Shown: piece after piece, positions 1-64,000 of the stretch | Layout of the letters: each line of letters starts with the position of its first letter | Numbering within the stretch: the first letter of the stretch is position 1 | Source: Actinomadura formosensis NBRC 14204 | GTDB taxonomy: Bacteria > Actinomycetota > Actinomycetes > Streptosporangiales > Streptosporangiaceae | Assembly: GCF_001552155.1 (NCBI RefSeq) | Contig: NZ_BCQQ01000020.1 | Location: 1 to 64,000, forward strand | Direction: 5' to 3' | DNA length: 64,000 nucleotides | Translations under genes and position numbers: made by a program | Notes under the pieces: generated by a model | Seen by the model: only the letters and a program-made list of their open reading frames with translations | Database searches by the model: none | Told to the model about the DNA's origin: nothing

Positions 1-317
1 GCCTGCGGGGCGGGCGCCTCCTGCGCGGGCGCCTGCCGCTCCGCGGCGGCCGGGGCGCCGCCGGTGGACGGCGCGGCGCCCTCGTCCCCGATGACGGCCA
101 GTTCGGCGCCGACCTCGACGGTCTCGTCCTCGGCGACGGTGATGCTGGTCAGGATGCCCGAGGCGGGCGAGGGGATCTCGGTGTCGACCTTGTCGGTCGA
201 CACTTCCAGGAGCGGCTCGTCGGTCTCGACGCGCTCGCCCTCCTTCTTGAGCCAGCGGGTGACGGTGCCCTCGGTGACGCTCTCGCCGAGCTGGGGCATT
301 GTGACGGAGACCGGCAT
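1..317 (-). CDS. sucB: Dihydrolipoamide acyltransferase E2 (2-oxoglutarate/pyruvate dehydrogenase), N-terminal part
   Basis: Only the first ~105 codons lie in the window; the rest runs off the left edge. The protein opens [17 protein letters not shown] and contains the lipoyl-domain motif ETDKVDTE-like (here [13 protein letters not shown]), whose lysine carries lipoate. The domain is followed by an Ala/Pro-rich linker typical of E2 proteins. E2 moves the acyl group to coenzyme A in the 2-oxoacid dehydrogenase complex. It starts 34 bases after the dihydrolipoyl dehydrogenase gene on the same strand, so the two probably form an operon. The ATG at 317 follows AGGAGTCGCTGAGAC, a good ribosome site. 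Whether the complex uses 2-oxoglutarate or pyruvate cannot be told from this part. Confidence 0.9.
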
Positions 318-351
318 GTCTCAGCGACTCCTTTTGAATACTGTGCGGCGT

Positions 352-1746
352 TCAGCCGTGCACATGCAGTGGTTTGCCGGCGAGGGCGAGGTGAGCCTCG
401 CCGACCGCCTCGGACTGGGTCGGGTGGGGATGGATCAGCTGGGCGACCTCGCCCGGCAGAGCCTCCCAGTTGTAGATGAGCTGGCCTTCCGCGATGAGCT
501 CGCCGACGCGCGCCCCGACCATGTGCAGGCCGAGGACGGGACCGTCCACGGCCGCGATCACCTTGATCTCGCCCTGCGTCCCCAGGATCTTGCTCTTGGG
601 GTTGCCGGCCAGGTCGTAGGTGACCTCCTTGATCTGGTGACCGCGCTCGCGGGCCACCGCGGACGTGATGCCGACCGAGGCCACCTCGGGGTCGGAGTAG
701 GTGATGCGCGGGACGCCGTCGTAGTCGATCGGCGGCGGGGTGAGCCCGCTCAGCCGCTCGGCGACGAGGATGCCCTCGGCGAACCCGACGTGCGCGAGCT
801 GCGGCGTCGGGATCAGGTCGCCGACCGCCGAGATCGTGGGGACGCTGGTCCGGCAGTACTCGTCGACCTTGACGAACCCGCGCTCGGTCTCGACGCCGGC
901 CTCGGCCAGGCCGATGCCGTCGGAGACGGGGCCGCGCCCCACCGCGACGAGCAGCAGCTCCGCCTCGATGGTCTTGCCGCCTTCGAGGGCGACGGAGACG
1001 CCGTCCTGCGTCGTCTTGACGCTCTCGAACCGGGTGCCGACCTCGAACTTGATGCCGCGCTTGCGGAACGCGCGCTCCAGCCGTTTGGAGCTGGACTCCT
1101 CCTCCAGCGGCAGCAGGTGCGGCAGCGCCTCCACGATCGTGACCTTGGCGCCGAACGAGCGCCACACGCTGGCGAACTCGACGCCGATGACGCCGCCGCC
1201 GAGGATGACGACCGAGGCGGGGACGTGCTCCAGCCGCAGCGCGTGGTCGCTGGAGATGACGCGCTCGCCGTCGATCTCCAGGCCGGGCAGCGACTTCGGC
1301 GCCGACCCGGTGCCGAGGACGATGTGCCCGCCCTCGATCGTTGTGGCCTGCCCGTCGGCGCCGGTGACCTCGACCGTGGTCGGGCCCGTCAGCCGCCCCG
1401 TGCCGTGGACGACCTCGATGCCCCGGGACTTGATCAGCCCGGTGAGGCCCTTGACGGTCGTGGAGACGACCTTGTCCTTGTAGGCGTTCACCCCCGCGAT
1501 GTCGATGCCCTCGAACGTGGTCTTGACGCCGAACTTCGCCGCCTCGCGGGACTGGTCCGCCACCTCGGCCGCGTGCAGCAGCGCCTTGGTGGGGATGCAG
1601 CCGCGGTTGAGGCACGTTCCGCCGAGGGTCTCGTCCCGCTCGATGAGCGCGACCGACTTGCCGAGCTCGGCGGCGCGCAACGCGCACGCGTAACCGCCGC
1701 TGCCGGCACCTAGGACGACGATGTCGAAGGGGCCGCTGTTGGCCAC
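352..1746 (-). CDS. lpdA: Dihydrolipoyl dehydrogenase (E3)
   Basis: A 464-residue flavoprotein that reoxidises dihydrolipoamide on E2 with NAD+. Visible are the N-terminal FAD-binding GAGSGGYACA motif, the redox-active disulfide GGTCLNRGCIPTKALL, the second nucleotide-binding motif GGGVIGVEFA, and the C-terminal interface motif HPHPTQSEAVGEA carrying the catalytic His-Glu pair. The open frame extends far upstream, but the GTG at 1746 (VANSGPFD) is the best start: it is preceded by AAAGGGAGCG and puts the FAD motif at residue ~10, as in the family. It precedes the E2 gene by 34 bases. Confidence 0.95.
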   Translation of the reverse strand: MANSGPFDIVVLGAGSGGYACALRAAELGKSVALIERDETLGGTCLNRGCIPTKALLHAAEVADQSREAAKFGVKTTFEGIDIAGVNAYKDKVVSTTVKGLTGLIKSRGIEVVHGTGRLTGPTTVEVTGADGQATTIEGGHIVLGTGSAPKSLPGLEIDGERVISSDHALRLEHVPASVVILGGGVIGVEFASVWRSFGAKVTIVEALPHLLPLEEESSSKRLERAFRKRGIKFEVGTRFESVKTTQDGVSVALEGGKTIEAELLLVAVGRGPVSDGIGLAEAGVETERGFVKVDEYCRTSVPTISAVGDLIPTPQLAHVGFAEGILVAERLSGLTPPPIDYDGVPRITYSDPEVASVGITSAVARERGHQIKEVTYDLAGNPKSKILGTQGEIKVIAAVDGPVLGLHMVGARVGELIAEGQLIYNWEALPGEVAQLIHPHPTQSEAVGEAHLALAGKPLHVHG

Positions 1747-1874
1747 TGGACGCTCCCTTTCGCCTGAGGTGGCACCGCGTGGATCGCGGCGCCGCGGGCG
1801 GGGCGCACCGTCGCCGGGCCCCGCCGCCACGAGAAAACTATTCTGTTCTGCACCGGTACCAGCGGGCGGGGTCG

Positions 1875-3353
1875 CTACAGAATTCCTGCGGCGACGTCCT
1901 CGGCGATCTGGATCAGCGTGCGGGCCGCGGCGCCGGTGCCGCCCTTCGGCGTGTACCCGTACGGCTCGCCCTTGTGGAACGACGGGCCCGCGATGTCGAG
2001 GTGCGCCCACTTGACGCCGTCCGGCACGAACTCCTTCAGGAACACCGCGGCGACCAGCATGCCGCCCCAGCGCTCGCCGCTGATGTTGGCGATGTCGGCG
2101 ACCGCCGAGTCGAGGCCCTTGCGCAGCTCCTCCGGCAGGGGCATGCCCCAGGACGGTTCGCCCGCGCGCTCGGCCGCGGCCACCACCTTCTCACGGACGT
2201 CGTCGTCGTTGGCCATGACGCCGGTGGTCCGGGTGCCGAGCGCGACGAGCTGCGCGCCGGTCAGCGTGGCGACGTCCACGATCAGGTCGGGGGAGTCCTC
2301 ACCGGCGCGGACGAGGGCGTCGGCCATGACGAGGCGGCCCTCGGCGTCGGTGTTGAGGACCTCGACGGTCTTGCCGCCGTAGACCCGCAGCACGTCGGAC
2401 GGACGCTGCGCGGTCCCGCTCGGCATGTTCTCGGCGATGGTGAGGTAGCCCACCACGTTCACCTTGAGGCCGAGCTCGGCGATGGCGGCGAGCGCCCCGA
2501 GCACCGCGGCGGCGCCGCCCATGTCGGACTTCATCCAGTCCATCGCCTCGGTCGGCTTGAGGGACAGGCCGCCGGAGTCGAACGTGATGCCCTTGCCGAC
2601 CAGCACGAGGGTCTTGGACGCCTCAGCGTGGGTGTAGGCGAGCCGGACGAGCCGCGGCGGGTTGACCGAGCCCTGCCCGACGCCCACGAGGCCGCCGTAG
2701 CCGCCCTCCACCAGGGCCTTCTCGTCCAGCACCTCGATCGCGAGGCCGGTCTCGGCGGCGACCCGGCCGGCCTCGGCGGCGAAGTCCTCGGGGGACAGGT
2801 GCGACGGCGGGGTGTTGACCAGGTCGCGGACCAGCTTGACGGACGCGGCGAGGGTCCGTGCTCGCTCGACGGCCGCCTCCTCGGCGGCGGGCCCCACCAG
2901 GCGGATCTCCTCGACGGGGCTCTTGTGGCCGTCGCCGGTGCGGTAGGCGTCGAAGGAGTAGGCGCCGAGCAGCGCGCCCAGCGCGACGGCCTGCACGGAC
3001 TCGGCGGACTCGGCGGGCAGTGCGACCGCGACGCGCCCGGTGCCGGCCAGGGACCGGACGGCGGCGCCCGCGGCGCGGCGCAGGTCCTCGGCGGAAGGGT
3101 CCTCGCCCAGCCCGGCGGCCACGATGACCTTGGCGGTGACGGCGCCGAGCGAGGGGAGCCTGGTGATCTCGCCGGCCTTGCCGGTGGCGCCGAGCGCGTT
3201 CAGCGCGTCGGCCAGCCGGCCGTCCATCGCGCGGTCGAGGCCGTCGGCGCCGGCGGCCGGCGCGGCACCCGCCTCGCCCGGGGAGACACCGATCACGATC
3301 GCGTCGGCGTCGAGGCCGACCAGGTCTGCGCTGTCAAGGCTGATGCTCGTCAC
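1875..3353 (-). CDS. pepA: Leucyl aminopeptidase (M17, cytosol aminopeptidase)
   Basis: A 492-residue M17 metallopeptidase that removes N-terminal amino acids using two metal ions. The family signature NTDAEGRL is intact, as is the VGKGITFDSGG stretch with the catalytic lysine and a metal-binding aspartate, and the later metal/active-site region DMGGAAAVLGA. Length is normal. The GTG start at 3353 has no ribosome site, but TACCAT lies 8 bases upstream (3362-3367), as in leaderless actinobacterial genes. The same aminopeptidase/lpd/sucB order is found in Streptomyces. The gap to lpdA is about 128 bases, so it may be a separate unit. Confidence 0.95.
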   Translation of the reverse strand: MTSISLDSADLVGLDADAIVIGVSPGEAGAAPAAGADGLDRAMDGRLADALNALGATGKAGEITRLPSLGAVTAKVIVAAGLGEDPSAEDLRRAAGAAVRSLAGTGRVAVALPAESAESVQAVALGALLGAYSFDAYRTGDGHKSPVEEIRLVGPAAEEAAVERARTLAASVKLVRDLVNTPPSHLSPEDFAAEAGRVAAETGLAIEVLDEKALVEGGYGGLVGVGQGSVNPPRLVRLAYTHAEASKTLVLVGKGITFDSGGLSLKPTEAMDWMKSDMGGAAAVLGALAAIAELGLKVNVVGYLTIAENMPSGTAQRPSDVLRVYGGKTVEVLNTDAEGRLVMADALVRAGEDSPDLIVDVATLTGAQLVALGTRTTGVMANDDDVREKVVAAAERAGEPSWGMPLPEELRKGLDSAVADIANISGERWGGMLVAAVFLKEFVPDGVKWAHLDIAGPSFHKGEPYGYTPKGGTGAAARTLIQIAEDVAAGIL

Positions 3354-3439
3354 GTAGCACGATGGTAGTCCTCCCGGTGACCGTTTTCGTCCTTTTCGAT
3401 CAAGCGCCGCCCGGCCTGGAGACTTCGGGCCGCCGCGGG

Positions 3440-4201
3440 TCAGCGGGGAACGGCGGCGAGAACGGTCAGGGCGGCCGTGGTGGTGATCTCGACGAGGGCG
3501 CCGAGGACGTCCCCGGTGACGCCGCCCAGCCGGCGGACGGCATGGCGGAGCACCAGCAGGGCGGCGGCCAGGGAGACGATCACCGCCGCCGCCGTGTGCA
3601 CGGCGCCGCCCGGTCCGTCCGCGGCCGTGCCGGTGGCCGCGGCGGCGGCGAGGACGACGCCCGTGGCCAGGAGCGCGGCGCGGGTGGCGACGGTGCCCGC
3701 CACCAGCGCGCCCAGCCCGCCCGGACGCGCGGACGGGACGCCGGCGCGGCAGGCCCAGGGCAGCGCGAGCCGCCCGGCGACGGCCGCGACGAGCACCGCG
3801 ACGGCCGGATGCGGGGCCGAGGCCACGGCGGCGACCTGGATCAGCAGGGTCAGCACCAGCGTGACGACACCGAAGGGACCGATGTCGGACCGCTTCATGA
3901 TCGTCAGGGCGTCGGCGGCGGGGCGCCCGCTGCCGAGGCCGTCGGCGAGGTCGGCCAGGCCGTCCAGGTGCAGGGCGCGGGTCATCGCGGCGGCTACGGC
4001 CACCGCCAGCGCCGCCGCCAGCGGGCGGGAGAGGCCGAGCAGATCGCCGGCCTGCAGTACCAGGGCGGCGGCGCCGCCGGTGATCAGGCCGACGGCCGGG
4101 GCGAGCAGCATGGCGGCGCGCGCGGTGCCCCGGTCGACGTGCGCCGTTCCCAGCGGGACGACGGTGAGCAGCGTGACCGCCAGCCGCAGACCGCTGATCA
4201 C
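3440..4201 (-). CDS. cobS: Adenosylcobinamide-GDP ribazoletransferase (cobalamin synthase)
   Basis: A 253-residue integral membrane protein with several hydrophobic segments rich in Ala, Leu and Val. It joins adenosylcobinamide-GDP to alpha-ribazole in late cobalamin assembly. The N-terminus (VISGLRLAVTLLTVVPLG) and the HLDGLADLADGLGS segment with its acidic Mg2+-binding residues are family hallmarks. The GTG at 4201 overlaps the TGA of cobU by four bases (GTGA), so translation is coupled; the open frame runs further upstream only as a shadow inside cobU. No cobT was seen nearby. Confidence 0.92.
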   Translation of the reverse strand: MISGLRLAVTLLTVVPLGTAHVDRGTARAAMLLAPAVGLITGGAAALVLQAGDLLGLSRPLAAALAVAVAAAMTRALHLDGLADLADGLGSGRPAADALTIMKRSDIGPFGVVTLVLTLLIQVAAVASAPHPAVAVLVAAVAGRLALPWACRAGVPSARPGGLGALVAGTVATRAALLATGVVLAAAAATGTAADGPGGAVHTAAAVIVSLAAALLVLRHAVRRLGGVTGDVLGALVEITTTAALTVLAAVPR

Positions 4202-5145
4202 CCGAGCTCCGTGACGCGTCCCGCGACGACCAGCGCGGTCTCCTCCGACTCGCCCGCGAGCCGCTGGTTCAGCAGGCCGAGCAGGTCGCGGAACGCCCGA
4301 CCGGACGCCGTCGAGGGCACCAGTGACAAGCCGACCTCGTCGCTGACCGCGACCACCCGTGCCGCCGTGTCGCGCCAGGCGGAGACGAGGCCGTCGAGAA
4401 GGGGACGCGCCCGGGACGGGTCGTCCCAGGCGTCCGCCTCGTCCATGGCCGCGGCCAGCCAGGTGCCGATGCCGTCCACCAGGACCGGGCCTTCCGCGGA
4501 CTCCAGGACGCCGGTCAGATCGGTCGTCTCGGCGGTACGCCACCAGGCCGGACGGCGAACCCGGTGCGCGGCGACGCGCTCCGCCCACTCGGGGTCGTCG
4601 TCACGGACCGGGCCGGTGGCGACGTACAGGACGTCCGGGCACGCGGCCAGCCGCAGTTCCGCCTCGGCGGACTTGCCCGACCGGCTCCCGCCGAGCAGCA
4701 GGGTGCGGAAGGGGCCGTCCGCCGGCCGGTTCCAGAAGGCCGTGCGCCGGTCCAGTTCGGCCGGCGAAGGCAGCCGGTGGTCGATGTGAACGGCCACCAC
4801 CTGGGACCGGGGCGTCACAGCCCTGACATGACGCAGATATCCCAGATGTTCTGGGGAGCCCGCAAGATCCAGGAGGACGGCTTCGTACTCCACCCCGGGG
4901 GCCGGTTCCGGCCGGAGGCCCGGGCCCGCCGCCACCAGGACGCGTCCGCCGCCGGGGCCGCGCACCTCATGACCGCCGGGCACGTCCCTCCGCGGCAGGT
5001 CCTCCAGCGGGACGCCGTCGATGACGACCGAGAGCGGTTCGTACCGGACGCCGGCGGCGCGCAGCCGGCCGCAGGACGCGCACCGGCATCCCGGCGCGGG
5101 CCAGCCGTGCGCGGCGGCGGTGCCGCGAAGCTCGATGTTCATCAT
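4198..5145 (-). CDS. cobU: Bifunctional adenosylcobinamide kinase/guanylyltransferase with N-terminal extension
   Basis: A 315-residue protein. The C-terminal ~165 residues are a CobU domain with P-loop GGSRSGKS (152-159), acting in the nucleotide-loop pathway of B12 synthesis. The first ~145 residues are an extra domain starting with a beta strand and a CxC-x2-C cluster (C20, C22, C25), like the N-terminus of PhnP-type metallo-beta-lactamase-fold proteins, but I see no HxHxDH metal motif. Similar long CobU proteins occur in Streptomyces. Two adjacent ATG codons could start it (5145 or 5142). It diverges from the DsbA-like gene across 67 bases. Confidence 0.88.
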   Translation of the reverse strand: MMNIELRGTAAAHGWPAPGCRCASCGRLRAAGVRYEPLSVVIDGVPLEDLPRRDVPGGHEVRGPGGGRVLVAAGPGLRPEPAPGVEYEAVLLDLAGSPEHLGYLRHVRAVTPRSQVVAVHIDHRLPSPAELDRRTAFWNRPADGPFRTLLLGGSRSGKSAEAELRLAACPDVLYVATGPVRDDDPEWAERVAAHRVRRPAWWRTAETTDLTGVLESAEGPVLVDGIGTWLAAAMDEADAWDDPSRARPLLDGLVSAWRDTAARVVAVSDEVGLSLVPSTASGRAFRDLLGLLNQRLAGESEETALVVAGRVTELG

Positions 5146-5212
5146 CGGCGCGAACTCTACGGATACGCTCCCCTGGAAGGATCACCCCGCCCCCCAGCCG
5201 GAAGGAGACCCG

Positions 5213-6061
5213 GTGGGCACCCCCCCGAACGCGCCCTGGCCGCACCAGCCGGGACCGGGCGGCCAGCCGCCCTATGGCCCGCCGCCCGGCGGCCTTCCGC
5301 CCGGCGGTTTCCCGCCCGGCCTGCCCGGTCCGCCCCCGCCCGGGCGCAGGGGCGGCGCCGGCCTGGCGCTCGCGCTGATCGGCGGCGGCCTCGTCATCGT
5401 GCTGATCATCGTCGGGGTGGTCGTGCTGGCCCTGCAGGGCGGCGACGACGACAAGGGGGGCGGCGCTCAGCTGCGGGTCGGCAAGATCGCCGGGGGAGCC
5501 GAGGCCATCCCGCTCTCCGACGGCAGCCTGGTCATGGCCCGTCCGGGCGTCACCGGCCCCGTCGTGGACGTCTACGAGGACTTCGCCTGCCCGCCCTGCG
5601 GCGCCTTCGACCGCATGCACGACCCGATGCTCAAGGAGATGGCGGTCGCCGGGCGGGCCAAGATCGTGTTTCATCCGATGGTGGTCTTCGGCGAGAGCAC
5701 CCAGCCGGCGCACGGCAACTCGCTGCGCGCCGCGGCGGCGCTGCGCTGCGTCGGGGACGGCGCGCACTGGCTGTCCTACCAGGACGCGCTGTACGCCCAC
5801 CAGCCCGCGGACCACGACACCGAGGGCTACGCGATCGGCGACCTGATCTCCTACGCCGCGCCGCTCGGCCTCACCGGCGACGACTTCACCTCCTGCGTGA
5901 AGAGCCAGCGCCACGCCGAGAGCGTGAAGCAGGTCAGCCAGGGCTACCTGGCATCCGGTGTGCAGGGCACACCGAGCGTGCGGGTCAACGGGACCATGCT
6001 CGGCACGTCCGCCACCGAGAGCCCGGACGCCCTGCGCCGTGCCATCGCGGAGGCTTCGTGA
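5213..6061 (+). CDS. Membrane-anchored DsbA-like thioredoxin-fold protein
   Basis: A 282-residue protein. Residues ~1-45 are cytoplasmic and very rich in Pro-Pro-Gly, followed by one transmembrane segment (LALALIGGGLVIVLIIVGVVVLAL in two stretches) and an extracellular DsbA/DSBA-like oxidoreductase domain with a CPPC active site (DFACPPCGAFD). The cis-proline loop GTPSV is present near the C-terminus, and two further cysteines occur. It probably makes or shuffles disulfides in secreted proteins. The GTG at 5213 is chosen because GGAAGGAGACCCG precedes it; longer frames run into the cobU promoter. Confidence 0.85.
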   Translation: MGTPPNAPWPHQPGPGGQPPYGPPPGGLPPGGFPPGLPGPPPPGRRGGAGLALALIGGGLVIVLIIVGVVVLALQGGDDDKGGGAQLRVGKIAGGAEAIPLSDGSLVMARPGVTGPVVDVYEDFACPPCGAFDRMHDPMLKEMAVAGRAKIVFHPMVVFGESTQPAHGNSLRAAAALRCVGDGAHWLSYQDALYAHQPADHDTEGYAIGDLISYAAPLGLTGDDFTSCVKSQRHAESVKQVSQGYLASGVQGTPSVRVNGTMLGTSATESPDALRRAIAEAS

Positions 6062-6097
6062 CCCGCTAGTCTCACCGCGATGAGGGAGGGCGACGCG

Positions 6098-6295
6098 ATG
6101 GCGTGGAGCTGGCGTTTGGAGAAGGCCGACGGGCGCGCGGCCGGCAAGGCGGAGGAGACCTTCTCCACCCAGGCGGACGCGGAGAGCTGGCTGGGGGAGA
6201 ACTGGCGGGGCCTGCGCGCCGACGGGGTCGACAAGGTCGTCCTGCTGGACGGCGAGACGCTCGTGTACGAGATGAGCCTGCAAGACCCCGAGTGA
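6098..6295 (+). CDS. Small conserved actinobacterial protein
   Basis: A 65-residue protein beginning MAWSWRLEKADG. It resembles small proteins I recall next to this region in other actinomycetes (a TQADAESWLGENW-type core), but no function is known to me. It is acidic, has no membrane segment, and could be a compact alpha/beta fold. The ATG at 6098 is preferred over the ATG at 6080 because GAGGG lies about eight bases before it. It follows the DsbA-like gene by 36 bases and could be cotranscribed. Confidence 0.7.
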   Translation: MAWSWRLEKADGRAAGKAEETFSTQADAESWLGENWRGLRADGVDKVVLLDGETLVYEMSLQDPE

Positions 6296-6341
6296 GGGCC
6301 GCGGGGCCATGGCGGCTCCGCGACCCCCGCCCGGTGCTCGC

Positions 6342-7343
6342 TCAGGGGCGCCTGGCCGGGCTGACGGTCTTGGCCGGGTCACGGATGACGACCGGCCCGA
6401 GGACGTCGTCGATGCGCTTCAGCACGTCGGCGTCCAGCTTCACCCCGGCGGCCCTCGCGTTCTCGGTGACCTGCTCGGGACGGGACGCGCCCACGATCGC
6501 CGCCGACACGTTCGGGTTCTGCAGCGTCCAGGCGATCGCGAGCTGCGCCATCGACAGCCCGACGCCGTCCGCGATCGGCTTCAGCTCCTGCACCCGGGTC
6601 AGCAGGTCGTCGTTCAGGTAGCGCTTGATCATGTCGGCGCCGCCATTGGCGTCGGTGGCGCGCGATCCCTCCGGCAGCGGCCGTCCCGGCCGGTACTTGC
6701 CGGTCAGCACGCCCTGCGCGATCGGCGACCAGACGATCTGGCCGATGCCCTCGCGCTCGCACAGCGGGACGACCTCCTCCTCGATGACCCGCCACAGCAT
6801 CGAGTACTGCGGCTGGCCGGAGATGATCCGGTCGAAGCCCATCTCGTCCGCGATCTTGAGGGCGCGCTCGATCTCCTCGGCCCGCCACTCCGACACGCCC
6901 ACGTACAGGACCTTGCCCTGCCGGACGAGGTCGTCGAACGCCCGCAGGGTCTCCTCCAGCGGCGTCTCGTAGTCGAACCGGTGGGCCTGGTAAAGGTCCA
7001 CGTAGTCGGTGCCGAGGCGGCGCAGGGAGCCGTGGATCGACTCGAAGATGTGCTTGCGGGACAGGCCCCGGTCGTTCATGCCGGGACCGGTGGGCCAGTA
7101 GACCTTGGTGAAGATCTCCAGCCCCTCGCGGCGCTGCCCCTTGAGCGCGCGCCCGAGGACCTCCTCGGCGCGCGTGCCGGCGTACACGTCCGCGGTGTCG
7201 AAGGTGGTGATCCCCTCGTCGAGGGCCGTCCGCACGCATGCGCGCGCCGCGTCCTCCTCGACCTGGGAGCCGTGGGTGAGCCAGTTGCCGTACGCGATCT
7301 CGCTGATCTTCAGACCGCTCCGGCCCAGGTTTCGGAACTCCAT
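6342..7343 (-). CDS. Aldo/keto reductase (KAB/YghZ-like)
   Basis: A 333-residue NADPH-dependent reductase of the branch that includes potassium-channel beta subunits and E. coli YghZ. The catalytic tetrad is visible: Asp and Tyr in FDTADVYAG, Lys in IFTKVYWP, His in LYQAHRFD. The C-terminal cofactor-binding stretch (AIVGASRPEQVTEN) is typical. Substrate is unknown. TAGGGT at 7352-7357 is eight bases before the ATG, suggesting a leaderless transcript. Confidence 0.9.
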   Translation of the reverse strand: MEFRNLGRSGLKISEIAYGNWLTHGSQVEEDAARACVRTALDEGITTFDTADVYAGTRAEEVLGRALKGQRREGLEIFTKVYWPTGPGMNDRGLSRKHIFESIHGSLRRLGTDYVDLYQAHRFDYETPLEETLRAFDDLVRQGKVLYVGVSEWRAEEIERALKIADEMGFDRIISGQPQYSMLWRVIEEEVVPLCEREGIGQIVWSPIAQGVLTGKYRPGRPLPEGSRATDANGGADMIKRYLNDDLLTRVQELKPIADGVGLSMAQLAIAWTLQNPNVSAAIVGASRPEQVTENARAAGVKLDADVLKRIDDVLGPVVIRDPAKTVSPARRP

Positions 7344-7419
7344 GGTCCCCGACCCTAGCCCGATGCTGATCGTGGAACCCGCGCCGGACGGCCGCGCGGG
7401 CGGCCGGCCACCCCGTAGA

Positions 7420-7995
7420 TCAGACCTTCTCCTTCTCGCCGATCCGCACCTGCGGGTTCGGGACGCGCAGCCGGCGGATCTGCATCGCCCGCATCGCGGC
7501 GTACATGCCGACGCCCTTCGCGTCCTCGCCGGGGAACCGCTCGGCGGCCAGTTTCTTGATGCCGTGGCTGAGCAGCAGGCCCTCCCCGAACACCACGAGG
7601 AGCAGCACCGGCGGCGCCAACAGGACCAGCAGCCGGGCGGTCGGAACCGGCAGCATGCTCAGCAGCACGATCACGAACATCGCGTACATGAGGTACGAGC
7701 CGACGGTGCGGCGCGCGTCCACGTAGTCGCGGGCGAGCCGGCGGACGGGGCCCCTGTCCCGCTTGAGCAGGTGCTTCTCCTCGCCCTTCGCCATTCCCTG
7801 GCGGGCCTTGGCGCGCTCGGTCGCAAGCTGCGCACGGCGCCGCTTGTAGGCCTCCTTGCCGGTGGCCGGCGCGGTGATCGGCTGGCGGCGGCGCTTCTCG
7901 GCCTCGCTGCGCTTGGGCGTGGGGCGGCCCTTGCCTCCCGGCTTTACTACCTGAGGAGGATTCGCCGGGGCCTCCGGGGTACGACGCTTGAACAC
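7420..7995 (-). CDS. DUF3043 membrane protein
   Basis: A 191-residue protein with a highly basic N-terminal half (residues 1-95) and two adjacent transmembrane segments around 100-150, then a short cytoplasmic tail. The layout and KRSEAEKRRR-type core match DUF3043, a family restricted to actinobacteria, whose role is unknown to me. It diverges from pspA, as in Streptomyces. The GTG at 7995 follows TAGGCT (8002-8007) by six bases, a leaderless-type start. Confidence 0.88.
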   Translation of the reverse strand: MFKRRTPEAPANPPQVVKPGGKGRPTPKRSEAEKRRRQPITAPATGKEAYKRRRAQLATERAKARQGMAKGEEKHLLKRDRGPVRRLARDYVDARRTVGSYLMYAMFVIVLLSMLPVPTARLLVLLAPPVLLLVVFGEGLLLSHGIKKLAAERFPGEDAKGVGMYAAMRAMQIRRLRVPNPQVRIGEKEKV

Positions 7996-8127
7996 GGAAT
8001 CAGCCTACCGGCTGCGAACATCGTGACTGCCTCGCGCGTTACCGCGTAGGGTGATAAGAACCCCAGCAGTGGTCATTGAGCCCAGTTCACGACTGAGGCG
8101 ACAGCACGAAGGGACCGGCGCCGCGCG

Positions 8128-8931
8128 ATGAGCGTGATGAAGCGAATGTCGATGATCTTCAAGTCCAAGGCGAACAGGGCCCTGGACCGCATGGAAGACC
8201 CTCGGGAGACCCTCGATTACTCCTACCAGCGCCAGCTGGAGATGCTGCAGAAGGTTCGCCGCGGGGTCGCCGACGTCGCCACCTCCCGCAAGCGTCTCGA
8301 ACTCCAGATCAACCAGTTGGAGCAGCAGCAGAACAAGCTGACCGACCAGGGCAAGAAGGCGCTGCAGGTGGGCCGCGAGGACCTCGCCCGCGAGGCGCTG
8401 ACCCGCCGGGCCGGGCTGGAGGGCCAGCTCAACGACCTGCGCGGCCAGTACCAGCAGCTCCAGGGCGAGGAGGAGAAGCTCACGCTCGCCTCCCAGCGGC
8501 TGCAGGCCAAGGTCGACTCCTTCCGCACCCGCAAGGAGACCATCAAGGCGACCTACACGGCCGCCGAGGCGCAGACGAAGATCAACGAGGCGTTCACCGG
8601 CATCTCCGAGGAGATGGGCGATGTCGGCCTCGCGATCCAGCGCGCCGAGGAGAAGACCGACACGATGAAGGCCCGCGCCGGCGCGATCGACGAGCTGCTG
8701 GCCTCCGGCGCCCTGGAGGACTTCACCGGTCCCAAGGACGACATCCAGGCCGAGCTCGACCGGGTGGGCTCCGGCCCCGGCGTCGACCTGGAGCTGGAGC
8801 GGCTCAAGGCGGAGCTGGGCCAGGGGCCCGCGCCCAAGGAGCTGAACCAGGGGACGCCGACCGCGCGGCCCCAGCAGCAGGACACCCCGCAGCAGGCCCA
8901 GTGGCCGAACAACCCCGGGGGTGCGCAGTGA
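8128..8931 (+). CDS. pspA: Phage shock protein A (PspA/IM30 family)
   Basis: A 267-residue, almost wholly helical coiled-coil protein of the PspA/VIPP1 (ESCRT-III-like) family, starting MSVMKRMSMIFKSKANRALDRMEDP, the amphipathic membrane-binding helix plus hinge. It stabilises the cell membrane under stress. A Gln/Pro-rich tail of ~40 residues follows the coiled coil. The first gene of a five- or six-gene stress block, it overlaps pspAA by four bases. Confidence 0.95.
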   Translation: MSVMKRMSMIFKSKANRALDRMEDPRETLDYSYQRQLEMLQKVRRGVADVATSRKRLELQINQLEQQQNKLTDQGKKALQVGREDLAREALTRRAGLEGQLNDLRGQYQQLQGEEEKLTLASQRLQAKVDSFRTRKETIKATYTAAEAQTKINEAFTGISEEMGDVGLAIQRAEEKTDTMKARAGAIDELLASGALEDFTGPKDDIQAELDRVGSGPGVDLELERLKAELGQGPAPKELNQGTPTARPQQQDTPQQAQWPNNPGGAQ

Positions 8932-9206
8932 TCGTCCGCCTGATGGGCGAGGGCCAGCTGGACGTGGCCGAGGAGGATCTGTCCTCCCTCAACACGCTCG
9001 ACTCCGAGCTGGAATCGGCGATCGAGTCAGGTGACGAGGCGGCGTTCCGCGCCGCCCTGCACGCCCTGCTGGAGAACGTCCGCAAGGTGGGCAGGCCGCT
9101 GCCGCCCGACAGCCTGGAGCCGTCCGAGCTGATCCTGCCGCCGGCCGACGCGCACATCGACGAGGTCCGCTCGATGCTCGGGGACGAGGGCCTCATTCCG
9201 GACTGA
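8928..9206 (+). CDS. pspAA: PspA-associated protein PspAA
   Basis: A 92-residue acidic protein (VIVRLMGEGQLDV...) matching the PspAA family found next to pspA in actinobacteria and some archaea, where it is thought to partner PspA. The GTG start at 8928 shares GTGA with the pspA stop, so translation is coupled. It has no membrane segment. Confidence 0.9.
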   Translation: MIVRLMGEGQLDVAEEDLSSLNTLDSELESAIESGDEAAFRAALHALLENVRKVGRPLPPDSLEPSELILPPADAHIDEVRSMLGDEGLIPD

Positions 9207-9346
9207 GCCGGGCACGTGGGCCGGGGGAGGCGCCCGCAGCGAAACGGGGGCCCGGGGATGTGCCGTCCGTTCTGGACATTCAGGCACAAAACCCGGGTCT
9301 CGTGCGTTGGGACGAGTGAACGGGAGTAACGACTGGGGGTGGCCGT

Positions 9347-10264
9347 ATGGCCAGGACGCGTTACGCCTCCGACCGGGGGCTGACGTCACGGATGCTTTTG
9401 ACGATGTTCCTGCTGGGGCTGTTGTACGTGGTCGCGGTGGGGGCGTTCTTCGTCTTCGTGCCCAAGCTGGCCTTCGTCGCGCTGGCCGTCGCGCTCGTGT
9501 TCCTGATCGCCCAGTTCTTCTTCTCCGACCGGATGACGCTGTTCGCCATGCACGGCCGCGTCGTCTCGCCGCAGGAGGCGCCGGAGCTGCACGGCGTCGT
9601 CGACCGCATCTGCGCGATGTCGGACACCCCGAAGCCGAGGGTCGCGATCGCCGACACCGACGTGCCGAACGCGTTCGCCACCGGGCGCAACCAGAAGAAC
9701 GCGGTCGTCTGCGTCACCACCGGGCTGCTGCGCCGGCTCGACCCGGTGGAGCTGGAGGGCGTGCTCGCGCATGAGATGGCGCACGTCGCGCACAAGGACG
9801 TCGCGGTCATGACGATCGCCTCGTTCCTCGGCATCTGCGCCGGGCTCATCACCCGGTTCGGCCTGCAGATGGGGCTGTGGGGCGGCTTCTCCCGCCGCAG
9901 CAACGACCAGAACACCGGGCTGATCCTGCTCGCCGTCGTCGCGGCCAGCGCGCTCGCCTACGCGATCAGCTTCATGCTCACCCGGGCCCTGTCGCGCTAC
10001 CGCGAGCTGTCCGCCGACCGCTCCGCCGCGCTGCTGACCGGCCGCCCGTCCGCCCTCGCCAGCGCGCTGACGAAGGTCAGCGGCGACATCGCGCGCATCC
10101 CGACGAACGACCTGCGGTCCGCGCAGGCGTTCAACGCGTTCTTCTTCACCCCGGCGTTCGGCAAGGGCTTCAGCGTCGCCTCGCTGTTCTCCACCCACCC
10201 GTCGCTGGACAAGCGGCTCGCCCAGCTCTCAAGGATCTCCGACCAGCTCAGCAGGGGAGTCTGA
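9347..10264 (+). CDS. htpX: M48 zinc metalloprotease HtpX, copy 1
   Basis: A 305-residue membrane protease. Two N-terminal transmembrane segments (residues ~15-60) precede the zinc site HEMAH at 142-146; a further hydrophobic hairpin follows at ~155-210, and the third ligand is in the RYRELSADRSA stretch. HtpX removes damaged membrane proteins. It is preceded by ACTGGGGGTGGCCGT as a ribosome site and followed three bases later by pspAB copy 1. It aligns end to end with the second copy at 10894-11811. Confidence 0.93.
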   Translation: MARTRYASDRGLTSRMLLTMFLLGLLYVVAVGAFFVFVPKLAFVALAVALVFLIAQFFFSDRMTLFAMHGRVVSPQEAPELHGVVDRICAMSDTPKPRVAIADTDVPNAFATGRNQKNAVVCVTTGLLRRLDPVELEGVLAHEMAHVAHKDVAVMTIASFLGICAGLITRFGLQMGLWGGFSRRSNDQNTGLILLAVVAASALAYAISFMLTRALSRYRELSADRSAALLTGRPSALASALTKVSGDIARIPTNDLRSAQAFNAFFFTPAFGKGFSVASLFSTHPSLDKRLAQLSRISDQLSRGV

Positions 10265-10267
10265 TCC

Positions 10268-10837
10268 GTGGGTTTCCTGGACACGCTGCTCGGCCGCTCC
10301 AAGCCGGCCAAGCCCGACCTCGACCAGATCTTCGGGCTGTCGTCGGCGGCGATCACGCTGGAGGCGGCGACGGGGTTCACCCCGACCGGTCGCGGCTCGG
10401 TCTGCTTCCGCGCGGCCGAGGGCGGGGCGTTCGCCCGGCTGCAGACCGACGTCCAGCAGTTGCTGGACGCCGACGAGGGCCCCAAGGTCGAGATCAGCAA
10501 CGACGCCTACGGCTACACCTGGCTGCTCGCCACGCACCGGCCCGAAGAGCTGCCCGACCTCGTCACCGACCTGCACGCGGTGAACTCGACGCTGGAGGCG
10601 GGCGGGTTCGGCCCGCACCTGCTGTGCTCCCTGGCGAGTTTCCGCGGCCCGGAGGGGCAGCGGCTCGCCCTCGTCTACCTGTACAAGCGCGGCACCTTCT
10701 ACCCGTTCGCCCCGCTGCCCGGCGACAGGCGCGACAACGCGCTGGAACTCCAGGTGCGCGGCGCGATCGGCGCCGACCTCCCCTTCGAGGAGGACCTCGG
10801 CCGCTGGTTTCCCGTCTGGGGCGCCCCCGGCCTGTGA
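10268..10837 (+). CDS. pspAB: PspA-associated protein PspAB, copy 1
   Basis: A 189-residue soluble protein (GFLDTLLGRSKPAK...) of the PspAB family, which accompanies HtpX and PspA in actinobacteria; its biochemical role is unknown. GTG start at 10268, three bases after htpX stops, preceded by CAGGGGAGTC. It has the family's conserved EAATGFTPTG and FYPFAP segments and a WFPVWGAPGL end. Confidence 0.88.
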   Translation: MGFLDTLLGRSKPAKPDLDQIFGLSSAAITLEAATGFTPTGRGSVCFRAAEGGAFARLQTDVQQLLDADEGPKVEISNDAYGYTWLLATHRPEELPDLVTDLHAVNSTLEAGGFGPHLLCSLASFRGPEGQRLALVYLYKRGTFYPFAPLPGDRRDNALELQVRGAIGADLPFEEDLGRWFPVWGAPGL

Positions 10838-10893
10838 TCCTTTCTGTGTCACGGGACGCTGACCGGCGGGCCGTGATGGTTTAACGTCGGGTC

Positions 10894-11811
10894 ATGGCGC
10901 CCTCCCGTGCCGCCGCCGGGCCCGGCCTGACCCGGCGGATGCTCGCCGCGGTCGTCCTGGTCGCGCTGGTCTACGCGGCCGCCGTGCTGCCCGCGTTCCT
11001 GGCCGGTCCGGTCTGGGGCACGGCCGCGGTGGCCGCGGCCATGGTCGTCGCGGCCTGCTCGGCGCGGATGGCGGACCGGCTCGTCCTCCACGCGATGGAC
11101 GCGCGCCCGGTGGACGCCGCCGCCGAGCCGGAGCTGCACGCGGTGCTGGACCGGCTGTGCCTGTCGTCCGGGCTGCCCAAGCCGCGCCTCGCGATCTCCT
11201 CGAAGGACGTCCCCAACGCGTTCGCCGCGGGCTCCGGTCCCGGCTCGGCGGTGGTGTGCGTCACCGAAGGGCTGCGCGCACGGCTCGGACCGGCCGAGCT
11301 CGCCGCCGTGCTCGCCCATGAGACCGCGCACGTCGCGAACCGGGACGTGCTCGTCGCGGCGGTCGCCTCGTTCCCCGGCCTGGTCGGCGGCCTCGTCCTC
11401 GGGTGGTGGACGGGCCTGTTCACCGGCCGCGACCGGGGCGCGGCCGGCCGCGTCGCGGCGCCGGTCCTCGGGATCGTCCTGCTGCCCCTCGGCCTGGCGG
11501 CGGCGGTGCTGCACACGGCGGGCACGCTGGCGTGGCTCGCCCTGTCGCGGCACCGGGAGCTGTGCGCCGACTCCACCGGGGCGCTGCTGACCGGGCGCCC
11601 GGCCGACCTCGCGTCCGCCCTCGCCAAGGTCAGCGACGACCTGCGCGACGCGTCCCGAGACGACCTGCGGTCGCTGCGCCCGGCCGGTGCCCGTTGCGTG
11701 GTCGCGGCGCGCGGCGACGGCGTGGCCGGCCTGCTGTCCACGCATCCGACGCTGGAGCGGCGCAGGGCACGGCTGGCGGATCTCTCCTGGCGGCTCGCGA
11801 GCGGGGGCTGA
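10894..11811 (+). CDS. htpX: M48 zinc metalloprotease HtpX, copy 2
   Basis: A second 305-residue HtpX, the same length as copy 1 and with the zinc site HETAH at the same residues (142-146). The SKDVPNAFAAG, VVCVTEGL and SRHRELCADSTGALLTGRP blocks match copy 1, while membrane segments have diverged. TAACGT (10882-10887) lies six bases before the ATG, so this copy may have its own leaderless promoter. It abuts pspAB copy 2. Confidence 0.92.
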   Translation: MAPSRAAAGPGLTRRMLAAVVLVALVYAAAVLPAFLAGPVWGTAAVAAAMVVAACSARMADRLVLHAMDARPVDAAAEPELHAVLDRLCLSSGLPKPRLAISSKDVPNAFAAGSGPGSAVVCVTEGLRARLGPAELAAVLAHETAHVANRDVLVAAVASFPGLVGGLVLGWWTGLFTGRDRGAAGRVAAPVLGIVLLPLGLAAAVLHTAGTLAWLALSRHRELCADSTGALLTGRPADLASALAKVSDDLRDASRDDLRSLRPAGARCVVAARGDGVAGLLSTHPTLERRRARLADLSWRLASGG

Positions 11812-11813
11812 CC

Positions 11814-12413
11814 GTGGGAATCCTGGACGGGCTCCTCGGCCGTCCCGCGCCAGCCGAGCCCGACTCGGGTGTGCTGTTCGCGCTGCCCGCCGCCGCGCCC
11901 GCGCTGGAGGCGGCGACCGGGTTCACCCCGACCGGCGAGGGCGGTGTCTGCCACCGCCAGGTGGAAGGCGGGGCGTTCGGCGCGTTCGAACGCGTGCAAC
12001 GCGAGGTCGCCCGGCTGCTGCCCGGCGACGCGGCCCGGCGGGTCGAGACGAGCGCCGGCCCCTACGGCTGGGGCTGGACGCACCTCACCCGCCCGCCCGG
12101 CGCGTTCGGCGAGCTGGTCGCCGACCTGCACCTGGTCAACGCGACCCTGACGGCCGCCGGATTCGGGCGCTACCTGCTCTGCTCGGTCGCCGCCTTCCGC
12201 AGGGGCGCGGACCCGCAGCGGCTCTTCCTCGTCCACGTTCCCGGCCGCGGGGCGTTCTACCCGTTCGCGCCGCGTCCGCCCGGCGGCCCGGACCCCGGGC
12301 GCCGCCGCAGCAACCTGGTCGAGACGCGCGCCAGGGACGCGCTCGCGGGAGACCTCGCCATGGAGCCGGACACGGCCCGCTGGTTCCCGCTGTGGGACGT
12401 CCCCGGCCTGTGA
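11814..12413 (+). CDS. pspAB: PspA-associated protein PspAB, copy 2
   Basis: A 199-residue PspAB paralogue (GILDGLLGRPAPAEPD...). It shares EAATGFTPTGEG, HLVNATLTAAGFGRYLLCS, FYPFAP and the terminal WFPLWDVPGL with copy 1. The GTG at 11814 is two bases after the htpX copy 2 stop; the frame is open far upstream but that is a shadow inside htpX. Its stop codon is part of the terminator hairpin shared with nadA. Confidence 0.88.
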   Translation: MGILDGLLGRPAPAEPDSGVLFALPAAAPALEAATGFTPTGEGGVCHRQVEGGAFGAFERVQREVARLLPGDAARRVETSAGPYGWGWTHLTRPPGAFGELVADLHLVNATLTAAGFGRYLLCSVAAFRRGADPQRLFLVHVPGRGAFYPFAPRPPGGPDPGRRRSNLVETRARDALAGDLAMEPDTARWFPLWDVPGL

Positions 12414-12440
12414 CGTGCCGGGGACGTCTCCGGCACGTCA
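12411..12440. terminator. Bidirectional terminator hairpin between pspAB copy 2 and nadA
   Basis: A perfect 11-bp stem: TGACGTGCCGG (12411-12421) pairs with CCGGCACGTCA (12430-12440) around an 8-base loop. The TGA of pspAB copy 2 forms the left foot and the stop of nadA (opposite strand) forms the right foot. Confidence 0.8.
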
Positions 12441-13592
12441 GGGGAGTGCGAGCATCTGGTCCAGGGCGACGCGCGCGTAGTGCGCGGTCTCCTCGTCCAC
12501 CGCGATGACGTTCCGCACGTCGCCCGCGGCCAGCGACTCCAGCGACAGGACCAGGTGCGGCAGGTCGATGCGGTTCATCGTCGAGCAGTAGCAGACGGTC
12601 TTGTCGAGGAACATGACGTTCTTGTCCGGGTGCGCGTTCGCCAGCCGCCGGACGAGGTTCAGCTCGGTGCCGATCGCCCAGGACGAGCCGGGCTCCGCGG
12701 CCTCAAGCGCCTTGATGATGTACTCGGTGGAACCGACCCGGTCGGCGGCCGTGACGACCTCGTGCCGGCACTCGGGGTGCACCAGGACGTTCACGCCGGG
12801 AACGCGCTCGCGGACCTCGTCCACCGACTCGCGCGTGAACCGGCCGTGCACCGAGCAGTGGCCGCGCCACAGGATCATCTTGGCGTCCCGCAACTGCTCG
12901 CGGGTGAGCCCGCCCTCGCGGCGGTGCGGGCTGTAGACGACGCAGTCGTCCAGCGAGAAGCCCATGTCCAGGACGGCGGTGTTGCGGCCGAGGTGCTGGT
13001 CGGGCAGGAACAGGACCTTCTTGCCCTTGCCGTAGGCCCAGTCCAGGGCGCGCTTGGCGTTGGACGAGGTGCACACCGTGCCGCCGTGCCGCCCGACGAA
13101 CGCCTTGATGTCGGCCGAGGAGTTCATGTAGGTGACGGGGACGACGTCGTCGGCGATTCCCGCGTCCTCCAGGACGTCCCAGCAGTCCTCGACCTGATCG
13201 AAGGTCGCCATGTCCGCCATCGAGCAGCCCGCGGCCAGGTCGGGCAGGATCACCCGCTGGTGGCCGGCGGTCAGGATGTCGGCGGACTCCGCCATGAAGT
13301 GGACACCGCAGAACACGATGTAGGGCGCCTCGGGACGGGCCGCCGCCTTCTGCGCCAGCTTGAACGAGTCGCCGGTGACGTCCGCGAACTGGATGACCTC
13401 GTCCCGCTGGTAGTGGTGGCCGAGGACGAACACCCGGTCGCCGAGGGACGCCTTGGCGGCGCGGGCGCGTTCGACCAGCGCGGGGTCGGAGGCCGGCGGC
13501 AGCTCGCCCGGACAGTCCACGCCGCGCTCGCTGTTCGGGTCGGCGCCGCTGCCGAGCAGCAGCAGCGGAAGGTCGCTTACCGGGGTGGTCAT
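12438..13592 (-). CDS. nadA: Quinolinate synthase
   Basis: A 384-residue enzyme of the long NadA type. It condenses iminoaspartate with dihydroxyacetone phosphate in NAD synthesis and carries a [4Fe-4S] cluster. Cluster cysteines are visible in IVFCGVHFMAE, HPECRHEV and KTVCYCSTM, and VLGHHYQRDE is the N-terminal substrate motif. The ATG at 13592 follows GAAGGGAGACTCCCG; longer in-frame starts cross a likely operator. No nadB or nadC lies within the window. It diverges from the erpA-like gene. Confidence 0.95.
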   Translation of the reverse strand: MTTPVSDLPLLLLGSGADPNSERGVDCPGELPPASDPALVERARAAKASLGDRVFVLGHHYQRDEVIQFADVTGDSFKLAQKAAARPEAPYIVFCGVHFMAESADILTAGHQRVILPDLAAGCSMADMATFDQVEDCWDVLEDAGIADDVVPVTYMNSSADIKAFVGRHGGTVCTSSNAKRALDWAYGKGKKVLFLPDQHLGRNTAVLDMGFSLDDCVVYSPHRREGGLTREQLRDAKMILWRGHCSVHGRFTRESVDEVRERVPGVNVLVHPECRHEVVTAADRVGSTEYIIKALEAAEPGSSWAIGTELNLVRRLANAHPDKNVMFLDKTVCYCSTMNRIDLPHLVLSLESLAAGDVRNVIAVDEETAHYARVALDQMLALP

Positions 13593-13618
13593 CGGGAGTC
13601 TCCCTTCGGCGACGGGAC

Positions 13619-13640
13619 TTATCGTCGCTTTGACGACTAA
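13619..13640 (-). promoter_or_regulatory. Inverted repeat upstream of nadA, candidate operator
   Basis: TCGTC (13622-13626) and GACGA (13632-13636) form an inverted repeat around GCTTT, flanked by TTA and TAA. It ends 27 bases upstream of the nadA start. NAD-synthesis genes in actinobacteria are often controlled by NrtR-like repressors binding palindromes in this position; assigning this site to one is inference. Confidence 0.4.
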
Positions 13641-13827
13641 TGATGGCACATCCTCCGGGCGGCGGTGATGTGACGTAGACCGCACCGTTCCCCCGGTGTT
13701 AAACACGGCCGATACGCGGAATGGCTATCTACCGAGGTACGTTGTTCTACGGGAAGAGGCGCACGACGTCCTCGGACAAGCGACAGCCCGCCGCATCGCG
13801 GCGCAGCGAGACCCGGGAGCTGAACAC

Positions 13828-14190
13828 ATGACGGTTTCAGGCGAGACCACGCAGGAGACCACGCAGCAGGGCGTCGTCCTCACCGACGCCGCCGCCGAGA
13901 AGGCCAAGGGCCTGCTTGAGCAGGAGGGCCGCGATGATCTTGCGCTGCGTGTCGCCGTGCAGCCGGGCGGCTGCTCCGGCCTGATCTACCAGCTCTTCTT
14001 CGACGAGCGGGAGATGGACGGCGACCAGATCCAGGACTTCGGCGGCCTGTCGGTGCGCGTCGACCGGATGAGCGCCCCCTACCTGACGGGCGCCACCATC
14101 GACTTCGTCGACTCGATCGAGAAGCAGGGCTTCACGATCGACAACCCGAACGCGTCGGGTTCCTGCGCCTGCGGCGACTCCTTCAACTGA
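13828..14190 (+). CDS. erpA: Iron-sulfur carrier, HesB/IscA/ErpA family
   Basis: A 120-residue A-type Fe-S carrier. The three conserved cysteines are present: one in QPGGCSGLIYQ and two in the C-terminal GSCACGDSF. It passes Fe-S clusters to target enzymes and may serve NadA, its divergent neighbour. The ATG at 13828 follows GGGAGCTGAACAC; an earlier in-frame ATG at 13696 would add 44 residues unlike the family. Gene order nadA/HesB/adenosine kinase matches other actinomycetes. Confidence 0.92.
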   Translation: MTVSGETTQETTQQGVVLTDAAAEKAKGLLEQEGRDDLALRVAVQPGGCSGLIYQLFFDEREMDGDQIQDFGGLSVRVDRMSAPYLTGATIDFVDSIEKQGFTIDNPNASGSCACGDSFN

Positions 14191-14218
14191 GCGCCCGCGA
14201 CGCGAGCGGAACGCCCGG

Positions 14219-14258
14219 AAGGGGCGGTCCGGGCACCGGCCCGCGGCCGTCCCTTTTC
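14219..14258 (+). terminator. Imperfect terminator-like hairpin after the erpA-like gene
   Basis: GGAAGGGGCGG (14218-14227 region) can pair imperfectly with CCGTCCCTTTTCC (~14246-14258), with CGGGC/GCCCG inside. It lies ~30 bases after the stop codon; the stem contains mismatches. Confidence 0.4.
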
Positions 14259-14369
14259 CGTTGCCCGCTGCGGTCCTGACGCGATCTGTGGTGCGATGGG
14301 CAAGTAGTCTTTCCGGGTTCGAAACAGCCGGTGAATCAGCCGGACGACCACGACGAGGAGAGCGACGCC

Positions 14370-15356
14370 GTGCGCATCGCCGTGACTGGCTCCATTGCGA
14401 CCGACCATCTGATGACCTTCCCCGGGAGGTTCACCGACCAGCTTCTTCCCGACCAGCTGGCCCGGGTGTCGCTGTCCTTCCTGGTGGACGAGCTGGAGAT
14501 CCGCCGGGGCGGCATCGCTGCCAACATCTGCTTCGGCATGGGCAGCCTCGGCAAGGAGTCGATCCTCGTCGGCTCCGTCGGCGACGACTTCGCCGACTAC
14601 CGCTCCTGGCTGGAGCGCCACGCCGTCGACACCGCGTCCGTGCACGTGTCCGACATCCACCACACCGCCCGGTTCCTGTGCACCACCGACCAGGACCAGA
14701 ACCAGATCGCCACGTTCTACGCCGGCGCCATGAGCGAGGCCCGCTCCATCGAGCTGAAGCCGGTCGCCGACCGCGTCGGCGGCCTCGACCTCGTCGTCGT
14801 CAGCCCGAACGACCCGGACGCGATGATCCGGCACACCGACGAGTGCCGCACCCGCGGCATCCCGTTCGCCGCCGACCCGTCCCAGCAGCTCGCCCGCATG
14901 GACGGCGCGGACGTCCGCCGCCTCATCGACGGCGCCGCGTACCTGTTCAGCAACGACTACGAGAAGGCGCTCGCCGAGGAGAAGACCGGCTGGAGCGGCG
15001 AGGAGATCCTGTCCCGCGTGGAGGCCCGCGTGACGACCCTCGGCGCCAAGGGCGTCGTCATCGACCGTGAGGGCGAGGAGGGCCTGCACGTCCCCTGCGT
15101 CCCCGTCGAGAACGTCGTCGACCCGACCGGCGTCGGCGACGCCTTCCGCGCCGGCTTCCTGTCGGCGACCGCCTGGAACCTGCCGCTGGAGCGCGCCGCG
15201 CAGGTCGGCTGCGCCCTGGCCGCACACGCCCTGGAGGCCGCGGGCCCGCAGGAGTACACGCTCGCCAGGCAGGCGTTCCTCGACCGTTTCGCCGCCGCCT
15301 ACGGCTCCGACGCCGCCGGCGAGGTCGCCCCTCACATCACCTGCCCGAACCCGTAA
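14370..15356 (+). CDS. adoK: Adenosine kinase (PfkB/ribokinase fold)
   Basis: A 328-residue PfkB-family kinase. It resembles the M. tuberculosis adenosine kinase Rv2202c closely as I recall that sequence: RIAVTGSIATDHLMTFPGRF at the start, the RGGIAANICF substrate motif, AADPSQQLARM, FSNDYE, and the PfkB signature DPTGVGDAFRAGF with the catalytic aspartate. It phosphorylates adenosine to AMP in purine salvage. GTG at 14370 follows GAGGAGAGCGACGCC; an ATG at 14331 would add 13 residues. Other PfkB substrates cannot be excluded by sequence alone. Confidence 0.85.
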   Translation: MRIAVTGSIATDHLMTFPGRFTDQLLPDQLARVSLSFLVDELEIRRGGIAANICFGMGSLGKESILVGSVGDDFADYRSWLERHAVDTASVHVSDIHHTARFLCTTDQDQNQIATFYAGAMSEARSIELKPVADRVGGLDLVVVSPNDPDAMIRHTDECRTRGIPFAADPSQQLARMDGADVRRLIDGAAYLFSNDYEKALAEEKTGWSGEEILSRVEARVTTLGAKGVVIDREGEEGLHVPCVPVENVVDPTGVGDAFRAGFLSATAWNLPLERAAQVGCALAAHALEAAGPQEYTLARQAFLDRFAAAYGSDAAGEVAPHITCPNP

Positions 15357-15367
15357 CACGACTCGCC

Positions 15368-15397
15368 CCGGGGCCGCGCCGTCAGGTGCGGCCCCGG
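15368..15397. terminator. Bidirectional terminator between adoK and the TusA-like gene
   Basis: A perfect 10-bp stem, CCGGGGCCGC (15368-15377) with GCGGCCCCGG (15388-15397), around a 10-base loop, midway between convergent genes. Confidence 0.75.
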
Positions 15398-15416
15398 CGT
15401 GTCCCGCGTGCGCGGG

Positions 15417-15725
15417 TCAGTACGTCCGGCGGATGTGGAAGCCCCACCCGCCCTGCTGCAGGGTCTCCTCGCGGACGAAGTCCTGCGACTTCATGCGGCA
15501 CCAGGCGGGGACGTCGGTGCGGGCGGCGGCATCGTCGGCGAGGACGGCGACGATCTCCCCGACCGGCACCTCGCGGATCCGCTCGGCCAGCATGATGATC
15601 GGGATGGGGCACTTGCGGCCGAGCGCGTCGATGACGAGCACGGGCGCCGGGCCGGCCGGCTCGGCGGGGGGCGCTGCCGCGTCGCTGGGCGGCGTCCCGT
15701 TCTTGGTCCGGCCTCGGAACCTCAT
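15417..15725 (-). CDS. TusA/SirA-like sulfur carrier protein
   Basis: A 102-residue protein with a disordered Pro/Ala-rich N-terminus (1-28) and a TusA-like domain with the active cysteine in LGRKCPIPI (C39). TusA proteins accept persulfide sulfur from cysteine desulfurases. Its gene follows a cysteine desulfurase by 31 bases on the same strand, so the pair probably works as donor and carrier. The TusA Cys-Pro-x-Pro motif is intact. Confidence 0.88.
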   Translation of the reverse strand: MRFRGRTKNGTPPSDAAAPPAEPAGPAPVLVIDALGRKCPIPIIMLAERIREVPVGEIVAVLADDAAARTDVPAWCRMKSQDFVREETLQQGGWGFHIRRTY

Positions 15726-15756
15726 GGGCGCGACCGCCTCCCTGTCTCGAAGGTGT

Positions 15757-16914
15757 TCATCGTCCGGCGGCCCTCATCGTCTCGCGGAGGCGGGCGACGG
15801 CGCCGGGGAGCACGGTGAGGAACCGCTCGACGTCCGCCGCGGCGACCCCGCGCGGCAGCGATACCCGGACGTTCCCATGGGTGAGCACCCCCATCGCCTC
15901 AAGCACATGACTGGGACGCAGCGTATCCGCCGTGCACGAGCTGCCGGAGGAAACCGCGAAACCCAGCCGGTCCAGTTCGGTCAGCAGCGCCTCGCCCTCC
16001 ACGTACAGGCACGAGAACGTCACCAGGTGCGGCAGGCGCCGGACCGGGTCGCCGACCACCTCGACGTCGGGCACGGCCCGCGGAACCTCCGCGCGGATGC
16101 GGTCCACCAGCGCGGAGACGCGCGGCGCGTCCGCCGCCATGTCCGCACGGTACGCCTCCAGCGCGGCCGCCGCCGCGGCGATGGAGGGAACGTTCTCGAA
16201 ACCGGGGACGCGGCGCCCCTCCCGCTCGTCGTCGGGCAGCGGGGAACGCCACCGCGTGCCCTTGCGGATCACGAGCACGCCGACGCCCGCCGGGCCGCCC
16301 CACTTGTGGGCGCTGCCGGCGAGGAACGACCAGCCGGCGGGGACGTCCATACGCCCGAGGGACTGCGCGGCGTCCACGAACAGCGGCACGCGGGCGGCGC
16401 GGCACGCCTCGGCGACCTCGGCGACGGGCTGGACGGTGCCGACCTCATGGTTGGCCGACTGCAGGCACGCCAGCGCCGTGTCGGAACGCAGCGCCGCGGT
16501 GAACTCGCCCGGGTCGACGCGGCCCGCCCGGTCCACGCCGACGACGGTCACCTCGCCGCCGCCGCGCTCGTGCGCCTCCGCGGCGTGGAGCACGCTGGAG
16601 TGCTCCACGGCGCTCACCACCAGATGCCGCCCGACCCGCCGGCGCGCCTGGAGCCCCCCGAGGACCGCCAGGTGCACCGCCTGGGTACCCGAGGACGTGA
16701 ACGACACCTCGTCGGCCCGGACGCCCAGGACCCCGGCGGCCCGCGCGCGGGCCCGGTCCAGCAGCAGCCGGGTGCCGCGGGCCGTCCCGTACAACCGCGC
16801 GGGATCGGCCCAGCCCGCGTCCAGCGCCTCCAGCAGCGCGGACCGCGCCGCCGGGTGCGGCGGCTCGGTGGAAGCGGCGTCGAAGTAGGCGCCCGCCGTG
16901 CTCGGATCGACCAC
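15757..16914 (-). CDS. Cysteine desulfurase-like aminotransferase class V
   Basis: A 385-residue PLP enzyme of the NifS/IscS group. The PLP lysine is in AGSAHKWGG, the cofactor-binding EHSSVLHA, NHEVGTVQP and VDAAQSLGR motifs are intact, and the persulfide cysteine is in SSGSSCTAD. It most likely mobilises sulfur from cysteine to the downstream TusA-like protein. GTG start at 16914 with TAGTGT (16921-16926) six bases upstream indicates a leaderless transcript, divergent from ctaC. Confidence 0.9.
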   Translation of the reverse strand: MVDPSTAGAYFDAASTEPPHPAARSALLEALDAGWADPARLYGTARGTRLLLDRARARAAGVLGVRADEVSFTSSGTQAVHLAVLGGLQARRRVGRHLVVSAVEHSSVLHAAEAHERGGGEVTVVGVDRAGRVDPGEFTAALRSDTALACLQSANHEVGTVQPVAEVAEACRAARVPLFVDAAQSLGRMDVPAGWSFLAGSAHKWGGPAGVGVLVIRKGTRWRSPLPDDEREGRRVPGFENVPSIAAAAAALEAYRADMAADAPRVSALVDRIRAEVPRAVPDVEVVGDPVRRLPHLVTFSCLYVEGEALLTELDRLGFAVSSGSSCTADTLRPSHVLEAMGVLTHGNVRVSLPRGVAAADVERFLTVLPGAVARLRETMRAAGR

Positions 16915-16964
16915 GCTGAAACACTAACCGGGCACCCGATCGGGGGTTCGCGCGACCCTCGCGC

Positions 16965-16970
16965 TAGGGT
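16965..16970 (+). promoter_or_regulatory. -10 element of the ctaCDF promoter
   Basis: TAGGGT sits about 70 bases upstream of ctaC in the 126-base divergent gap with the cysteine desulfurase gene. Assignment rests on consensus and position only. Confidence 0.4.
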
Positions 16971-17040
16971 GTCCACCACACGTGTAAACAGTGATCTCAC
17001 CGCCCGGCCGACCGGGCTTCATCCGTGGGGAAGGCATTCC

Positions 17041-17853
17041 GTGAGTCCGACCCGCTCTGGGGAGCGGCGTACGCCTGTGCGCAGTCGCCGCGCATTGAAA
17101 AGTGCCGGTGCGCTAGGGCTGCTGGCGCTGTCCGCCACCGGCTGCAGTGGAACCCGGCTGGGCCTGCCCGAGCCGATCAGCGTCCAAGGCGAGCGCATGC
17201 TGCACCTGTGGCAGGGCTCCTGGATCGCGGCTTTCGCGGTCGGGGGCGTCGTCTGGGGCCTGATCATCTGGGCGGTGCTGTTTCATCGCAAGCGCTCCGA
17301 CGATCTGCCGCCGCAGGTCCGCTACAACATGCCGATCGAGATCCTCTATACGGCGGTCCCGTTCGTCATCATCGCGGTTCTGTTCTACTTCACCGCGCGC
17401 GATGAGAACTTCGTCGAGAAGACCACGGACAATCCCGCCGTGGTCGTCGACGTGATCGGGTTCCAGTGGAGCTGGCAGTTCGACTACAAGGAGAACGGCA
17501 AGACCGTCGCCTCCGTCGTCGGCCAGCCGGTGGCGCCCAACGGCCCCGCGCCGGGCAAGCCGGTCATGACGATCCCCGCCGGCAAGACCGTGCGGGTGCG
17601 GCTGCACGCCAACGACGTCATCCACTCGTTCTGGGTTCCCGCGCTGATCTACAAGAAGGACGTCATGCCGGGGTACACCAACGAGTTCGAGTTCACGGCG
17701 AACAAGCTCGGCACCTATGAGGGCCGCTGCGCCGAGCTCTGCGGCGTCGACCACAGCCGGATGCTGTTCCAGCTGAAGGTCGTGACGCCCCAGCAGTACG
17801 ACAAGTTCATCGCAGATTCGAAGCAAGCACTGGCCGCGGGAGGTGGGAAGTGA
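17041..17853 (+). CDS. ctaC: Cytochrome c oxidase subunit II
   Basis: A 270-residue subunit of the aa3 oxidase. The signal segment ends in a lipobox-like SATGC, suggesting a lipoprotein. Two transmembrane helices follow (about 60-85 and 105-125), then the CuA cupredoxin domain with a histidine in [11 protein letters not shown] and the CuA cluster [12 protein letters not shown] (Cys-x3-Cys-x3-His-x2-Met). The GTG at 17041 follows GGGGAAGGCATTCC. It overlaps ctaD by four bases. Confidence 0.95.
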
Positions 17854-19517
17854 CCACGACGAGTCACGCCCCGAGCGCGCCGATCGCCGCGCCGCGGACG
17901 AGCAAGGGGCGCATCATCGCCTCCTGGCTGTCGTCCACCGACCACAAGGTGATCGGCTACCTCTACCTGATCACCTCGTTCTTCATGTTCCTGTTCGGCG
18001 GTGTGCTCGCCCTGGTGATCCGGGCGGAGCTGTTCGAGCCGGGCACGCAGATCGTCAGCAACGAGCAGTACAACCAGCTGTTCACCATGCACGGCACGAT
18101 CATGCTGCTGATGTTCGCGACGCCGCTGTTCGCGGGCTTCACCAACGTCATCATGCCGCTGCAGATCGGCGCGCCGGACGTGGCGTTCCCGCGGCTGAAC
18201 ATGCTGGCGTACTGGCTGTTCCTGTTCGGCAGCCTCATCGCCCTCGCCGGCTTCCTGACCCCGGGCGGCGCGGCCAGCTTCGGCTGGTTCGCCTACACCC
18301 CGCTGTCGGACGCGGTGCGCTCGCCGGGCATCGGCGGCGACATGTGGGTGATGGGCCTGGCGATGTCGGGCTTCGGCACCATCATGGGCGCGGTCAACTT
18401 CATCACCACGATCCTGTGCATGCGCGCCCCCGGCATGACGATGTTCCGGCTGCCGATCTTCTCCTGGAACGTCCTGCTGACCTCCATCCTGATCCTGATC
18501 GCCTTCCCGCCGCTGGCGGCGGCGCTGCTCGCCCTGGAGGCCGACCGCAAGCTCGGCGCGCACATCTTCGACGCCGCGCACGGAGGCGCGCTGCTCTGGC
18601 AGCACCTGTTCTGGTTCTTCGGGCATCCGGAGGTCTACATCATCGCCTTGCCCTTCTTCGGCATCGTGACTGAGATCCTCCCGGTGTTCAGCCGCAAGCC
18701 CGTCTTCGGTTACATCGGCCTGGTCTTCGCGACGATCAGCATCGCGGGCCTGTCCATCACCGTGTGGGCGCACCACATGTTCGTCACCGGCCAGGTGCTG
18801 CTGCCGTTCTTCTCCTTCATGACGTTCCTCATCGCCGTGCCCACGGGGGTGAAGTTCTTCAACTGGGTGGGGACGATCTGGCGAGGACAGCTGACGTTCG
18901 AGTCGCCGATGCTGTGGTCGCTGGGCTTCCTGGTGACGTTCCTGTTCGGCGGCCTGACCGGCGTCATCCTGGCCTCCCCGCCGATGGACTTCCAACTGTC
19001 GGACTCCTACTTCGTGGTGGCGCACTTCCACTACGTCGTCTTCGGCACCGTGGTGTTCGCGATGTTCGCGGGCTTCTATTTCTGGTGGCCGAAGTTCACC
19101 GGCAAGATGCTGAACGACAAGCTCGGCCACGTGCACTTCTGGCTGCTCTTCATCGGCTTCCACGGCACGTTCCTCATCCAGCACTGGCTGGGCGCGGCGG
19201 GCATGCCCCGCCGGTACGCCGACTACGCCGCCGAGTTCCACGCGCTGAACGAGATCTCCACCATCTTCTCGTTCATCCTCGGCATCTCCATGCTGCCGTT
19301 CTTCTACAACGTCTACATCACGTGGAAGAAGGGCAAGCGGGTCGAGGTCGACGACCCGTGGGGCTACGCCAACTCGCTGGAGTGGGCCACGTCCTGCCCG
19401 CCGCCGCGGCACAACTTCAACTCGATCCCGAAGATCCGTTCCGAGCGGCCGGCGTTCGACCTGCACCACCCCTACGTGGGTGCCAAGGGCGAACTCGCCG
19501 GGGCGAAGGGAGAGTAG
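17850..19517 (+). CDS. ctaD: Cytochrome c oxidase subunit I
   Basis: A 555-residue haem-copper oxidase core with about 12 transmembrane helices. Seen are the haem a histidine in FTMHGTIML, the CuB/tyrosine loop [10 protein letters not shown], the histidine pair in [10 protein letters not shown], and the haem ligands in [11 protein letters not shown]. It reduces oxygen to water and pumps protons. GTG start shares GTGA with the ctaC stop. ctaF follows three bases later. Confidence 0.97.
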
Positions 19518-19520
19518 CCG

Positions 19521-19931
19521 ATGCGCGTCCAGGCGTTCATGTTCTACGGGTGCGCGGTCTTCTTCCTCGTGACCGACATCGTGTACTGGCTCTGGTCCAA
19601 GGACTGGACGGGCACCACCGCGCTCGCGCTGGCCGTCGGCCTCGCCGGGCTCGTCGGGTTCTACGTCCACTTCACGATCCGCCGTCTCGAGCGCGCCAAC
19701 GCGGGTCCGCTGTTCGAGGACGACCCCGAGGGCGAGATCGCGGACGCGGCCGGTGAGCTGGGCTTCTTCAGCCCGCACAGCTGGTGGCCGCTGTTCGTGG
19801 GGCTGTCGGCCGCGACCGTGACGCTCGGCGTCGTGTTCGGCTGGTGGCTGGTCATCCTCGGCGCGGCCGCCGCGATCCTGACCTCGATCGGTCTGGTCTT
19901 CGAGTACTACCGGGGTCATTTCGCCCACTGA
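19521..19931 (+). CDS. ctaF: Cytochrome c oxidase subunit IV, actinobacterial type
   Basis: A 136-residue protein with four transmembrane segments (two at ~5-50, two at ~90-125) separated by a charged loop. It matches the actinobacterial CtaF family, a structural subunit of the bcc-aa3 supercomplex. It closes the ctaC-D-F operon, followed by a strong terminator. Confidence 0.92.
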   Translation: MRVQAFMFYGCAVFFLVTDIVYWLWSKDWTGTTALALAVGLAGLVGFYVHFTIRRLERANAGPLFEDDPEGEIADAAGELGFFSPHSWWPLFVGLSAATVTLGVVFGWWLVILGAAAAILTSIGLVFEYYRGHFAH

Positions 19932-19952
19932 TCAGTAAAGGATCCCCATCGG

Positions 19953-19990
19953 GGGCCGGTGCCCGCTTTCCAGCGGGTACCGGCCCTTTC
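19953..19990 (+). terminator. Rho-independent terminator of ctaCDF
   Basis: GGGCCGGTGCCCGC (19953-19966) pairs with GCGGGTACCGGCCC (19973-19986), 14 bp with a single G-T wobble and a 6-base loop, followed by TTTC. Confidence 0.88.
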
Positions 19991-20065
19991 ACATACTGGG
20001 CGCCGTTCCAGCGACCGGGCTGGGCAGGCGGACCGATCGCCCAGGAGGACGACCGGGGGGACCAC

Positions 20066-21355
20066 ATGCCGGTAGGTGGCTCAGGACCGGGGGACCGGGG
20101 ACGGCGCGCCGCCGCCGTGCTCGTCGGCGCGAGCGTGGTGGCGGGAGCCGCGGCGTGCTCGGGCGGCGGCGAGGCGGATGTCGGGAACGCCGTGCGGCTC
20201 GCGGTGTCGCCGATGGGCGGCACGAGCAGGCTCAGACCGGACAGCCAGATCGACGTCCGGGCGCACGGCGGCACGATCGAGAACGTCACGGTGTCGGCCG
20301 GGGGCCGCGAGGTCGCGGGCGATCTCAGCGCGGACCGGACGCGGTGGCAGTCGCGCTGGACGCTGGAGCCGGGCGAGACGTACCTGGTCAACGCGACGGC
20401 GCTCGGCAAGGACGGCAGGACCCGCACGGTCTCCAGCCGCTTCACCACCGCCGAGGTCACGAAGACGAACGACGTGACGATCGAGGCGCCCTACAACAGG
20501 GAGACCGTCGGCGTCGGCATCCCGATCATCGTGCACTTCGCGCGGGCGGTGAAGGACCGGGCGGCGGTCGAGCGGGCGCTGGAGGTCACGGCCGACAAGA
20601 CGGTCGAGGGCGCCTGGCACTGGTTCGGTGACAAGGAGGTCGTGTTCCGGACGAAGGACTACTGGCCCGCCCACACGAAGGTGAAGTTCCAGGCCCATCT
20701 CGCCGGGGTGCGCACGGGCGGGGACGTGTACGGCGGTAAGAACCACGCCGTCGACTTCAAGATCGGTGACTCGCACATCTCCACGGCGGGCGAGGACACC
20801 CACAAGATGGTCGTGATGGTCAACGGCAAGAAGGCCCGCACCATCCCGACCAGCATGGGGCGCGGCGGCAGCCGCATGTACACCACCACCAACGGGGTCC
20901 ATCTGTCGATGGACAAGGAGGACCCCACCATCATGACGTCGGACTGGATGGGCTGTGGTGCCGGTTGCGCGGGCTACTACAGCCTGACCGTGTACAAGGC
21001 CGTACGGATCTCCGACAGCGGCGAGTACGTGCACAGCGCGCCGTGGTCGGTCGGGTCCCAGGGCAGCGAGAACGTCAGCCACGGCTGCATCAACGTCAGC
21101 CCGTCCAACGCCAAGTGGTTCTACAACCTCAGCTATCGGGGCGACCCGGTGAAGGTGACGGGGAGCAATCGGGAACTGGAGCCGGAGAACGGCTGGGGCT
21201 ACTGGCAGCTCGGCTGGCGGAACTGGGTGAAGGGCAGCGCGCTGAAGCGGTCGGTGACGACCGCGCCGCACGCGGACGCCGCGACGCTGGCGGCCCAGCA
21301 GGGCAGGGGAGCCGGGCCGAAGGCCCCGGCCAAGCGGGGGACCCAGGGGAACTGA
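20066..21355 (+). CDS. L,D-transpeptidase (YkuD), lipoprotein
   Basis: A 429-residue exported enzyme. A signal segment ends in the lipobox AGAAAC (C31). Two immunoglobulin-like domains (~45-260) precede the YkuD catalytic domain with SHGCIN (H339, C341), as in LdtMt2-type enzymes that form 3-3 peptidoglycan cross-links. A Trp-rich C-terminal segment (NGWGYWQLGWRNW) and an Ala/Gly-rich tail follow. The ATG at 20066 follows CGGGGGGACCAC and gives a proper signal peptide. It converges with the M48 gene, six bases apart. Confidence 0.93.
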   Translation: MPVGGSGPGDRGRRAAAVLVGASVVAGAAACSGGGEADVGNAVRLAVSPMGGTSRLRPDSQIDVRAHGGTIENVTVSAGGREVAGDLSADRTRWQSRWTLEPGETYLVNATALGKDGRTRTVSSRFTTAEVTKTNDVTIEAPYNRETVGVGIPIIVHFARAVKDRAAVERALEVTADKTVEGAWHWFGDKEVVFRTKDYWPAHTKVKFQAHLAGVRTGGDVYGGKNHAVDFKIGDSHISTAGEDTHKMVVMVNGKKARTIPTSMGRGGSRMYTTTNGVHLSMDKEDPTIMTSDWMGCGAGCAGYYSLTVYKAVRISDSGEYVHSAPWSVGSQGSENVSHGCINVSPSNAKWFYNLSYRGDPVKVTGSNRELEPENGWGYWQLGWRNWVKGSALKRSVTTAPHADAATLAAQQGRGAGPKAPAKRGTQGN

Positions 21356-21361
21356 CGCCGC

Positions 21362-22777
21362 TCACCGCAGCGGCGGCGGGACCTCGGTGTGATTCATGCG
21401 GGCCCAGTCACGGGCCATGGCGATCCGGTCGGGCCCCGACGGGTGGGTCATCCACAGCAGGTACTCCATGACGTCGGGGCTCAGATCGGAGATGTTGCGC
21501 ACCGACAGCGTGCGCTGCATCGACACGAACGTCGACGGGTCGCGGGTGAGGTTCAGCGCGTGCGCGTCCGCCCGGGCCTCGATGCGCCGGCTGACGAGGT
21601 TCTGGACGGGCGCGGCGAGCTGCGTCCCGGCGGTCACGAGCGCGAGCAGGAGGGCGATGGAGCGCGGGTCCGCCGCCCCGCGCGTCCCGCGCCCGCCGGG
21701 CGCGTCCGGCGGCGCGCCGCCGGGATCGACTCCCGCGCGCCGCAGGAGCCGCGGAGAGGTCATCAGGGGGTACAGCAGGCACAGCGCCCCGGCGATGCCC
21801 AGCGCGCCCACCAGCGTGCCCCACAGGACGTCGTCGCGCTTGGCATGGCCCAGTTCGTGCCCGACGATCGACTCGATCTGCGGGCGCGGCGACTTCAGCA
21901 GCGTGTCGTACAGGACGATGCGGCGGGTGGAGCCGAACCCGGACACGTAGGCGTTCAGCGACGTCGTCCGGCGGGAGGCGTCCGCGACGAGGACGTCCTC
22001 GACGGGCACGCCGTCGCGCTTCGCCATCGCGAGCAGGTCGCCGCGCAACCGCCCCTGCGGCAGCGAGTGGAACCTGTTGAACACCGGCTCGACCGCGACC
22101 GGGTAGATGAACGACACGAGCACGACGAGAACGAACCCGCCCGCGGCGGCGCCCGCCCACCAGTAGCGCGGGAACCGGCGGATGAGGGCGTACAGGAGCA
22201 GCAGGGCGACGGTGGAGACGACCCAGGTGACGCCGAGGGACTTCAGCTGGTCGACGAGCCACGCGGGCCAGCCCTGCGTGGACAGCCCGTACCGGCGCAG
22301 CACCGACTCGCTCCAGATGCGGAACGGGAGCCCGGCGAGACGCAGCAGCGTCGTGAGCGCGGTGGCCGCGACGATGATTGTGAGCGGGCGGCGGCGGGTA
22401 CGGGCGGTGACCCAGCCGATGAAGCGGGCGCCGAGCGGGGTCAGGCCGAGGACGAGGATCAGCGCGAGGCCCGCGAGGAGCCCCGTGTAGGCGGGCGGGT
22501 TGACGGCCGAGTCGAACGCCCTGGAGCGGGAGATCTCGGCGGGGGGGAAGTCGAGCGCGGGATCGGCCTTGACGCCTCCGCCGGGGACGTGGCCGGGGAG
22601 CGGATTCCACGGGGTGGTCAGGGCGAGGACGGCCGCGACCGAGGCGAACAGCACGGCGGCGGCGACGGCGGCGGCGATCCGGGGACGCCGCGCCCGGGCG
22701 GTCCGGCCGGGCCCGCCGGCGACGGCCCCGGTCCCGTCCCCGTCGACCCGGCCCTTGTCCGCCTCCGCCTCGCTCAT
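21362..22777 (-). CDS. M48 family peptidase, Ste24/CAAX-protease-like
   Basis: A 471-residue integral membrane metalloprotease. An N-terminal helix and a long extracytoplasmic loop are followed by several transmembrane segments, the zinc motif VGHELGHAKRDD and the third ligand region RRIEARADAHALNL. This is the Ste24-like arrangement, distinct from the two HtpX proteins here. The ATG at 22777 shares ATGA with the stop of the upstream gene, so it is translated together with the HExxH protein. Confidence 0.88.
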   Translation of the reverse strand: MSEAEADKGRVDGDGTGAVAGGPGRTARARRPRIAAAVAAAVLFASVAAVLALTTPWNPLPGHVPGGGVKADPALDFPPAEISRSRAFDSAVNPPAYTGLLAGLALILVLGLTPLGARFIGWVTARTRRRPLTIIVAATALTTLLRLAGLPFRIWSESVLRRYGLSTQGWPAWLVDQLKSLGVTWVVSTVALLLLYALIRRFPRYWWAGAAAGGFVLVVLVSFIYPVAVEPVFNRFHSLPQGRLRGDLLAMAKRDGVPVEDVLVADASRRTTSLNAYVSGFGSTRRIVLYDTLLKSPRPQIESIVGHELGHAKRDDVLWGTLVGALGIAGALCLLYPLMTSPRLLRRAGVDPGGAPPDAPGGRGTRGAADPRSIALLLALVTAGTQLAAPVQNLVSRRIEARADAHALNLTRDPSTFVSMQRTLSVRNISDLSPDVMEYLLWMTHPSGPDRIAMARDWARMNHTEVPPPLR

Positions 22778-24114
22778 GCGAGCTCCTTCTTCACATAGTC
22801 GCGCCACAGGGTGGTGAATCGGTCCCGGTTGAGGCCCAGCACGTCGCGCAGCGCGGCGGCCTCCGGGACGCGCCCGGCGGCCCGGTAGAGCCGCACGAGC
22901 GCCGGCTCACCGTACCGGTCGGCGACCATCCGGCAGGCGAGCCAGGCCTCCTGGTAGGCCTGGGAGAGCCGCGGGGAGCCGCCGGCGAACTCGGCCGCCG
23001 CGGGCAGGGCGTCCGGCGGCCGTCCGGCGGTGACCTCGCGGCGCAGCTCGCCCGCCGCCGACCGGACGCTGATCTTGACCCGCCGGTAGCCGACATAGTC
23101 GGCGAAGCCCTCGATGAGCCACAGCGGGGTGCGCCGGTCGCGGGCGCCGCCGGTGGCGACGTGGGTCAGCTCGTGCGTCAGGACGACGTCGCGGCCGAGT
23201 CCGTTGAGGCGGCCGAAAGTGCCGGGGGAGACGATGACCCTGTCCTCGCCCCGGCCGCCGGTGGACGGCGCCGGGGACGTTCCGGGAGGCGTGGGGGGCC
23301 GTTCCCCCTCGTCCCGCTCGATTCGCGCGGGGGGCACGACGGTGGCGAGCGCGGCGATCTGCCCGAGGCTCTGGCCGGGCCCGGCCAGGGCGGAGGCGAG
23401 GTCCGTGCCGGCGGGGACGAGCGCGACGACCCGCTGGGCCCACCCCTTGCCGACGACGCCCGTGACGACCGGCGCGGCGGCGTCCAGCCGCTTGGCGATG
23501 CCTTCGAGGCCGGTGGTGTCGCCTATGACGAGGCTGGCGCGGCCTTTGACCACGGTCAGGGGGCCGCCGTCCCAGATGTCGGCGTCGTCCTTGAAGCCGT
23601 GCGCCGTCCCATCGCCGACGATCGTCCAGGTGCCGGAGCCGGGGGCGAGCGTGAGGTAGCGGGTGCGGCTCACGTAGCCCTTGTCGAAGCCCCGTAGCTT
23701 GTAGCGCACCTCCAGGCGGACCACTGCGCTCTCGTCGTCCACGGCCTGGGTGCCGGAGATGAGCTCCTGCCAGCCTTCCAGCGGGAGCTTGCGGAGGTTG
23801 CCGTATATGCGGGCCTGGACGTCCTGGAACGCCTTGGGCGCGTCGCCCACTGTGGCGAGGAACGCGATGCGGTCGCCGTCCCGCACGGCACGGGCGCGGT
23901 TGGCGAGGGTGGCACGGGCGGCGTCGAGGCTGAACGGCGCGGCGGCCCTCGGAGTGCGGGCGGGCGACGCCGCGTCGCCGCCGGACCGGACGCCGAGCAG
24001 GCCGGCGCCTCCCGCGGCCAGCACGGCGGCCCCGCCCGCGCCCAGAGCGAGAGCCCTGCGCCGCGTCACGGGACCGCCGTGCTCCGGACCGCCGTGCTCC
24101 GGACCGTCCTCCAT
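22774..24114 (-). CDS. Exported HExxH (gluzincin-like) putative metallopeptidase
   Basis: A 446-residue protein I do not recognise beyond its active-site pattern. It starts with a twin-arginine-like TRRRALALGAGGAAVLAAGGAGLLG segment (two pieces), then a ~200-residue region of possible NTF2-like/cystatin-like folds, then a zinc motif LTHELTHVATGG with a downstream glutamate in WLIEGFADYVGYR, as in gluzincins. A Pro-rich insert at ~265-285 precedes the motif. TAGGAT (24122-24127) lies seven bases before the ATG. It lies between the CHAP gene and the M48 gene. Confidence 0.7.
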   Translation of the reverse strand: MEDGPEHGGPEHGGPVTRRRALALGAGGAAVLAAGGAGLLGVRSGGDAASPARTPRAAAPFSLDAARATLANRARAVRDGDRIAFLATVGDAPKAFQDVQARIYGNLRKLPLEGWQELISGTQAVDDESAVVRLEVRYKLRGFDKGYVSRTRYLTLAPGSGTWTIVGDGTAHGFKDDADIWDGGPLTVVKGRASLVIGDTTGLEGIAKRLDAAAPVVTGVVGKGWAQRVVALVPAGTDLASALAGPGQSLGQIAALATVVPPARIERDEGERPPTPPGTSPAPSTGGRGEDRVIVSPGTFGRLNGLGRDVVLTHELTHVATGGARDRRTPLWLIEGFADYVGYRRVKISVRSAAGELRREVTAGRPPDALPAAAEFAGGSPRLSQAYQEAWLACRMVADRYGEPALVRLYRAAGRVPEAAALRDVLGLNRDRFTTLWRDYVKKELA

Positions 24115-24153
24115 GGGCGTGATCCTATGCAGCCCGCGTCGTCCGGGGGCTCA

Positions 24154-24966
24154 TCACGGCTTGTAGCCGGGGTATCCGTAGCCGACGATGTCGTCGACCG
24201 GACGCTCCTTGATCCTGACGGCGTTGCCGGTGTTGCCCTCGACGGCTTCGATCGTGCCGTCGTCGACCTTCTTGACCACCATGCCGACGTGCCGGATGTC
24301 CTCGACGTCCTTGCTGCCGTCCCAGGCGTAGAAGACGATCGCGCCCGGCCTCGGGTCGGTGCCCCAGCGGCCGTGCTCCTGGAACCAGCGGGCGTGGGCG
24401 ACGGTCCAGGCGTCGCTGCCGATCTGGTCGGTGAAGCCGATCTGCTCGCCGATCCAGGAGATGAACATGTCGCACCACTGTGCGTCGCCGTACTCGCTGA
24501 TGGAGCCGCCGTCGCGGGCGACGGTCTCCCCGGCGCGCGCGGTGCCCATGTACCACTTCTGGAACTTGGTCTCGCCGCCGCTGTCCTCTTCCACACCGAC
24601 CTGGGACTTGGCGAGCTTGATGGCCTCGTCGGCGGTGGGCCGGGCATCCCCGGTCTTCTGGGGGGCGGCCTTCGGGCGGTCCTGGGTTTCCTGTGCGGGG
24701 GACGTCCGGGGCTCGGCCTTGGACGTGCTCTTGGCCGGACCCTTGCCCGCCTTCTTGGCATCCGCCTTCTTGACGGGGGCGGCACCGGCCGCCGCGGCCG
24801 TCGCCGGGGCGGAGCCGAACGGCAGGACGGACGCCTGCGCGGTGGCCGCCGCGGTACCGAGGACGGCGGCGCCGACGATTACGCCGCCGGTCGTCCGCCA
24901 TGTGAGGGACAGGGGGCCCGGCTTGCGGTGCCTGCCCGGGACCTTCTTGCAATGTTCGCGTGGCAA
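24154..24966 (-). CDS. Secreted CHAP-domain peptidoglycan hydrolase
   Basis: A 270-residue secreted protein. A long signal sequence (basic, then GGVIVGAAVLGTAAATAQAS) is followed by an Ala/Lys-rich linker (~60-105) and a CHAP domain with the catalytic Cys in DAQWCDMFISW, His in RHVGMVV and a Glu/Asn in VEGNTG. It probably cuts stem peptides or cross-bridges. TTG at 24966 is the likely start: GAGGAG (24975-24980) lies eight bases upstream. Two ydaO-type riboswitches precede it, so expression should fall or rise with cyclic di-AMP. Confidence 0.87.
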   Translation of the reverse strand: MPREHCKKVPGRHRKPGPLSLTWRTTGGVIVGAAVLGTAAATAQASVLPFGSAPATAAAAGAAPVKKADAKKAGKGPAKSTSKAEPRTSPAQETQDRPKAAPQKTGDARPTADEAIKLAKSQVGVEEDSGGETKFQKWYMGTARAGETVARDGGSISEYGDAQWCDMFISWIGEQIGFTDQIGSDAWTVAHARWFQEHGRWGTDPRPGAIVFYAWDGSKDVEDIRHVGMVVKKVDDGTIEAVEGNTGNAVRIKERPVDDIVGYGYPGYKP

Positions 24967-24990
24967 GGGGGGATCTCCTCGACTTCCATG

Positions 24991-25138
24991 CCGCCTACCG
25001 GGTTAGCTGACGGGTTCGGGCCTGGAAGGCGCCCTACGGCCCGCGGGCAGGCCGATTCACCCCGAAAGAGAAAGGACACGATGGGTCCCCGGCTCCGCGT
25101 CCGGTGCGCGTGCGCACGGCGGTCCGCGGACTCGGCGG
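24991..25138 (-). ncRNA. ydaO/yuaA-type cyclic di-AMP riboswitch, proximal copy
   Basis: Read on the minus strand the segment has the conserved blocks of the ydaO class in order: GAGCCGGGGACCCA, CGGGGTGAATCGGC, GTAGGG, CCCGAACCCGTCAGCTAA, CCCGGTAGGCGG. The closing helix P1 can form from CCGCC (25134-25138) and GGCGG (24991-24995). It ends ten bases before the GAGGAG ribosome site of the CHAP gene, so it may control translation or transcription of that gene. In actinobacteria this class binds c-di-AMP and precedes cell-wall hydrolase genes. Confidence 0.93.
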
Positions 25139-25220
25139 TGGCGTGCCCGGGGGACGGGCACACCGGTTTCGGATGGGGGCTCGCACGGGCGGAGGCGCCC
25201 GCGGAGTGCAGGGGGGGTCC

Positions 25221-25251
25221 GGGCGTGGCCGCACGACGGGCGGCCACGCCC
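25221..25251. terminator. Strong hairpin between the two riboswitches
   Basis: GGGCGTGGCCGC (25221-25232) pairs perfectly with GCGGCCACGCCC (25240-25251) around a 7-base loop. On the minus strand it begins ~37 bases after the distal riboswitch, in the position of an expression platform; there is no U-run, as is usual for actinobacterial terminators. Confidence 0.7.
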
Positions 25252-25288
25252 AGGTAACGCTGCGGAACTCACTCCTTCGCTCTTCCAG

Positions 25289-25460
25289 ACGCCTACCGGG
25301 TTAGCTGACGGGTTCGGGCGTGGAAGTGGCCCTACGGCGGCTCTCACCGGGGGTGGGAGAGACACGCCGATTCACCCCGGGTGCCGGAATGCCCGTCCGG
25401 GAGGTCTCCCGGACTCCGGCGATGTGGGTCCCCGGTTCCGCGCTTCGGCGGATTCGGCGC
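25289..25460 (-). ncRNA. ydaO/yuaA-type cyclic di-AMP riboswitch, distal copy
   Basis: A second complete element of the same class: GAACCGGGGACCCA, CCGGGGTGAATCGGC, GTAGGGCC, CCCGAACCCGTCAGCTAA and CCCGGTAGGCG on the minus strand, with P1 from CGCC (25456-25459) and GGCG (25290-25293). A 14-bp-scale stem-loop (GTCCGGGAGACCTCCCGGAC) fills the variable arm. Downstream is GAAGGAG (25272-25278), at the same place as the proximal copy's ribosome site but with no start codon at a workable distance. Confidence 0.93.
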
Positions 25461-25893
25461 TGCCGCTGCGATCCTGGGGGCGAGATGGGGCCCGGCGCGG
25501 GACCTGTCTCCCGCGTGCGAACGAGCGGCGCCTGATGTTGTGTGCGGACGCCGGCCCGGTTCCGGGGGCGTCCGGGGTTGCCTGACCCGGGGGAACCGCC
25601 GTGGCTGCGCGCTCAGCGCCATGCACGCCGTGAGCGTGCGCACGGTGGCCCGGGTCGGCCGTGCGGTCCGCGTGGGACCGCTGTGCGGCACCGTCCGGTG
25701 CCGCGGGGGCGACGCGTGGGTCGTGCCGCCCGGGTGGCGGCACATGGCTCGTGCCGCCGTCACGCGGCGGACGAACGCGCCGCGCGGGGTCGGGGCGCCT
25801 GGCGGGCGCCGCGGGGCTACGGCGCCTGGAGGGCGCCGTGAGTGGTGACAACGTACCAAAGCCCCAACAGAAGGCAAACCCCTACAAAATTAA
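25461..25893. other. Non-coding stretch upstream of the riboswitches
   Basis: About 430 bases between the distal riboswitch and the NlpC/P60 terminator. Several open frames cross it on both strands but none has a ribosome site, family resemblance or normal amino-acid composition (all are Arg/Pro/Gly rich). It should hold the promoter for the riboswitch transcript; I could not identify a convincing -35/-10 pair. Confidence 0.5.
25794..25837. repeat. Two short GGCGCC hairpin repeats
   Basis: GGCGCCTGGCGGGCGCC (25794-25810) and GGCGCCTGGAGGGCGCC (25821-25837) differ by one base and are 27 bases apart; each can fold into a small hairpin. No function is evident. Confidence 0.6.
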
Positions 25894-25922
25894 CAACGGA
25901 CCAGGTCAAGCCTGGTCCGTTG
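25894..25922 (-). terminator. Terminator of the NlpC/P60 gene
   Basis: CAACGGACCAGG (25894-25905) and CCTGGTCCGTTG (25911-25922) form a perfect 12-bp stem with a 5-base loop. On the minus strand it is followed by TTAATTTTGT, a genuine U-rich tail, 48 bases after the gene's stop codon. Confidence 0.9.
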
Positions 25923-25970
25923 CGAAAAGAGAGCTCCGTTACGCCCTCCGCGGGGCGTGGGACGGGGCCG

Positions 25971-27074
25971 TCAGGGGCGTCCGGCGCCGTAGTAGTTGCT
26001 CAGGTAGTAGCCCGAGGTGATGTCGCTGATCTTGACGACGTCGCCGGTGTGCGGGGCGTGGATCATCTTGCCGCCGCCGATGTAGAGGCCGACGTGGCCG
26101 AGCCCGCTGAAGAACACCAGGTCGCCCGGCTGCAGGTCGCTCCTGGCCACCCGCTTGGTCGCGGCCCACTGCGAGTTCGTGGTGCGGGTGATGCTGACGC
26201 CCGCCGCCGCCCACGACTTCATGGTCAGGCCGGAGCAGTCGTAGGAGCCCGGGCCCTCCGCGCCGTACTGGTACGGCTTGCCGAGCTGGGCGTAGGCGAA
26301 GTCGAGCGCCGTGCGGGCCGGGCCGCTGGCCGGGCCGTTGTAGGTGCCGCCGGTGCCGCCCGAACCGCCCGAACCGCCGGACCCTCCGCGGCCGCCGCCG
26401 GAGGGCGTGCTGGTGCCGAACCGCCGCAGCAGCTTCTTCTGCTTCTCGACTTCCTTGTCGAGCTTGGTCTTCTGGTCCTTCAGCTCCTTGGTCTTGGCCT
26501 TCACGTCGTCGTAGGCGGCCTTGGCCTGCGCCTGCTCGCGGCGGAGCCGCTGCGCGGTCGCGAGGAACTGGGTGAGCTGGGAGCTGCGCTCGTGCGACAG
26601 GTGCGAGAAGATGGCCGCCTGGTCGAGGATCGCCTGCGGGTCGTTGCTGCCCACGAAGCCGGTCACGTCCGCGGAGTCGCCGTTCTTGTACGCGGCGGCG
26701 GCCATCTGGGCGATCTTGGAGCGCTGCTCCTCGAAGGCGGTCTCCTCCTGCTTGCTCGCCTTCGTCGCGCTGTCGAGCTTCTTCTTGGCGACCTTGAGCT
26801 TCTCGTTGAGCTGGTTGTACTGCTCGACCTTCTGGTCCATCTGCTCATTGAGCTGGTTCAGCTTCTTCTGGACCTGCGTCTTGGTCGGCTTGGGCTCGGC
26901 GTGCGCCACCATCGGGGGCGCCATGAGGGAGGCGGTCACGGTCAGACAGGCGGCGGCCGCCAGACGACGGGAGGCGCCTCTGGTCGCGGGGCCACCTCTC
27001 CGGTCACGCTTCTGCGCTGGTACCCCGTTGAGATCCTTGGCCACGATGGGTCTCGCCCTTCTCGTCCACGACAT
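25971..27074 (-). CDS. Secreted NlpC/P60 peptidoglycan endopeptidase with coiled coil
   Basis: A 367-residue RipA/CwlO-like hydrolase. A signal peptide ends near VAHAEP; residues ~50-235 form a long Lys/Glu/Gln-rich coiled coil; a Gly/Ser linker follows; the C-terminal ~120 residues are NlpC/P60 with the catalytic Cys in YDCSGLT, His in GHVGLYIG and a third polar residue in MIHAPHTGD. Such enzymes cleave D-Glu-mDAP bonds during division. The start is uncertain: ATG at 27074 has no ribosome site, while GTG at 27044 (10 residues shorter) follows GAAGGGCGAG. Confidence 0.9.
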   Translation of the reverse strand: MSWTRRARPIVAKDLNGVPAQKRDRRGGPATRGASRRLAAAACLTVTASLMAPPMVAHAEPKPTKTQVQKKLNQLNEQMDQKVEQYNQLNEKLKVAKKKLDSATKASKQEETAFEEQRSKIAQMAAAAYKNGDSADVTGFVGSNDPQAILDQAAIFSHLSHERSSQLTQFLATAQRLRREQAQAKAAYDDVKAKTKELKDQKTKLDKEVEKQKKLLRRFGTSTPSGGGRGGSGGSGGSGGTGGTYNGPASGPARTALDFAYAQLGKPYQYGAEGPGSYDCSGLTMKSWAAAGVSITRTTNSQWAATKRVARSDLQPGDLVFFSGLGHVGLYIGGGKMIHAPHTGDVVKISDITSGYYLSNYYGAGRP

Positions 27075-27212
27075 CAGCGGACGACACTAGCGAGGGGGGA
27101 CAACCGTCACAACCGATTCGTCACTCTTTGATGGACATCGAGAAGCATCATCTACTTTTCGTGACGCCATGATCACAGATGGCAAGGGTTTCTTTGGCGG
27201 CCTCAGGGGTTC

Positions 27213-28580
27213 CTATGACCGGCCCAGCCGCCGCAGCAGCAGGGTGGACGGGCAGGGCCGGGCATCGGCGCGGCGGGCCCCGTCGGCGACCTCCCGGTCC
27301 GAGGACACCACCACCACGGGACGGCCCGACGGCTCGGCCCGCACCAGCTCGCCGATCAGCTCGTCCGCGGTCTGGCCCGGGGCGCTGAACCGTACCCGGA
27401 CGCCGCGCGGCGCCGCGACCGCCACCGGCGTGTCCAGCTCCGCGCCGTCGAACACGCACGTCACCTCGGCGCGGGTCTGCGCCGCCAGCCCGCCGAGCCC
27501 GGACACCAGCCGGTTGCGCTGATCCGCCAGCGGCAGTTCCCCGTAGCCGGTCTTCGTGACGTTGTAGCCGTCCACCACCAGATGCACCTGCGGCAGGGTC
27601 AGCAGCCGGTCGAGCAGCTGCGGGTCGCTGTCGGACAGCGCCCGGCCGGGCAGCGCCCGATGCGCGAGCCGGTCCGGCTCCAGCCCGCCCGCCGCGTCCG
27701 CGGGACGGCCGATGGTGGAGGGCAGCGCCAGTTCCCGGCGGATGCCCTGCGCCGCGTCCACGAGCGTGTCGAGCAGCATCCGCAGCCGGACGTCGTCGAC
27801 GTTGCGCCCCTCGCGCGCGGCCCGTCTGGCGGCCTCCGCGTTCGCCTCCGCGTGCGCGGTGCGGGCGCGCAGCCTGCGCAGCTCCTTCTCGGATGCGGCG
27901 GTCGACTCGCGGGCGGCGGCCAGTTCCCGCTCGGCCCGCTCGGCGGCCGCGTCCGCGCGCTCCTCCGCCGCCCTGAACCGGGTGCGGGCGTCGTGCAGCT
28001 TGTGGCGCAGCCCGGCCACCTCGGCCTTGGTCTCGCGCAGCTCGGCGCGCAGCTTGTCCAGCTCGGCGGAGCGCGCGGCGCGGGCGGCGGCCAGCTCCTC
28101 CTTCAGCGCGGCGACGCGGCGCTCGGCGGCCTCCTCCTCCGACGCGGTCGCGGAGCGCTCCAGTTCCGCGCGTGCGGACTCGACGAGCACCGTCCAGCCC
28201 GCGGGCCGCAGCAGGTAGGCCAGCACCGCCACGCGCACCGGGTCGGCGGCGGGCGGCACCCGCCCGCCCTCGACCACCTCGACCAGGTCGGCCTGCGTCT
28301 CCCGCAGCGGCTCGGCGACCCGCTCCCGGAAGCCGGAGTCCTTCTCCAGCGCCGCGGCGATGTGCTGCCCGGCGAGCTTGGCGCGCTTGCGGCGCTCGAA
28401 CCGCGCGAACCGGCGCAGCGGCGCGGGGACCTCATCGGCGGGCAGCGACCCGATCAGCTCGGCGGCGGCCTCCACCACGCTCTGCCGCACGGGTTCGGGA
28501 AGGGGCCGGTCAAGATGCTCTTCCCGGTGGGGCTGATGGGCCGGCTCCCCGGAACACGCCGGCTTCTGCCCGGACTCCAC
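27213..28580 (-). CDS. NYN-domain (PIN-like RNase) protein with coiled coil
   Basis: A 455-residue protein. Residues ~20-130 are a helical N-terminal domain, ~145-260 a long Glu/Arg/Ala coiled coil, and the last ~150 residues a YacP-like NYN domain with VHLVVDGYNVTKTGYG and TCVFDGAEL, the acidic residues expected for a PIN-type metal-dependent ribonuclease, and VVVVSSDREVADGA. A role in RNA cleavage is inferred from the family. The exact start is uncertain. A gene of this type accompanies qcr/cta genes in other actinomycetes. Confidence 0.82.
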   Translation of the reverse strand: MESGQKPACSGEPAHQPHREEHLDRPLPEPVRQSVVEAAAELIGSLPADEVPAPLRRFARFERRKRAKLAGQHIAAALEKDSGFRERVAEPLRETQADLVEVVEGGRVPPAADPVRVAVLAYLLRPAGWTVLVESARAELERSATASEEEAAERRVAALKEELAAARAARSAELDKLRAELRETKAEVAGLRHKLHDARTRFRAAEERADAAAERAERELAAARESTAASEKELRRLRARTAHAEANAEAARRAAREGRNVDDVRLRMLLDTLVDAAQGIRRELALPSTIGRPADAAGGLEPDRLAHRALPGRALSDSDPQLLDRLLTLPQVHLVVDGYNVTKTGYGELPLADQRNRLVSGLGGLAAQTRAEVTCVFDGAELDTPVAVAAPRGVRVRFSAPGQTADELIGELVRAEPSGRPVVVVSSDREVADGARRADARPCPSTLLLRRLGRS

Positions 28581-28814
28581 GCCGCCGGGGGTCGCTTCGG
28601 GGCCGCTGTCGATGATCCCGCTCCTTCCGGGCTGCGCCGCCGGTGGGCTGTGTCTTCCCGAGCACCCACGCCTTAACCGGCATTCGACCAGGGCGAACGT
28701 GTCATCGGACCGAGCGCGCCGGGCTCCCCCCTGACCGTCCCGCGGCCCCCGCCCGGCGGGACGTGCCGGCGCACCTCAACCCTAGCGGCCCGGGGTTGTG
28801 TCGGTGGTGTCCTC

Positions 28815-28820
28815 TACGGT
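28815..28820 (+). promoter_or_regulatory. -10 element for the exonuclease/GIY-YIG gene
   Basis: TACGGT followed by seven bases and ATG, the pattern of a leaderless actinobacterial transcript; it decides the ATG at 28828 over the GTG at 28798. Confidence 0.5.
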
Positions 28821-28827
28821 CGCGCAC

Positions 28828-30618
28828 ATGACGGCTGCGCACGGGGTTCAGGGGACGCTGGACGACCTCGGCACTCCGCTCTGCGAGGTCACCTTCGTGG
28901 TGGTCGACCTGGAGACGACGGGCGGCTCGGCCGCGGACTCGGCCATCACCGAGATCGGCGCGGTGAAGGTGCGCGGGGGAGAGGAACTCGGCGAGCTCGG
29001 CACGCTGGTCGACCCCGGCGGGCCCGTCCCGCCGTTCATCACCGCGCTGACCGGCATCACCACGGCGATGGTGACGGCCGCGCCGCGCATCGAGTCGGTG
29101 CTGCCCGCGTTCCTGGAGTTCGCGCGCGGCTGCGTGCTCGTGGCGCACAACGCCCCGTTCGACATCGGCTTCCTCAAGGCCGCCTGCGCCGCGGGCGGCC
29201 ACGCCTGGCCCGCGTTCCCCGTCATCGACACCGTGGACCTGGCGCGGCGCGTCCTGTCCCGGGACGAGGTGCCCAACTGCAAGCTCGGCACGCTGGCCCG
29301 GTTCTTCCGGACGTCCAACGAGCCGACGCACCGCGCCCTCGCCGACGCCCGCGCCACCGTCGAGGTCCTGCACGGCCTCATCGAGCGGCTCGGCTCGTTC
29401 GGCGTCACCTCGCTGGAGGAGATGCGCGGCTTCGCCAAGGCGCCCACCCCCGAGCAGCGCCGCAAGCGGCATCTCGCCGACGGCGTGCCGAGCACGCCCG
29501 GCGTCTACCTGTTCGAGGACCGCGCCGGCGAGGTGCTCTACGTCGGCAAGAGCGGCGACCTGCGCTCGCGCGTGCGCAGCTACTTCACCGGTTCGGAGAC
29601 GCGTCCGCGCGTCCGCGAGATGGTGGGGCTCGCCGAGAACGTCCGCACGATCGTGTGCGCCACCGGCTTGGAGGCCGAGGTCCGCGAGCTGCGGCTGATC
29701 GCCGAGTACAAGCCGCGCTACAACCGCCGTTCCAAGTTCCCCGAGCGGGTGATCTGGCTGAAACTGACCGTGGAGCCGTTCCCGCGACTGTCCATCGTCC
29801 GGGAGTGCCGCGCCGACGGCGCCCGCTACCTCGGGCCGATCTCGTCCCGGCGGCAGGCCGAGGAGGCGCGCGCCGCGCTGCACGAGGCGATCCCGCTGCG
29901 CGAGTGCACCCAGCGGCTGACGCCCCGGCTGATCGAGAGCGGCAGGGCGCGCGCGTGCGCGCTCGCCGAGATCGGACGCTGCGGCGCGCCCTGCGACGGC
30001 CGCGAGTCCGCCGACGCCTACGCCATGCACGCCGGGACGGCCCGCGCGGTCATGGAGGGCGACGTCCGCCCGGTGGTGGCCGCCGCTCGGGTGCGCATCG
30101 ACCGGCTCGCCTCCGAGCTGCGGTACGAGGAGGCCGCCGTGCAGCGCGACCGGCTCGCCGCGTTCGTCCGCGCCGCCGCGCGCGGGCAGCGGCTCGCCGC
30201 GCTGGCCCGGCTGCCGCAGCTGGTGGCGGCCCGTCCCGCCTTCGACGGCGGCTGGGAGCTGTCGGTCGTCCGGTACGGGCGGCTCGCCGCCGCCGGGACG
30301 GTCCCGCCGGACGCCCGGCCCCGCCCGTACGTGGACGCGCTCATCGCCACCGCCGAGACCGTCTTCCCGCCCGCGGGGGAGGCGCCCGGCGGCGTCGCGC
30401 TCGGCGCGCCGCCGTCGGCGGGCGCGACCGCCGAGGAGATGGAGTGCGTGCTGCGCTGGCTCGACCTGCCCGGCGTCCGGCTCGTCGAGGTCGACGGCGC
30501 GTGGACGTGCCCGGTCCACGGCGCCGAGGGGCTGCGCGAATGGATCGACCGCGCCTACGACAGGGCGTACGAGCGGCACGAGCCGTCCCATCCGCGGGCC
30601 GCCCGCCCACTAAGGTGA
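28828..30618 (+). CDS. DEDD-type exonuclease fused to a UvrC-like GIY-YIG nuclease
   Basis: A 596-residue two-domain protein. Residues ~20-195 are a DnaQ-like DEDDh exonuclease (VVDLETTGG with D27/E29, VAHNAPFDIGFL, HRALADARAT). Residues ~225-330 are a GIY-YIG domain (TPGVYLFEDRAGEVLYVGKSGDLRSRV in two pieces) followed by UvrC-like sequence with a short UVR-like region (ELRYEEAAVQRD). M. tuberculosis Rv2191 has the same composition. A DNA repair role is likely but unproven. Confidence 0.9.
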   Translation: MTAAHGVQGTLDDLGTPLCEVTFVVVDLETTGGSAADSAITEIGAVKVRGGEELGELGTLVDPGGPVPPFITALTGITTAMVTAAPRIESVLPAFLEFARGCVLVAHNAPFDIGFLKAACAAGGHAWPAFPVIDTVDLARRVLSRDEVPNCKLGTLARFFRTSNEPTHRALADARATVEVLHGLIERLGSFGVTSLEEMRGFAKAPTPEQRRKRHLADGVPSTPGVYLFEDRAGEVLYVGKSGDLRSRVRSYFTGSETRPRVREMVGLAENVRTIVCATGLEAEVRELRLIAEYKPRYNRRSKFPERVIWLKLTVEPFPRLSIVRECRADGARYLGPISSRRQAEEARAALHEAIPLRECTQRLTPRLIESGRARACALAEIGRCGAPCDGRESADAYAMHAGTARAVMEGDVRPVVAAARVRIDRLASELRYEEAAVQRDRLAAFVRAAARGQRLAALARLPQLVAARPAFDGGWELSVVRYGRLAAAGTVPPDARPRPYVDALIATAETVFPPAGEAPGGVALGAPPSAGATAEEMECVLRWLDLPGVRLVEVDGAWTCPVHGAEGLREWIDRAYDRAYERHEPSHPRAARPLR

Positions 30619-30622
30619 AGAC

Positions 30623-31375
30623 GTGGCCCTGCCCCTCTACGACAGCCAGCCGGCCCGGCGCGTCCCCTGGGTGACGTACCTGCTGATCGCGGTGAACGTC
30701 GTGGTCTTCCTGATCACCCCGATGTCGCGCTTCGCCACCTGGTACGGCGAGGGCGCGGTCCGCGAGTGCAGGGCGACGCAGTTCACGTTCGAGTACGGCG
30801 CGGTGCCCAAGGAGCTGACGACCGGCGACCAGCAGCCGCTGCCGTCGGACGTCGCCCGCGACTGCGGGCCCGCGACCTTCCACAAGGCGCCCTGGACGTC
30901 GGCGTTCACCTCGATGTTCCTGCACTCCGGCGCGCTGCACCTGCTGGGCAACCTGGTCTTCCTGTTCGTCGTCGGCATGGGCGTCGAGGACCGGCTCGGA
31001 CGGTGGCGCTATCTGCTCAGCTACCTGTTCTTCGGGCTCGTCGCCGTCTACGGGTTCGCGTGGACGTCGCCCGGCTCGGCCGTCCCGCTCATCGGCGCGT
31101 CCGGGGCGATCGCGGGGGTGATGGGCGCCTACGTGATCCTCAATCCGCGGGGCCGCGTCGTCAGCTGGGTGCCGCCGGTCATCGTGATCCGGCTGCCGGT
31201 GTGGGTGGTGCTCGGGTACTGGTTCATCCTGCAGTGGCTGTCGCTGGGCAGCGAGGAGAAGAGCAACGTGGCCTACACGGCGCACATCTACGGCTTCGCG
31301 GCCGGCGTGGTCTTCGCCCTCCTCGCCCGCCGCGCGGGCCCGTCCCGCCGCCTGGCCGCGCTGAGCCGCGGCTAG
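30623..31375 (+). CDS. Rhomboid family intramembrane serine protease
   Basis: A 250-residue protein with about six transmembrane segments. The HxxxN motif H106-LLG-N110, catalytic serine in GASGA (S160) and histidine H221 in TAHIYGF are all present, so an active protease is expected. A ~45-residue cysteine-containing extracytoplasmic loop (~45-90) is longer than in GlpG. GTG start at 30623 with TAAGGT (30611-30616) six bases upstream, leaderless type. Natural substrates are unknown. Confidence 0.92.
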   Translation: MALPLYDSQPARRVPWVTYLLIAVNVVVFLITPMSRFATWYGEGAVRECRATQFTFEYGAVPKELTTGDQQPLPSDVARDCGPATFHKAPWTSAFTSMFLHSGALHLLGNLVFLFVVGMGVEDRLGRWRYLLSYLFFGLVAVYGFAWTSPGSAVPLIGASGAIAGVMGAYVILNPRGRVVSWVPPVIVIRLPVWVVLGYWFILQWLSLGSEEKSNVAYTAHIYGFAAGVVFALLARRAGPSRRLAALSRG

Positions 31376-31421
31376 TACTTCCCGGTAGGGTCGAAGCGTC
31401 CGAATCTGCGGGGAGGGTGAA

Positions 31422-31709
31422 GTGGTCACTGCGATCGTGTTCGTCAAGGCCGACGTCGCGCGCATCCACGAGGTGGCCGAGACGATCGCCGCGCTGGACG
31501 GCGTCAGCGAGGTCTACTCCATCACCGGGGGCCACGACCTCATGGCGATGGTCCGGGTGCGCCGCCACGAGGAATTGAACGACATCATCCCGGGCCGGCT
31601 CAACAAGGTCGAGGGCGTCATCGGTACCGAGACCCATATCGCCTTCCGCACCTACTCCCAGCACGACCTGGAACAGGCATTCGCGTTGGGCCTCCCCGAC
31701 GCCGACTAA
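31422..31709 (+). CDS. Stand-alone Lrp/AsnC effector-binding (RAM) domain protein
   Basis: A 95-residue protein made only of the AsnC/Lrp ligand-binding fold (TAIVFVKADVARIHEVAETI..., SITGGHDLMAMVRV), with no DNA-binding domain. Such proteins may bind amino acids or modulate Lrp-type regulators. GTG start at 31422 follows GGGGAGGGTGAA. Homologues are widespread near cta/qcr genes in actinomycetes. Confidence 0.85.
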   Translation: MVTAIVFVKADVARIHEVAETIAALDGVSEVYSITGGHDLMAMVRVRRHEELNDIIPGRLNKVEGVIGTETHIAFRTYSQHDLEQAFALGLPDAD

Positions 31710-31753
31710 CGCATCGCCGCGTTGCCCGTTGAAGGAGGGCCTGCAAGGCCCGA

Positions 31754-31796
31754 CGCCGAGGGCGACGCAATCAACCCGCGCCGAGGGCGATGCAAT
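31754..31796. repeat. Short direct repeat at the 3' end of the Cache-domain gene
   Basis: CGCCGAGGGCGACGCAAT (31754-31771) and CGCCGAGGGCGATGCAAT (31779-31796) match 17 of 18 bases, 25 bases apart. The second copy encodes the last residues of the Cache protein; the first lies just beyond its stop codon. Confidence 0.7.
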
Positions 31797-32469
31797 GGAC
31801 TCCATCCCCGCAGGGGAGGGTGTTGTAGCCGGGGCTTTCGCGGTAGACGGCGCCCGGGGGCCAGTGCGCGGTGTTGGACGCCATGACGCGGCCGGGGGCG
31901 TTGACGACGAACGCGGGCGCCGGGATTTCGCGCAGCGCGGGGACGATCTCGTTCTCGAACGTCCGGGCGAACACGTCGGCGGCGGCGACGCCGGCGAACG
32001 TCCCGGCGGCGTGGACGGGCGCCGACAGGGTCAGGACGTACTCGTCGCTGCACAGGTAGTCGACGTAGGGGCCGCAGACGGTCCGCTCGGCGCCGTCCTC
32101 CGGGCCGGTGAACCACTCCCAGCGCGTGTAGTCGTACAGGGCGCTGCTCTCGGGGTTCAGGTCGCGCAGCAGTTGGGCGGGGCGGCCGCCGGGGCCGGCC
32201 TGCCACCATTCCATGTACCAGGCGGCGTCGGCGAGCAGCTGGGGCGCGGCGATGAAGCCGAGGCCGCAGATGAGCGGGCCGAGCCGGGCGGACAGCAGCG
32301 GGCGCAGCGGGGCGAGGTCGGCGCGGACGGGGGCGCGGCCGGTGCGGTGGACGTCCTCCAGGCACCGGGCCGTCGCGTCGCGGACCCGGGCCACGGTCGC
32401 GAAGACGTAGTCCAGGGTCGCGCGGACGTGCGCCGCCGCCGCGCCGACGGCCGGTGGCTCGGCGGGCAT
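31771..32469 (-). CDS. Cache-domain protein, apparently cytoplasmic
   Basis: A 232-residue protein. The middle and end (YVDYLCSDEYVLTLSAPVHAAGTFAGVAAADVF in pieces, FVVNAPGRVMASN) look like a PDC/Cache small-molecule sensor domain, normally found outside the membrane. Here I see no signal peptide or transmembrane helix. It lies nine bases after the GntR regulator gene, so the two are cotranscribed and face the potADBC operon. A role as a soluble ligand sensor or regulator partner is inference. Confidence 0.65.
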   Translation of the reverse strand: MPAEPPAVGAAAAHVRATLDYVFATVARVRDATARCLEDVHRTGRAPVRADLAPLRPLLSARLGPLICGLGFIAAPQLLADAAWYMEWWQAGPGGRPAQLLRDLNPESSALYDYTRWEWFTGPEDGAERTVCGPYVDYLCSDEYVLTLSAPVHAAGTFAGVAAADVFARTFENEIVPALREIPAPAFVVNAPGRVMASNTAHWPPGAVYRESPGYNTLPCGDGVHCIALGAG

Positions 32470-32478
32470 GGGTCCCCC

Positions 32479-33195
32479 TCAGAGTGCGAGCCGTCGTTCA
32501 ATGAGACGTTCTACCGCATTCAGGACGTGACTTTCAGCCACCTCGCGGGCCCGGGCGTCGTCGGCGCCCTCGATGGCGTCGACGAGCCCGGCGTGTTCGG
32601 CGTCCACCCGGCCGCGCCGGGCCCGCAGGTCGTGCACGGCCCAGATCAGCGGGCCGATCTCGGCCTGCAGCCGGATCTCCTCCCGGGTGAGCCGGCCGGA
32701 CTGGGACGCGGCGGCGACCTCCAGGTGGAGCCGGCCGTCCAGCCTGCACATCCCGGCGCCGGGCTCGGTTTCCGCCATGTCGTCCAGGGTGCGGCGCAGC
32801 CGCCGGACGTCGGCGGGCAGCGAGCGCAGCGCGGCCAGGCGCGCGGCGGCGCCGGCGATGGCGGCGTAGTGGTCGCCGAGGTCGCGGAGTTCTTCCGCGC
32901 TGAGCGAACGGAGCCGCTCGTCGAGATCGAATGGCCTGGCCGGGGCGCGGACGAAGCTTCCGCCGCCGCGCCCGCGCCGGGTCTCGATGAGCCCCTGTTG
33001 ACGCAAGGCCATCAACGCTTCGCGTAGTGTGACCGTTGAGACACCGAGATGTGCCGCGAGGTCGGTTTCGCTCGGCAGATGCTCGCCGTCGCCGAGGAGC
33101 CCGAGCGCGATCGCGTCGCTCAGCCGCCGCACGACGGCGTGCACCCGTGCGGTGTTGTCGACGGGAGCGAACACGACGAGATGCGCGCTGTCCAT
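32479..33195 (-). CDS. GntR/FadR family transcriptional regulator
   Basis: A 238-residue regulator. The N-terminal winged helix-turn-helix (LPSETDLAAHLGVSTVTLREALMALRQQGLI in pieces, then RRGRGGGSFV) is classic GntR, and the C-terminal ~150 residues are a helical FCD ligand-binding domain. It diverges from potA, and an AGTGAT-N8-ATCACT site lies between, so it probably represses the transporter until a substrate binds. Confidence 0.9.
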   Translation of the reverse strand: MDSAHLVVFAPVDNTARVHAVVRRLSDAIALGLLGDGEHLPSETDLAAHLGVSTVTLREALMALRQQGLIETRRGRGGGSFVRAPARPFDLDERLRSLSAEELRDLGDHYAAIAGAAARLAALRSLPADVRRLRRTLDDMAETEPGAGMCRLDGRLHLEVAAASQSGRLTREEIRLQAEIGPLIWAVHDLRARRGRVDAEHAGLVDAIEGADDARAREVAESHVLNAVERLIERRLAL

Positions 33196-33217
33196 GGCCC
33201 CCTCCCGGTGTTAACAC

Positions 33218-33237
33218 AGTGATACCGGAACATCACT
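33218..33237. promoter_or_regulatory. Candidate GntR operator between the regulator and potA
   Basis: AGTGAT (33218-33223) and ATCACT (33232-33237) form a perfect 6-base inverted repeat around 8 bases. Its right edge touches the -35 of the potA promoter. Confidence 0.6.
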
Positions 33238-33271
33238 TGAACTTAAACTTATGAATCCATATGTTTTCGTT
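33237..33271 (+). promoter_or_regulatory. potA promoter, leaderless
   Basis: TTGAAC (33237-33242), a 17-base spacer, and TATGTT (33260-33265), then six bases to the ATG at 33272: an excellent sigma-70-type promoter that would place the transcription start on or next to the start codon. It decides the potA start over the ATG at 33251. Confidence 0.7.
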
Positions 33272-34315
33272 ATGCCGGTGACAGCGGTGAGGATCCGCGA
33301 TCTGCGTAAGACCTTCGGCCCCGTCGAGGCGGTGGCGGGCGTCGACCTCGACATCGGGGACGGCGAGTTCTTCTCCATGCTGGGCCCGTCCGGGTCCGGG
33401 AAGACGACCGTGCTCCGGCTCATCGCGGGCTTCGAACGCCCGACGTCCGGGACCATCGAACTCGGCGGCACGGACGTGACGGCGCTCGCGCCGTTCGACC
33501 GCGACGTCAACACCGTCTTCCAGGACTACGCGCTGTTCCCGCACATGGACGTGCTCCGCAACGTCGAGTACGGCCTCAAGGTGCGGCGGGTGCCGCGCGC
33601 GAAACGCCGCGAGCGGGCGCTGGAGGCGCTGCGCGGCGTCCGCCTGGACGGGATGGAGTCGCGCCGTCCCGCCGAGCTGTCGGGCGGCCAGCGCCAGCGG
33701 GTGGCGCTCGCCCGCGCCCTGGTGAACGAGCCGAAGGTCCTGCTGCTGGACGAGCCGCTCGGCGCGCTCGACCTGAAGCTGCGTGAGGAGATGCAGGTCG
33801 AGCTGAAGAGCCTGCAACGGCGGGCCGGCATCACGTTCGTGTTCGTCACCCACGACCAGGAGGAGGCGCTGACCCTGAGCGACCGGGTCGCCGTCCTCAA
33901 CGGGGGCAGGGTCGAGCAGGTGGGCACGCCCGCCGAGGTGTACGAGCACCCCGCGACGGAGTTCGTGGCGGGATTCGTGGGGACCTCCAACCGGATCGAC
34001 GGCGTTTGCGTCCGGCCGGAGAAGATCCACGTCGACACCGAGACCGGCGCCGGCGCGAGCGCGCCGGACGCCGGGGACCGGCACGCCTTCGGCACGGTCG
34101 CGGAGGTCGTCTACGCGGGCGCGGTGACCCGGTTCGTGATCGACCTGGAGTCGGGGGACCGGGTCGTGGCGCTGCAGCAGAACCTGCGGACCTCCTCCAT
34201 GGACGTGCTGGGCCGGCGCGGCGCCCGCGTCCGGATCGGCTGGCACGAAGCGCACGAGTTCCACGTCTCGGGCGCCGGTACGGGTACCGACCCCGCCCCG
34301 GCCCCCACCTCCTGA
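33272..34315 (+). CDS. potA: Polyamine-type ABC transporter ATP-binding protein
   Basis: A 347-residue ATPase. Walker [10 protein letters not shown], the signature [15 protein letters not shown], Walker [13 protein letters not shown] and the H-loop [10 protein letters not shown] are intact, and a C-terminal TOBE-like domain (~265-335) is present, as in PotA. It powers the PotB/PotC channel encoded downstream. The ATG at 33272 fits the leaderless promoter. The transported compound is likely a polyamine or related amine, inferred from family. Confidence 0.92.
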
Positions 34316-34349
34316 TTCACCCCCATCCCCCCGAAATAAGGAGTTCCCC

Positions 34350-35558
34350 ATGTGGTCCACGCGCAAGGCGTTCGCCGTCGCGGCGACGCTCGCGATCGGA
34401 CTGACGGCCGCCGCCTGCGGCGACGGCTCAGGTGACAAGGCGTCCGGCGCCGGGCAGGGCGGCTTCACCGTCCCGAAGGTCCCGATGCGGCAGTCGCTCG
34501 GCGCGGGCGAGGGCGCGGTCAACCTGGTCGCCTGGGCGGGCTACGCCGAGGACGGCTCCAACGACCCGAAGGTCGACTGGGTCACCCCGTTCGAGAAGCA
34601 GACCGGCTGCACGGTCAACACCAAGGTCGCCGGGACGTCCGACGAGATGGTGACGCTGATGAAGACCGGCGAGTACGACGCGGTGTCGGCGTCCGGGGAC
34701 GCCTCGCTGCGGCTGATCGCGTCCGGGACGGTCGCGCCGGTCAACACGGGGCTCGTGCCGAACTACGCCGACGTGTTCTCCGGCCTGAAGATGAAGCCGT
34801 GGAACTCGGTGAACGGCGTCTCCTACGGCATCCCGCACGGCCGCGGCGCCAACCTGCTGATGTGGCGCACCGACAAGGTGAAGACGGCGCCCGACTCGTG
34901 GGGTGCGGTGTTCGACGCGAACTCGCCGTACAAGGGCAAGATCACCGCCTATGACTCGCCGATCTACATCGCCGACGCCGCCCTCTACCTGATGTCGGCC
35001 AAGCCCGAACTCGGGATCAAGAACCCGTACGCGCTCGACCAGAAGCAGTTCGACGCGGCCGTCGGCCTGCTGAAGACCCAGCACGGGCTCATCGGCGAGT
35101 ACTGGTCCGACTACACCAAGGAGGTCCAGGCGTTCAAGAGCGGCGACTCCGTCCTCGGGACGACGTGGCAGGTCATCGCGAACCTCGCCGAGGCGGAGAA
35201 GGCGCCGGTGCAGGTGACGCTGCCCAAGGAGGGCTCCACCGGCTGGTCGGACACCTGGATGGTCGGCGCGAAGGCCAAGCACCCCGACTGCGCCTACAAG
35301 TGGCTCGACTGGATCGTGTCCCCGAAGGCGAACGCGCAGGTCGCCGAGTGGTTCGGTGAGGCCCCGGCCAACGCCAAGGCGTGCCAGGAGACCTCGGACA
35401 AGAAGTTCTGCGACACCTTCCACGCCACCGACGAGACCTACTTCTCCAAGGTGCACTTCTGGACGACGCCGATCGCCCAGTGCCTGGACGGGCGCACGAA
35501 CGTCAAGTGCGTCGACTACTCCAAGTGGACCCAGGCGTGGACCACGATCAAGGGATGA
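34350..35558 (+). CDS. potD: Polyamine-type substrate-binding lipoprotein
   Basis: A 402-residue extracellular binding protein. The signal peptide ends in the lipobox TAAAC, and a PotD/PotF-like fold follows (NLVAWAGYAEDG, GEYDAVSASGDASLRLIASG, GIPHGRGANLLMW). Three or four cysteines in the C-terminal part (ACQETSDKKFC, QCLDGRTNVKC) could form disulfides, unusual for PotD. It overlaps potB by four bases. A ribosome site AAGGAGTTCCCC precedes the ATG. Confidence 0.92.
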   Translation: MWSTRKAFAVAATLAIGLTAAACGDGSGDKASGAGQGGFTVPKVPMRQSLGAGEGAVNLVAWAGYAEDGSNDPKVDWVTPFEKQTGCTVNTKVAGTSDEMVTLMKTGEYDAVSASGDASLRLIASGTVAPVNTGLVPNYADVFSGLKMKPWNSVNGVSYGIPHGRGANLLMWRTDKVKTAPDSWGAVFDANSPYKGKITAYDSPIYIADAALYLMSAKPELGIKNPYALDQKQFDAAVGLLKTQHGLIGEYWSDYTKEVQAFKSGDSVLGTTWQVIANLAEAEKAPVQVTLPKEGSTGWSDTWMVGAKAKHPDCAYKWLDWIVSPKANAQVAEWFGEAPANAKACQETSDKKFCDTFHATDETYFSKVHFWTTPIAQCLDGRTNVKCVDYSKWTQAWTTIKG

Positions 35559-36469
35559 CCGCCCCCGCCTCCACCGGCGGAGCGGACGCCCGCCCGGCGC
35601 CGGGTCCCCGGCGCCGGGCGGCGGCCCTGCTGCACCGCCGTCCGCGGCTGCGGCTGTCGCTGCTGCTGTCGGCGCCGCTCGCCTGGCTGGTCGTCGTCTA
35701 CCTCGGTGCGCTCGCCGCCATCTTCCTCACCGCGTTCTGGACGACCGACGTGTTCACCGGCGAGGTCGTCCGGCAGTTCACCCTCGCGAACTTCCGGACG
35801 CTGCTGGACGAGCCCGTCTACCGGACGGTCGCGCTGCGCAGCCTCGGCGTCGCGGTGGCCGTCACCCTCATCGACACCGCCATCGGCTTCCCCATGGCGC
35901 TCTACATGGCCAAGGTCGCAAGGCCCCGGTACCGGCCGTATCTGCTGATCGCGATCCTGGCGCCGCTGTGGGCCGCCTACCTCGTCAAGGCGTACGCGTG
36001 GCGGGTGATGCTGCAGCAGGGCGGCCTGCTCGACCAGGTGCTCGAGCCGTTCGGCCTCTCCAGCCCCGGCTACGGCCTCACGGCGACCGTGCTCGTCCTG
36101 GCCTACCTGTGGCTGCCGTACATGATCCTGCCCGTCTACACGGGCCTGGAGCGGCTCCCGGACTCGCTGCTCGACGCGTCCGGCGACCTCGGCGCCCGGC
36201 CGCTGCGCACGTTCCGCACGGTGATGCTCCCGCTGGTGTTCCCGTCCCTGGTGGCCGGGTCGATCTTCACGTTCTCGCTGTCGCTCGGCGACTACATTAC
36301 CGTGAAGATCGTCGGCGGCCGCCGGCAACTGCTCGGCAACGTCGTCTACGACAACATCGGCGCCGCCAACAACCTGCCGTTCGCCGCGGCCGTCGCCACG
36401 ATCCCGGTGGTGGTGATGCTCGGCTACCTCGCCGCGGCCCGCCGCACCGGCGCCCTCAGGGAGCTGTGA
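35555..36469 (+). CDS. potB: Polyamine-type ABC transporter permease
   Basis: A 304-residue membrane permease with six predicted helices after a basic N-terminus; the EAA-like loop (LLDASGDLGARPLRTFRTVMLPL in pieces) that contacts the ATPase is clear. ATG at 35555 overlaps the potD stop (ATGA); the open frame upstream is a shadow. The order potA-D-B-C differs from the E. coli potABCD order. Confidence 0.92.
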   Translation: MTAPASTGGADARPAPGPRRRAAALLHRRPRLRLSLLLSAPLAWLVVVYLGALAAIFLTAFWTTDVFTGEVVRQFTLANFRTLLDEPVYRTVALRSLGVAVAVTLIDTAIGFPMALYMAKVARPRYRPYLLIAILAPLWAAYLVKAYAWRVMLQQGGLLDQVLEPFGLSSPGYGLTATVLVLAYLWLPYMILPVYTGLERLPDSLLDASGDLGARPLRTFRTVMLPLVFPSLVAGSIFTFSLSLGDYITVKIVGGRRQLLGNVVYDNIGAANNLPFAAAVATIPVVVMLGYLAAARRTGALREL

Positions 36470-37278
36470 TGACCTTCTCGCCCGCCGCACGGATCGCACT
36501 GCGCGTCCTCATGGCCCTCGGCCTGGCCGTCATCTACGTGCCGCTGCTGGTGGTGCTCGTCAACTCCGTCAACGCCGACAAGACGTTCGGCTGGCCGCCG
36601 CCCGGGTTCACCGGACGCTGGTGGGCGCAGGCGCTGGACAACGAGGGCGCCCGGCAGGCCGTCCTCACCAGCGTCAAGGCGGGTCTCGGCGCGACCGCGA
36701 CCGCCCTCGTCCTCGGCACGATGGCGGCGTTCGCCGTGTCGCGCCACCGCTTCTTCGGCCGGGAGACGGTGTCGCTCGTCGTCGTCCTGCCGATCGCGCT
36801 GCCCGGCATCGTCACCGGCATCGCGCTGAGCAACGCCTTCCAGGTCGTGCTGAAGCCGCTCGGCATCGGGCTCGGCCTGTTCACCGTCATCGTCGGGCAC
36901 GCCACGTTCTGCGTCGTCACCATCTACAACAACGTGCTCGCCCGGCTCCGCCGGACGGGCACCCGCCTGGAGGAGGCGTCCGCCGACCTCGGCGCCGACA
37001 CGTTCCAGACGTTCTGGTACGTGACGTTCCCGGCGCTGCGGTCCGCGCTGCTCGCCGGCGGCCTGCTGGCGTTCGCGCTGTCCTTCGACGAGATCATCGT
37101 GACCACGTTCACCGCCGGTCCGGGCGCGACGACCCTGCCCATCTGGATCTTCAACAACCTGTTCCGCCCGAACCAGGCCCCGGTCGTCAACGTCCTCGCC
37201 GCCGCCCTGATCGTCCTGTCGGTCATCCCGATCTACCTGGCCCAGCGTCTCTCCAGCGGCGCCCGGAGCCCCGTCTGA
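36469..37278 (+). CDS. potC: Polyamine-type ABC transporter permease
   Basis: A 269-residue permease with six membrane helices and the EAA motif LEEASADLGADTFQTFW. ATG at 36469 shares one base with the potB stop (TGATG), so translation is coupled. It is the last gene of the transporter operon; a 12-bp terminator hairpin follows. Confidence 0.92.
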   Translation: MTFSPAARIALRVLMALGLAVIYVPLLVVLVNSVNADKTFGWPPPGFTGRWWAQALDNEGARQAVLTSVKAGLGATATALVLGTMAAFAVSRHRFFGRETVSLVVVLPIALPGIVTGIALSNAFQVVLKPLGIGLGLFTVIVGHATFCVVTIYNNVLARLRRTGTRLEEASADLGADTFQTFWYVTFPALRSALLAGGLLAFALSFDEIIVTTFTAGPGATTLPIWIFNNLFRPNQAPVVNVLAAALIVLSVIPIYLAQRLSSGARSPV

Positions 37279-37307
37279 CCCCGGGGGGCGACTCCCTGGA
37301 ACCCCGC

Positions 37308-37340
37308 CACGGCGCAGGCGATCCGCGTGCCTGCGCCGTG
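37308..37340. terminator. Bidirectional terminator between potC and trpD
   Basis: CACGGCGCAGGC (37308-37319) pairs perfectly with GCCTGCGCCGTG (37329-37340) around a 9-base loop, between convergent genes. Confidence 0.85.
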
Positions 37341-37358
37341 CTCTGGTGACCGAGGTGG

Positions 37359-38405
37359 CTAGCGCATGCCCTGGCTCGTGTCGATCCAGCGGTCGAGGAG
37401 GGTGCTCGTGGCGCCGGAGTCGACGGCCTCGGCGGCGCGGTCGCGGGCGTCCCGGAGGGCGCCGGTGAGCTCGGCGGGGGGCGGAGCGCCCTCGTAGGCG
37501 GTGATGAGCGCGGCGGCGTTCAGCAGGACCATGTCGCGAACCGGGCCCCTGGCGCCCGCGAACGTCTCGCGGGCGACCCGGGCGTTGAAGGCCGCGTCGG
37601 CGCCGCGCAGGTCCTCCGGCGCGGCCGGCGGGATGCCGAGGTCGGACGGGTCGAACGTCGTCTCCGTCGCCGTCCCGTCGCGGACGACCCACACCGTGGA
37701 CGTGCCGGTGGTCGTCAGCTCGTCCAGCCCGTCGTCGCCGCGGAACACCAGCGACGAGCAGCCGCGTGCGGCGAACACCCCGGCGATGACGCCCGCCATC
37801 CGGGGGTGGAACACGCCGACCGCCTGGGCCGCCGGAAGCGCCGGGTTGGTCAGCGGGCCGAGGAAGTTGAACACCGTCGGCGTGCCCAGCTCGCTGCGCG
37901 TCCGCGACGCGTACCGCAGCGCCGGGTGGTAGAGCGGGGCGAAGCAGAACGTGATGCCGAGCTCCTCGGCGACCCGGGCGGTGGCCTCCGGCGGCAGGTC
38001 GATGGCGACGCCGAGGTGCTCCAGCAGGTCGGCGGCGCCGCACGAGGACGACGCGGCGCGGTTGCCGTGCTTGACGACCCGGACGCCGGACGCGGCGGCG
38101 ACCACCGCGGCCATCGTCGAGATGTTGACGGTGTGGGCGCGGTCGCCGCCCGTGCCCACCAGGTCGGCGATGGGCCCCGGCACGTCGATGCGGGTGGCGT
38201 TGTCCATCATGCCCTGGGCGAGTCCGGTGACCTCCTCGACCGTCTCGCCCTTGGCGCGCAGTGCGACCGCGAAGCCCGCGATCTGCACGTCGGTGGCCTC
38301 CCCGGCCATGATGCTGTTCATGGCCCAGGCGGTCTCCTCGCTGGACAGCGAGTCGCCCGACAGGAGGGCGTTGATCAGTGCGGGCCAGCTGGTGCGCGCG
38401 TCCAT
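37359..38405 (-). CDS. trpD: Anthranilate phosphoribosyltransferase
   Basis: A 348-residue enzyme that joins anthranilate to PRPP in tryptophan synthesis. The PRPP-binding [30 protein letters not shown] and [21 protein letters not shown] blocks are intact. It stands alone, away from other trp genes, as in other actinomycetes where trpD lies next to cta/qcr. ATG at 38405 is chosen; a GTG at 38441 would add 12 residues. Confidence 0.95.
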
Positions 38406-38480
38406 GTCCCCTACCGGGTCTCGTGGGCCGACGTTGTCCACGGGGTGGTGAAGGCGGTCTCTACAGGGTTCTCAGCGGGT

Positions 38481-38903
38481 CTACAGGGTGGTGAGGCGGT
38501 TCTCGCGGCGCTGCCGCATGAGGCCGGCGAGCGCGCCGGCGAGTGCCATCGGGTCGAGCGGCAGGCCGACGACCGCGTCGGCGCGCGACCAGGTGGCGAG
38601 CCAGCCGTCGTCGCGGCGGCCGATGACGGCGAGCACGGGCGGGCAGTCGTACACCTCGTCCTTGGCCTGCCGGCAGACGCCGAGCCCGCCCGCGGGCTGC
38701 GCTTCGCCGTCCACGACCATGATGTCGATGCCGCCCTCGTCCAGCCGCGCGACCGCGGCGGGCTGGGTGGCGCACTCCACGAACTCCACCTTCGGGAGGT
38801 CGGCGGCGGGACGGCGGCCGATCGCCATCCGGATCTGTGCGCGGGTGTTCGCGTCGTCGCTGTAGACGAGGACCTTCATCGGGGTCTCCGGGGCGGTGCT
38901 CAT
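38481..38903 (-). CDS. Receiver-like (response-regulator-fold) protein, stand-alone
   Basis: A ~140-residue protein with a CheY-like pattern (KVLVYSDD, IDIMVVDGEAQ, CPPVLAVIGRRDD, ADAVVGLPLDP). The phosphoacceptor aspartate region is unusual: the third strand ends VVDGEA, keeping one aspartate, while the conserved lysine near the end is absent. No output domain. Start is ambiguous: ATG at 38903 with TACCCT seven bases upstream, or ATG at 38879 after GGAGACCCCG. It diverges from ctaE. Confidence 0.75.
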   Translation of the reverse strand: MSTAPETPMKVLVYSDDANTRAQIRMAIGRRPAADLPKVEFVECATQPAAVARLDEGGIDIMVVDGEAQPAGGLGVCRQAKDEVYDCPPVLAVIGRRDDGWLATWSRADAVVGLPLDPMALAGALAGLMRQRRENRLTTL

Positions 38904-38995
38904 GCACGTGAGGGTACCGGGTCGGGGGCCCTGGGACACCCGCGGGGAACCATATGAGGGGGGTCATGCGTCACTCACGGGACGGGGGCGCAATA

Positions 38996-39652
38996 ATGCT
39001 GCCCGTGACAGCATCCGCGATAGAGACAACACCTCACGCACGGGCGAACCGTCCCAATCTGGTAAGCGTGGGGACGATCGTTTGGCTGTCGTCCGAGCTG
39101 ATGTTCTTCGCGGCGCTGTTCGCGATGTTCTTCACGATCCGCTCTGTGACGATCGGCCAGTCCGGGCATGGCGCATGGCCCGGTGCCCCGCTGGACCTGC
39201 CCCTGTCGGCGGTCAACACGACCGTCCTGGTGCTGTCCTCGGTGACCTGCCAGATGGGCGTGTTCAAGGCCGAGGCGGGCCAGGTCGGACGTGACGGCGG
39301 CCTGCTGAACTTCAGGCGCTGGGGACTGCGCGAGTGGTACATCCTCTCGTTCCTCATGGGCGCCTACTTCGTCGCAGGCCAGGCCTACGAGTACTTCAAC
39401 CTCGTCACGCACGACGGGCTGACCTTCTCGTCCTCCGCCTACGGCTCGGTCTTCTACCTGGCCACCGGCTTCCACGGCCTTCACGTCATCGGCGGCCTGG
39501 TCGCGTTCCTCTTCCTGCTCGGGCGCACCTACGCCGCCAAGCGGTGGACGCACGAGCAGGCGACGAGCGCGATCGTCGTGTCCTACTACTGGCACTTCGT
39601 CGACGTGGTGTGGATCGGCCTGTTCTCCGCCGTTTACCTGCTCGACCTCTGA
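38996..39652 (+). CDS. ctaE: Cytochrome c oxidase subunit III
   Basis: A 218-residue protein with five transmembrane helices ([20 protein letters not shown] in pieces; [26 protein letters not shown]), the short actinobacterial form lacking the first two helices of the usual seven. ATG at 38996 follows CGGGGGCGCAATA; GTG at 39005 is a possible alternative. It leads the ctaE-qcrC-qcrA-qcrB operon. Confidence 0.95.
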
Positions 39653-39686
39653 CCTACCCGACGACATGACCCGAACGGGGATTTCC

Positions 39687-40598
39687 GTGAAAAGGATCAC
39701 CGCATGGCGACGGCGCCCGTGGGCGGGCTACGCCGTCGTGCTGGCGGCCCTGGTGGCGATCGGCGTGGTCTACGCCGGCTTCTCGCCGCGGACCGACCGC
39801 GCCGAGGCGCAGAGCACCGCGCAGGCCGCGGAGGACTTGAAGAACGGGCAGAAGCTGTTCGACAAGAACTGCGCGAGCTGCCACGGGCTGAACGCCCAGG
39901 GCACCAAGGACGCCCAGGGCAACGCGATCGCCCCCAGCCTCATCGGGGTGGGCGCCGCGTCGGTTGACTTCCAGGTCAGCACGGGACGCATGCCCGCGGC
40001 GAACCCCGGCGCGCAGGTGCCGCGCAAGACGCCGATCCCCACCTTCAACACCTCGATCAAGACCGACTACGAGGAGAAGGACAAGCGGGAGGCCGCCGAG
40101 AAGCAGAAGGCCCAGGCCGAGAAGAACCTCGCCGACCTGCGCGCCTACATCGCGTCGCTGGGCGGCGGCCCCGAGGTCCCGCCGGCCTCGGCCGTCGACC
40201 CGGCCAAGGGCAATGTGGCGCTCGGCGGGAAGCTGTTCCGCACCAACTGCGCGCAGTGCCACAGCTTCACCGGCCAGGGCGGCGCGCTGACCGGCGGCAA
40301 GTACGCGCCCCCGCTGTCCAAGAGCGACGTCACGCCCACCCAGATGTACGAGGCGATGCTGACCGGGCCGCAGGCGATGCCGGTGTTCAACGACACCACG
40401 CTGACGCCGCAGGACAAGCAGGCGATCATCTCCTACCTGGTGAAGACCCGCGAGGAGCCCAACCCGGGCGGTAACAGCCTCGGCCGCATCGGCCCGGTGA
40501 CCGAGGGCCTGGCCGGCTGGCTGGTCGGCATCGGCCTGCTGGTCCTCGCGGCCATGTGGATCACCGCGAAGAAGCCGAAGAAGCTGAAGAAGTCATGA
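39687..40598 (+). CDS. qcrC: Cytochrome bc1 complex dihaem cytochrome c subunit
   Basis: A 303-residue protein with an N-terminal membrane anchor, two cytochrome c domains with haem sites CASCH (62-66) and CAQCH (188-192), and a C-terminal transmembrane helix followed by a lysine-rich end. The two haems pass electrons directly to CtaC. A charged ~25-residue Lys/Glu insert (about 128-150) sits at the end of the first domain. The GTG at 39687 follows CGGGGATTTCC; the ATG at 39666 lacks a ribosome site. Confidence 0.95.
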   Translation: MKRITAWRRRPWAGYAVVLAALVAIGVVYAGFSPRTDRAEAQSTAQAAEDLKNGQKLFDKNCASCHGLNAQGTKDAQGNAIAPSLIGVGAASVDFQVSTGRMPAANPGAQVPRKTPIPTFNTSIKTDYEEKDKREAAEKQKAQAEKNLADLRAYIASLGGGPEVPPASAVDPAKGNVALGGKLFRTNCAQCHSFTGQGGALTGGKYAPPLSKSDVTPTQMYEAMLTGPQAMPVFNDTTLTPQDKQAIISYLVKTREEPNPGGNSLGRIGPVTEGLAGWLVGIGLLVLAAMWITAKKPKKLKKS

Positions 40599-41710
40599 GC
40601 GACGACAACAAGGAGACCGCGGGCTCGACCGGCCCGCACGAGCAGGGCGGCCGGCGCGAACGCGTGATCGGCACGCCGTCCCCGGCGCGGGAGAAGGCGC
40701 TCCTCGCCGAGGACGACATCTCGGCGCCCGCGGGTGTGGGAGAGCAGCTCGACGAGCGGTCGGCCAAGCGCGCCGAGCGGATCGTCGCCGCGTTCTTCCT
40801 GCTCGCGTTCCTCGCCAGCGTGGTGTTCATCGCCTACTTCATCGGCTGGAGCGGCCGCGACGGCGGCATGCACGGCGTCACCGACGCCCGCGAGACCAAC
40901 TTCTGGCTCGGCGGGACGATGGCGCTGGCGTTCCTCGCGATGGCGGTCGGCGTCACCATCTGGGTGCGCCGGCTGATGACCAGCAAGCCGATCGTCCAGG
41001 AGCGGCACGAGCTGGCCGCCGACGAGGCGTCCAGGGCGGCGTTCAACCGCGACTTCCTGGAGGGCGCGCAGGACAGCGGGATCACCAAGCGTCCGCTGCT
41101 GCGCCGCACGCTGCTGCTGGCCGCGGCGCCGCTCGGCCTGGCCCCGCTGGTGCTGCTGCGCGACCTCGGGCCGCTGCCGGAGAAGAAGCTCCGGCACACC
41201 TTCTGGGGCGAGGCGGTCAAGCTGGCGCAGGCCCAGGGCAAGAAGGGCGTCCGCCTGGTCGTGGACGGCACCAACAGGCCGCTCAAGGTCAGCGACTTCG
41301 CCACCCCCGGCTCGATGATCACCGTCCTGCCGGAGGGCATAGAGGAGCACCTGCCCGAGGACCAGGTCCTCACCCAGGTCGCCAAGGCGGTCACGATCCT
41401 CATCAACGTTCCGCAGGAGCAGTTCAAGCCTGCCAAGGGACGTGAGAACTGGCACGTCAACGGGGTCGTCGCGTACTCCAAGGTCTGCACGCACGTCGGC
41501 TGCCCGGCGGCCCTGTACGAGCAGACGACGCACCACATCCTGTGCCCGTGCCACCAGTCCACCTTCGACGCCACCGACGCGGCGAAGGTCATCTTCGGCC
41601 CGGCGGCCCGGCCGCTTCCGCAGCTGCCGCTGTCGGTCGAGGACGGTTACATCATCGCGACGAGCGACTATCACGAGCCCATCGGCCCGAGCTTCTGGGA
41701 GCGCGGATGA
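40595..41710 (+). CDS. qcrA: Cytochrome bc1 complex Rieske iron-sulfur subunit
   Basis: A 371-residue actinobacterial Rieske protein with a ~70-residue cytoplasmic N-terminus, three transmembrane helices, and the [2Fe-2S] domain carrying CTHVGC and CPCHQS. ATG at 40595 overlaps the qcrC stop by four bases. The 3-helix anchor is typical of mycobacteria and streptomycetes. Confidence 0.95.
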   Translation: MSDDNKETAGSTGPHEQGGRRERVIGTPSPAREKALLAEDDISAPAGVGEQLDERSAKRAERIVAAFFLLAFLASVVFIAYFIGWSGRDGGMHGVTDARETNFWLGGTMALAFLAMAVGVTIWVRRLMTSKPIVQERHELAADEASRAAFNRDFLEGAQDSGITKRPLLRRTLLLAAAPLGLAPLVLLRDLGPLPEKKLRHTFWGEAVKLAQAQGKKGVRLVVDGTNRPLKVSDFATPGSMITVLPEGIEEHLPEDQVLTQVAKAVTILINVPQEQFKPAKGRENWHVNGVVAYSKVCTHVGCPAALYEQTTHHILCPCHQSTFDATDAAKVIFGPAARPLPQLPLSVEDGYIIATSDYHEPIGPSFWERG

Positions 41711-43335
41711 GCGAGGCGACAGCTCCGAAGGCGGTCGAGGCTCCGCTGACGTTCCTCGACGACCGTCTCGGTTCCACCACCTTCTTCAAGCGGAACATGA
41801 AGAAGGTCTTTCCGGACCACTGGTCGTTCATGCTGGGCGAGATCGCCCTGTACTCCTTCATCATCCTGCTGCTGACCGGGACGTTCCTGACGCTCTGGTT
41901 CAAGCCCAGCATGGGCGAGGTCGTGTACAACGGCTCGTACACGCACCTGCGGGGCGTGACGATGTCCGAGGCCTACGCCTCGACGCTGCACATCAGCTTC
42001 GACGTCCGCGGCGGACTGCTCATGCGGCAGATCCACCACTGGGCGGCGGTCCTGTTCATGGCGGCGATCCTGGCGCACATGCTGCGGGTGTTCTTCACCG
42101 GCGCCTACCGCAAGCCGCGCGAGCTGAACTGGCTGATCGGCATCGGCATGTTCACGCTCGGCATGCTGGAGGGCCTGTTCGGATACTCCCTCCCGGACGA
42201 CCTGCTGTCCGGCACCGGCCTGCGGATCACGCAGGGCGTGGCGGAGTCGATCCCGGTGGTCGGCACGTATCTCTACATGTTCCTGTTCGGCGGTGAGTTC
42301 CCCGGCCAGGACATCGTGCCGCGGCTCTACATGCTGCACATCCTGCTGATCCCGGGTCTGCTGCTCGGCATGGTCACCGCGCACATGATGATCATGTGGG
42401 TGCAGAAGCACACGGCGATGCCGGTGAAGAACCAGACCGAGCACCAGGTGTACGGCTACCCGTTCTACCCGGTCTTCATGGCCAAGACGGGCGCCTACTT
42501 CCTGTTCACGTTCGGTGTGCTGGCGCTGCTGGGGGCGTTCGCGCAGATCAACCCGATCTGGCTGTTCGGCCCGTACGACCCCGGTGCGATCTCCTCGGGC
42601 TCCCAGCCCGACTGGTACATGGGGCCGCTGGAAGGCGCGCTGCGCATCATGCCGAACTGGGAGATCACCGCACTGGGGCACACGCTCAGCCTGAACGTGC
42701 TGATCCCGGCGCTGGTGCCGCTCGGCATCATCTTCGGCGGCGCCGCGGCCTGGCCGTGGGTCGAGGCGTGGGTGACCGGCGACAGGCGGCACCACCACGT
42801 CAACACCCGGCCGCGCAACGCCCCGGTCCGCACCGCGACCGGCATGGCCGCCGTCGCCTTCTACGGGCTGCTGTGGCTCGCCGGCGCGAACGACATCCTG
42901 GCCGACAAGTTCCACATCTCGCTGTTCGCGACGACGTGGTTCTTCCGGGTCATGGTCTTCGTCGGGCCGTTCCTGGCGTTCATCATCACCAAGCGGATCT
43001 GCCTCGGCCTGCAGCGCAAGGACGCCGACGTCATCGGGCACGGCGTGGAGAGCGGCGTGATCATGATGTCGCCGGAGGGGAAGTTCTCCGAGCGGCACGA
43101 GCCGGCCCGCGACGAGGAGAAGCAGGTCATCCTGTCCAAGGAGAACGCGCGGCTCCAGCCGCCGGCGCGGGACGCCCGCGGCATCCCGGCGCCCGGCGCC
43201 AAGGGCCCGCTCGGGCACCTGCGCGCGCGGCTCAACCGCGCGTGGACCTTCGACGACATCCCCGTCGAGGAGCACGGGCACGGCGAGCAGGAGGAGATCG
43301 AGGGCGGCCGCACGTCGCAGGAGATCAGTCACTGA
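41707..43335 (+). CDS. qcrB: Cytochrome bc1 complex cytochrome b subunit
   Basis: A 542-residue protein with eight membrane helices and haem-ligating histidines in RQIHHWAAVLFMAAILAHMLRVFF (two pieces) and LYMLHILLIPGLLLGMVTAHMMIMW (two pieces). Quinol-oxidation motif PDWY is present (SQPDWYMGP). A long charged cytoplasmic tail of ~120 residues is typical for actinobacteria. ATG overlaps the qcrA stop. QcrB is the target of telacebec-type inhibitors in mycobacteria. Confidence 0.96.
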   Translation: MSEATAPKAVEAPLTFLDDRLGSTTFFKRNMKKVFPDHWSFMLGEIALYSFIILLLTGTFLTLWFKPSMGEVVYNGSYTHLRGVTMSEAYASTLHISFDVRGGLLMRQIHHWAAVLFMAAILAHMLRVFFTGAYRKPRELNWLIGIGMFTLGMLEGLFGYSLPDDLLSGTGLRITQGVAESIPVVGTYLYMFLFGGEFPGQDIVPRLYMLHILLIPGLLLGMVTAHMMIMWVQKHTAMPVKNQTEHQVYGYPFYPVFMAKTGAYFLFTFGVLALLGAFAQINPIWLFGPYDPGAISSGSQPDWYMGPLEGALRIMPNWEITALGHTLSLNVLIPALVPLGIIFGGAAAWPWVEAWVTGDRRHHHVNTRPRNAPVRTATGMAAVAFYGLLWLAGANDILADKFHISLFATTWFFRVMVFVGPFLAFIITKRICLGLQRKDADVIGHGVESGVIMMSPEGKFSERHEPARDEEKQVILSKENARLQPPARDARGIPAPGAKGPLGHLRARLNRAWTFDDIPVEEHGHGEQEEIEGGRTSQEISH

Positions 43336-43350
43336 CCGCCGCACGGCGCT

Positions 43351-43390
43351 AGGAGAGGCCCGTCACCGTCCGCGGTGGCGGGCCTCTCCT
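43351..43390 (+). terminator. Terminator of ctaE-qcrCAB
   Basis: AGGAGAGGCCCG (43351-43362) pairs with CGGGCCTCTCCT (43379-43390), with an inner CACC/GGTG stem. The right foot abuts the TATGCT box of the next gene. Confidence 0.88.
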
Positions 43391-43403
43391 ATGCTGGCGG
43401 GCG

Positions 43404-44531
43404 ATGACCAAGACCCTGTTCGTCACCAATGACTTCCCGCCTCGTCCGGGCGGTATCCAGGCGTTCGTGCACGGCCTCGCGTCCCGCCGTCCACCGGGGT
43501 CGGTGGTCGTGTACGCGCCGGCGTGGAAGGGCGCCGCGAAGTTCGATGCGCGGCAGCCGTTCCCGGTCGTCCGGCATCCGGGCTCGCTGATGCTGCCGGA
43601 GCCGGGCGTGCTGCGCCGGGCCGCGGACGTGCTGCGCGCGCAGGGCTGCGACTCGGTCGTGTTCGGCGCGGCGGCGCCGCTCGGGCTGCTGGCCCCGGCG
43701 CTGCGGCGGCGCGGGGCCGGGCGGCTCGTCGGGATCACCCACGGCCACGAGGCGGGCTGGGCGGCGCTGCCGGTGGCACGGCGCCTCCTGCGCCGCATCG
43801 GGGACGATCTGGACGTGCTGACCTACCTGGGCGAGTACACGCGGTCCCGGATGGCGCGGGCGCTGTCGCCGGACGCGGCGGCGCGGATGGCGCGGCTCGC
43901 CCCCGGTGTGGACGAGAAAGTCTTCCACGCGGGCGCGGGCGGCGAGGAGATTCGGGCGCGGCACGGGCTGGCGGGGCGTCCCGTGGCGGTGTGCGTGTCC
44001 CGGCTGGTGCCGCGCAAAGGGCAGGACGCGCTGATCCACGCATGGCCGCACGTCCTTCGGCGGGTGCCGGACGCGGCGTTGCTCCTTGTCGGCGGCGGGC
44101 CTCACCGCGCAGAGCTGGAGCGCCTGGCCGCGTCCCTCGGGGTGGAGCGCTCGGTCGTCTTCACCGGCGGCGTGCCCTGGGAGGAATTGCCCGCCCACTA
44201 CGACGCCGGCGACGTGTTCGCGATGCCGTGCCGTACCCGCCGCCGCGGCCTGGACGTGGAGGGGCTCGGCATCGTCTACCTGGAGGCGTCGGCGACGGGC
44301 CTGCCGGTGGTCGCGGGCGACTCCGGTGGCGCGCCCGACGCCGTCCTGGCCGGGGAGACCGGGGTCGTGGTGCCGGGCCGCTCGGTCGCCCGGATCATCG
44401 ATGCCGTCGCCGGCCTCCTGGCGGATCCGGGCCGGGCCCGCGCCATGGGGGACAGAGGCCGCGCCTGGATCGAACGCGAATGGCGCTGGGAAATTCAGGC
44501 CGCCCGGCTGGGGCGCCTGCTGACGGGCTGA
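43404..44531 (+). CDS. pimB: GT4 mannosyltransferase, PimB-like
   Basis: A 375-residue GT-B glycosyltransferase. It matches my recollection of M. tuberculosis PimB' (Rv2188c) at VTNDFPPRPGGIQ, VVFGAAAPL, THGHEAGW, PPGVD-like APGVDEKVF, CVSRLVPRKGQD, MPCRTRRRGLDVEGLGIVYLEA (in pieces) and the GDSGGAPDAV phosphate-binding loop. PimB' adds the second mannose to phosphatidylinositol mannosides. It lies after qcrB in both genomes. TATGCT (43390-43395) is eight bases before the ATG. Confidence 0.85.
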   Translation: MTKTLFVTNDFPPRPGGIQAFVHGLASRRPPGSVVVYAPAWKGAAKFDARQPFPVVRHPGSLMLPEPGVLRRAADVLRAQGCDSVVFGAAAPLGLLAPALRRRGAGRLVGITHGHEAGWAALPVARRLLRRIGDDLDVLTYLGEYTRSRMARALSPDAAARMARLAPGVDEKVFHAGAGGEEIRARHGLAGRPVAVCVSRLVPRKGQDALIHAWPHVLRRVPDAALLLVGGGPHRAELERLAASLGVERSVVFTGGVPWEELPAHYDAGDVFAMPCRTRRRGLDVEGLGIVYLEASATGLPVVAGDSGGAPDAVLAGETGVVVPGRSVARIIDAVAGLLADPGRARAMGDRGRAWIEREWRWEIQAARLGRLLTG

Positions 44532-44548
44532 AATGGCAGGATGCGGCT

Positions 44549-45343
44549 ATGGACATCGAGGATGCTTGGGTCCGCGTTCCGGGGGAGGCCGCCCGGTGGC
44601 TGCGCGAGCTGGATCCCGACCACGGCCATTCGGGGTTCGAGCCGCCGCGCCGCCCCGATGCCGCCTGGCTCCTGCACGCGATGTACGTGTGGGAGGAGGG
44701 TCTGGTCACCACGACGCACGACGATGTCCACCAGTCGGTGGCGGCGGCGGGGCTGGCCGGGTCGCCGGAGCCGGACGTCCCGGGCGACGTGGGCGACCTG
44801 CTGGAGGGCGCGATCGTCACCGGGGTGGAGCTCGGCCGCAGCGGCGACCCGGGCACGGGCTGGCGGCGGTTGCGCTGGCGGGAGCTCGCACGCGGCTTCG
44901 GTGAGCCGGTCGTCCCGGAGGGGGCGCTGCCGGGCAGCCGCTGCCTGCGGCAGGGGCATCCGGCGGGAAGCTGGTCGGCGGCGGTCCGGCCGCCCGCGGA
45001 GGGCTGCCTGGACCGGGAGGGCTGGTACCGGCTGATCGGGGTGCTGCTGCGGCACAGCCCGTCCGGTGCGGGGACCCGCTGCCTGGCGTACTACTGCCCG
45101 CTGGTCACCGCGGACTGGGAGGACGACACCGTCCTCGCGGGCCGTCTCGGTGACGCCGCCGCGCTGTACGACCATCCGGGCCTGGGCAGCTGCCCGTCCG
45201 ACCTGTGGGCCGAGGACCGCTCGTGGGTCGTCTACTGCGACTGGGATCTGTGGGGGACGAAGGTCGTCGGCCCCACGTCCCTGATCGAGGTCCTGCTGAC
45301 CGACCCGGAGTTGGAGGCCGTCCGCCTGCCCTGGACCCGCTGA
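44549..45343 (+). CDS. Conserved protein of unknown function
   Basis: A 264-residue soluble, acidic, Trp-rich protein (MDIEDAWVRVPGEAARWLREL...). I recognise no domain. It has about seven cysteines scattered in the C-terminal half and no membrane segment. CAGGAT lies six bases upstream of the ATG, 17 bases after the mannosyltransferase stop, so it may be transcribed both from its own start and by readthrough. A strong terminator follows immediately. Confidence 0.7.
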   Translation: MDIEDAWVRVPGEAARWLRELDPDHGHSGFEPPRRPDAAWLLHAMYVWEEGLVTTTHDDVHQSVAAAGLAGSPEPDVPGDVGDLLEGAIVTGVELGRSGDPGTGWRRLRWRELARGFGEPVVPEGALPGSRCLRQGHPAGSWSAAVRPPAEGCLDREGWYRLIGVLLRHSPSGAGTRCLAYYCPLVTADWEDDTVLAGRLGDAAALYDHPGLGSCPSDLWAEDRSWVVYCDWDLWGTKVVGPTSLIEVLLTDPELEAVRLPWTR

Positions 45344-45347
45344 CCGG

Positions 45348-45388
45348 TTCCGCGGACCGCCCCTGCCAAGGTGGGGCGGTCCGCGGAA
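45348..45388 (+). terminator. Terminator with a 16-bp perfect stem
   Basis: TTCCGCGGACCGCCCC (45348-45363) and GGGGCGGTCCGCGGAA (45373-45388) pair without mismatch around a 9-base loop, four bases after the preceding stop codon. Confidence 0.9.
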
Positions 45389-45699
45389 TCCGTCGCTCGA
45401 ATGCGTGAACATGTCATGGCCTTTGTGCGTACTGCTTTGGAGAGCACAACGGCCACGGGATAAGGCCGGCTCGTACGGATTTTTCGTGCCGTCTCGCTTT
45501 TGAGCGGTTCTTGGGGCGTATGCTCCCGAAGTGATCGAGCGGGTTCACCGAGAATCCGTTCCGGAATCGCGGTGGGAGCGGAGCGGGCTCCGACACCGCG
45601 GTTCCGGATGTCTCAGCAGGACGGCCGCCGGGCGGGAAGTTCGGCGGCACGGAACCGACCGGCGTTCGCCGAGCCTTTGTCTCCTCCACGGGAGAGGGC
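45389..45699. other. Intergenic region upstream of the M23-like/cytochrome b/NuoF-like operon
   Basis: About 310 bases, slightly richer in A and T than the surroundings (for example GGATTTTTCGTG near 45477). It should hold the promoter of the three-gene operon. I see no gene; GGGAGAGGGC at the end is the ribosome site for 45700. Confidence 0.5.
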
Positions 45700-47244
45700 A
45701 TGGCGCGACGCGATATCGGGCATGCGTCCTGGAGCAACACGCGTGTTTCAACGTGGGCGGAGACGCCCGCGCGCCCCTCATCGGGACCGGCGACCGGACA
45801 GGGGCGCCGGTCCGAGGAGCCCCAGTGGCCCGAAGGGTCCTGGTGGTCGCAGCAGCCGGACTGGACCGGGCGGGGGCGCAGGGCGTCCCGGCGTGAGCCG
45901 AGCCGGCGCGTGATGAAGCGGCGCGAGGCCGGGGCCCGCGCACGCCCGCACCGTCGGGCACGGCCGCGCCCCGGCCCGAAGGCGAGGCCGCCCCGCGGCA
46001 GGCACCCCACCGACCGGCTGGGCATCGGCGCGATCACGCTGACCGCCGTCGTCGGCCTGTCCCTGCTCGCCATCGCCGAGCGGGCGCTGCTGGACGGCGG
46101 CGCGTCCGGCGCCGTCGGCTCGCATCACTCGATGAAGTCGCCGGAGCCGGGCGCGGACACGCCCGCGCAGCCGCGGCGGCCGTCGCGGCGGCCCCCCGGT
46201 GGCGGCGGCACGGGCACGGAGCCGGCCGGGCCGAGCCTGCGGGTGCTCGCCGCGCAGGTGCGCGGGCTCACCCTGGGCGAGCGCGGCGCCGCCGCCCGGC
46301 AGGACTACGGCGCCGCGCCGACCCGGCCCCCGATCGTGGGCGCCATCCGGACGAGCACCGACCGGACCTGGGTGTTCGGCACCACCGCGATCCCCGTCCC
46401 CGCGTCCAGCACCGCCAGCCCCGAGGTCGCGTTCTACGCGGCCCACTGGGCCGGTGGGCGGTGGCGGGTCGGGCTGTCGGGCGGCAGGGTGTTCGCCGCC
46501 CTGCTCCGCACGGTCCCCGCGGATGTGATACCGGTCTCGGAGGCGCGGCTGCTGCGCAGGTACGGGGCGGTCACCGCCGCGCAGGCCGCCGCCCTCACCC
46601 ACGGCAGGGCGGGCGGCGGGCTGATGCTGCCGTGGAAGATCGGCCAGACCTGGGCGATGACGACCTCGGACGGCTCCACGTCCCCGCGTCCGCTCGGCTC
46701 GCTGGCGTTCTCCGGCGGGGACGGCCGCGTCCTCGCGGCCGGCGCCGGCCGCCTCTACCGGTTCTGCGCCGACCCGGCCGGCCGCGCGATGGTCATGCTG
46801 ATCCACCCGAGCGGTCTCGCGACCACCTACTACCGGCTGCGGGACGTGACCCGGCTGCGCGACGGCACCGCCGTCGGGCGGGGCGCCGTGCTCGGCCGCA
46901 CCGGCACCACGGTGCCGTGCGGCGGTGCCGGGGCACCCCGCGCCGAGATCGAGTTCGGCCTGCAAGACGGGACCGGTGCGGTCCCGCTGGACGGCGCCGA
47001 GATCGGCGGCTGGACGTTCCGGGAACGGGCCAGGCCGCTCCTCGGCTTCGCCGAACGAGGCGCGCTGCAAGTGCTCTCCGGGGGCCTGCTGGCCAACCTC
47101 GGCCCCGTCCCCGCGGCGGACGGCCCTTCGTCGCCGTCCCCGTCCTCCGGCGGGCCGCCGAAGGACGGTGCAGGACCGGCCGGCGCCCCGCCGGCGGCCG
47201 CAATAGAGAAGAGGAGCCCGAAAGGTGCGAATTCGCAGCAGTGA
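45700..47244 (+). CDS. Membrane-anchored LasA/M23-like protein, degenerate active site
   Basis: A 514-residue protein: a ~105-residue Arg-rich cytoplasmic part, one transmembrane segment (GIGAITLTAVVGLSLLAIAE), a Pro-rich linker, then an extracellular region whose C-terminal ~200 residues look like a LasA-type M23 peptidase (LMLPWKIGQTWAMT, GSLAFSGGDGRVLAAGAG, LIHPSGLATTYYRL, AEIEFGL). The expected HxxxD and HxH zinc ligands are not kept: the final motif reads AEIEF. It is more likely a binding protein than an active peptidase. ATG at 45700 follows GGGAGAGGGC. It overlaps the next gene by 20 bases. Confidence 0.72.
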   Translation: MARRDIGHASWSNTRVSTWAETPARPSSGPATGQGRRSEEPQWPEGSWWSQQPDWTGRGRRASRREPSRRVMKRREAGARARPHRRARPRPGPKARPPRGRHPTDRLGIGAITLTAVVGLSLLAIAERALLDGGASGAVGSHHSMKSPEPGADTPAQPRRPSRRPPGGGGTGTEPAGPSLRVLAAQVRGLTLGERGAAARQDYGAAPTRPPIVGAIRTSTDRTWVFGTTAIPVPASSTASPEVAFYAAHWAGGRWRVGLSGGRVFAALLRTVPADVIPVSEARLLRRYGAVTAAQAAALTHGRAGGGLMLPWKIGQTWAMTTSDGSTSPRPLGSLAFSGGDGRVLAAGAGRLYRFCADPAGRAMVMLIHPSGLATTYYRLRDVTRLRDGTAVGRGAVLGRTGTTVPCGGAGAPRAEIEFGLQDGTGAVPLDGAEIGGWTFRERARPLLGFAERGALQVLSGGLLANLGPVPAADGPSSPSPSSGGPPKDGAGPAGAPPAAAIEKRSPKGANSQQ

Positions 47245-48082
47245 TGATCCCGTGGTGCCCTCCTGGGCGCTGCGCATCGTGCTCGCCGGCGCGGTGCTGG
47301 TGCTCATCGGCGCGGCGACCCCGCCGGGAGCGGTCGCGGTCGCGAACGTGCGGTATTTCCTCGACTACTACGCCGGCGTCTTCGCGCTCGTCTCGCTGAC
47401 GATCGCGGTGATGGGCGGGCTCCTGGCGACCGAGCGGCTGATCCTGAAGATCCGGCACCGGGTGCTCGCGCAGGCCGTGCACCACGCCTGCGCGGTGGTG
47501 GCGACGGCGACGCTGGTCGCGCACATCGTGGTGAAGGTCATGGACGGCCTCGCGTCCCCGGTCCAGATCGTCGTCCCGGACGGCGGTGCCATCGGAATCG
47601 GCACGATCGCGGCCGAGCTGATGTGCCTCATCGGGCTCACCGGCATGGTGCGCCCGCGGTTCGCGGTCCGCGGCAAGGCGTGGATGTGGCGGTCGCTGCA
47701 CGTGTTCGCCTACGTCTGCTGGCCGCTGGCGATCGTGCACGGCCTGATCGCCGGCCGGTCCGCGGCGAACTGGGTGGTGCTCAGCTATGTGCTGAGCGCG
47801 GTGTTCGTCGTGCTCGCCCTCGTCACCCGCATGGTGGTGGTGTTCAAACCGCGCGAGGTGCACCGGGCCGGCGCCGGGACCGGTGCGTTCACCGGCCCTG
47901 ACGGGGCCGGCCGGCGCCGTGACCGCCGCATGACGGCCGAGCGCGAGCACGCGCGGGGACGCGCCGCCGCGGCCGCCCGCGACCTCGGCGGACGCGACTC
48001 CGGCGACCCCCGGCAGACCGTCACCGACCCGCGCGGCATGCCGGTCACCGGGGCGGCCCGTGACACCGGGGTCCTGCGATGA
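47225..48082 (+). CDS. Cytochrome b/ferric-reductase-like membrane protein
   Basis: A 285-residue protein with about six transmembrane segments in the first 220 residues and an Arg-rich hydrophilic tail. Histidines spaced for haem binding occur in AQAVHHACAVVATATLVAHIVVK (two pieces) and SLHVFAYVCWPLAIVHGL. This is the ferric reductase-like/cytochrome b561-like pattern: a two-haem transmembrane electron conduit. GTG at 47225 follows AGAGGAGCCCGAAAG. It overlaps both neighbours, so it should act with the NuoF-like protein. Confidence 0.75.
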   Translation: MRIRSSDDPVVPSWALRIVLAGAVLVLIGAATPPGAVAVANVRYFLDYYAGVFALVSLTIAVMGGLLATERLILKIRHRVLAQAVHHACAVVATATLVAHIVVKVMDGLASPVQIVVPDGGAIGIGTIAAELMCLIGLTGMVRPRFAVRGKAWMWRSLHVFAYVCWPLAIVHGLIAGRSAANWVVLSYVLSAVFVVLALVTRMVVVFKPREVHRAGAGTGAFTGPDGAGRRRDRRMTAEREHARGRAAAAARDLGGRDSGDPRQTVTDPRGMPVTGAARDTGVLR

Positions 48083-49584
48083 CCTCGGCCGTCACCGTCT
48101 CCAGCATCGGCGGCCCCCGGCTGACGCTCGGTTTCGACCGGTTCGACCGGCTGGACCTCGACCGGCATCTGGCGGTGCACGGCAGGCTCCGCGCGCCGGG
48201 GCTGGACGACCTGGTCCGCATGGCCGAGCAGGTCGACCTGCGGGGACGCGGCGGGGCGGGCTTCCCGCTCGCGCGCAAGCTGATGGCGGTCGCGGCGCGG
48301 GTCGCCCATCCGGCCGCCGACCGGACCGTGCTGCCCGGCGAGAAGGCCGGTGAGCGCCGCTCCAGCGAGGACGTCGTCGTGGTGAACGGTGCCGAGGGCG
48401 AGCCGGGCAGTGCCAAGGACAAGCTGCTGCTCCGCCGGGCGCCGCACCTGGTGCTCGACGGCGCGCAGATCGCCGCGTCCGCGCTCGGCACCCGGCGGAT
48501 CGTGCTGGCCGTCGAGAGCGACGAGGCGGCCCGCTCGGTCCGCGCGGCGATCGGCGAGCGGCGGATGCCGGCCCGGGTCGTCCGGCTGACCGAGCGGTTC
48601 ATCTCCGGGGAGAGCGGCGCGGTGATCCGCGCGATCAACGGGGAGACGCCGATCCCGCCGGGCGTGAAGGTCCGCGCGTCCGACTCCGGGGTGGACGGCT
48701 GCCCGACGCTGCTGTCCAACACCGAGACGTTCGCCCAGCTCGCGGTGCTGGTGTCGCTCGGTCCCGACCTGTACGCCTCGACCGGGACGGACGGCGAGCC
48801 CGGCACCACGCTGCTCACGGTCGGCGGGACCCGGGTCGTCGAGGCGCCGCTCGGCACCCCGCTGCGGACCGTCCTCGACCACTGCGAGGTGCCGCCGTCG
48901 CCGGGTGTGCTCGTCGGCGGCTACCACGGCATGTGGCTCGATCCGGCCGCCGTGTCGCGGGCGGTGCTGTCGCGCGCCGGGATGCGGCGCGTCGGCGGGA
49001 CGGTCGGCGCGGGCATCATCCTGCCGCTGACGCGGGGCACCTGCCCGCTCGGCGAGGTCACCCGGATCGCGGCCTACCTCGCGGCGCAGTCCGCCGGGCA
49101 GTGCGGCCCGTGCCGGCTCGGGCTGCCCGACGTCGTCCGCTCCCTGCACACGCTCACCGAGGGCACCGGCACGGCGGAGGACGTCCGCCGCGCCGCCGGT
49201 GTCGGCCGGGGCCGCGGCGCCTGCACCCACCCGGACGGGACGGCGAAGTTCGTGCTGTCGGCGATGGAGGCGTTCGCCCCTCACATCGACGCGCACCGGT
49301 GGGACGGCGGCTGCGGCCTGTCGACCTACGGCGTGCTGCCGCTCCCGGTGCCCGACGGGTCGGAGGGGCGGGTGGCGATCGACTGGAGCCGGTGCGACGG
49401 GCACGGGCTGTGCGCCTACCTCGTCCCCGAGCTGATCCAGCTCGACCGGTACGGGTTCCCCGTGGTGCTCGGCACCGACATCCCGCCGTGGCTGGAGAAG
49501 GACGTGCAGAAAGCGGTCGCGATGTGTCCCGCCTTGGCGCTCCGCGTCGTCGGGGGGATGCCCCGGACGCCCTCGCGGCGGTGA
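48079..49584 (+). CDS. NuoF-like NADH-binding flavoprotein fused to a C-terminal ferredoxin
   Basis: A 501-residue protein. FMN/NADH motifs RGRGGAGFP (55-63) and NGAEGEPGSAKDK (103-115) belong to the 51-kDa complex I subunit; an SLBB-like part (~240-290) and the N3-cluster region follow. There C342 and C345 (AGQCGPC) and C382 are present but the first of the four usual cysteines is alanine (A339). Residues ~433-490 are a [3Fe-4S]-type ferredoxin (C439-x5-C445, C483-Pro). It probably moves electrons between NAD(P)H and the membrane cytochrome. ATG shares ATGA with the previous stop. Confidence 0.82.
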   Translation: MTSAVTVSSIGGPRLTLGFDRFDRLDLDRHLAVHGRLRAPGLDDLVRMAEQVDLRGRGGAGFPLARKLMAVAARVAHPAADRTVLPGEKAGERRSSEDVVVVNGAEGEPGSAKDKLLLRRAPHLVLDGAQIAASALGTRRIVLAVESDEAARSVRAAIGERRMPARVVRLTERFISGESGAVIRAINGETPIPPGVKVRASDSGVDGCPTLLSNTETFAQLAVLVSLGPDLYASTGTDGEPGTTLLTVGGTRVVEAPLGTPLRTVLDHCEVPPSPGVLVGGYHGMWLDPAAVSRAVLSRAGMRRVGGTVGAGIILPLTRGTCPLGEVTRIAAYLAAQSAGQCGPCRLGLPDVVRSLHTLTEGTGTAEDVRRAAGVGRGRGACTHPDGTAKFVLSAMEAFAPHIDAHRWDGGCGLSTYGVLPLPVPDGSEGRVAIDWSRCDGHGLCAYLVPELIQLDRYGFPVVLGTDIPPWLEKDVQKAVAMCPALALRVVGGMPRTPSRR

Positions 49585-49681
49585 ATTCCCGGGGCGGAAG
49601 AACGACATCGGGTGGAAACGATGTGATCCGCACCGGCCGCGTCCGCGCGTGCCCGGCGCCCGGGCGTCCTACGATCGCGGC

Positions 49682-50362
49682 ATGGACATCGTGATCGCGG
49701 GCGGGCACGGGCAGATCGCGCTGCGGCTGTCCCGGCTGCTGGCCGCACGGGGGGACACCGTGCGGAGCATCATTCGCGACCCCGGCCACGCCGGGGACGT
49801 CGGGGACACCGGCGCCCGGCCGGTGGTGTGCGACCTGGAGTCCGCGGACGCCGCCGAGGTCGCCGGCCACCTCACCGGGGCGGACGCGGTCGTGTTCGCC
49901 GCCGGCGCGGGACCCGGCAGCGGCGCGGCCCGCAAGGACACCGTCGACCGGGCCGCGTCCGTGCTGACGGCGGACGCGGCGGAGCGCGCGGGCGTACGCG
50001 GCTTCCTGCAGATCTCCGCGATGGGCGCGGGTGAGCCGCCCGCGCCGGGGCGCGGCGAGGCATGGGAGGCCTACATCAGAGCCAAGGGCGCGGCCGAGGA
50101 CGACCTGAGACACCGCGACGCGCTCGACTGGCTGATCCTGCGCCCGGGGCGGCTCACCGACGACCCGGGCACCGGGCTCGTGCGGCTGGAGGAACCACCG
50201 ATCGGGCGCGGCGCGGTGACCCGCGACGACGTGGCGGCGGTCATCGCGGCGCTGCTCGGCGCCCGCGACGTCCGGCGCCGTACGCTCGACCTGCTCAACG
50301 GCGGCACCCCGATCGCCGACGCCGTCGCCTCCCTGCGCCGGCCCGGCGGTCAGGAGGTGTAG
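49682..50362 (+). CDS. NAD(P)-binding protein, atypical SDR (NmrA/HSCARG-like)
   Basis: A 226-residue Rossmann-fold protein with the dinucleotide motif IAGGHGQIA at the N-terminus and the QISAMGAG and LRPGRLTD stretches of the atypical short-chain dehydrogenase group with no Tyr-x3-Lys catalytic motif seen (AYIRAKGAAE keeps Tyr-x3-Lys spacing loosely). Function unknown. TACGAT (49670-49675) is six bases before the ATG. Its 3' end overlaps the convergent fadD gene by 13 bases. Confidence 0.82.
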   Translation: MDIVIAGGHGQIALRLSRLLAARGDTVRSIIRDPGHAGDVGDTGARPVVCDLESADAAEVAGHLTGADAVVFAAGAGPGSGAARKDTVDRAASVLTADAAERAGVRGFLQISAMGAGEPPAPGRGEAWEAYIRAKGAAEDDLRHRDALDWLILRPGRLTDDPGTGLVRLEEPPIGRGAVTRDDVAAVIAALLGARDVRRRTLDLLNGGTPIADAVASLRRPGGQEV

Positions 50363-52140
50363 AGGGAGTCGATCTCGGCGGCGAAGTCCTTCATCACCAT
50401 GTTGCGCTTCACCTTCAGGCTCGGTGTCATGTGGCCGGCCTCCTCGGTGAAGTCGACGCCGAGGATGATGTGCTTCTTGATCGCCTCCGCGTGGCTGACC
50501 GACTTGTTGGCCTCGGCGACCGCGGTCTCGACCTCGGCGATGAGATCGGGATCGGTGCGCAGCTCCTCGATCGTCATCGCCGCGGGCTTGCCGTGCCGCG
50601 CCTTCCAAGGGCCGAGGGCCTCCTCGTCCAGGGTGACGAGCGCGCTGATGAACTTGCGGCCGTCGCCGACCACGAGGCACTGGCTGACCAGCGGATGCGC
50701 GCGGAGCCGGTCCTCCAGCGGAGCGGGCGCCACGTTCTTGCCCGCCGCGGTGACCAGGATCTCCTTCTTCCGGCCGGTGATCGTGAGGAAGCCGCCGTCG
50801 TCGAGGGAGCCGAGGTCGCCGGTGTGGAGCCAGCCGTCCTCCAGAGCCTCCTTGGTGGCGGCCTCGTTGTTCCAGTAGCCGCGCAGGACGTTGACGCCGC
50901 GGACGAGCACCTCGCCGTCGTCGGCGATGCGGATGTCCACGCCCGGGATCGGCCGGCCCACCGTGCCGATCTTGATCGCGGTGGGGCGGTTGACGCTGGC
51001 CGGCGCGGTCGTCTCGGTGAGGCCGTAGCCCTCCAGGATCGTGATGCCGACACCGCGGAAGAAGTGCCCGAGCCGCTCGCCCAGCGCGGCCCCGCCGGAC
51101 ACCGCGTACCGCACCTTCCCGCCGACGGCGGCGCGCAGCTTGCCGTACACGAGCACGTCGAACACCTTGTGCTTCGCCTTGAGCGCGAGGCCGGGGCCGC
51201 CCGCGTCCATGGCCCGGCTGTAGGCGATCGCGGTCTCGGCCGCCGCCTTGAAGATCTTGCCCTTGCCCTGCGCCGCGGCCTTCTGCTCGGCGCCGTTGTA
51301 GACCTTCTCGAACACGCGCGGGACGGCCAGCAGGAACGTCGGCTGGAAGGACGCGAGGTCGGGCAGCAGGTTCTTGATGTCGCTGTGCCCGAGGACGATG
51401 CCGGCCTCGATGGTGGCGACCTGGATCAGCCGGGCGAACACGTGGGCCAGCGGGAGGAACAGCAGGGTGGAACTGCCCTCGACGGCGATCTCGGCGATCG
51501 CGCCCTGCACGGCGTTGCGCGCGGTCGACACGAGGTTCCCGTGGGTGATCTCGCAGCCCTTGGGGCGCCCGGTCGTGCCCGAGGTGTAGACGAGCGTGGC
51601 GATGTCGGCGGCGGTACGGGACCGGCGGCGCTCCTCGGCCACGTCGTCGCCGACCTCCGCGCCGAGCCGGACGACCTCGTCGACGTCGCCCGCGTCGATG
51701 CCCCACACGTGCGCGAGGTCCGCCAGCCGGTCCCGGGCCTCGGTGATCCGCGCCACGTGCTCGGCGGTCTCGGCGAACACGGCCTTGGCGCCGGAGTCGC
51801 CGACGATCCACTCGATCTGCTCGGCGGACGACGTCTCGTAGATGGGGACGGAGATCGCGCCGGCCGTCCAGATCGCGTAGTCGAGGACGGTCCACTCCCA
51901 GCGGGTCCGCGACAGCAGGCACACCCGGTCGCCGGGCTCGATCCCGGCGGCCACCAGGCCCTTGGCGACCGCGGCGGCCTCGGCCGCGAACTCGGCGGCG
52001 GTGACGGCGCTCCACGCGTCGCCGCGCTTTCGGCGCGCCACGATCGTGCCGGGCTCCTCGGCGGCCCGGGTGAAGGGCGCGTCGGTCAGATTGGCGGAGT
52101 CGGAAACCTCCACCATCGCGGGGACGCTGAACTCGCGCAC
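50350..52140 (-). CDS. Long-chain fatty-acid-CoA ligase (FadD15-like)
   Basis: A 596-residue adenylate-forming enzyme. The AMP-binding P-loop VYTSGTTGRPKG, the gate region GYGLTETTAPASVN, GWLHTGDLG and the hinge/lysine motif ITGRKKEILVTAAGKNV are intact. It activates fatty acids to acyl-CoA. In M. tuberculosis fadD15 (Rv2187) is adjacent to pimB' (Rv2188c), and this gene lies in the matching place. GTG start at 52140 follows GGGAGTGGGCC. Confidence 0.9.
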   Translation of the reverse strand: MREFSVPAMVEVSDSANLTDAPFTRAAEEPGTIVARRKRGDAWSAVTAAEFAAEAAAVAKGLVAAGIEPGDRVCLLSRTRWEWTVLDYAIWTAGAISVPIYETSSAEQIEWIVGDSGAKAVFAETAEHVARITEARDRLADLAHVWGIDAGDVDEVVRLGAEVGDDVAEERRRSRTAADIATLVYTSGTTGRPKGCEITHGNLVSTARNAVQGAIAEIAVEGSSTLLFLPLAHVFARLIQVATIEAGIVLGHSDIKNLLPDLASFQPTFLLAVPRVFEKVYNGAEQKAAAQGKGKIFKAAAETAIAYSRAMDAGGPGLALKAKHKVFDVLVYGKLRAAVGGKVRYAVSGGAALGERLGHFFRGVGITILEGYGLTETTAPASVNRPTAIKIGTVGRPIPGVDIRIADDGEVLVRGVNVLRGYWNNEAATKEALEDGWLHTGDLGSLDDGGFLTITGRKKEILVTAAGKNVAPAPLEDRLRAHPLVSQCLVVGDGRKFISALVTLDEEALGPWKARHGKPAAMTIEELRTDPDLIAEVETAVAEANKSVSHAEAIKKHIILGVDFTEEAGHMTPSLKVKRNMVMKDFAAEIDSLYTS

Positions 52141-52351
52141 GGCCCACTCCCGTAGTCGGTGTTCCAGGTCGGCGGGAAGCCTCCGGGGCTTCCCGCACCC
52201 GAATGATACCCATGAGTAGGGATTTCTCCCTGCAACCGATCATGCCCGCCGGGCGGTGCGGGACACGCGCCGCCGGCTTAACGGCACGGCAAAGACCGCC
52301 CGCCCCGGCGCACTCGTTCTCCCGGGTGGTCCGCCCCATTAGAGTCGGTTC

Positions 52352-53119
52352 ATGAGGATCCACGTGGTGAGCGACGTCCACGGCCGCGCGGACGCGCTGA
52401 CGAGCGCGGCGGACGGCGCCGACGTCCTCATCTGCCTGGGCGACCTGATCCTGTTCATCGACTACCACGACCACGGGCAGGGGATCTTCGCCGAACTGTT
52501 CGGACAGGAGAACGCCGCCCGCTTCATCACGCTGCGCACCGAGAAGCGCTTCGACGAGGCGCGGGCGTTCTCCCGGAGCCTGTGGGCGTCGCTGGACGGC
52601 GACGCGTGGCCGCACATCGAGCGCGCGGTCGACCGGCAGTACGCCGACCTGTTCGCGGCCATGCCGGCCCCGGCGTACCTGACGTACGGCAACGTCGACG
52701 TCCCGCGCATGTGGGGCCCCCATCTGCGCGAGGGCCACCATGTCCTCGACGGGCAGACCACCGAGATCGGCGGGCTGCGGTTCGGGTTCGTCGGCGGCGG
52801 TCTCCGCACCGAGTACCGCACCCCCTACGAACTGGACGAGGAGACGTTCGCCGCCAAGGTCGAGGCCGTCGGGGAGGTGGACGTGCTGTGCTCGCACATC
52901 CCGCCCGCCGTCCCCGAACTGCTGTACGACACGGTGGCGCGCCGGTTCGAGCGGGGCAGTGAGGCGATCCTGGACGCGGTCCGCCGGACGCAGCCGAAGT
53001 ACATGCTGTTCGGGCACGTCCACCAGCCGCTCGCGAGCCGGATCCGGATCGGCCGCACCGAGTGCGTGAACGTCGGGCACTTCCGCGCCCGCGGCGTTCC
53101 CTACGTCCTGACGGTGTGA
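52352..53119 (+). CDS. Metallophosphoesterase
   Basis: A 255-residue calcineurin-like phosphoesterase. The five metal-binding blocks are visible: VVSDVHG, CLGDLILF, YGNVD (in place of GNHD), CSHIPP and FGHVHQP. The YGNVD variant suggests a subgroup distinct from classical protein phosphatases. Substrate unknown. TAGAGT (52340-52345) is six bases before the ATG, a leaderless-type start divergent from the fadD gene. Confidence 0.88.
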   Translation: MRIHVVSDVHGRADALTSAADGADVLICLGDLILFIDYHDHGQGIFAELFGQENAARFITLRTEKRFDEARAFSRSLWASLDGDAWPHIERAVDRQYADLFAAMPAPAYLTYGNVDVPRMWGPHLREGHHVLDGQTTEIGGLRFGFVGGGLRTEYRTPYELDEETFAAKVEAVGEVDVLCSHIPPAVPELLYDTVARRFERGSEAILDAVRRTQPKYMLFGHVHQPLASRIRIGRTECVNVGHFRARGVPYVLTV

Positions 53120-53184
53120 CGGATACCGTCTCTACGAAGAGCGGGTCCGGCCGCGGGCCCGACGACAGCCGGAGGGAGACGCAG

Positions 53185-53619
53185 ATGGCGGACCGCACCA
53201 GTTCCTCCATCACGGTCAAGGCGGGCAAGGCCGAGATCATGGCGGTGATCGCCGATCTGGAGGCGTACCCGCGGTGGGCGAGCGGCATCCGCGAGTTCAC
53301 CGTGCAGGAGACGGGGGAGGACGGCCGCGCGAAGCGCGCCAGGCTGACCTTCGACGGGGGCCCGTTCAGCGACACGGTCGGGCTCGCCTACGTCTGGGAG
53401 GGCGACGACCGGGTCACCTGGGAACTGGTGGAGCCGGGCACGGTCGTCACCGGCCTGCACGGCACCTATGACCTCGTCGAGGAGGGCGGCGTCACCGAGG
53501 TGACCTACGAGCTCGCCGTGGACGTCCGCATCCCCATGATCGGCATGGTGAAGCGCAAGGGCGAGAAGCGGATCATCGACTCGGCCCTCAAGGGCCTCAA
53601 GCGGCACGTCGAGCGCTGA
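53185..53619 (+). CDS. SRPBCC (START-like) family protein
   Basis: A 144-residue Bet v1/START-fold protein with a hydrophobic ligand cavity (polyketide cyclase/dehydrase-like: SSITVKAGKAEIMAVIADLEAYPRWA in pieces, then WEGDDRVTWELVEPG). M. tuberculosis Rv2185c is the positional equivalent. Ligand unknown; a lipid is plausible given the fadD gene nearby. ATG at 53185 follows GGAGGGAGACGCAG. Confidence 0.87.
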   Translation: MADRTSSSITVKAGKAEIMAVIADLEAYPRWASGIREFTVQETGEDGRAKRARLTFDGGPFSDTVGLAYVWEGDDRVTWELVEPGTVVTGLHGTYDLVEEGGVTEVTYELAVDVRIPMIGMVKRKGEKRIIDSALKGLKRHVER

Positions 53620-53675
53620 ACCCGGCACGGGGAGGCGGGTACCGTGCACGCCGGTGACAGATGGATGATGGAGCC

Positions 53676-54005
53676 ATGAGCGACGACGCGGGCAGCGTAT
53701 GGGACCGTGCCATCGCCGCCGAGGCGGGCCCGGAACCGGCCGCCGGGCCGGCCGCTCCGCCGGACGCTCCGCCGGACGCGGAGCCGGACGCGGTGCGGCA
53801 CCTGTGCGAGGCCGGGCGATCGCTGCTCGCGGCCGCGCGGGACGCGGCGGCCGCGCTCGACCGGACCCGGCCCTTACCCGGGAGGGAGAACCCTCCGGCT
53901 GAGGCGTCGAAGCGCCCGCGGGCGGGTACGTCCGATCGGTCGGGACGTGCGGAGCCGGGCGAGCCGTGGGCGGCCGCCACCGGCGGTCCCATCGACATCG
54001 GGTAG
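53676..54005 (+). CDS. Small conserved protein, DUF5304-like
   Basis: A 109-residue protein rich in Ala, Pro and acidic residues with one helix-forming stretch (AVRHLCEAGRSLLAAARDAAAALD in pieces). Position between the SRPBCC gene and glucokinase suggests the DUF5304 family of actinomycetes, but similarity is weak. Start unclear: ATG at 53676 or ATG at 53661. Function unknown. Confidence 0.55.
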   Translation: MSDDAGSVWDRAIAAEAGPEPAAGPAAPPDAPPDAEPDAVRHLCEAGRSLLAAARDAAAALDRTRPLPGRENPPAEASKRPRAGTSDRSGRAEPGEPWAAATGGPIDIG

Positions 54006-54051
54006 CGCGCAGTGGCTCCAGCCGGGCCGCGCGAGGAGGAGGAAGTGCTAC

Positions 54052-55026
54052 ATGGCCCTGACCATCGGCGTGGATGTGGGCGGTACGAAGGTGGCCGCGG
54101 GGGTCGTCGACGACCGGGGAACGATCCTGGAGAAGGTCCGCCGGCCCACCCCCTCGACGAACCCCAAGGAGACCGCCAAGACCATCGCCGAGGTCGTCGA
54201 CCTGCTGAAGGGCAAGTACGACGAGGTGTCGGCCGTCGGCCTCGGCACCGCGGGCTTCGTCGACGAGGACCGTTCCACCGTGCTGTTCGCACCCAACCTC
54301 GCCTGGCGGGACGAGCCGATCAAGGAGAAGGTGGAGAGCCTGGTCGGGCTGCCGGTCGTCGTGGAGAACGACGGTAACGCGACCGCGTGGGGCGAGGCCC
54401 GGTTCGGCGCCGGCCGCGGCGAGGACTTCCTCGTCCTGGTGGCGCTCGGCACCGGCATCGGCGGTGGCATCATCCTGGGCGGCGAGCTGTACCGGGGCCG
54501 GTTCGGCATCGGCGCCGAGATGGGGCACTTCCGGGTCGTCCCGGACGGGCGCCGCTGCGGCTGCGGCAACCGCGGCTGCTGGGAGCAGTACGCGAGCGGC
54601 AACGCGCTGGTCCACGAGGCCCGCGACCTGGCCCGGGTGGCGCCCGCGATGGCGGGGCGGCTGCTGGAACTCGGCGGCGGCCGGCCGGAGGGCATCAGCG
54701 GACCGGAGGTGTCGCAGGCGGCCCGCGAAGGCGACAAGGCGGCGCTGGAATGCTTCCGGACCATCGCGCACTGGGCGGGGCAGGGCCTCGCCGACCTCAG
54801 CGCGATCCTGGACCCGGGCGCGTTCATCATCGGCGGCGGCCTGTCGGACGCCGGCGACCTGCTGCTCGACCCGGTCCGCGCCGCGTTCGAGGACGCGCTG
54901 ACCGGACGTGGCCACCGCCCGCTGCCCGACATCCGCATCGCCGAGCTGGGGTCGGCGGCGGGCATCGTCGGCGCCGCGGACCTCGCCCGCGTCCGCCCGC
55001 TCCAGGACGTGGCCGTCCAGGCGTGA
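54052..55026 (+). CDS. glkA: ROK-family glucokinase
   Basis: A 324-residue sugar kinase. Phosphate-1 motif GVDVGGTKVAAGVV, catalytic aspartate in VENDGNATAWGE, VALGTGIGGGIILGG, and the ROK zinc motif CGCGNRGCWEQ are all intact. In Streptomyces the equivalent enzyme phosphorylates glucose and takes part in carbon catabolite repression. ATG at 54052 follows GAGGAGGAGGAAGTG; the longer open frame is a shadow. It overlaps the next gene by four bases. Confidence 0.95.
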   Translation: MALTIGVDVGGTKVAAGVVDDRGTILEKVRRPTPSTNPKETAKTIAEVVDLLKGKYDEVSAVGLGTAGFVDEDRSTVLFAPNLAWRDEPIKEKVESLVGLPVVVENDGNATAWGEARFGAGRGEDFLVLVALGTGIGGGIILGGELYRGRFGIGAEMGHFRVVPDGRRCGCGNRGCWEQYASGNALVHEARDLARVAPAMAGRLLELGGGRPEGISGPEVSQAAREGDKAALECFRTIAHWAGQGLADLSAILDPGAFIIGGGLSDAGDLLLDPVRAAFEDALTGRGHRPLPDIRIAELGSAAGIVGAADLARVRPLQDVAVQA

Positions 55027-55718
55027 CCGCCGTCCGGCTGCTGAGCTACAACATCCGTTCGCTGCGCGACGACGCGGCGGCCGTGGCGCGCGTCGTCCGC
55101 GCCGTCGCCCCCGACGTGCTGTGCCTGCAGGAGGTCCCGCGCTTCCGGGCGTGGCGCCTGCGGCGGCGCCGCCTGGCGAACGCGTGCGGTATGCGGATCG
55201 CGGCAGGACGGCGGGCCTGCGGGCTCGCCGTCCTGACCGCGCCCCACGTGCGCCGGGTGCACCGCGAGTTCCACCTGCTGACCCCCGACCGCGGGCTGCA
55301 CCGCCGCGCCCTGGCGATCGCCGTCCTGGAGATCGGCGGCACCGGCGTCATCGCCGCGAGCACCCACCTGGACCTGGAGGACGCCCCGCGCCTGCGCCAC
55401 GTCCACGAGATCCGCGCCCACCTCGACCGTGCCCGTGCCCGTTACGGCGCGCCCGCCGTCCTGGCCGGTGACTTCAACGAGGAACCGGGCGGCGGGTCCT
55501 GGTCACTGCTGACCGGCTGCTTCCGGGACGCCTACGCGACCGCCCCCACCGGCGGGGAGGCGACCTTCTCCGCCCGCAACCCGACCCGCCGCATAGACGC
55601 CGTCTTCGTCGACCCGGCGATCGGTGTGACGGCCTGCGGCGTCCCCCCGGACGAAACCGGCGACCACCCCCGGGCCACCGACCACCGCCCGCTCCTGGCG
55701 GACCTGCGCCTCGGCTAG
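55023..55718 (+). CDS. Endonuclease/exonuclease/phosphatase (EEP) family hydrolase
   Basis: A 231-residue EEP-fold protein: LLSYNIRSL, VLCLQEVPR (metal-binding Glu), STHLDLED, LAGDFNEEPG, RRIDAVFVD and ATDHRPLLADL are the active-site blocks. It could act on DNA, sugar phosphates or lipids; no signal peptide. GTG at 55023 shares GTGA with the glucokinase stop, so the two are cotranslated. It converges with the next gene, overlapping four bases. Confidence 0.87.
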   Translation: MTAVRLLSYNIRSLRDDAAAVARVVRAVAPDVLCLQEVPRFRAWRLRRRRLANACGMRIAAGRRACGLAVLTAPHVRRVHREFHLLTPDRGLHRRALAIAVLEIGGTGVIAASTHLDLEDAPRLRHVHEIRAHLDRARARYGAPAVLAGDFNEEPGGGSWSLLTGCFRDAYATAPTGGEATFSARNPTRRIDAVFVDPAIGVTACGVPPDETGDHPRATDHRPLLADLRLG

Positions 55719-56578
55719 ACGACGGCTCCGTCGTCGGGGTCCCTCGGCTCGTCGCCCATGCGCAGGACGAGGGTGACGAAGCCGCCGATGAAGGCGGCGA
55801 CGGCGAGGAAGGCGGCCCAGCCGGGCACCTCCCAGTCGAGGACGACGGTGACGAGCAGGTAGATGGGACCGCCGATCAGGGCGATCCAGGCGCCCTTGGT
55901 GAGCGGGTCGGCGCTCGGCAGCGGCGGGGGAGGGGGCGGGACGTAGTGCCCTTCCTCCTCCTCATCATCATCGTCGTCGGGCGGGAACTCCGGCGGCTCC
56001 GTCGGCTTGATCACGCGGGCGCGGGGAAGGCGGCCGGAGCGGTCGTCGCCCTCCCGCGGGGGGTCGGCGGGCTCGCGGATGTTCTCCTCGTCCGGCCAGG
56101 GGGGCTCGCCCTCGGGGACGTCGTCGAAACCGGCGATGATCTCGGCCCAGATGGCGTCCTCGTCGCGTTCCGGGGGGCCGCCCGCGTCCGTCCCGGAGCC
56201 GCCCTCGGCGGGCTCGGCGAAGCCGGTCTCGGCGCGTTCGCCCTTCTCCGCGCGTTCGGCCTTCTCCGCGCGTTCGGCGGGCTCGGCGCGCTCCTCCGGG
56301 CCGCGGGCGGACGCCTCGCGCAGCCGGGCGAGGTGGACGCGCAGGATGCCCTCGGCGGCGGGCTTCATCTCGACGTCCACGTAGAGCCGGTCGAGGACGT
56401 CGCCGGACGCGGGTTCCACGACCGGCCCGCTGATCTCCGGCAGGCCGGTCGGCGACGCCGCGTAGGCGGCCACGCCGGCCTCGCCGAGCGCGGTGAGCAT
56501 CGCGTCCGCCAGATGCGGGGCGAGGTCGACCAGTGGGGCGTAGGTGTCGGCTGACAGTCCATTGCCACGGCGATTCAC
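55715..56578 (-). CDS. Charged-repeat protein with C-terminal membrane segments
   Basis: A 287-residue protein of unknown function. A ~95-residue N-terminal domain (TYAPLVDLAPHLADAML...) is followed by a low-complexity Glu/Arg/Ala run (EPAERAEKAERAEKGERAE), a Pro/Asp/Glu-rich linker with a DDDDDEEEE stretch and poly-proline, and two transmembrane helices at the end. GTG at 56578 follows GAAGGAGCCGGCCCC. It resembles actinomycete proteins found beside this acyltransferase. Confidence 0.7.
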   Translation of the reverse strand: MNRRGNGLSADTYAPLVDLAPHLADAMLTALGEAGVAAYAASPTGLPEISGPVVEPASGDVLDRLYVDVEMKPAAEGILRVHLARLREASARGPEERAEPAERAEKAERAEKGERAETGFAEPAEGGSGTDAGGPPERDEDAIWAEIIAGFDDVPEGEPPWPDEENIREPADPPREGDDRSGRLPRARVIKPTEPPEFPPDDDDDEEEEGHYVPPPPPPLPSADPLTKGAWIALIGGPIYLLVTVVLDWEVPGWAAFLAVAAFIGGFVTLVLRMGDEPRDPDDGAVV

Positions 56579-56945
56579 GGGGCCGGCTCCTTCGACGACT
56601 CCGGCGTGACCGACAGCACCGGCATGGCGGCCTCCGCTTCCCCAACGACAGTGCGGTGCCCGGACGCGCCCGCCGCAGGCGGCGGCATTCCCGGACACCC
56701 CGAAACGTGTGTCCCACGGTATTCGCTGCGCCGCGTGGGACAAGCCCCCGGGTGCAACCGATTGAGATTCACCGTTCAGAGCCTACGTTCATTCCCGTCC
56801 CCGCCGCCGGGCGGACCGGTCCCGATTTGAGGGGTACCGGCCGGTAGAGCGGTAAGAGGGGGAATGGGAAGATGTCCCAACATCCCCCGTCGGCCAGGGG
56901 CCGATCGTGCTCGCCCCCGGGCACCGGTCCGAGGAAGGTGCCCGC
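56579..56945. other. Divergent intergenic region
   Basis: About 367 bases between the charged-repeat gene and the acyltransferase gene. The middle is less GC-rich (AACCGATTGAGATTCACC near 56757, TTTGAGGGGTACCGG near 56826) and should hold both promoters. No gene or RNA was recognised. Confidence 0.5.
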
Positions 56946-57680
56946 ATGCTGTGGTTCTGGATCCTGCTCAGGATCGTGCTCTCGCCGATCCTGTACCTCG
57001 GGTGGTGGCCGCGGAACAAGGGCATGCGCAACGTCCCGAAGCGGGGGCCGGCGCTGATGGTGAGCAACCACCTGTCGTTCGCCGACCACTTCTTCGGGCC
57101 GCTGCCGCTGATGCGCCCGATCTACTTCATCGGCAAGGGCGAGTACTTCACCGGCAAGGGGATCAAGGGGCTGATCAGCAAGGGGTTCTTCACCGGCGTC
57201 GGTGTGGTGCCCGTCGACCGGACCGGCGGGCCGGCGTCCGAGGCGGCGCTGCAGACCGGGCTGCGCATCCTCGCCGAGGGCAAGCTGCTCGGCATCTACC
57301 CGGAGGGCACCCGCGCACCCGACAACCGGCTGTACCGGGGCAAGACGGGGGTGGCGCGGCTGGCGCTGAAGTCCCGCGTCCCGGTGATCCCGATGGGGAT
57401 GATCAACACGCATGAGCTGATGCCGCCCGGCCGGCCGTACCCGCGGCTCGGCGTACGGCCCGGCGTCCGGTTCGGCAAGCCGCTGGACTTCTCCCGGTTC
57501 TACGGCCGCGAGGACGACCACGAGGTGCTCCGGGAGATCACCGACGAGATCATGGAGGCGATCCGGGCGCTGTCCGGGCAGGAGTACGTCGACCGGTACG
57601 CCGCCGAGGTGAAGGCCGAACTGGCCGGCAAGCCGGTGCGGCCGGTGGAGGACGACAGCGGGCTGAGCGACCCCGGATGA
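56946..57680 (+). CDS. 1-acylglycerol-3-phosphate O-acyltransferase family protein
   Basis: A 244-residue PlsC-type acyltransferase. The N-terminal membrane helix, the catalytic NHLSFADHF (NHxxxxD) and the substrate motif IYPEGTRAPD are intact, and GVVPVDRTG is the third block. It makes phosphatidic acid or acylates related lipids. ATG at 56946 follows GAGGAAGGTGCCCGC. It precedes macS by 46 bases. Confidence 0.9.
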   Translation: MLWFWILLRIVLSPILYLGWWPRNKGMRNVPKRGPALMVSNHLSFADHFFGPLPLMRPIYFIGKGEYFTGKGIKGLISKGFFTGVGVVPVDRTGGPASEAALQTGLRILAEGKLLGIYPEGTRAPDNRLYRGKTGVARLALKSRVPVIPMGMINTHELMPPGRPYPRLGVRPGVRFGKPLDFSRFYGREDDHEVLREITDEIMEAIRALSGQEYVDRYAAEVKAELAGKPVRPVEDDSGLSDPG

Positions 57681-57726
57681 GCGGAGCGGGCCGGGGGCGC
57701 GGGGGCCTGCCCGGCGGGGCGCGGGG

Positions 57727-58917
57727 ATGAGGCGGGCGGGGACGGGCCCGGCGGGATTGGGGCTGGAGACCGCGCTGTGGCGGGCCGTGGCGGTCTACCG
57801 CGGGCTTGCGCTGGGCTACGCCGCGCTCGTGATCGCGATGAACTTCGACGGCTACGCCCATCCGGCCGGCGGGTGGGCGGTCCTCGCCGTCATGGCCGTG
57901 TGGACGGCCTACGCGGTGGCCGCGTTCGGTGATCCGCGCCGGCGCGGATGGCCGCTGCCGGCCGCCGACCTCGCCGTCGCCGCGAGCTGCGTGCTGGCGA
58001 CCGCGTGGGTGGAGACGCCCGCGAACATCGCCGCGGGACGCCCGACGCTGCCGGTGTCGTGGGTGGCGGCGGCGGTGCTGTCGTGGGCGGTGGCGGGCGG
58101 GCGGCGGCTCGGCCTCACCGCCGCGCTCGTGCTGGCCGCCGCGAACCTGATGGTCCACGTCCTCGCCGGGACGGCCGGCGGCATCGGCGGCACCACGTTC
58201 AACGGCATCGTGCTGCTGGTTCTCGCCGGGCTCGTCGTCGGGCACGTCGTCCGGCTGGCGCTGGAGGCGGAGGCGCGGCTGGCGCGGGCCGTGGAGCTGG
58301 AGTCGGCCGGCCGGGAGCGGGACCGGCTGGCCCGCGGCATCCACGACTCGGTGCTGCAGGTCCTCGCGATGGTGCAGCGGCGCGGCGGTGAGCTGGGCGG
58401 CGAGGCGGCCGAGCTGGGCCGGCTCGCGGGCGAGCAGGAGGCCGCGCTGCGCGCGCTCATCGGCACCGGCCCGGCGGCGCCGCCGCGCCTCCCGGACGCC
58501 GACGCCGATCTGCGTCCGCTGCTGACCGCGCACGCGTCCACGTCCGTCACGGTCTCGACGCCGGCGACGGAGGTGCCGCTGCCCGCGCACGCCGCCCGCG
58601 AGGTCGGGGCGGCCGTCGCGGCGGCACTGGACAACGTCCGGCGGCACTGCGGCGGCGGTGCCCGCGCCTGGGTGCTGCTGGAGGACGGGCCCGGCGGGGT
58701 CACCGTCAGCGTCCGCGACGACGGCCCCGGCATGCCCGCCGGGCGGTTGGACGAGGCGGCGGCGGACGGCCGGCTCGGCGTCGCCCAGTCCATCCGGGGC
58801 CGCATCGGCGACCTCGGCGGCAAGGTCACGATCTTCTCCGCGGAGGGTGAGGGCACCGAGATCGAGATGACCGTGCCCCGCCGCCCGGACGGGAGCGTCC
58901 CCGGCCCCCGGTCTTAG
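57727..58917 (+). CDS. macS: MacS-like sensor histidine kinase
   Basis: A 396-residue kinase. Residues ~15-180 hold five or six membrane segments (the MacS/DUF5931 sensor domain), then the dimerisation region with the phospho-accepting histidine in ARGIHDSVLQVLAM and an ATPase domain (LDNVRRHCGGG, VRDDGPGMP, GGKVTIFSAEGEGTEIEM). This is the NarL-type HisKA_3 architecture. In S. coelicolor, MacRS controls morphogenesis, antibiotic production and lipoprotein genes; the identity here is by order and architecture. Confidence 0.85.
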   Translation: MRRAGTGPAGLGLETALWRAVAVYRGLALGYAALVIAMNFDGYAHPAGGWAVLAVMAVWTAYAVAAFGDPRRRGWPLPAADLAVAASCVLATAWVETPANIAAGRPTLPVSWVAAAVLSWAVAGGRRLGLTAALVLAAANLMVHVLAGTAGGIGGTTFNGIVLLVLAGLVVGHVVRLALEAEARLARAVELESAGRERDRLARGIHDSVLQVLAMVQRRGGELGGEAAELGRLAGEQEAALRALIGTGPAAPPRLPDADADLRPLLTAHASTSVTVSTPATEVPLPAHAAREVGAAVAAALDNVRRHCGGGARAWVLLEDGPGGVTVSVRDDGPGMPAGRLDEAAADGRLGVAQSIRGRIGDLGGKVTIFSAEGEGTEIEMTVPRRPDGSVPGPRS

Positions 58918-58920
58918 GGT
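58915..58920 (+). promoter_or_regulatory. -10 element of a possible separate macR promoter
   Basis: TAGGGT overlaps the macS stop codon and is followed by seven bases and the macR GTG, the leaderless pattern, so macR may be expressed independently of macS. Confidence 0.4.
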
Positions 58921-58927
58921 GTGATCC

Positions 58928-59581
58928 GTGAGCCTGCGAGTCATGGTCGTGGACGACCATCCGATGTGGCGCGAGGCGGTCGCCCGCGATCTCGCCGAGG
59001 CCGGCCATGACGTGGTCGCGACCGCGGGGGAGGGCGGCGCGGCCGTCCGGATCGCCGCCGCCGCGCGTCCCGAGGTCGCGGTCGTCGACCTCCAGCTCCC
59101 CGACATGAGCGGTGTGGAGGTGACCCGCCACCTGGCCGCCGCAGACCCGCCCGTCCGGGTCCTGGTGCTGTCGGCGAGCGGCGAGCAGCAGGACGTCCTG
59201 GAGGCGGTGAAGGCGGGCGCGACCGGCTACCTGCTCAAGTCCGCGGCCCGCGAGGAGTTCCTGGACGCCGTCCGGCGAACCGGGGAGGGCGACGCCGTCT
59301 TCACCCCCGGCCTGGCCGGTCTCGTCCTCGGCGAGTACCGCCGGCTCGCCGCCGCGCCCGCCCGCGAGGAGGCGGACGCGCCGCGCCTGACCGACCGCGA
59401 GACCGAGGTGCTGCGGCTGGTCGCGAAGGGCCTGACGTACAAGCAGATCGCGCAGCGTCTCGTGCTGTCGCATCGGACGGTGCAGAACCACGTGCAGAAC
59501 ACCCTCGGCAAACTCCAGCTCCACAACCGTGTCGAACTCGTCCGCTACGCCATCGAGAAGGGCCTCGACCAGGAGGAATAG
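58928..59581 (+). CDS. macR: MacR-like LuxR/NarL-family response regulator
   Basis: A 217-residue regulator. The receiver domain has D9/D10, phosphorylated D54 (AVVDLQLPD) and the conserved lysine in YLLKSAA; the C-terminal LuxR helix-turn-helix reads LTDRETEVLRLVAKGLTYKQIA (two pieces) and SHRTVQNHVQNTLGKL. It is the partner of the adjacent kinase. Start is GTG at 58928. Confidence 0.9.
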   Translation: MSLRVMVVDDHPMWREAVARDLAEAGHDVVATAGEGGAAVRIAAAARPEVAVVDLQLPDMSGVEVTRHLAAADPPVRVLVLSASGEQQDVLEAVKAGATGYLLKSAAREEFLDAVRRTGEGDAVFTPGLAGLVLGEYRRLAAAPAREEADAPRLTDRETEVLRLVAKGLTYKQIAQRLVLSHRTVQNHVQNTLGKLQLHNRVELVRYAIEKGLDQEE

Positions 59582-59907
59582 GCTGGATGAAGCACGGCCG
59601 GGGCCGATCCCGGCGGGCCTCGTGCGACAGGGCGATCTCACGGGCGCCGCGGCGCGGGAACTGGCGATGGCCGAGGCCGGGTGATCCCATGGCGCAAAGG
59701 CCCCGCCGCGGCTGTGCAAGGCCGGGCCACGGCGGCCGCCGGGGAAGTGGCGGCGCGGGGCGAACGGTGTGCCGCCGCCCGCGGCAGCGGCTATGGTCTA
59801 GACCAATGGCGGCACCGGGACGCCCGGCGGCCGCCCGGCCGTGTGCGGACGCATGGCCGGTCATTGGCAATCGAGGGAGGAGCCCGGTGGCGGGAGAAGG
59901 AGACGGC
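59582..59907. other. Intergenic region upstream of pfkA
   Basis: About 326 bases after macR. The only clear signal is the 12-base palindrome at 59794-59805 described separately. An open frame in the pfkA register runs through it but lacks a ribosome site and has shadow-like composition. Confidence 0.6.
59794..59805. promoter_or_regulatory. DasR-type (dre) palindrome upstream of pfkA
   Basis: TGGTCTAGACCA is a perfect 12-base palindrome equal to the core of the DasR response element known from Streptomyces. It lies about 103 bases upstream of the pfkA start codon. GntR/HutC-family regulators bind such sites; occupancy here is inferred. Confidence 0.65.
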
Positions 59908-60933
59908 ATGCGCGTCGGAGTGCTGACCGGTGGCGGGGACTGCCCCGGACTGAACGCGGTGATCCGCGCGGTCGTCCGCAAGGGCGTGCAGGTCTACGGC
60001 TACGAGTTCGTCGGCTTCCGGGCCGGCTGGCGCGGCCCTCTCGAAGGCGACACCATGGCCCTCGACGTGCAGGCCGTGCGCGGGATCCTGCCGCGCGGCG
60101 GGACGATCCTCGGCTCGTCCAGGACGAACCCGATCAAGGTCGAGGGCGGCATCGAGCGCATCAAGGACAACCTCGCCGGGCTCGGCGTGGACGCGCTGAT
60201 CGCCATCGGCGGCGAGGACACCCTCGGTGTCGCGCGCGAACTGTACGCCGAGGGCGTCAACGTCGTCGGCGTCCCGAAGACGATCGACAACGACCTGAAC
60301 GCGACCGACTACACGTTCGGGTTCGACACCGCGGTGAACATCGGCGTGGAGGCCGTCGACCGGCTGCACACCACCGCCGAAAGCCACCACCGCGCGCTGA
60401 TCTGCGAGGTCATGGGCCGGCACGCGGGCTGGATCGCGCTGCACGTCGGCATGGCCGCGGGCGCCAACGTCATCCTCATCCCCGAGCGGCCCTTCGACAT
60501 CCAGAAGGTCTGCGAGTACGTGGAGAGCCGGTTCAAGACCCGGTACGCGCCGATCATCGTCGTGTCCGAGGGCGCGCACCCCGTCGACGGGCAGATGCGG
60601 CTGCAGACCGGGGAGAAGGACTCGTTCGGGCACGTCCGGCTCGGCGGCGTCGGCCAGGCGCTCGCCGACGAGATCGAGGCGCGCACCGGCAAGGAGGCCC
60701 GCGCCACCGTGCTCGGGCACATCCAGCGCGGCGGCACCCCCACCGCGTTCGACCGCGTCCTCGCGACCCGCTTCGGTCTCCAGGCGATCGACGCCGTCAA
60801 GGACGGCGACTACGGCAAGATGGTCGCGCTGCGGGGCACCGACATCGTCCGCGTCGGGCTGGACGAGGCGACCAAGGAGCTGAAGACCGTCCCGCTGGAG
60901 CGCTACGCCGAGGCCGAGGTCTTCTTCGGCTGA
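59908..60933 (+). CDS. pfkA: 6-phosphofructokinase, residues of the pyrophosphate-dependent type
   Basis: A 341-residue group III phosphofructokinase. It converts fructose 6-phosphate to fructose 1,6-bisphosphate. Motifs: GGGDCPGLNAVIRAVV, IAIGGEDTLG, PKTIDNDL (catalytic D127), MGRHAGWIALH and GHIQRGGTPTAFDR. Position 104 is Asp and 124 is Lys, the pair that marks pyrophosphate-using enzymes such as that of Amycolatopsis methanolica; ATP enzymes usually have Gly at 104. ATG at 59908 follows GAGAAGGAGACGGC. Confidence 0.93.
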   Translation: MRVGVLTGGGDCPGLNAVIRAVVRKGVQVYGYEFVGFRAGWRGPLEGDTMALDVQAVRGILPRGGTILGSSRTNPIKVEGGIERIKDNLAGLGVDALIAIGGEDTLGVARELYAEGVNVVGVPKTIDNDLNATDYTFGFDTAVNIGVEAVDRLHTTAESHHRALICEVMGRHAGWIALHVGMAAGANVILIPERPFDIQKVCEYVESRFKTRYAPIIVVSEGAHPVDGQMRLQTGEKDSFGHVRLGGVGQALADEIEARTGKEARATVLGHIQRGGTPTAFDRVLATRFGLQAIDAVKDGDYGKMVALRGTDIVRVGLDEATKELKTVPLERYAEAEVFFG

Positions 60934-61035
60934 CCGGCCCTCCTGGCGGGAACACGGTTTCCGGGTCGCGGTGTTGGGTCCTGTGGGCCACACTGGAGAC
61001 CCGCCCTTTACACGTTCCCGCCGGGAGGACCACGC

Positions 61036-62268
61036 ATGACCACGCTCGACACCACGCCGGCGGAGGTCCGGGAGCACTCGCCGGTCGACGGCGAGCCGTG
61101 CGTGCTGCTCAAACTGGGCGAGGTCGTCCTCAAGGGCAAGAACCGCGAGCAGTTCGAGCGGCGGCTCGCCGACAACGTGCGCGCCGCAGTCCGGCCCATC
61201 GCCCGGGTGGACGTGATCCGGCGGCACGGCGTGTTCATCGTGCGCAAGCACGACGCCGACCTGGCCACCATGGAACGCGTCGCCCAGCGGATCACCGACG
61301 TCATGGGCATCGTGTGGGCGCACCGCGCCTGGCTGGTCGGCAAGGACCTCGCCAGCGTCGAACGCGCCGCCCTCGAACTCATGGACGGGCGGACCGGCAC
61401 GTTCGCCGTCCGGTCCCGGCGCCGCGACAAGCGATTCCCGATGACCTCCACCGAGCTGGACCGGCACATCGGCGGCATCGTCGCCGAACGCTACGGCCAG
61501 CCCGTCAAGCTCAAGGACCCCGAGCACACCCTGTCGATCGAGGTCGACCGCGACGAGGTGTTCGTCTACTCCGGCGGCCTGCCCGGCCAGGGCGGACTGC
61601 CCGTCGGGATGAGCGGACGCGCCCTCGTGCTGATGTCCGGCGGCATCGACTCGCCCGTCGCCGCGTACCGGATGATGCGCCGCGGCCTGCGCGTCGACTA
61701 CCTGCACTTCTCCGGTATGCCGTTCACCGGCCCCGAATCGATCTACAAGGCGTACGCGCTGGTCCGCGAGCTGGACAAGTTCCAGGGCGGGTCCCGGCTG
61801 CTCGTCGTCCCGTTCGGCAAGGCGCAGCAGCAGATCAAGGCGTCCGGCGCGGACCGGCTCGCCGTGATCGCGCAGCGCCGGCTGATGCTGCGCACCGGGG
61901 AGGTCCTCGCCCGCCGGCTGCGCGGCGGCGCGCTCATCACGGGCGACGCGCTGGGCCAGGTGTCCAGCCAGACGCTCACCAACATCACGGCGCTGGACGA
62001 CGCCGTGCAGATGCCCGTCCTGCGGCCCCTCGTCGGCATGGACAAGGTCGAGATCATGGACCAGGCGCGCCGCATCCGCACCCTGTCGATCTCCGAGCTG
62101 CCGGACGAGGACTGCTGCACCCTGCTCGCGCCCCGCCGCGCCGAGACCAAGGCCAAGATCGACGACCTGCGGCAGATCGAGAAGCGCCTCGACGCCGGCG
62201 AACTCGCCGACCAGCTCGCCGACTCCGTCCAGGAGCACCGCCCCGCCTACGCCGGCCCCGCCGCCTGA
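61036..62268 (+). CDS. thiI: tRNA 4-thiouridine synthase ThiI, without rhodanese domain
   Basis: A 410-residue protein: NFLD and THUMP domains (~20-180) for tRNA binding, then the PP-loop AANH domain with SGGIDSPVA. It activates U8 of tRNA for sulfur insertion and can supply thiazole sulfur. The protein ends after the AANH domain, with no C-terminal rhodanese domain, so sulfur must come from another carrier; Cys pair in PDEDCCTLL is present. ATG at 61036 follows GGGAGGACCACGC. Confidence 0.93.
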   Translation: MTTLDTTPAEVREHSPVDGEPCVLLKLGEVVLKGKNREQFERRLADNVRAAVRPIARVDVIRRHGVFIVRKHDADLATMERVAQRITDVMGIVWAHRAWLVGKDLASVERAALELMDGRTGTFAVRSRRRDKRFPMTSTELDRHIGGIVAERYGQPVKLKDPEHTLSIEVDRDEVFVYSGGLPGQGGLPVGMSGRALVLMSGGIDSPVAAYRMMRRGLRVDYLHFSGMPFTGPESIYKAYALVRELDKFQGGSRLLVVPFGKAQQQIKASGADRLAVIAQRRLMLRTGEVLARRLRGGALITGDALGQVSSQTLTNITALDDAVQMPVLRPLVGMDKVEIMDQARRIRTLSISELPDEDCCTLLAPRRAETKAKIDDLRQIEKRLDAGELADQLADSVQEHRPAYAGPAA

Positions 62269-62301
62269 CGGTTCCTTGCGGGGGTCCCGGAGGGACCGGG
62301 T

Positions 62302-63204
62302 TCAGCGCGCGTCGAAGTCCGTCGGACGGGGCGGCTCGGGGCCGCCCGAGCCCATCAGGGTGATCCGCTCGATGCGGACGATGCGGAACCGGCGGCCGGC
62401 GACCGCGATGCCGTTGCGGCGGGTCTCGCCCTCCAGCAGCGCCGCCGCCTCGGCGAACCGGGCCACGTCCGTGTGGGCCGGGCTCTCCACCGCCGGCACC
62501 ACATGCCGGAAGTAGGTGATCAGCGCCTCGCGGGCCTGCTGCGGCGCGTCGTGCAGCCGGCCGACCGGATGCCAGCGCCGCTCACCGCGCTCGGCCACCG
62601 TGAACACGGGCGCCAGCGCGACCGGGGTGCGGAACGTCCTGGACGGCTCGTCGCCCGGTGCCGGGGCCGCGTCCAGCATCTGGCCCAGCAGCTCCGCGGT
62701 CGCGAAGCCGGACGCCGGGCCCTGCTCGGGCAGCAGCTCATGCGGCCGGCCCCGCCGAACCCGGTGGTCGGCGGGCAGCGGGTCCAGATCCGTCGGGCGG
62801 GGCGGTTCGGGCCCGTCCGGGCCGATGCGGATCCGCTGCTCGATCCGCACGATCCGGAACCGCCGCCCGCCCGCGGTCAGCTCGTCGGCCGGCCCGCGGC
62901 GCAGCGTCCGCGCCGCGGCGCGCAGCTCGTGCGCCTGTGCGCCGTCCGCGCCGTCCGCCTGGTCCTCCAGCCGGTCGGCGAGCAGCTCGCGCGCGCCCTG
63001 CGGCAGCGGGTCGCAGGGGCACACGATCTGCCAGCCTCCGGGGACGTGCTCCGCGGCCGTGAACAGGGTGCCCACGACCACGAGCTCCGGATAGGCGGAG
63101 AGGGCGCGGCGCGCGTCCGCGAGCATCACCGCGGCGACCGGATCGACGCCGTCCAGATCGTCGGGGAACAGCCGCCCTCCGGCGTCACCATCGCCCGTTG
63201 TCAT
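62302..63204 (-). CDS. Unknown protein with internal repeat, DUF5954-like
   Basis: A 300-residue soluble protein. Two similar units each end in GRRFRIVRIE and GPEPPRPTD: residues ~115-160 and ~265-300, separated by a segment on the theme EARELI/APVFTVAERGERRW. It resembles DUF5954 proteins of Streptomyces but I cannot assign a function. ATG at 63204 is chosen; ATG codons at 63213 and 63216 are alternatives. A TGGT-N4-ACCA palindrome lies 34 bases upstream. Confidence 0.65.
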   Translation of the reverse strand: MTTGDGDAGGRLFPDDLDGVDPVAAVMLADARRALSAYPELVVVGTLFTAAEHVPGGWQIVCPCDPLPQGARELLADRLEDQADGADGAQAHELRAAARTLRRGPADELTAGGRRFRIVRIEQRIRIGPDGPEPPRPTDLDPLPADHRVRRGRPHELLPEQGPASGFATAELLGQMLDAAPAPGDEPSRTFRTPVALAPVFTVAERGERRWHPVGRLHDAPQQAREALITYFRHVVPAVESPAHTDVARFAEAAALLEGETRRNGIAVAGRRFRIVRIERITLMGSGGPEPPRPTDFDAR

Positions 63205-63238
63205 GCCGGACATCATCCCCGCCGCGCCCGTCCCGGCC

Positions 63239-63254
63239 AATGGTTCAGACCATT
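63239..63254. promoter_or_regulatory. DasR-like inverted repeat upstream of the DUF5954-like gene
   Basis: AATGGT (63239-63244), TCAG, ACCATT (63249-63254): perfect 6-base arms, 10 of 12 matches to the dre core seen before pfkA. It occupies the 53-base gap between two minus-strand genes. Confidence 0.4.
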
Positions 63255-63257
63255 TTG

Positions 63258-64000
63258 TTACCGGCGCGTTTTCCGCCGGGCCGGCAGCACGAGCACGACC
63301 AGGCTCGCCGCCAGCAGCGCGAGGCCGCCGACCGCGGCGGTGTCGAGCCGCTCGCCCAGCAGGGCCGTGCCGAGGACCGCGGCCACCGCCGGCTCCGCCA
63401 GCGTCAGCGTCGTCGCCGTCGTGGCCGGGGTGGTGCGCAGGCCCCGCGCGAACAGCAGATAGCCGCCACCCGTGGTGATCACGCCGAGGTAGAGCGCGAT
63501 CAGCGCGCCGGACCCGGTGAGCAGCCACCCGGAACCGGAGAACAGGGTCGGCGCCAGCAGGACGGCCGCCGCGGTGAACATCGCCCCGGCGACGGCCCGG
63601 TCCTCCTCGCCCCGCGTGATGAGGACGGACGCGACCGTCGCGTACACCGCGTACGCCAGCCCGGACAGCAGCGCGAGGGCGACGCCGGCCGGTTCGACGC
63701 CCGCGTCCCGGCCGCCGCCGACCAGCAGGGCGCAGCCGGCGACGGCCCCCGCCGTCGCGATCGCCCAGCGGCCGGCCGGTCCGGGGCGCCGGGTCAGCAG
63801 CCCGATCACGCCCGCGAACGCGGGCGCGCTGCCGATCGTGACGACGGTGCCGACCGCCACCCCGGTGCGGCCGACGGCGAGGAAGAACGCGACCTGGTAC
63901 ACCACGATCGTGACCGCGCCGAGGCCGATGAGCGGCAGGTTGCGGCGGTCGCCGAGCAGCCGGCGCAGCCCGGCGCCGCGGCGCGCGCACGCGAAGGCGA
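63258..64000 (-). CDS. EamA/DMT-family transporter, C-terminal part
   Basis: The first part of the gene lies beyond the right edge; ~247 codons are inside. The protein has about eight hydrophobic helices with two EamA-type repeats (VVTIGSAPAFAGVIGLL; TTATTLTLAEPAVAAVLGTALLGE in pieces), the drug/metabolite exporter fold. The reading frame stays open to base 64000 with membrane-protein-like sequence, so the internal GTG codons near 63905 are not the real start. Substrate unknown. Confidence 0.87.
   Translation of the reverse strand, partial: AFACARRGAGLRRLLGDRRNLPLIGLGAVTIVVYQVAFFLAVGRTGVAVGTVVTIGSAPAFAGVIGLLTRRPGPAGRWAIATAGAVAGCALLVGGGRDAGVEPAGVALALLSGLAYAVYATVASVLITRGEEDRAVAGAMFTAAAVLLAPTLFSGSGWLLTGSGALIALYLGVITTGGGYLLFARGLRTTPATTATTLTLAEPAVAAVLGTALLGERLDTAAVGGLALLAASLVVLVLPARRKTRR

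Follow-up and report, generated by a model that had tools for sequence, protein, structure and literature searches.

Tandem c-di-AMP riboswitches ahead of a CHAP gene

The window analysed here is the whole 64,000-nucleotide stretch from Actinomadura formosensis NBRC 14204. A scan of the full 64 kb with cmscan gave two Rfam matches at the gathering score, both to the ydaO/yuaA family RF00379 (gathering score 38 bits), both on the minus strand and each spanning positions 1–134 of the 134-position covariance model (Table 1). Thus both of the complete tandem aptamers described in an earlier note on this DNA, and not just one of them, score above the threshold. In covariance-model alignments the consensus blocks of the family are seen in each copy, including the conserved signatures GGGGTGAATC and GCCCGAACCCGTCAGCTAACCC that the note had pointed out. 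Each element can also close a P1 helix when read by eye: in the distal copy four base pairs form between CGCC (25459–25456) and GGCG (25293–25290), and in the proximal copy CCGCC (25138–25134) pairs with GGCGG (24995–24991). The Rfam match to the proximal element starts at 25116, which is 22 nt downstream of the 5′ strand of P1, probably because of an extra insert beside P2 in this copy. CUUCC before the end of the core and GGAA after P1, which may form a pseudoknot of the ydaO class, are present in all 37 distal copies that have been orphaned from their gene (see below). On the basis of family membership, P1 and the core blocks, the pair is predicted to sense c-di-AMP. A diadenylate cyclase domain (PF02457) is found among the proteins of the genome.

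Table 1. Features of the tandem riboswitch locus, in the order in which they occur on the minus strand
Feature	Position	Strand	Basis or remark
Hairpin with T-rich tail, at which the upstream NlpC/P60 gene probably terminates	25894..25922	-	Direct reading
Promoter-like site	25850..25878	-	TTTGCC 25878-25873, 17 nt, TACGTT 25855-25850; putative function
Conserved leader upstream of the distal aptamer	25470..25843	-	About 370 nt; several hairpins by eye
Distal c-di-AMP riboswitch aptamer	25275..25469	-	RF00379, 69.2 bits, E 5.7e-14; probably the former leader of a lost nlpC/P60 gene
GAAGGAG, remnant of the lost gene's ribosome-binding site	25272..25278	-	In intact loci the nlpC frame begins after it
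GC-rich hairpin T1, probable terminator of the lost nlpC gene	25221..25251	-	Fold z-score -4.0 for 25205-25275
Hairpin adjoining the proximal aptamer on its 5′ side	25140..25164	-	By eye; within a conserved block
Proximal c-di-AMP riboswitch aptamer	24991..25138 (Rfam match 24976-25116)	-	RF00379, 70.8 bits, E 2.1e-14
GAGGAG ribosome-binding site of the CHAP gene	24975..24980	-	Direct reading of the sequence
CHAP-domain cell-wall hydrolase gene	24154..24966	-	TTG start, 270 aa; PF05257, 39 bits against a cut-off of 26

The single hydrolase gene that the earlier note placed downstream of the pair is the CHAP gene. Matches to its protein, paralogues included, occur in all 65 genomes of the genus, and nine of its 11 named relatives are from Actinomadura. 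The proximal copy has a GGAAG at 24987–24983 that could pair with its CUUCC loop and that ends 2 nt before the GAGGAG of the CHAP gene, and this placement fits translational control by the proximal riboswitch. The hairpin at 25140–25164 is immediately 5′ of the proximal P1; by eye, hairpins in loci with an intact nlpC gene are similar in place. At the other end of the locus, the T-tailed hairpin separates the leader from an upstream NlpC/P60 gene (27074–25971, minus strand; PF00877, 92.5 bits).

The two Rfam matches are 158 nt apart, within the limit of ≤300 nt used to define doublets in PMC9481103. The nlpC frame found in relatives is absent from the gap; mechanically listed open reading frames do cross it, and in the same lists this GC-rich DNA has long frames on either strand. 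The genome has five RF00379 matches in total, and the pair in the window is the sole pair. The other three loci (L103, L104 and L105) all lie ahead of likely cell-wall hydrolase genes, one preceding a CHAP relative and two, as judged by eye, NlpC/P60-like proteins.

A complete nlpC gene lies between the riboswitches in relatives

For comparison across the genus we used the CHAP gene as an anchor. One locus was counted in 52 of the 65 Actinomadura genomes (L047–L096, L099 and L100; the other 13 genomes had no counted locus), and all 52 were scanned with RF00379. Two loci at contig ends (L058 and L067) were dropped, leaving 50 that were informative. In ten of these (L073, L078–L082, L087 and L090–L092) a complete NlpC/P60 gene is located between the distal riboswitch and CHAP; PF00877 confirmed this assignment for one copy at 80.1 bits. 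The proximal riboswitch is kept in nine of the ten, L073 being without it. The remaining 40 loci lack nlpC. Both riboswitches are present in 34 of them, the distal copy alone in three (L057, L062 and L083), a single hybrid riboswitch in two (L054 and L066) and the proximal copy alone in one (L099). The pair is therefore retained among relatives, a comparison that the earlier note had proposed, and it is the usual state of nlpC-less loci in the genus rather than the exceptional one that the note had supposed; moreover 77 c-di-AMP doublets have been published (PMC9481103).

A genus-wide search recovered nlpC in ten of the 65 genomes, namely the query's own and nine with copies at 71–78% identity. 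The remaining matches are paralogues at ≤60% identity, and the clear gap between these and the true copies indicates that nlpC is missing from the other 55 genomes, many of which are draft assemblies, and has not merely moved. Outside Actinomadura, the order riboswitch–nlpC–riboswitch–CHAP occurs at five loci (L122–L125 and L127), which belong to three further genera of the family, so the gene-bearing state is probably the older one. Insertion of nlpC into a pre-existing pair was considered and is disfavoured by these five outgroup loci and by the eroded 5′ coding remnants described below.

On a tree of the CHAP protein, the fewest changes between the intact and lost states is six. This is a quick tree with SH-aLRT support only, in which 17 forks are open, long branches meet and the five outgroup rows do not fall on one side of a branch; we therefore read the minimum of six as several losses and not as a firm count. 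A likely separate loss is found at L085 (genome G025), which lacks nlpC and lies beside the intact L091 with a support of 84. Overall, loss of the nlpC gene at this locus is well supported by the comparison of sequences. The earlier note had suggested that a whole leader, perhaps with a lost gene, was duplicated. The lost gene in this proposal stands, since relatives keep nlpC; the local duplication of a leader is not supported.

Local duplication of a leader is disfavoured

Both copies are of the ydaO class, and each has a similar tail, GGAAG followed by a ribosome-binding site, ahead of hydrolase genes, as would be expected if one leader had been duplicated locally to make the pair. We compared the copies in 18 short-gap, nlpC-less tandem loci, the same set that is used for the conservation analysis below. 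The distal and proximal aptamers of one genome share 0.54 identity, against 0.86 among distal copies and 0.83 among proximal copies across species. Together with the intact gene that lies between the copies in relatives and outgroups, these values make local duplication a very improbable origin. Since the two copies served different genes in the ancestor, we conclude that gene loss, and not duplication of a leader, made the tandem. An older duplication, of a riboswitch together with its hydrolase gene, is possible.

The separate identities of the two copies can also be traced in the hybrid riboswitches, which are located directly ahead of CHAP (L054:1281–1482 and L066:1257–1454). Their 5′ parts share 0.81 (L054) and 0.84 (L066) identity with distal copies against 0.40 and 0.42 with proximal copies, and their 3′ parts share 0.98 and 0.94 with proximal copies against 0.80 and 0.81 with distal copies. 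The hybrids thus look like products of deletion by recombination between the two copies.

The orphaned distal aptamer is conserved

Given that its gene and start codon have gone, the distal copy might be a fossil that has yet to decay, with the proximal riboswitch alone at work. The stretch from the distal ribosome-binding site to the T1 hairpin would agree with this, as it is no better conserved (identity 0.783) than fourfold-degenerate sites of CHAP (0.774), and at L099 the distal copy has been lost. The aptamer itself behaves differently. It scores above the gathering threshold in 37 of the 40 nlpC-less loci (54.9–98.1 bits). In the 18 short-gap loci, its mean pairwise identity is 0.886, compared with 0.882 for the proximal aptamer, 0.774 at the CHAP fourfold sites, whose GC content of 0.96 raises the neutral level, and 0.745 in the spacer after T1. 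The distal copy is therefore conserved like the proximal copy, and more than the CHAP fourfold sites, in the same species in which the nlpC frame has gone. In addition, the minimum of six state changes suggests that it was kept after several separate losses. We consider it quite improbable, on these grounds, that the distal copy is a fossil.

Conservation hence supports the view that the distal riboswitch has remained under selection despite the loss of the gene that it once led. Among 36 of the 37 distal copies (L093 was left out) 77 alignment columns are invariant, and two-sided changes occur at four of 30 predicted pairs, this small covariation term reflecting a core that hardly varies. Neither copy is indispensable in nlpC-less loci, as the distal one is lost in L099 and the proximal one in L057, L062 and L083.

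Remnants of the lost gene

In intact loci the nlpC frame opens at the ribosome-binding site of the distal leader, which identifies the spare GAAGGAG of the window as the ribosome site of the lost gene. A hexamer of this kind (AAGGAG, GAGGAG or, in three loci, ACGGAG) is present in 37 of 37 orphaned distal leaders. A CTG persists at start-codon distance in 16 of the 37 and a TTG in L083, and recognisable 5′ coding remnants follow the start-codon position in many. The window's own clade is more eroded: it reads GAAGGAGTGAGTTCCGCAGCG, without a start codon 4–12 nt downstream. Accordingly, the earlier note's observation that the distal GAAGGAG lacks a start codon is borne out, there being no ATG, GTG, TTG or CTG 4–12 nt beyond it. 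A short frame starting from the distal ribosome site was also considered and rejected; the GTG of the window directly overlaps this site (GGAGTGAG) and is too close to be served by it.

A second, probable remnant is the GC-rich hairpin T1, which lies between the aptamers and, in the window's clade, some 36 nt beyond the P1 region. In at least eight of the ten intact loci the nlpC stop codon is followed by GC-rich hairpins. We surveyed T1 in 37 nlpC-less loci, a list without the two hybrids and L099, and 30 of these entered a pairing test; L061 was not entered, L085 and L100 have no unbroken stem of ≥10, and in L086, L088, L093 and L096 other hairpins were chosen. T1 is retained as well: two-sided changes were observed at four of the 12 pairs of the stem, and 359 of 360 stem cells pair, a figure that is partly due to construction because unbroken stems were chosen. 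In the window T1 has no T-run, so that read-through by RNA polymerase appears plausible from the sequence.

We also considered whether T1 could be gated by the ligand, since the 5′ arm of T1, GGGCGTGG, could pair with the complementary segment CCACGCCC of the aptamer. This candidate antiterminator was set aside because the two segments do not covary. In four of the 18 short-gap loci (L056, L060, L063 and L064) the aptamer has CCTCGCCC while T1 keeps GGGCGTGG, and in L068, L070–L072 and L075 T1 has GGGCGCGG while the aptamer is unchanged at CCACGCCC. No ligand-gated antiterminator for T1 was found in the nlpC-less loci listed.

A single promoter-like site precedes the distal riboswitch

The promoter-like site of the window closely follows the T-tailed hairpin at the end of the upstream NlpC/P60 gene, and the leader RNA is presumed to start near 25843, just downstream of TACGTT. 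Of 49 loci, 44 have the pattern TTTGCC-N16..18-TANNNT ahead of the distal or hybrid aptamer, where 0.05 loci would be expected by chance from mononucleotide shuffles; the loci are related, and so are not independent. In 43 of these the pattern lies 306–434 nt from the aptamer. In L100 the distance is 155 nt, and this match may be due to chance. The exact pattern is absent upstream in the remaining five loci (L066, L069, L076, L078 and L079). The intervening leader (25470–25843) is conserved, with a mean pairwise identity of 0.67–0.95 per 60-nt block in the 18 loci, and has no Rfam match at the gathering score or at E values up to 1. A further RNA family in this region was considered and set aside. 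In a search of 200 genomes of the family, DNA matches occurred in 76 at E≤0.001, many of them short, and those beyond the orthologous stretches are taken as GC-rich noise.

In the stretch that leads to CHAP from the distal riboswitch, or from the nlpC stop codon where nlpC is intact, neither TTTGCC-N16..18-TANNNT nor TTG[AC]C-N16..19-TANNNT was found in any of 47 loci. Six of 37 nlpC-less and one of ten intact loci have a bare TANNNT there, although at about 80% GC a missing TANNNT is weak evidence. The search covered these two consensus patterns; in L090 the nlpC stop was seemingly missed, giving a 951-nt stretch, and some stretches enter the CHAP frame. Since the only promoter-like site found with these patterns is upstream of the distal copy, we infer that the distal copy most likely acts on CHAP.

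It could be argued instead that the distal riboswitch and T1 form a separate short c-di-AMP-binding RNA, acting in trans or as a sponge, with CHAP transcribed from its own promoter and controlled by the proximal copy alone. T1 closely follows the distal ribosome site in the window's clade and its stem shows two-sided changes; the distal aptamer is also kept in the three loci in which the proximal one is lost (L057, L062 and L083). Furthermore, T1 is stable, and if termination there were complete, the distal promoter would not reach CHAP, which would then need a promoter that we have not seen. Against this stand the 47 loci with neither promoter pattern between the copies and the lack of a T-run after T1 in the window. 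The hybrids bear on the same question. Because the whole gap has been deleted in them, the region upstream of the distal part is left to supply the CHAP promoter, and their CHAP leader should start there; the promoter pattern is present in L054, but L066 does not have it in exact form. We therefore regard a separate RNA as unlikely, and favour a single leader that carries both riboswitches to CHAP.

A model for the origin and function of the tandem

The comparison of loci indicates that in the ancestor a promoter was followed by a ydaO riboswitch and the nlpC/P60 gene, and then by a hairpin, a further ydaO riboswitch and CHAP, so that two cell-wall hydrolase genes had one c-di-AMP riboswitch apiece. 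In this Actinomadura lineage nlpC was lost, leaving behind its riboswitch, ribosome site and probable terminator hairpin, and CHAP is now preceded by two riboswitches in a shared leader, about 880 nt long if the RNA starts where we presume. At high c-di-AMP both aptamers would fold. By analogy with rpfA of Streptomyces, the distal aptamer may lower the number of transcripts that pass the T1 region, and by analogy with nlpC of Corynebacterium glutamicum, the proximal aptamer may block the ribosome site of CHAP. The two would then act as OFF switches in series that shut off the hydrolase when c-di-AMP is high. As the distal copy has no start codon, any effect that it has on CHAP would be exerted through the RNA, by ending near T1, by stability or by folding of the leader. 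Regulation of CHAP by both switches is thus suggested by the arrangement of the locus, and a sharper response or a two-step gate, both of which the earlier note had raised, are possible outcomes.

Taken as a whole, we think it likely that loss of nlpC made the tandem, that the orphaned riboswitch has since been under selection and that both switches probably act on CHAP. A broader proposal, which we put forward tentatively and with somewhat less than even confidence, is that tandem riboswitches can arise without duplication, through repeated loss of a gene that lies between two riboswitch-controlled genes of the same operon or is one of them, the orphan being co-opted as a second OFF stage with the terminator of the dead gene as its output. 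If this is true, Actinomadura would hold every stage of the process, from the ancestor through eroding intermediates and the tandem to collapse into one hybrid. The locus in any case makes a route to tandem regulation testable, in which a riboswitch is orphaned and may then act on the next gene.

Relation to known riboswitches

The tandem arrangement of c-di-AMP riboswitches is of a kind already known. The 77 reported doublets, most of them with a terminator-like hairpin between the aptamers, resemble the window in having two c-di-AMP aptamers ahead of one gene (PMC9481103). In that review, which is mainly functional, they are discussed as devices that are pseudo-cooperative or may be cooperative, whereas here we propose an origin by gene loss. 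Pairs more than 300 nt apart were excluded from it, and loci that bear nlpC would fall outside its scope. To such a catalogue the present locus adds a natural series of intact ancestor, several seemingly separate losses, conserved orphans and hybrids; some catalogued doublets may stem from gene loss rather than having been two-stage sensors from the start.

The c-di-AMP riboswitches reported in actinobacteria are OFF switches before cell-wall hydrolases (PMC10117811, PMC9960051). The ydaO-type riboswitch of rpfA in Streptomyces is an OFF switch that ends transcripts early without a canonical terminator, and no tandem is mentioned for it in the available parts of these papers (PMC10117811, PMC9960051). 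For S. lividans six ydaO leaders are listed, one per gene (PMC8079986). RSnlpC of C. glutamicum (cg2402), an OFF switch that most likely acts at translation, is like the ancestor of the distal copy in lying ahead of an NlpC/P60 gene; unlike the distal copy it still has its gene, and the word "tandem" is absent from the text (PMC9960051). For another ligand, a study of tandem and singleton glycine riboswitches related the conservation of aptamers to regulatory context (PMC6944388). In the literature as available to us, partly in excerpt, we found no description of a tandem riboswitch that originated by loss of an intervening gene, which older ydaO papers may mention, and no paper that joins Actinomadura with a riboswitch and c-di-AMP.

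Start codons of the intact nlpC genes

In all ten intact Actinomadura copies of nlpC a CTG lies 5–6 nt after AAGGAG and probably serves as the start codon. The outgroup copies appear similar, with CTG in four of the five and TTG in the other. Alternative starts exist in some loci: an in-frame ATG abuts the ribosome-binding site in L079, and an in-frame ATG occurs 8–14 codons downstream in each of L073, L080 and L087. It is possible that the intact nlpC gene has a conserved non-standard start codon under its riboswitch.
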